7,014 nucleotides of DNA, taken from Desulfobacteraceae bacterium. GTDB taxonomy: Bacteria > Desulfobacterota > DSM-4660 > Desulfatiglandales > HGW-15. The stretch is taken from positions 1-7,014 of the forward strand of contig RPPU01000239.1 in the NCBI GenBank assembly GCA_003819975.1, given 5' to 3'. Below, in pieces: positions 1 to 7,014 of the stretch (positions are counted from its first letter, which is position 1; every line of letters starts with the position of its first letter). The translations under genes and the position numbers were made by a program. The notes below the pieces were generated by a model. The model was not told the origin of the DNA and ran no database searches. It saw nothing but the letters and a program-made list of their open reading frames with translations.

Positions 1-48
1 AATGAGGCGCCGGACCCGGTCCCGGCCCTTTCCGAGGAAAGGATATGA
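1..48 (+). CDS. 3' end of an unidentified upstream gene (partial)
   Basis: Frame 1 is open from the first base and ends at a TGA at 46-48. The visible tail reads NEAPDPVPALSEERI. Its stop overlaps the mutS start as ATGA, the same arrangement as at the mutS/amidase junction, which is the main reason to believe it is a real gene end and not chance. The acidic, proline-containing tail does not identify a family. Only 15 codons are visible, so the call rests on spacing and overlap alone. Confidence 0.35.
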   Translation, partial: NEAPDPVPALSEERI

Positions 49-2657
49 TGACTGCTACGCCCATGCTGCGTCAGTACATGGGTATCAAATCCGAATATCC
101 CGATACGATCCTTTTTTTCAGAATGGGCGATTTTTACGAAATGTTCTTCGAAGACGCCAAGCTGGCCGCGAGGGTCCTGGGCATCACTTTGACTTCCCGC
201 GGCACCCATCAGAACGAAAAGGTGCCGATGTGCGGGGTCCCGCACCATGCCGCCAAAGCCTATGTCGCCAAATTGCTCGAAAACGGTTTAAAGGTGGCGA
301 TCTGCGACCAGACCGAAGATCCGCGTTTGAGCAAGGGGATTGTCAAACGCGAAGTCGTCCGGATCGTGACTCCCGGATCCATGGTCAGTGACGGCGAGAT
401 CGACAGCAAAAGCAATTTATACTTGGCGGCTGTTTCAGCCAACAGTCGAACCTACGGCTTGGCCCATGTGGATCTATCGACCGGAGCGTTTCGCCTTACC
501 GAAGTTGAAAATGTTGCGGAATTGTTGGATGAACTGGGCCGCATCGGGCCGGCGGAGTTGCTGGTCTCCGAACAAAACCCATTACTCGATCAAAAAAGTT
601 TGTCCGCGTACCGGGTGGAAAAATTGAACCAGGCTGTTTTCGAGCATGCCAAAGCGGAAAAATTATTAAAAGAACAGCTCGGGGTCGCCAGCCTGGCCGG
701 TTTCGGTTGCGAGCACTGGGACCAGGGTGTCATTGCCGCCGGCGCCGTGGTGCATTATCTCAGAGAAACCCAAAAGGGCCGCCTGGAACACATTAAAGAA
801 CTCACGGCTTATCATCTGGGCGAATTTATGTTTCTGGACGAACATACGATCGCGAACCTTGAGCTTTTTAAAACCATGCGACGCCAATCGGTCCAGGGAA
901 CCCTTTGCCAAGTTTTAGACCACACCCTGACGCCCATGGGCAGCCGGTTACTCAAGTATTGGATCGCCTATCCTTTGCTCGATATCCGCAGCATTCAAAA
1001 CCGCCAAGTCGCAGTCCGGATTTTCCGGGAAGCCCAGGTCCTGCGCGAAGAGATCCGGGAACAGTTGGCCGGCATCTATGATCTGGAAAGATTGAACGGC
1101 CGGGTTGTTCTGGGCCGGGCCAATGCCCGGGATTTGATCGCGCTCAAAGAATCCATTCGAAAATTGCCGGAAATCAAGAATCGATTATTGGACCTGCCGA
1201 GCGACTTGTTGGCCGAGATCGTACAAAAACTCGATCTTTTGAGCGATGTGGCCCAATGGATCGAGCAAACGGTTTGCGATGAACCGCCGGTCAGCATTAA
1301 AGAAGGCGGCATTATCAAAGAAGGCTATCATCCCGAATTGGATCAGCTGATCCGCGTCACCCGGGACGGTAAAGGCTGGATCGCCGATATGACCGCTTCC
1401 GAGCAAAAGCGCACCGGCATTCATAATCTCAAGGTGGGCTATAACCGGGTTTTCGGCTATTATATCGAGATTTCAAAATCGAATCTGCATCTGGCTCCGC
1501 CCGATTATATCCGCAAGCAGACCCTGACGAACGGCGAACGGTATATTACGGAAGAACTGAAAAAATATGAAGAACTGGTCCTGGGCGCCGAGGAGAAGAA
1601 GGTCACCCTGGAATATGAACTTTTTGAACAGGTGCGGAACCGGATCGCCCAACAAAATCAGCGTATCAAGGAAACCGGCAAATGGATCAGCCACATCGAT
1701 GTATTGGCCGGTCTGGCGGAAGCGGCTGAGTTGAATCGGTATGTCCGGCCGGAAGTCCATATGGAAGGCCATATTTCCATTGAAGACGGCCGGCACCCCG
1801 TGATTGAGCAGACCGTCCGGGAAGAAGAATTTGTTCCCAATGACATTCATCTGGATAATCAGGAACAACAATTTTTGATCATCACGGGACCCAATATGGC
1901 CGGTAAATCGACTATTCTGCGGCAAGTGGCCTTGACGGTTTTGATGGCCCAGATCGGCAGTTTCGTGCCTGCCGCTAAAGCCATGATCGGGATCGTCGAT
2001 CGTATTTTTACGCGTATCGGCGCCTCCGACGATCTGGCCAAAGGCCAGAGCACCTTTATGGTGGAGATGAATGAAACCGCCAATATCCTCAGATATGCCA
2101 CGCCGCAAAGTCTGGTCATTCTTGATGAAATAGGGCGCGGCACCAGCACGTATGACGGTTTGAGCATTGCCTGGGCCGTGGCGGAAGCGTTGCACGATCT
2201 GCAAGACAAGGGCATTCGGACCCTTTTTGCGACCCATTACCATGAATTAACGGAATTGCTAACCATCAAAAAACGTGCTAAGAATTATCAGATTGCGGTC
2301 AAGGAATGGAATGACCGAATTATTTTTTTGCGGAAATTGGTGCCGGGCGGCGCCAGCCGCAGTTACGGCATCCAAGTGGCGCGGATTGCCGGCATTCCCC
2401 AGCCGGTTATCGATCGGGCTAAGGAGATCCTGGAAACATTGGAAGACACGGACCGGGATGAAATGGGCCGGCCGGGTATTGCCCGTTCGTATCGCCATTC
2501 GGTCCAGGAACCGGGATCGCAACTCAGCCTTTTCGGAAACCAGGACGAGTCCTTAGTGCAATGGATAAAAGGGCTGGATATAAAATCCATGACGCCTTTG
2601 GAATCGTTGAATGAGTTGAACAAATTACAAGAGTATGTGGATTATCTCAAAAAATGA
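45..2657 (+). CDS. mutS: DNA mismatch repair protein MutS
   Basis: This 870-residue protein recognises base mismatches and small loops behind the replication fork. It acts as a dimeric clamp in the cytoplasm and recruits MutL. The mismatch-binding Phe-X-Glu lies in GDFYE (F30, E32). The core/clamp signature GYNRVFGYYIEIS begins near residue 465. The ATPase domain has Walker A GPNMAGKST (615-623), Walker B LDEIGRGTST (D694, E695) and the ATHYHE histidine motif near 730-734. A beta-clamp-binding-like QLSLF sits at 826-830, before the C-terminal oligomerisation tail. Length is close to the family norm (E. coli 853). ATG at 45 is preferred because GAGGAAAGGA (34-43) is correctly spaced before it and a stop at 3-5 closes the frame upstream; the next ATG, at 48, is possible. 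The gene overlaps both the preceding tail and the following gene by ATGA. Nothing is missing or broken. Confidence 0.99.
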   Translation: MMTATPMLRQYMGIKSEYPDTILFFRMGDFYEMFFEDAKLAARVLGITLTSRGTHQNEKVPMCGVPHHAAKAYVAKLLENGLKVAICDQTEDPRLSKGIVKREVVRIVTPGSMVSDGEIDSKSNLYLAAVSANSRTYGLAHVDLSTGAFRLTEVENVAELLDELGRIGPAELLVSEQNPLLDQKSLSAYRVEKLNQAVFEHAKAEKLLKEQLGVASLAGFGCEHWDQGVIAAGAVVHYLRETQKGRLEHIKELTAYHLGEFMFLDEHTIANLELFKTMRRQSVQGTLCQVLDHTLTPMGSRLLKYWIAYPLLDIRSIQNRQVAVRIFREAQVLREEIREQLAGIYDLERLNGRVVLGRANARDLIALKESIRKLPEIKNRLLDLPSDLLAEIVQKLDLLSDVAQWIEQTVCDEPPVSIKEGGIIKEGYHPELDQLIRVTRDGKGWIADMTASEQKRTGIHNLKVGYNRVFGYYIEISKSNLHLAPPDYIRKQTLTNGERYITEELKKYEELVLGAEEKKVTLEYELFEQVRNRIAQQNQRIKETGKWISHIDVLAGLAEAAELNRYVRPEVHMEGHISIEDGRHPVIEQTVREEEFVPNDIHLDNQEQQFLIITGPNMAGKSTILRQVALTVLMAQIGSFVPAAKAMIGIVDRIFTRIGASDDLAKGQSTFMVEMNETANILRYATPQSLVILDEIGRGTSTYDGLSIAWAVAEALHDLQDKGIRTLFATHYHELTELLTIKKRAKNYQIAVKEWNDRIIFLRKLVPGGASRSYGIQVARIAGIPQPVIDRAKEILETLEDTDRDEMGRPGIARSYRHSVQEPGSQLSLFGNQDESLVQWIKGLDIKSMTPLESLNELNKLQEYVDYLKK

Positions 2658-4447
2658 AGATCGGATTTGGAAAATTGAACCGCATTGCACTTATTTTGAG
2701 CCTTTTGGTCTGGTCAATGATTTATTTTCTCCCGGCGCAAGAGGCCGGGGCGGCCAACGCCAAGACCGCCCTGCAAGCGGCCGATAATTGCCGGCGGGGC
2801 CTTTATCTTTCCAAAGAGAAAATGAAATTTCGCGACCGCTGGCTTCATTGCATCAAACAATATGAGGCGCTTGTAAAACATTATCCCAAAATGCCTGAAG
2901 CCGGATCCGCCCTTTATTGGGAAGGCAAGCTCTATCGGGACCTTTACGGCCAATCCCATCTGGCGGGCGACTTGGACACGGCCATCCAATTATTCGAGCA
3001 AATATCCCAAGATTACCCGGAGCACCGCCTGGCGGATGACGCCCAGTATCAGATCGGAGAAATCTATTATCGGGAGAAAAAAGATTACAGCAAGGCCTAT
3101 GTGGAATTTCTCAAGATCGATGTGCGTTTTCCCGATGGGGACATGAGCCCCAAAGCCCAAGCCATGATGGAGCAATTATCCACTTTGATCAGCGAGAAAG
3201 TGGAAGCGAATTGGTCCAAGCAGACCGATAAGAAGACGGCGCCGGCTTTCACTTCGACCGAGACGCGGGTCACCGGCCTGCGCCATATTTCAACCCCGAC
3301 CTACACCCGCGTGGTGATCGAAGTGGATAAGCCGGTAAAATACGATTTTAATGTTCTGAAAGCCGATCCCAATCATAAAAAACCGCGGCGGTTATATCTG
3401 GACTTGAAAGATACCTATGTGACCGCCGACATGGACAGCCATATTCCGATCCGCGATGGTTTGTTGCAGGCGGCCCGGGCCGGTCAGTACGCCAAAGGGG
3501 TGGTGCGGGTTGTGCTGGATATTCAGAATATCGGTCCTTACAAGATTTTTCCTTTATATGACCCTTTCCGGATTGTCGTGGATGTCAGCGGTAATCCCAA
3601 ACCGGAACCGATCCAAACGGTTAAAAGCAAAAAGCCGATTCAAAACGGAAAAAAAACGAAATCGGTTAACGGCAGCAACAAGGGCGTTCAGAAAGGGACT
3701 AAAAAAGCAGACGAACCTGATCCAACCTCCACGATTGTGAGTCAGTTGGGCCTGAATGTCAAAAAAATCGTGATCGACCCGGGGCATGGCGGCAAAGACC
3801 CGGGTTGCCTTTTTGACGACAATCTCAAGGAAAAAGATATTGTGTTGACCCTGGCCCATATTCTCAAGAAAAAAATTCAGGAAAAGATCCCGAAATGTGA
3901 AGTGGTGCTGACCCGGGATAAAGATGTTTTTGTGCAATTGGATGAGCGCACCGGTATCGCCAATGCCCAGAAAGCCGATCTTTTTATCTCCCTGCATGTG
4001 AATGCCCATAAACAGAGCTCTATTTCCGGACTGGAAACTTATTTTTTGAACATTGCCACGGATGAGAGCGCCATGAGTACGGCCGCCAAGGAGAACGCGA
4101 CATCCGAGAAAAATATCAGCGACTTGCAGAGTATTCTCAAGGATTTGATGCTGAACACCAATATCCGCGAATCGAGCAAACTGGCCTATGATATTCAAAA
4201 AGGCATGCTGAATACTTTGACTCCCGGTTTCAACCCGGTTAAAGATCTCGGCGTGAAACAGGCCCCATTCTACGTTTTGATCGGCGCCGAGATGCCGGGC
4301 ATTCTTCTGGAAGTCGGCTTCATCACCAACCCGGTCGAGCGTAGACGCCTGCAAAGTTCCGAATATCTGGAAACACTGGCCTCCGGAATCGTCGTCGGCA
4401 TCCGTGAGTACAGGGAAAGCATCACCCAAGCCTCGGCGGAATTTTAA
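2654..4447 (+). CDS. Secreted zinc N-acetylmuramoyl-L-alanine amidase with TPR-like and AMIN domains
   Basis: This 597-residue enzyme is predicted to cut the amide bond between N-acetylmuramic acid and the peptide stem of peptidoglycan in the periplasm, as AmiA/B/C-type enzymes do during daughter-cell separation. A basic N-terminus and a hydrophobic stretch (about 10-27) end in AGA/ANA-type signal peptidase sites near residues 33-36. Residues about 60-175 form helical TPR-like repeats of the YbgF/BamD style (IKQYEALVKHYP, AIQLFEQISQDYPEHRLADDA). Residues about 203-312 match an AMIN domain (YTRVVIEVDKPVKYDF, RLYLDLKDT, DPFRIVVDVSG), which targets septal peptidoglycan in AmiC. A Lys/Asn/Pro-rich linker (about 313-358) precedes Amidase_3 (about 369-590). 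The expected metal and catalytic residues are present: H378 in DPGHGG, E393, H448 in SLHVNA and E553 in LLEVGFITN. There is no clear Shine-Dalgarno before the ATG, which overlaps the mutS stop as ATGA, so translation is probably coupled. AmiC-like is the nearest named type, but the TPR region differs from E. coli AmiC. Confidence 0.96.
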   Translation: MKIGFGKLNRIALILSLLVWSMIYFLPAQEAGAANAKTALQAADNCRRGLYLSKEKMKFRDRWLHCIKQYEALVKHYPKMPEAGSALYWEGKLYRDLYGQSHLAGDLDTAIQLFEQISQDYPEHRLADDAQYQIGEIYYREKKDYSKAYVEFLKIDVRFPDGDMSPKAQAMMEQLSTLISEKVEANWSKQTDKKTAPAFTSTETRVTGLRHISTPTYTRVVIEVDKPVKYDFNVLKADPNHKKPRRLYLDLKDTYVTADMDSHIPIRDGLLQAARAGQYAKGVVRVVLDIQNIGPYKIFPLYDPFRIVVDVSGNPKPEPIQTVKSKKPIQNGKKTKSVNGSNKGVQKGTKKADEPDPTSTIVSQLGLNVKKIVIDPGHGGKDPGCLFDDNLKEKDIVLTLAHILKKKIQEKIPKCEVVLTRDKDVFVQLDERTGIANAQKADLFISLHVNAHKQSSISGLETYFLNIATDESAMSTAAKENATSEKNISDLQSILKDLMLNTNIRESSKLAYDIQKGMLNTLTPGFNPVKDLGVKQAPFYVLIGAEMPGILLEVGFITNPVERRRLQSSEYLETLASGIVVGIREYRESITQASAEF

Positions 4448-4474
4448 GGCTTTCCGATCATCGAACGTTTAGCC

Positions 4475-4496
4475 GTTTATTTGCGCCATAATAAAC
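4475..4496 (+). terminator. Weak hairpin behind the mutS-amidase operon, possible terminator
   Basis: GTTTATT and AATAAAC form a perfect 7-bp inverted repeat around an 8-base loop, starting 28 bases after the amidase stop. The stem is mostly A-T, and the downstream sequence is pyrimidine-rich without a clean T-run, so it is a poor intrinsic terminator. It is the only candidate found for ending the operon transcript; Rho-dependent termination is an alternative. Confidence 0.2.
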
Positions 4497-4762
4497 AACC
4501 TGCTTTCCTCTTATCTTATTTCAAGAATTTTTCCATTTTTTTTATCTTGCTGAACAACAGGGCAAGGGATAATATGCCTCAATCTCACTTCTAAATATAT
4601 CAGGTCCTTTTAAATTGCCTTATGATATTAACCGCCAAACTGTGGGTCTTTGGTTTTTGTTGGTGTTATTTTAGCTCGAAATATCGAGAGATTATGGTTA
4701 AGGTAAATCGACGGCTTTGCGTGCCGACAAAAAATCAAAGCTTTTTTCTCAACGTGTTTTAG

Positions 4763-4780
4763 TTCAAATGATCATTGGAA
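4763..4780. promoter_or_regulatory. 18-bp near-palindrome, candidate operator for the DUF3800 gene
   Basis: TTCAAATGATCATTGGAA is symmetric in 8 of 9 base pairs, with a perfect 10-bp core AATGATCATT. It ends 28 bases before the preferred TTG start. Size, symmetry and position suit a site for a dimeric helix-turn-helix repressor, but no regulator gene is visible in the window and no promoter was placed next to it. Function is inferred from symmetry only. Confidence 0.3.
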
Positions 4781-4793
4781 ATTGAAAAATTTG

Positions 4794-4804
4794 AAAAAGG
4801 GGGG
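4794..4804 (+). promoter_or_regulatory. Strong ribosome binding site selecting the TTG start at 4809
   Basis: The purine run AAAAAGGGGGG ends 4 bases before TTG 4809, placing an AGG-type core at a usable distance. The alternative in-frame TTG at 4782 has only weak purines upstream, and this purine run would lie inside its coding region. The site therefore favours the later start. Confidence 0.6.
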
Positions 4805-4808
4805 CGCG

Positions 4809-5549
4809 TTGAAATATTCCTTTTTTCTTGATGAAACAGGAGATCATGGTCTTAATTATGTCGATAAAAATTTTCCACTTTTTTTACTTTGCGGTTGTTT
4901 ACTCAGGGAAGACCATCTACGGACCGTGAGCGAAAAAATCCGTATATTTAAACGGAAATTTTTTAGAACCGAAAACGTTATTCTGCATTCACGGGACATC
5001 AGGAAATGTGAAGGTGCGTTTCAGATATTGTTCGATCTTGAGCTAAAAGCGAATTTCTACAATGATTTGAACAGGATACTCAGCGATGGAGAGTTTGTGA
5101 TCATTGGATCAGGCGTCAGAAAGGAAGAGCATATTAAGAGATATGGAAAGGGCGCGCGAGACCCCTATGCCCTGTCCTTATCGTTCATCATTGAGCGACT
5201 TGTCTTTTGTCTGGATCGGACAGATAAAAGCGGAACAGTGGAAATTTTTGTCGAGGAACGGGGGAAAAAAGAAGATTATATGCTGCTTGCGCATTTTAAT
5301 GCCACAATGGACAGGGGCACTTATTATGTATCGCCGGAACGGTTGAAAGGAAAGATCGTTAGATTCGGGTTCCATGCAAAAAAAGAAAACATTATCGGCC
5401 TGCAAATTGCCGATCTGTGCGCCTATCCTTTAGCTCGGAATATAATAAACCCAGGTGAACCTTATGTGCCTTTTCAGGTGATTCAAGATAAGATTTACTG
5501 CAATCAAAAAGGAGAATTTGAAGGATGGGGGCTGAAAATCTTCCCTTAA
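4809..5549 (+). CDS. DUF3800 domain protein, predicted RNase H-like nuclease
   Basis: From TTG 4809 the product has 246 residues and begins MKYSFFLDETGDHGL, as DUF3800 proteins typically begin with the Asp-Glu strand right at the N-terminus. A TTG at 4782 would add nine residues (KNLKKGGA-type) of no domain value. Family signatures are FLDETGD (D8, E9, D12), LHSRDIRK (59-66, R62, D63), the strand VEIFVEERGKKED (E149/E150, R151) and GLQIADLCAYPLAR (D202). The spaced acidic residues D8, E149/E150 and D202 fit an RNase H-like active site, so a nuclease is inferred; the exact substrate is unknown. DUF3800 genes recur near phage-defence and mobile loci. Here it lies directly upstream of cas3 on the same strand, 272 bp apart. 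It is soluble, with no signal peptide or membrane segment. Base composition is AT-richer than mutS and cas3 (hand count about 35% GC over 4861-4920 and 48% over 5101-5160), consistent with separate acquisition. Its stop overlaps the end of a converging small transcript. Confidence 0.88.
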   Translation: MKYSFFLDETGDHGLNYVDKNFPLFLLCGCLLREDHLRTVSEKIRIFKRKFFRTENVILHSRDIRKCEGAFQILFDLELKANFYNDLNRILSDGEFVIIGSGVRKEEHIKRYGKGARDPYALSLSFIIERLVFCLDRTDKSGTVEIFVEERGKKEDYMLLAHFNATMDRGTYYVSPERLKGKIVRFGFHAKKENIIGLQIADLCAYPLARNIINPGEPYVPFQVIQDKIYCNQKGEFEGWGLKIFP

Positions 5550-5583
5550 AAAACAAAGAGTCTTCGTTTCCGAAGACCCCTTG
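5548..5583 (-). terminator. Intrinsic terminator of a minus-strand transcript
   Basis: Read on the minus strand, arms CAAGGGGTCTTCG (5583-5571) and CGAAGACTCTTTG (5566-5554) pair over 13 bp with two G-U wobbles, closed by a GAAA tetraloop. Six T follow at once (5553-5548). On the plus strand the two wobbles become A-C mismatches and no T-run follows, so it works in one direction only. The T-run overlaps the TAA stop of the DUF3800 gene. Confidence 0.78.
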
Positions 5584-5618
5584 CCGACCGGGAGACACCC
5601 CGATCCAATTCCATAATT
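5548..5618 (-). ncRNA. Candidate small RNA, about 71 nt, two hairpins
   Basis: A promoter, a start region and a terminator are all in register on the minus strand, giving a predicted RNA of about 71 nt that begins at an A near 5618. The order is a short single-stranded A/U-rich 5' end, hairpin 1, a two-base GG linker, then the terminator hairpin and U-tail. In hairpin 1, GATCGGG (5605-5599) pairs with CCCGGTC (5592-5586) over 7 bp including one U-G wobble, around a 6-base loop GTGTCT. All three wobbles across the two stems become A-C mismatches in the opposite strand, which argues that selection acts on the minus-strand RNA. It converges on the DUF3800 gene and points away from cas3. It matches no RNA family I recognise. 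A 22-codon reading frame inside it (ATG 5614 to TAA 5546) has no Shine-Dalgarno and would be nearly leaderless, so a peptide product is less likely than an RNA function but not excluded. Expression is not shown. Confidence 0.6.
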
Positions 5619-5624
5619 AAGAAT

Positions 5625-5653
5625 ATAATAGAAAATTTATTACTGGATGTCAA
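5625..5653 (-). promoter_or_regulatory. Sigma70-type promoter for the minus-strand small RNA
   Basis: On the minus strand a perfect -35 TTGACA (5653-5648) is followed by a 17-base AT-rich spacer and a -10 TATTAT (5630-5625; five of six consensus bases). The expected start is an A about 7 bases downstream, near 5618. A near-consensus promoter at ideal spacing that feeds a strong terminator roughly 70 nt away is unlikely to be chance. Confidence 0.65.
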
Positions 5654-5821
5654 GAGAAGAGACCGTGAACGAATTGAAACGGGCTTAATTTTCAATCGTG
5701 CTGGAAAGGTAAGGAGTGCCGGAAAAAAACGCAATTCAGAAGCGTAACCTGTCGAAATGTAGGCATTTTCGTATGAAAGGCGTTAATTTTTGGTCTCTTG
5801 GGCCTATGAAAAGGGTGGTGT

Positions 5822-7014
5822 ATGGGACGCAAAAAATATTATGCCCACAGCAAGGAAGGCTGCCCGCCGGAAGAATGGCAATTGCTGGAAGAGCATCTGG
5901 CATTGGTCGCCAAGAAAGCTTCGGAGTTCGCCGCCAAATTCGATTCAGCCGATTGGGCCTGGAATGCCGGGTGGTTGCATGATGTGGGGAAAGCCGCAGA
6001 TGAATTTCAAGCTTATCTATTGCGGGAAAACGGAATGGACGATTTTGAGTATGACCTAAGCGGCAAAGGCCGGGTGAATCATTCCGGCGCCGGAGCGGCA
6101 TTTGCGGAAGAAAAATTCGGATCCATAATCGGCCTGTCTTTATCTTATATTGCGGCCGGGCATCATGCCGGATTGCCGGATTGGTTTACTTCGGACACCG
6201 GAAATGCCGCCTTAACGGTCAGGTTGGAGGAGGGGAAGCACAATCTCAAGGCTGTCTATGAAACCACCCGGGAATTCACAAACCAAATCAAGCCGCTTCA
6301 TAAACCACCGGCTTTCGTAAAGCCGGCCAATTATCATTTTTGGGTGCGAATGCTTTATTCTTGTCTTGTCGACGCCGATTTCCTCGATACCGAAGCATTC
6401 ATGCAGCCGGAAAAATCCGGACAGCGGGTAGGGTTCCCAAGCTTGCAAGTGATGAAGCGGGTTTTTGACAGCCATATGGAACAGTTTACGGCCACGACTC
6501 CCGTGAATAAGATCCGATTCGAAATACTTGCGGCCTGTCGATCGGCCGCGAAACAATCGCCGGGGTTTTTCTCCTTGACCGTGCCGACCGGCGGAGGCAA
6601 GACCCTTTCAAGCATGGCCTTTGCCTTGGACCATGCTCTGAAATACGGCAAAGACCGCATTATTTATGTCATTCCCTATACGAGCATCATTGAGCAGACC
6701 GCGCAAATTTTTGGCCGCATATTCGGGCCGGAAAACGTGATCGAACATCACAGTAATCTCGATCCGGAAAAAGAGACTCAGCGCTCCCGGCTGGCTTCCG
6801 AGAATTGGGACGCGCCTGTCATCGTCACGACCAATGTTCAATTTTTCGAATCCTTGTTTGCGGCCAAACCAAGCCGTTGCCGCAAGCTGCATCATATTAT
6901 AAACAGCGTGATCATTTTCGATGAAGCCCAGCTTTTACCGCCGGAATGGCTCGATCCCTGCACGGAAGCGATGAACGAACTGGCGCGGCATCTTGGAGCA
7001 ACCATTTTGCTGGC
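5822..7014 (+). CDS. cas3: CRISPR-associated helicase/nuclease Cas3, subtype I-C-like (5' part, cut by window end)
   Basis: The first 397 codons are visible, with no stop. Cas3 is recruited by crRNA-guided Cascade, then unwinds and degrades target DNA with its HD nuclease and SF2 helicase. The N-terminal HD domain (about 1-230) shows YAHS (H9), EEHL (H25), WLHDVGK (H53, D54, K57), NHSGAG (H87), AGHHAGLP (H114, H115) and CLVDADFLDTE (D184). The helicase follows with Walker A TVPTGGGKT (253-261, K260), motif Ia IPYTSIIEQT (284-293), motif Ib VTTNVQFFESLF (335-346) and the DEAQ box (367-370). N-terminal HD order plus the YYAHS..PPEEWQ start and the TTNVQFFESLFA and DEAQLLPPEW strings resemble subtype I-C Cas3, though subtype needs the downstream genes. 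The frame is closed by TGA at 5807-5809, leaving ATG 5822 as the first start; AAGGGTGG (5811-5818) is an acceptable ribosome site. The HD and motif I-II residues are intact, so the visible part looks functional. The C-terminal helicase motifs lie beyond the window. Confidence 0.96.
   Translation, partial: MGRKKYYAHSKEGCPPEEWQLLEEHLALVAKKASEFAAKFDSADWAWNAGWLHDVGKAADEFQAYLLRENGMDDFEYDLSGKGRVNHSGAGAAFAEEKFGSIIGLSLSYIAAGHHAGLPDWFTSDTGNAALTVRLEEGKHNLKAVYETTREFTNQIKPLHKPPAFVKPANYHFWVRMLYSCLVDADFLDTEAFMQPEKSGQRVGFPSLQVMKRVFDSHMEQFTATTPVNKIRFEILAACRSAAKQSPGFFSLTVPTGGGKTLSSMAFALDHALKYGKDRIIYVIPYTSIIEQTAQIFGRIFGPENVIEHHSNLDPEKETQRSRLASENWDAPVIVTTNVQFFESLFAAKPSRCRKLHHIINSVIIFDEAQLLPPEWLDPCTEAMNELARHLGATILL

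Follow-up and report, generated by a model that had tools for sequence, protein, structure and literature searches.

What does a small structured RNA do between a DUF3800 gene and a cas3 gene, and to which of the two genes does it belong? This question was raised by the window, namely the whole contig of 7014 nt analyzed here, which carries a mutS-like gene (read by eye), an AMIN/amidase gene, the DUF3800 gene, and cas3; the nearest named relatives of the amidase are deltaproteobacterial, with approximately 55% identity. The initial annotation had proposed a complete RNA gene on the minus strand at 5548..5653 and, from its position beside defense-type genes, a role in controlling one of them or as a guard element of the CRISPR locus.

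The small-RNA gene and its conservation

The predicted transcript of approximately 71 nt occupies 5548..5618 on the minus strand and consists of a 5' leader, stem 1, a GG(C) linker, a terminator hairpin, and a U tract, its 5' end (5618) being a prediction only. The sigma-70-type promoter TTGACA-17-TATTAT described initially is present upstream at 5625..5653 on the same strand (TTGACA at 5653-5648, TATTAT at 5630-5625), matching the consensus at 11 of 12 positions and constituting the best site in the window; yet the promoter-like sites of the window numbered 8 against 7.4 in shuffles, i.e., showed no excess, and thus this match alone proves nothing. Stem 1 and its loop, GAUCGGGG-UGUC-UCCCGGUC (5586..5605, minus strand), represent the most conserved part of the RNA; the hairpin is the one annotated initially with 7 pairs and a six-base loop, but is counted here as 8 pairs with a four-base loop. 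Similarly, the intrinsic terminator hairpin with its GAAA loop and subsequent U residues (5552..5585, minus strand) was retained from the earlier description, but with 15 pairs instead of 13, the two G of the linker lying within the outer pairs. This site was missing from a simple terminator scan of the window, presumably since two of the six U are paired with the linker GG and only four remain free. The MFE of 5653-5548 was -36.4 versus a shuffled mean of -21.9 (z = -4.9), and none of 200 shuffles was equally stable.

Conservation was assessed on an alignment (A3) of the 24 RNA sequences described below, of which the consensus was derived by RNAalifold. This consensus comprised 21 pairs, 15 of them with at least one kept double change, and the compensatory changes that the initial annotation had asked for were observed in both stems. 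The terminator hairpin displayed many double changes across the relatives. In stem 1, 164 of 168 cells were paired (97.6%; 24 sequences, 7 pairs counted), and three of the four unpaired cells came from a single locus (L139), whose stem, on reading of the alignment, had been shifted one column by the aligner. Three pairs of stem 1 carried double changes, a result matched by 2 of 500 shuffles, and its covariation score was reached by 1 of 500 shuffles and amounted to 2 to 11 times the values for slid versions, whereas additional pair types were not unusually numerous (147 of 500 shuffles). G-U pairs, the basis of the initial strand call, also marked the stems across the alignment: stem 1 had 35 among its 168 cells and the terminator 40 among 207. 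They become A-C mismatches in the complement; four terminator cells favored the opposite strand. Since the G-U pairs of both stems break in the complement, the RNA was assigned to the minus strand. A coding role was rejected, because frames opening with AUG, GUG, or UUG before stem 1 varied in length and sequence and no short open reading frame inside the RNA was kept across the relatives.

In 30 loci, the best promoter match upstream of the RNA averaged 8.93 of 12 positions versus 7.33 in mononucleotide shuffles; it reached 10 or 11 of 12 in 10 loci, whereas in another 10 it was no better than shuffled, being equaled by 54 or more of 200 shuffles. The TTGACA-like promoter upstream of the RNA relatives is a trend, not a rule. 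Between the end of the best -10 hexamer and the core lay 7 to 13 nt in 18 of the 30 loci, the leader in the window being approximately 12 nt.

Pairing of the RNA with DUF3800 genes

The DUF3800 gene (4809..5549, plus strand) starts with TTG and encodes 246 aa, and its stop codon overlaps the RNA 3' end. Its product was assigned to the DUF3800 family PF12686 by Pfam (62.8 bits versus gathering 21, E = 8e-17), and six acidic residues (D8, E9, E129, E149, D156, and D202) were invariant in 38 DUF3800 homologs. A link between DUF3800 and retrons was considered from the PADLOC name DUF3800_VII, which points to type VII retrons and gave one weak match among 28 proteins; the literature searched contained nothing joining the two. 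PADLOC had no model matching the DUF3800 protein of the window, and a structure search by sequence with DUF3800 yielded no convincing solved relative (best E 0.057). As published, DUF3800 has a predicted RNase H fold with catalytic rearrangement, was earlier linked with putative ncRNAs, and lies beside Cas12a2 (PMC10910872), and is found in some VI-F and V-A2 loci (PMC12669027).

The best 120 of 2208 DUF3800 homologs were 63-80% identical and mostly of 246 aa, and the named hosts among these 120 were Omnitrophota, Zixibacteria, WOR-3, Planctomycetota, Syntrophorhabdus, and others. Close homologs thus occur in many phyla, yet a homolog at E <= 1e-60 was present in only 2 of 395 Desulfobacterota genomes, which suggests that the DUF3800 gene is mobile. 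A collapsed multicopy element, suspected from homologs on contigs of approximately 1 kb, was unsupported, the two strong-match genomes having one copy each.

The 3' flank was read in 34 DUF3800 loci (the window, L100-L102, L107, L110-L116, and L118-L139, with L107-L109 counted once and L117 left out). In 24 of them, the same minus-strand RNA, comprising the hairpin, GGC linker, terminator hairpin, and U tract, was present at the stop codon: the window, L100, L101, L107, L110-L112, 15 plasmid loci, and the phages Pkon1 and JBD68. The plasmids were those of Methylobacterium, Methylorubrum, Paraburkholderia, Acinetobacter, Shinella, Bradyrhizobium, Devosia, Novosphingobium, Microvirga, Sinorhizobium, and Brevibacillus, with L128 belonging to Methylorubrum extorquens DM4, and the carriers as a whole were Desulfobacterota-like bacteria, Proteobacteria, Brevibacillus, and phages. 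Their DUF3800 proteins were 28-69% identical to that of the window, the lowest value (28%) being that of Brevibacillus. The RNA faced DUF3800 in all 24 loci, with its end located from approximately 20 bases beyond to approximately 20 bases inside the gene end. In the two strong-match Desulfobacterota genomes, the DNA identity continued past the stop codon into the RNA, and in L100 the 23 core bases were unchanged, although gene and RNA together were 68% identical to the window. The recurrence of this RNA in an identical position after 23 additional DUF3800 homologs, with covariation, is beyond chance and, in conjunction with the fold described above, confirmed that the small-RNA gene proposed initially is real. 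As shown by this pairing, the partner of the RNA is the DUF3800 gene.

The RNA was absent in the other 10 loci (L102, L113-L116, L126, L127, L136, L137, and L138): other hairpins were found in L102 and L113-L116 and an unlike structure in L137, and nothing similar was seen behind DUF3800 in L126, L127, L136, and L138. The other hairpins of L102 and L113-L116 belong to a second conserved RNA on the minus strand, which combines hairpins with a terminator and has a TTGACA-like box upstream; for it, Rfam gave no match at E <= 1 (L113, L114, L116) and none at gathering (L102); the DUF3800 subfamily of these loci ends in GKKFI or a GKKFI-like sequence. In L137, a Rhizobium plasmid locus, the Atu_Ti1 sRNA (RF02506, 85 bits) was located at 1076-1167, approximately 1.3 kb before DUF3800.

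Other search routes gave less. A scan of genome contigs with the amidase alone gave no match, the DNA similarity search gave only three chance-level matches in plasmids and none in phages, and in viral contigs neither the exact terminator pattern nor the DUF3800 protein alone matched; the DUF3800 alignment as query led to five loci there. One viral contig with the core pattern (L106) was rejected as an RNA copy, since its pattern occurs by chance within a long reading frame and scores 17 bits.

DUF3800-associated RNA motifs were reportedly described by Weinberg et al. in 2017. The present RNA resembles them as a structured RNA adjoining a DUF3800 gene, and its conserved, covarying structure in 24 of 34 loci is that of this broad kind. 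Rfam includes DUF3800-I (RF02969) and DUF3800-IX (RF02968) (PMC11701678), and none of its DUF3800 families was found at gathering on the window, L100, L101, L107, L110, L111, or L112. On the window, Rfam returned three sub-threshold matches (E 0.44 to 8.9) and no DUF3800 family up to E 10, and 16 additional loci, of which 12 carry this RNA, likewise gave no DUF3800 family when searched by E-value. The view that the RNA is not an obvious member of a known family thus held in the Rfam search, where no family reached its gathering score. The literature searched contained nothing on this RNA family; the RNA is a further DUF3800-associated RNA outside the Rfam 15 families and may equal a published motif outside Rfam. 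The Bradyrhizobium sRNA BjrC68 (RF02353), a conceivable relative, has a similar two-hairpin layout and gave sub-threshold matches on the plasmid RNAs of L121-L123 (20-21 bits, E 0.34-0.65; gathering score 39), but differs in its longer hairpin loop (16 in the family consensus).

Genomic surroundings and the mod-res slot

A covariance model (R1) built from the 24 RNA sources scored the window RNA, itself one of these sources, at 69.1 bits. On 58 loci, R1 recovered the 24 sources and duplicates and nothing else above 17.4 bits, and on 80 control loci (1.15 Mb) nothing exceeded 15.2 bits. Three partly overlapping genome draws of 395, 257, and 63 genomes were searched. In the draw of 395, matches at E <= 0.01 occurred in 70 genomes, seven of them at 40.8-65.5 bits and the rest forming a tail that begins at 36 bits. 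The three draws together yielded a true core in 12 genomes (L140-L146, L149, L179, L180, L182, and L183) at 40.8-65.9 bits, save for L149 (33.8 bits), which was kept because its stem 1 is complete. Four candidates of 30-36 bits (L147, L148, L150, and L152) were rejected as copies, their alignments sharing little but the terminator, and two of 33-34 bits (L181 and L184) were set aside after sequence reading; the lower-scoring matches resemble generic terminators, as far as read. Because L151 and L153-L169 were judged by the DUF3800 check only, some diverged true copies may be missed.

Eight of the 12 genome copies were located beside DUF3800 (six intact), one beside pieces of it (L180), and three without it (L145, L146, and L149). 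The two interrupted genes, those of L140 (= L101) and L183, are disrupted near the start; that of L101 has two in-frame stops there, and its close relative P0180 is intact. A profile search for DUF3800 elsewhere in the assemblies of the three solitary RNAs gave none in G194, one of another subfamily (L102) in G154, and one weak match in G381.

Six of the 12 genome copies lay inside restriction-modification operons (L171, L172, L173, L176, L177, and L185), a raw proportion, uncorrected for background insertion. The arrangements were hsdR-hsdM-DUF3800-RNA-hsdS in L177, mod-DUF3800-RNA-res in L173, L176, and L185, hsdM..hsdS-RNA-hsdR in L171, and hsdM-hsdS-ORF-RNA-AbiEi-AbiD-..-hsdR in L172 (AbiEi and AbiD by PADLOC). 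The ORF between hsdS and the solitary RNA of L172 (7293-8027) encodes 245 aa without a Pfam family and has a weak PADLOC match to 'Tin' (E 0.00076). In L101 (900-2200; L177), the hsdM 3' end is doubled, with one copy before DUF3800 and one between the RNA and hsdS (117 nt, 82% identical), as if the cassette had entered with a copied flank. The solitary RNA of L145 is flanked by an SLFN_AlbA_2 gene and an MqsA/SocA-like gene, and no defense neighbors were recognized around L141, L144, L180, L182, and L183 (L180 and L183 without a family search of their surroundings). Outside the draws, the orders AbiEi_4 (sub-cutoff)-DUF3800-RNA-hsdR and MmeI-FRG-DUF3800-RNA-helicase were found in L112 and L111, respectively. 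Phage copies were mostly outside restriction operons, the cassette lying between portal and terminase genes in the phage contig L107 and two genes behind a CI-like repressor in Pkon1; for most plasmid copies, no adjacent restriction gene was seen in the annotation.

The site between mod and res was compared among relatives of the L173 res gene, of which 25 loci were fetched and 19 examined, the other six being partial or distant. In 16 of the 18 other loci, res was preceded by a mod gene related to that of L173 (all but L196 and L205), and DUF3800-RNA was present between mod and res only in L173 (= L189) among the 19. The site was closed, with mod ending at most 20 bases from res, in seven loci (L197, L198, L200, L201, L202, L204, and L206), whereas genes for an MNT nucleotidyltransferase and a HepT ribonuclease filled it in three (L191, L194, and L195) and a PIN-domain gene (L192), a DUF559 gene (L190), and a DUF1828 gene (L199) in one each; the slot content of L193, L196, L203, L205, and L208 has no assignment among the 19. 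This type III-like restriction family has a cargo slot in its mod-res gap. DUF3800-RNA occupies, in this one family of operons, the place of known toxin-antitoxin modules, although non-toxin-like genes use the slot too. For the guard element suggested initially, a tie to the CRISPR locus is unsupported, but the idea can be recast as a cassette in several kinds of defense operon, once in a slot used by toxin-antitoxin genes.

Proposed role of the RNA and rival explanations

The reading we favor, with a probability of roughly 0.5, is that an RNase H-fold nuclease is held in check by its own small RNA, forming a toxin-antitoxin-like module in defense operons with a PrrC-like placement. It is based on the finding of a nuclease with a dedicated RNA whose place within restriction operons is taken by HepT or PIN modules in relatives; this slot exchange with MNT-HepT and PIN genes would support the toxin-antitoxin status indirectly, and toxicity, binding, and trigger are what we infer for the antitoxin mechanism. 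The two-gene cassette would consist of the DUF3800 nuclease on the plus strand and an RNA of approximately 70 nt that is transcribed from its own promoter and ends at the stop codon of the nuclease. The free nuclease would be harmful, and the RNA would silence it by binding through the conserved stem 1 and might possibly also pair with complementary read-through nuclease mRNA. Once a phage stops transcription or disables the host defense operon, the RNA would be lost and the nuclease would kill or arrest the cell. That stem 1 retains its sequence where the proteins are 30% identical points to a protein as the partner that recognizes it. Counting against this reading are the three genomes with the RNA but without an adjacent DUF3800, which can be explained as an antitoxin left behind and equally well by an independent function; further points against it are the interruption of 2 of 8 DUF3800 genes, the 6 of 12 genome copies (and most plasmid and phage copies) outside restriction operons, the 10 of 34 DUF3800 loci without this RNA, the 10 of 30 loci whose promoter match does not exceed shuffles, and the lack of a PADLOC model fitting the window protein. 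A broader proposal, which we put forward only tentatively, is that DUF3800-RNA represents a widespread RNA-antitoxin system of a new type, in which a single-copy convergent RNA acts on an RNase H-fold nuclease, and that it is an interchangeable cargo of HepT/PIN slots from which restriction and CRISPR operons are guarded, with the solitary hsd RNAs protecting their hosts against incoming cassettes.

The PrrC nuclease of EcoprrI is linked to a defense operon and silenced by its type I restriction enzyme until a phage peptide neutralizes that enzyme and turns PrrC on (PMC2610378), a placement resembling that proposed here. PrrC differs in being a tRNase with ABC ATPase motifs that is silenced by the restriction enzyme, whereas DUF3800 has another fold and travels with an RNA. 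To our knowledge, no small RNA is part of the PrrC system. MNT-HepT (HEPN-MNT) fills the mod-res slot in operons homologous to that of DUF3800-RNA, but has a protein antitoxin, and the proteins are unrelated. Type III toxin-antitoxin systems of the ToxIN-like kind have a tandem-repeat RNA that precedes the toxin gene on the same strand, whereas the present RNA is single-copy, downstream, and on the opposite strand in 24 loci. DUF3800 has been reported beside ncRNAs and CRISPR effectors, without a tested role there in the accessible parts of these reports (PMC10910872, PMC12669027), and the RNA-antitoxin reading, if true, would explain DUF3800 genes inside restriction and CRISPR operons. The role of so compact a cassette is open to direct testing, given its defined RNA, the alignment of 24 relatives, the empty sites, and the toxin-antitoxin genes that share its slot.

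The main rival, which we consider rather unlikely, is a cis-antisense regulator, in which convergent transcription and the complementary RNA lower the expression of DUF3800 or the next gene, such as a restriction subunit or cas3, and the structure serves stability only, as likened to 3'-overlap type I pairs or antisense control of restriction genes. In type I toxin-antitoxin systems, the RNA is antisense to the mRNA of a small peptide toxin, and bsrG/SR4 is such a pair with a convergent 3' overlap. The present RNA, likewise convergent at the 3' end of the putative toxin gene with its own promoter and terminator, faces DUF3800 and ends near the gene end in 24 loci, and no U-rich plus-strand terminator was seen behind the window DUF3800, so that the complement would be expected in read-through mRNA; several loci have a helicase-nuclease subunit gene (res, hsdR, cas3) next, and solitary RNA copies lie within hsd operons. 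However, although the RNA is antisense to the 3' flank, the protein is an enzyme of 246 aa instead of a small peptide, and perfect antisense needs neither kept sequence nor covariation across 30% identical proteins, whereas stem 1 and the GG linker are kept and the RNA covaries over great distance. Antisense pairing with the 5' regions was rejected, since 25 of 200 shuffles for DUF3800 and 93 of 200 for cas3 were as strong.

Quite improbable in our estimation is an RNA cofactor or guide that DUF3800 would bind and require for activity, as an OMEGA-like ribonucleoprotein. Such a role would suit an RNase H-fold nuclease with a dedicated adjacent RNA and a patchy, wide distribution, but no variable segment of guide length was found: the leader is short (approximately 12 nt in the window), a mere 7 to 13 nt separate the -10 hexamer from the core in 18 of 30 loci, and the RNA closes with a terminator at its 3' end, so that, on predicted ends only, the RNA is not of the OMEGA kind with a flank-derived guide. 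In addition, the RNA occurs without the protein. Still less probable is a mere terminator that ends transcription of a convergent unit or of DUF3800, with promoter and stem 1 incidental. The terminator is indeed strong and the promoter-like site count in the window is at chance level; nevertheless, conservation is highest in stem 1 rather than in the terminator, stem 1 covaries, TTGACA-like boxes recur upstream, and a plus-strand terminator would require U on the other side.

The cas3 gene of a type I-C CRISPR-Cas system (5822..7014, plus strand; PADLOC Cas3c, E 1.3e-129) is cut by the contig end, and in the window the DUF3800-RNA cassette is directly upstream of it. R1 gave no match to the RNA in 14 loci that carry related cas3 genes of type I-C, 12 of which were informative (11 with 1500 bases upstream of the match and L087 with 452) and two uninformative (L093 with 155 bases; L096 with 138, where the match begins inside the gene). 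The link of the RNA to cas3 was thus rejected, as 12 of 12 related cas3 genes with enough flank lacked it upstream, and cas3 is a neighbor of the RNA, not its partner. The part of the initial proposal that tied the RNA to a defense-type gene holds for DUF3800, but its tie to cas3 or the CRISPR locus is unsupported, because the RNA keeps company with DUF3800 in plasmids, phages, and restriction loci. CreTA is a CRISPR-repeat-like RNA beside cas genes that acts through Cascade; the present RNA, missing from these 12 cas3 loci and found beside other genes, is not of this kind as judged on cas linkage. A CRISPR-specific element, i.e., a CreA-like guard RNA or a cas regulator, is suggested by the position upstream of cas3 and by a nearby repeat-like 8-mer outside the RNA, but is scarcely credible, being largely refuted by the distribution of the RNA, which none of the 12 informative cas3 loci carries and which follows DUF3800 where no cas gene is annotated or recognized. 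The 8-mer, ATTGAAAC at 5673-5680, lies between the RNA promoter and cas3 and has its sole copy in the window there; it matches the 3'-terminal sequence of many CRISPR repeats of type I-C and could be a chance occurrence or a degenerate repeat.
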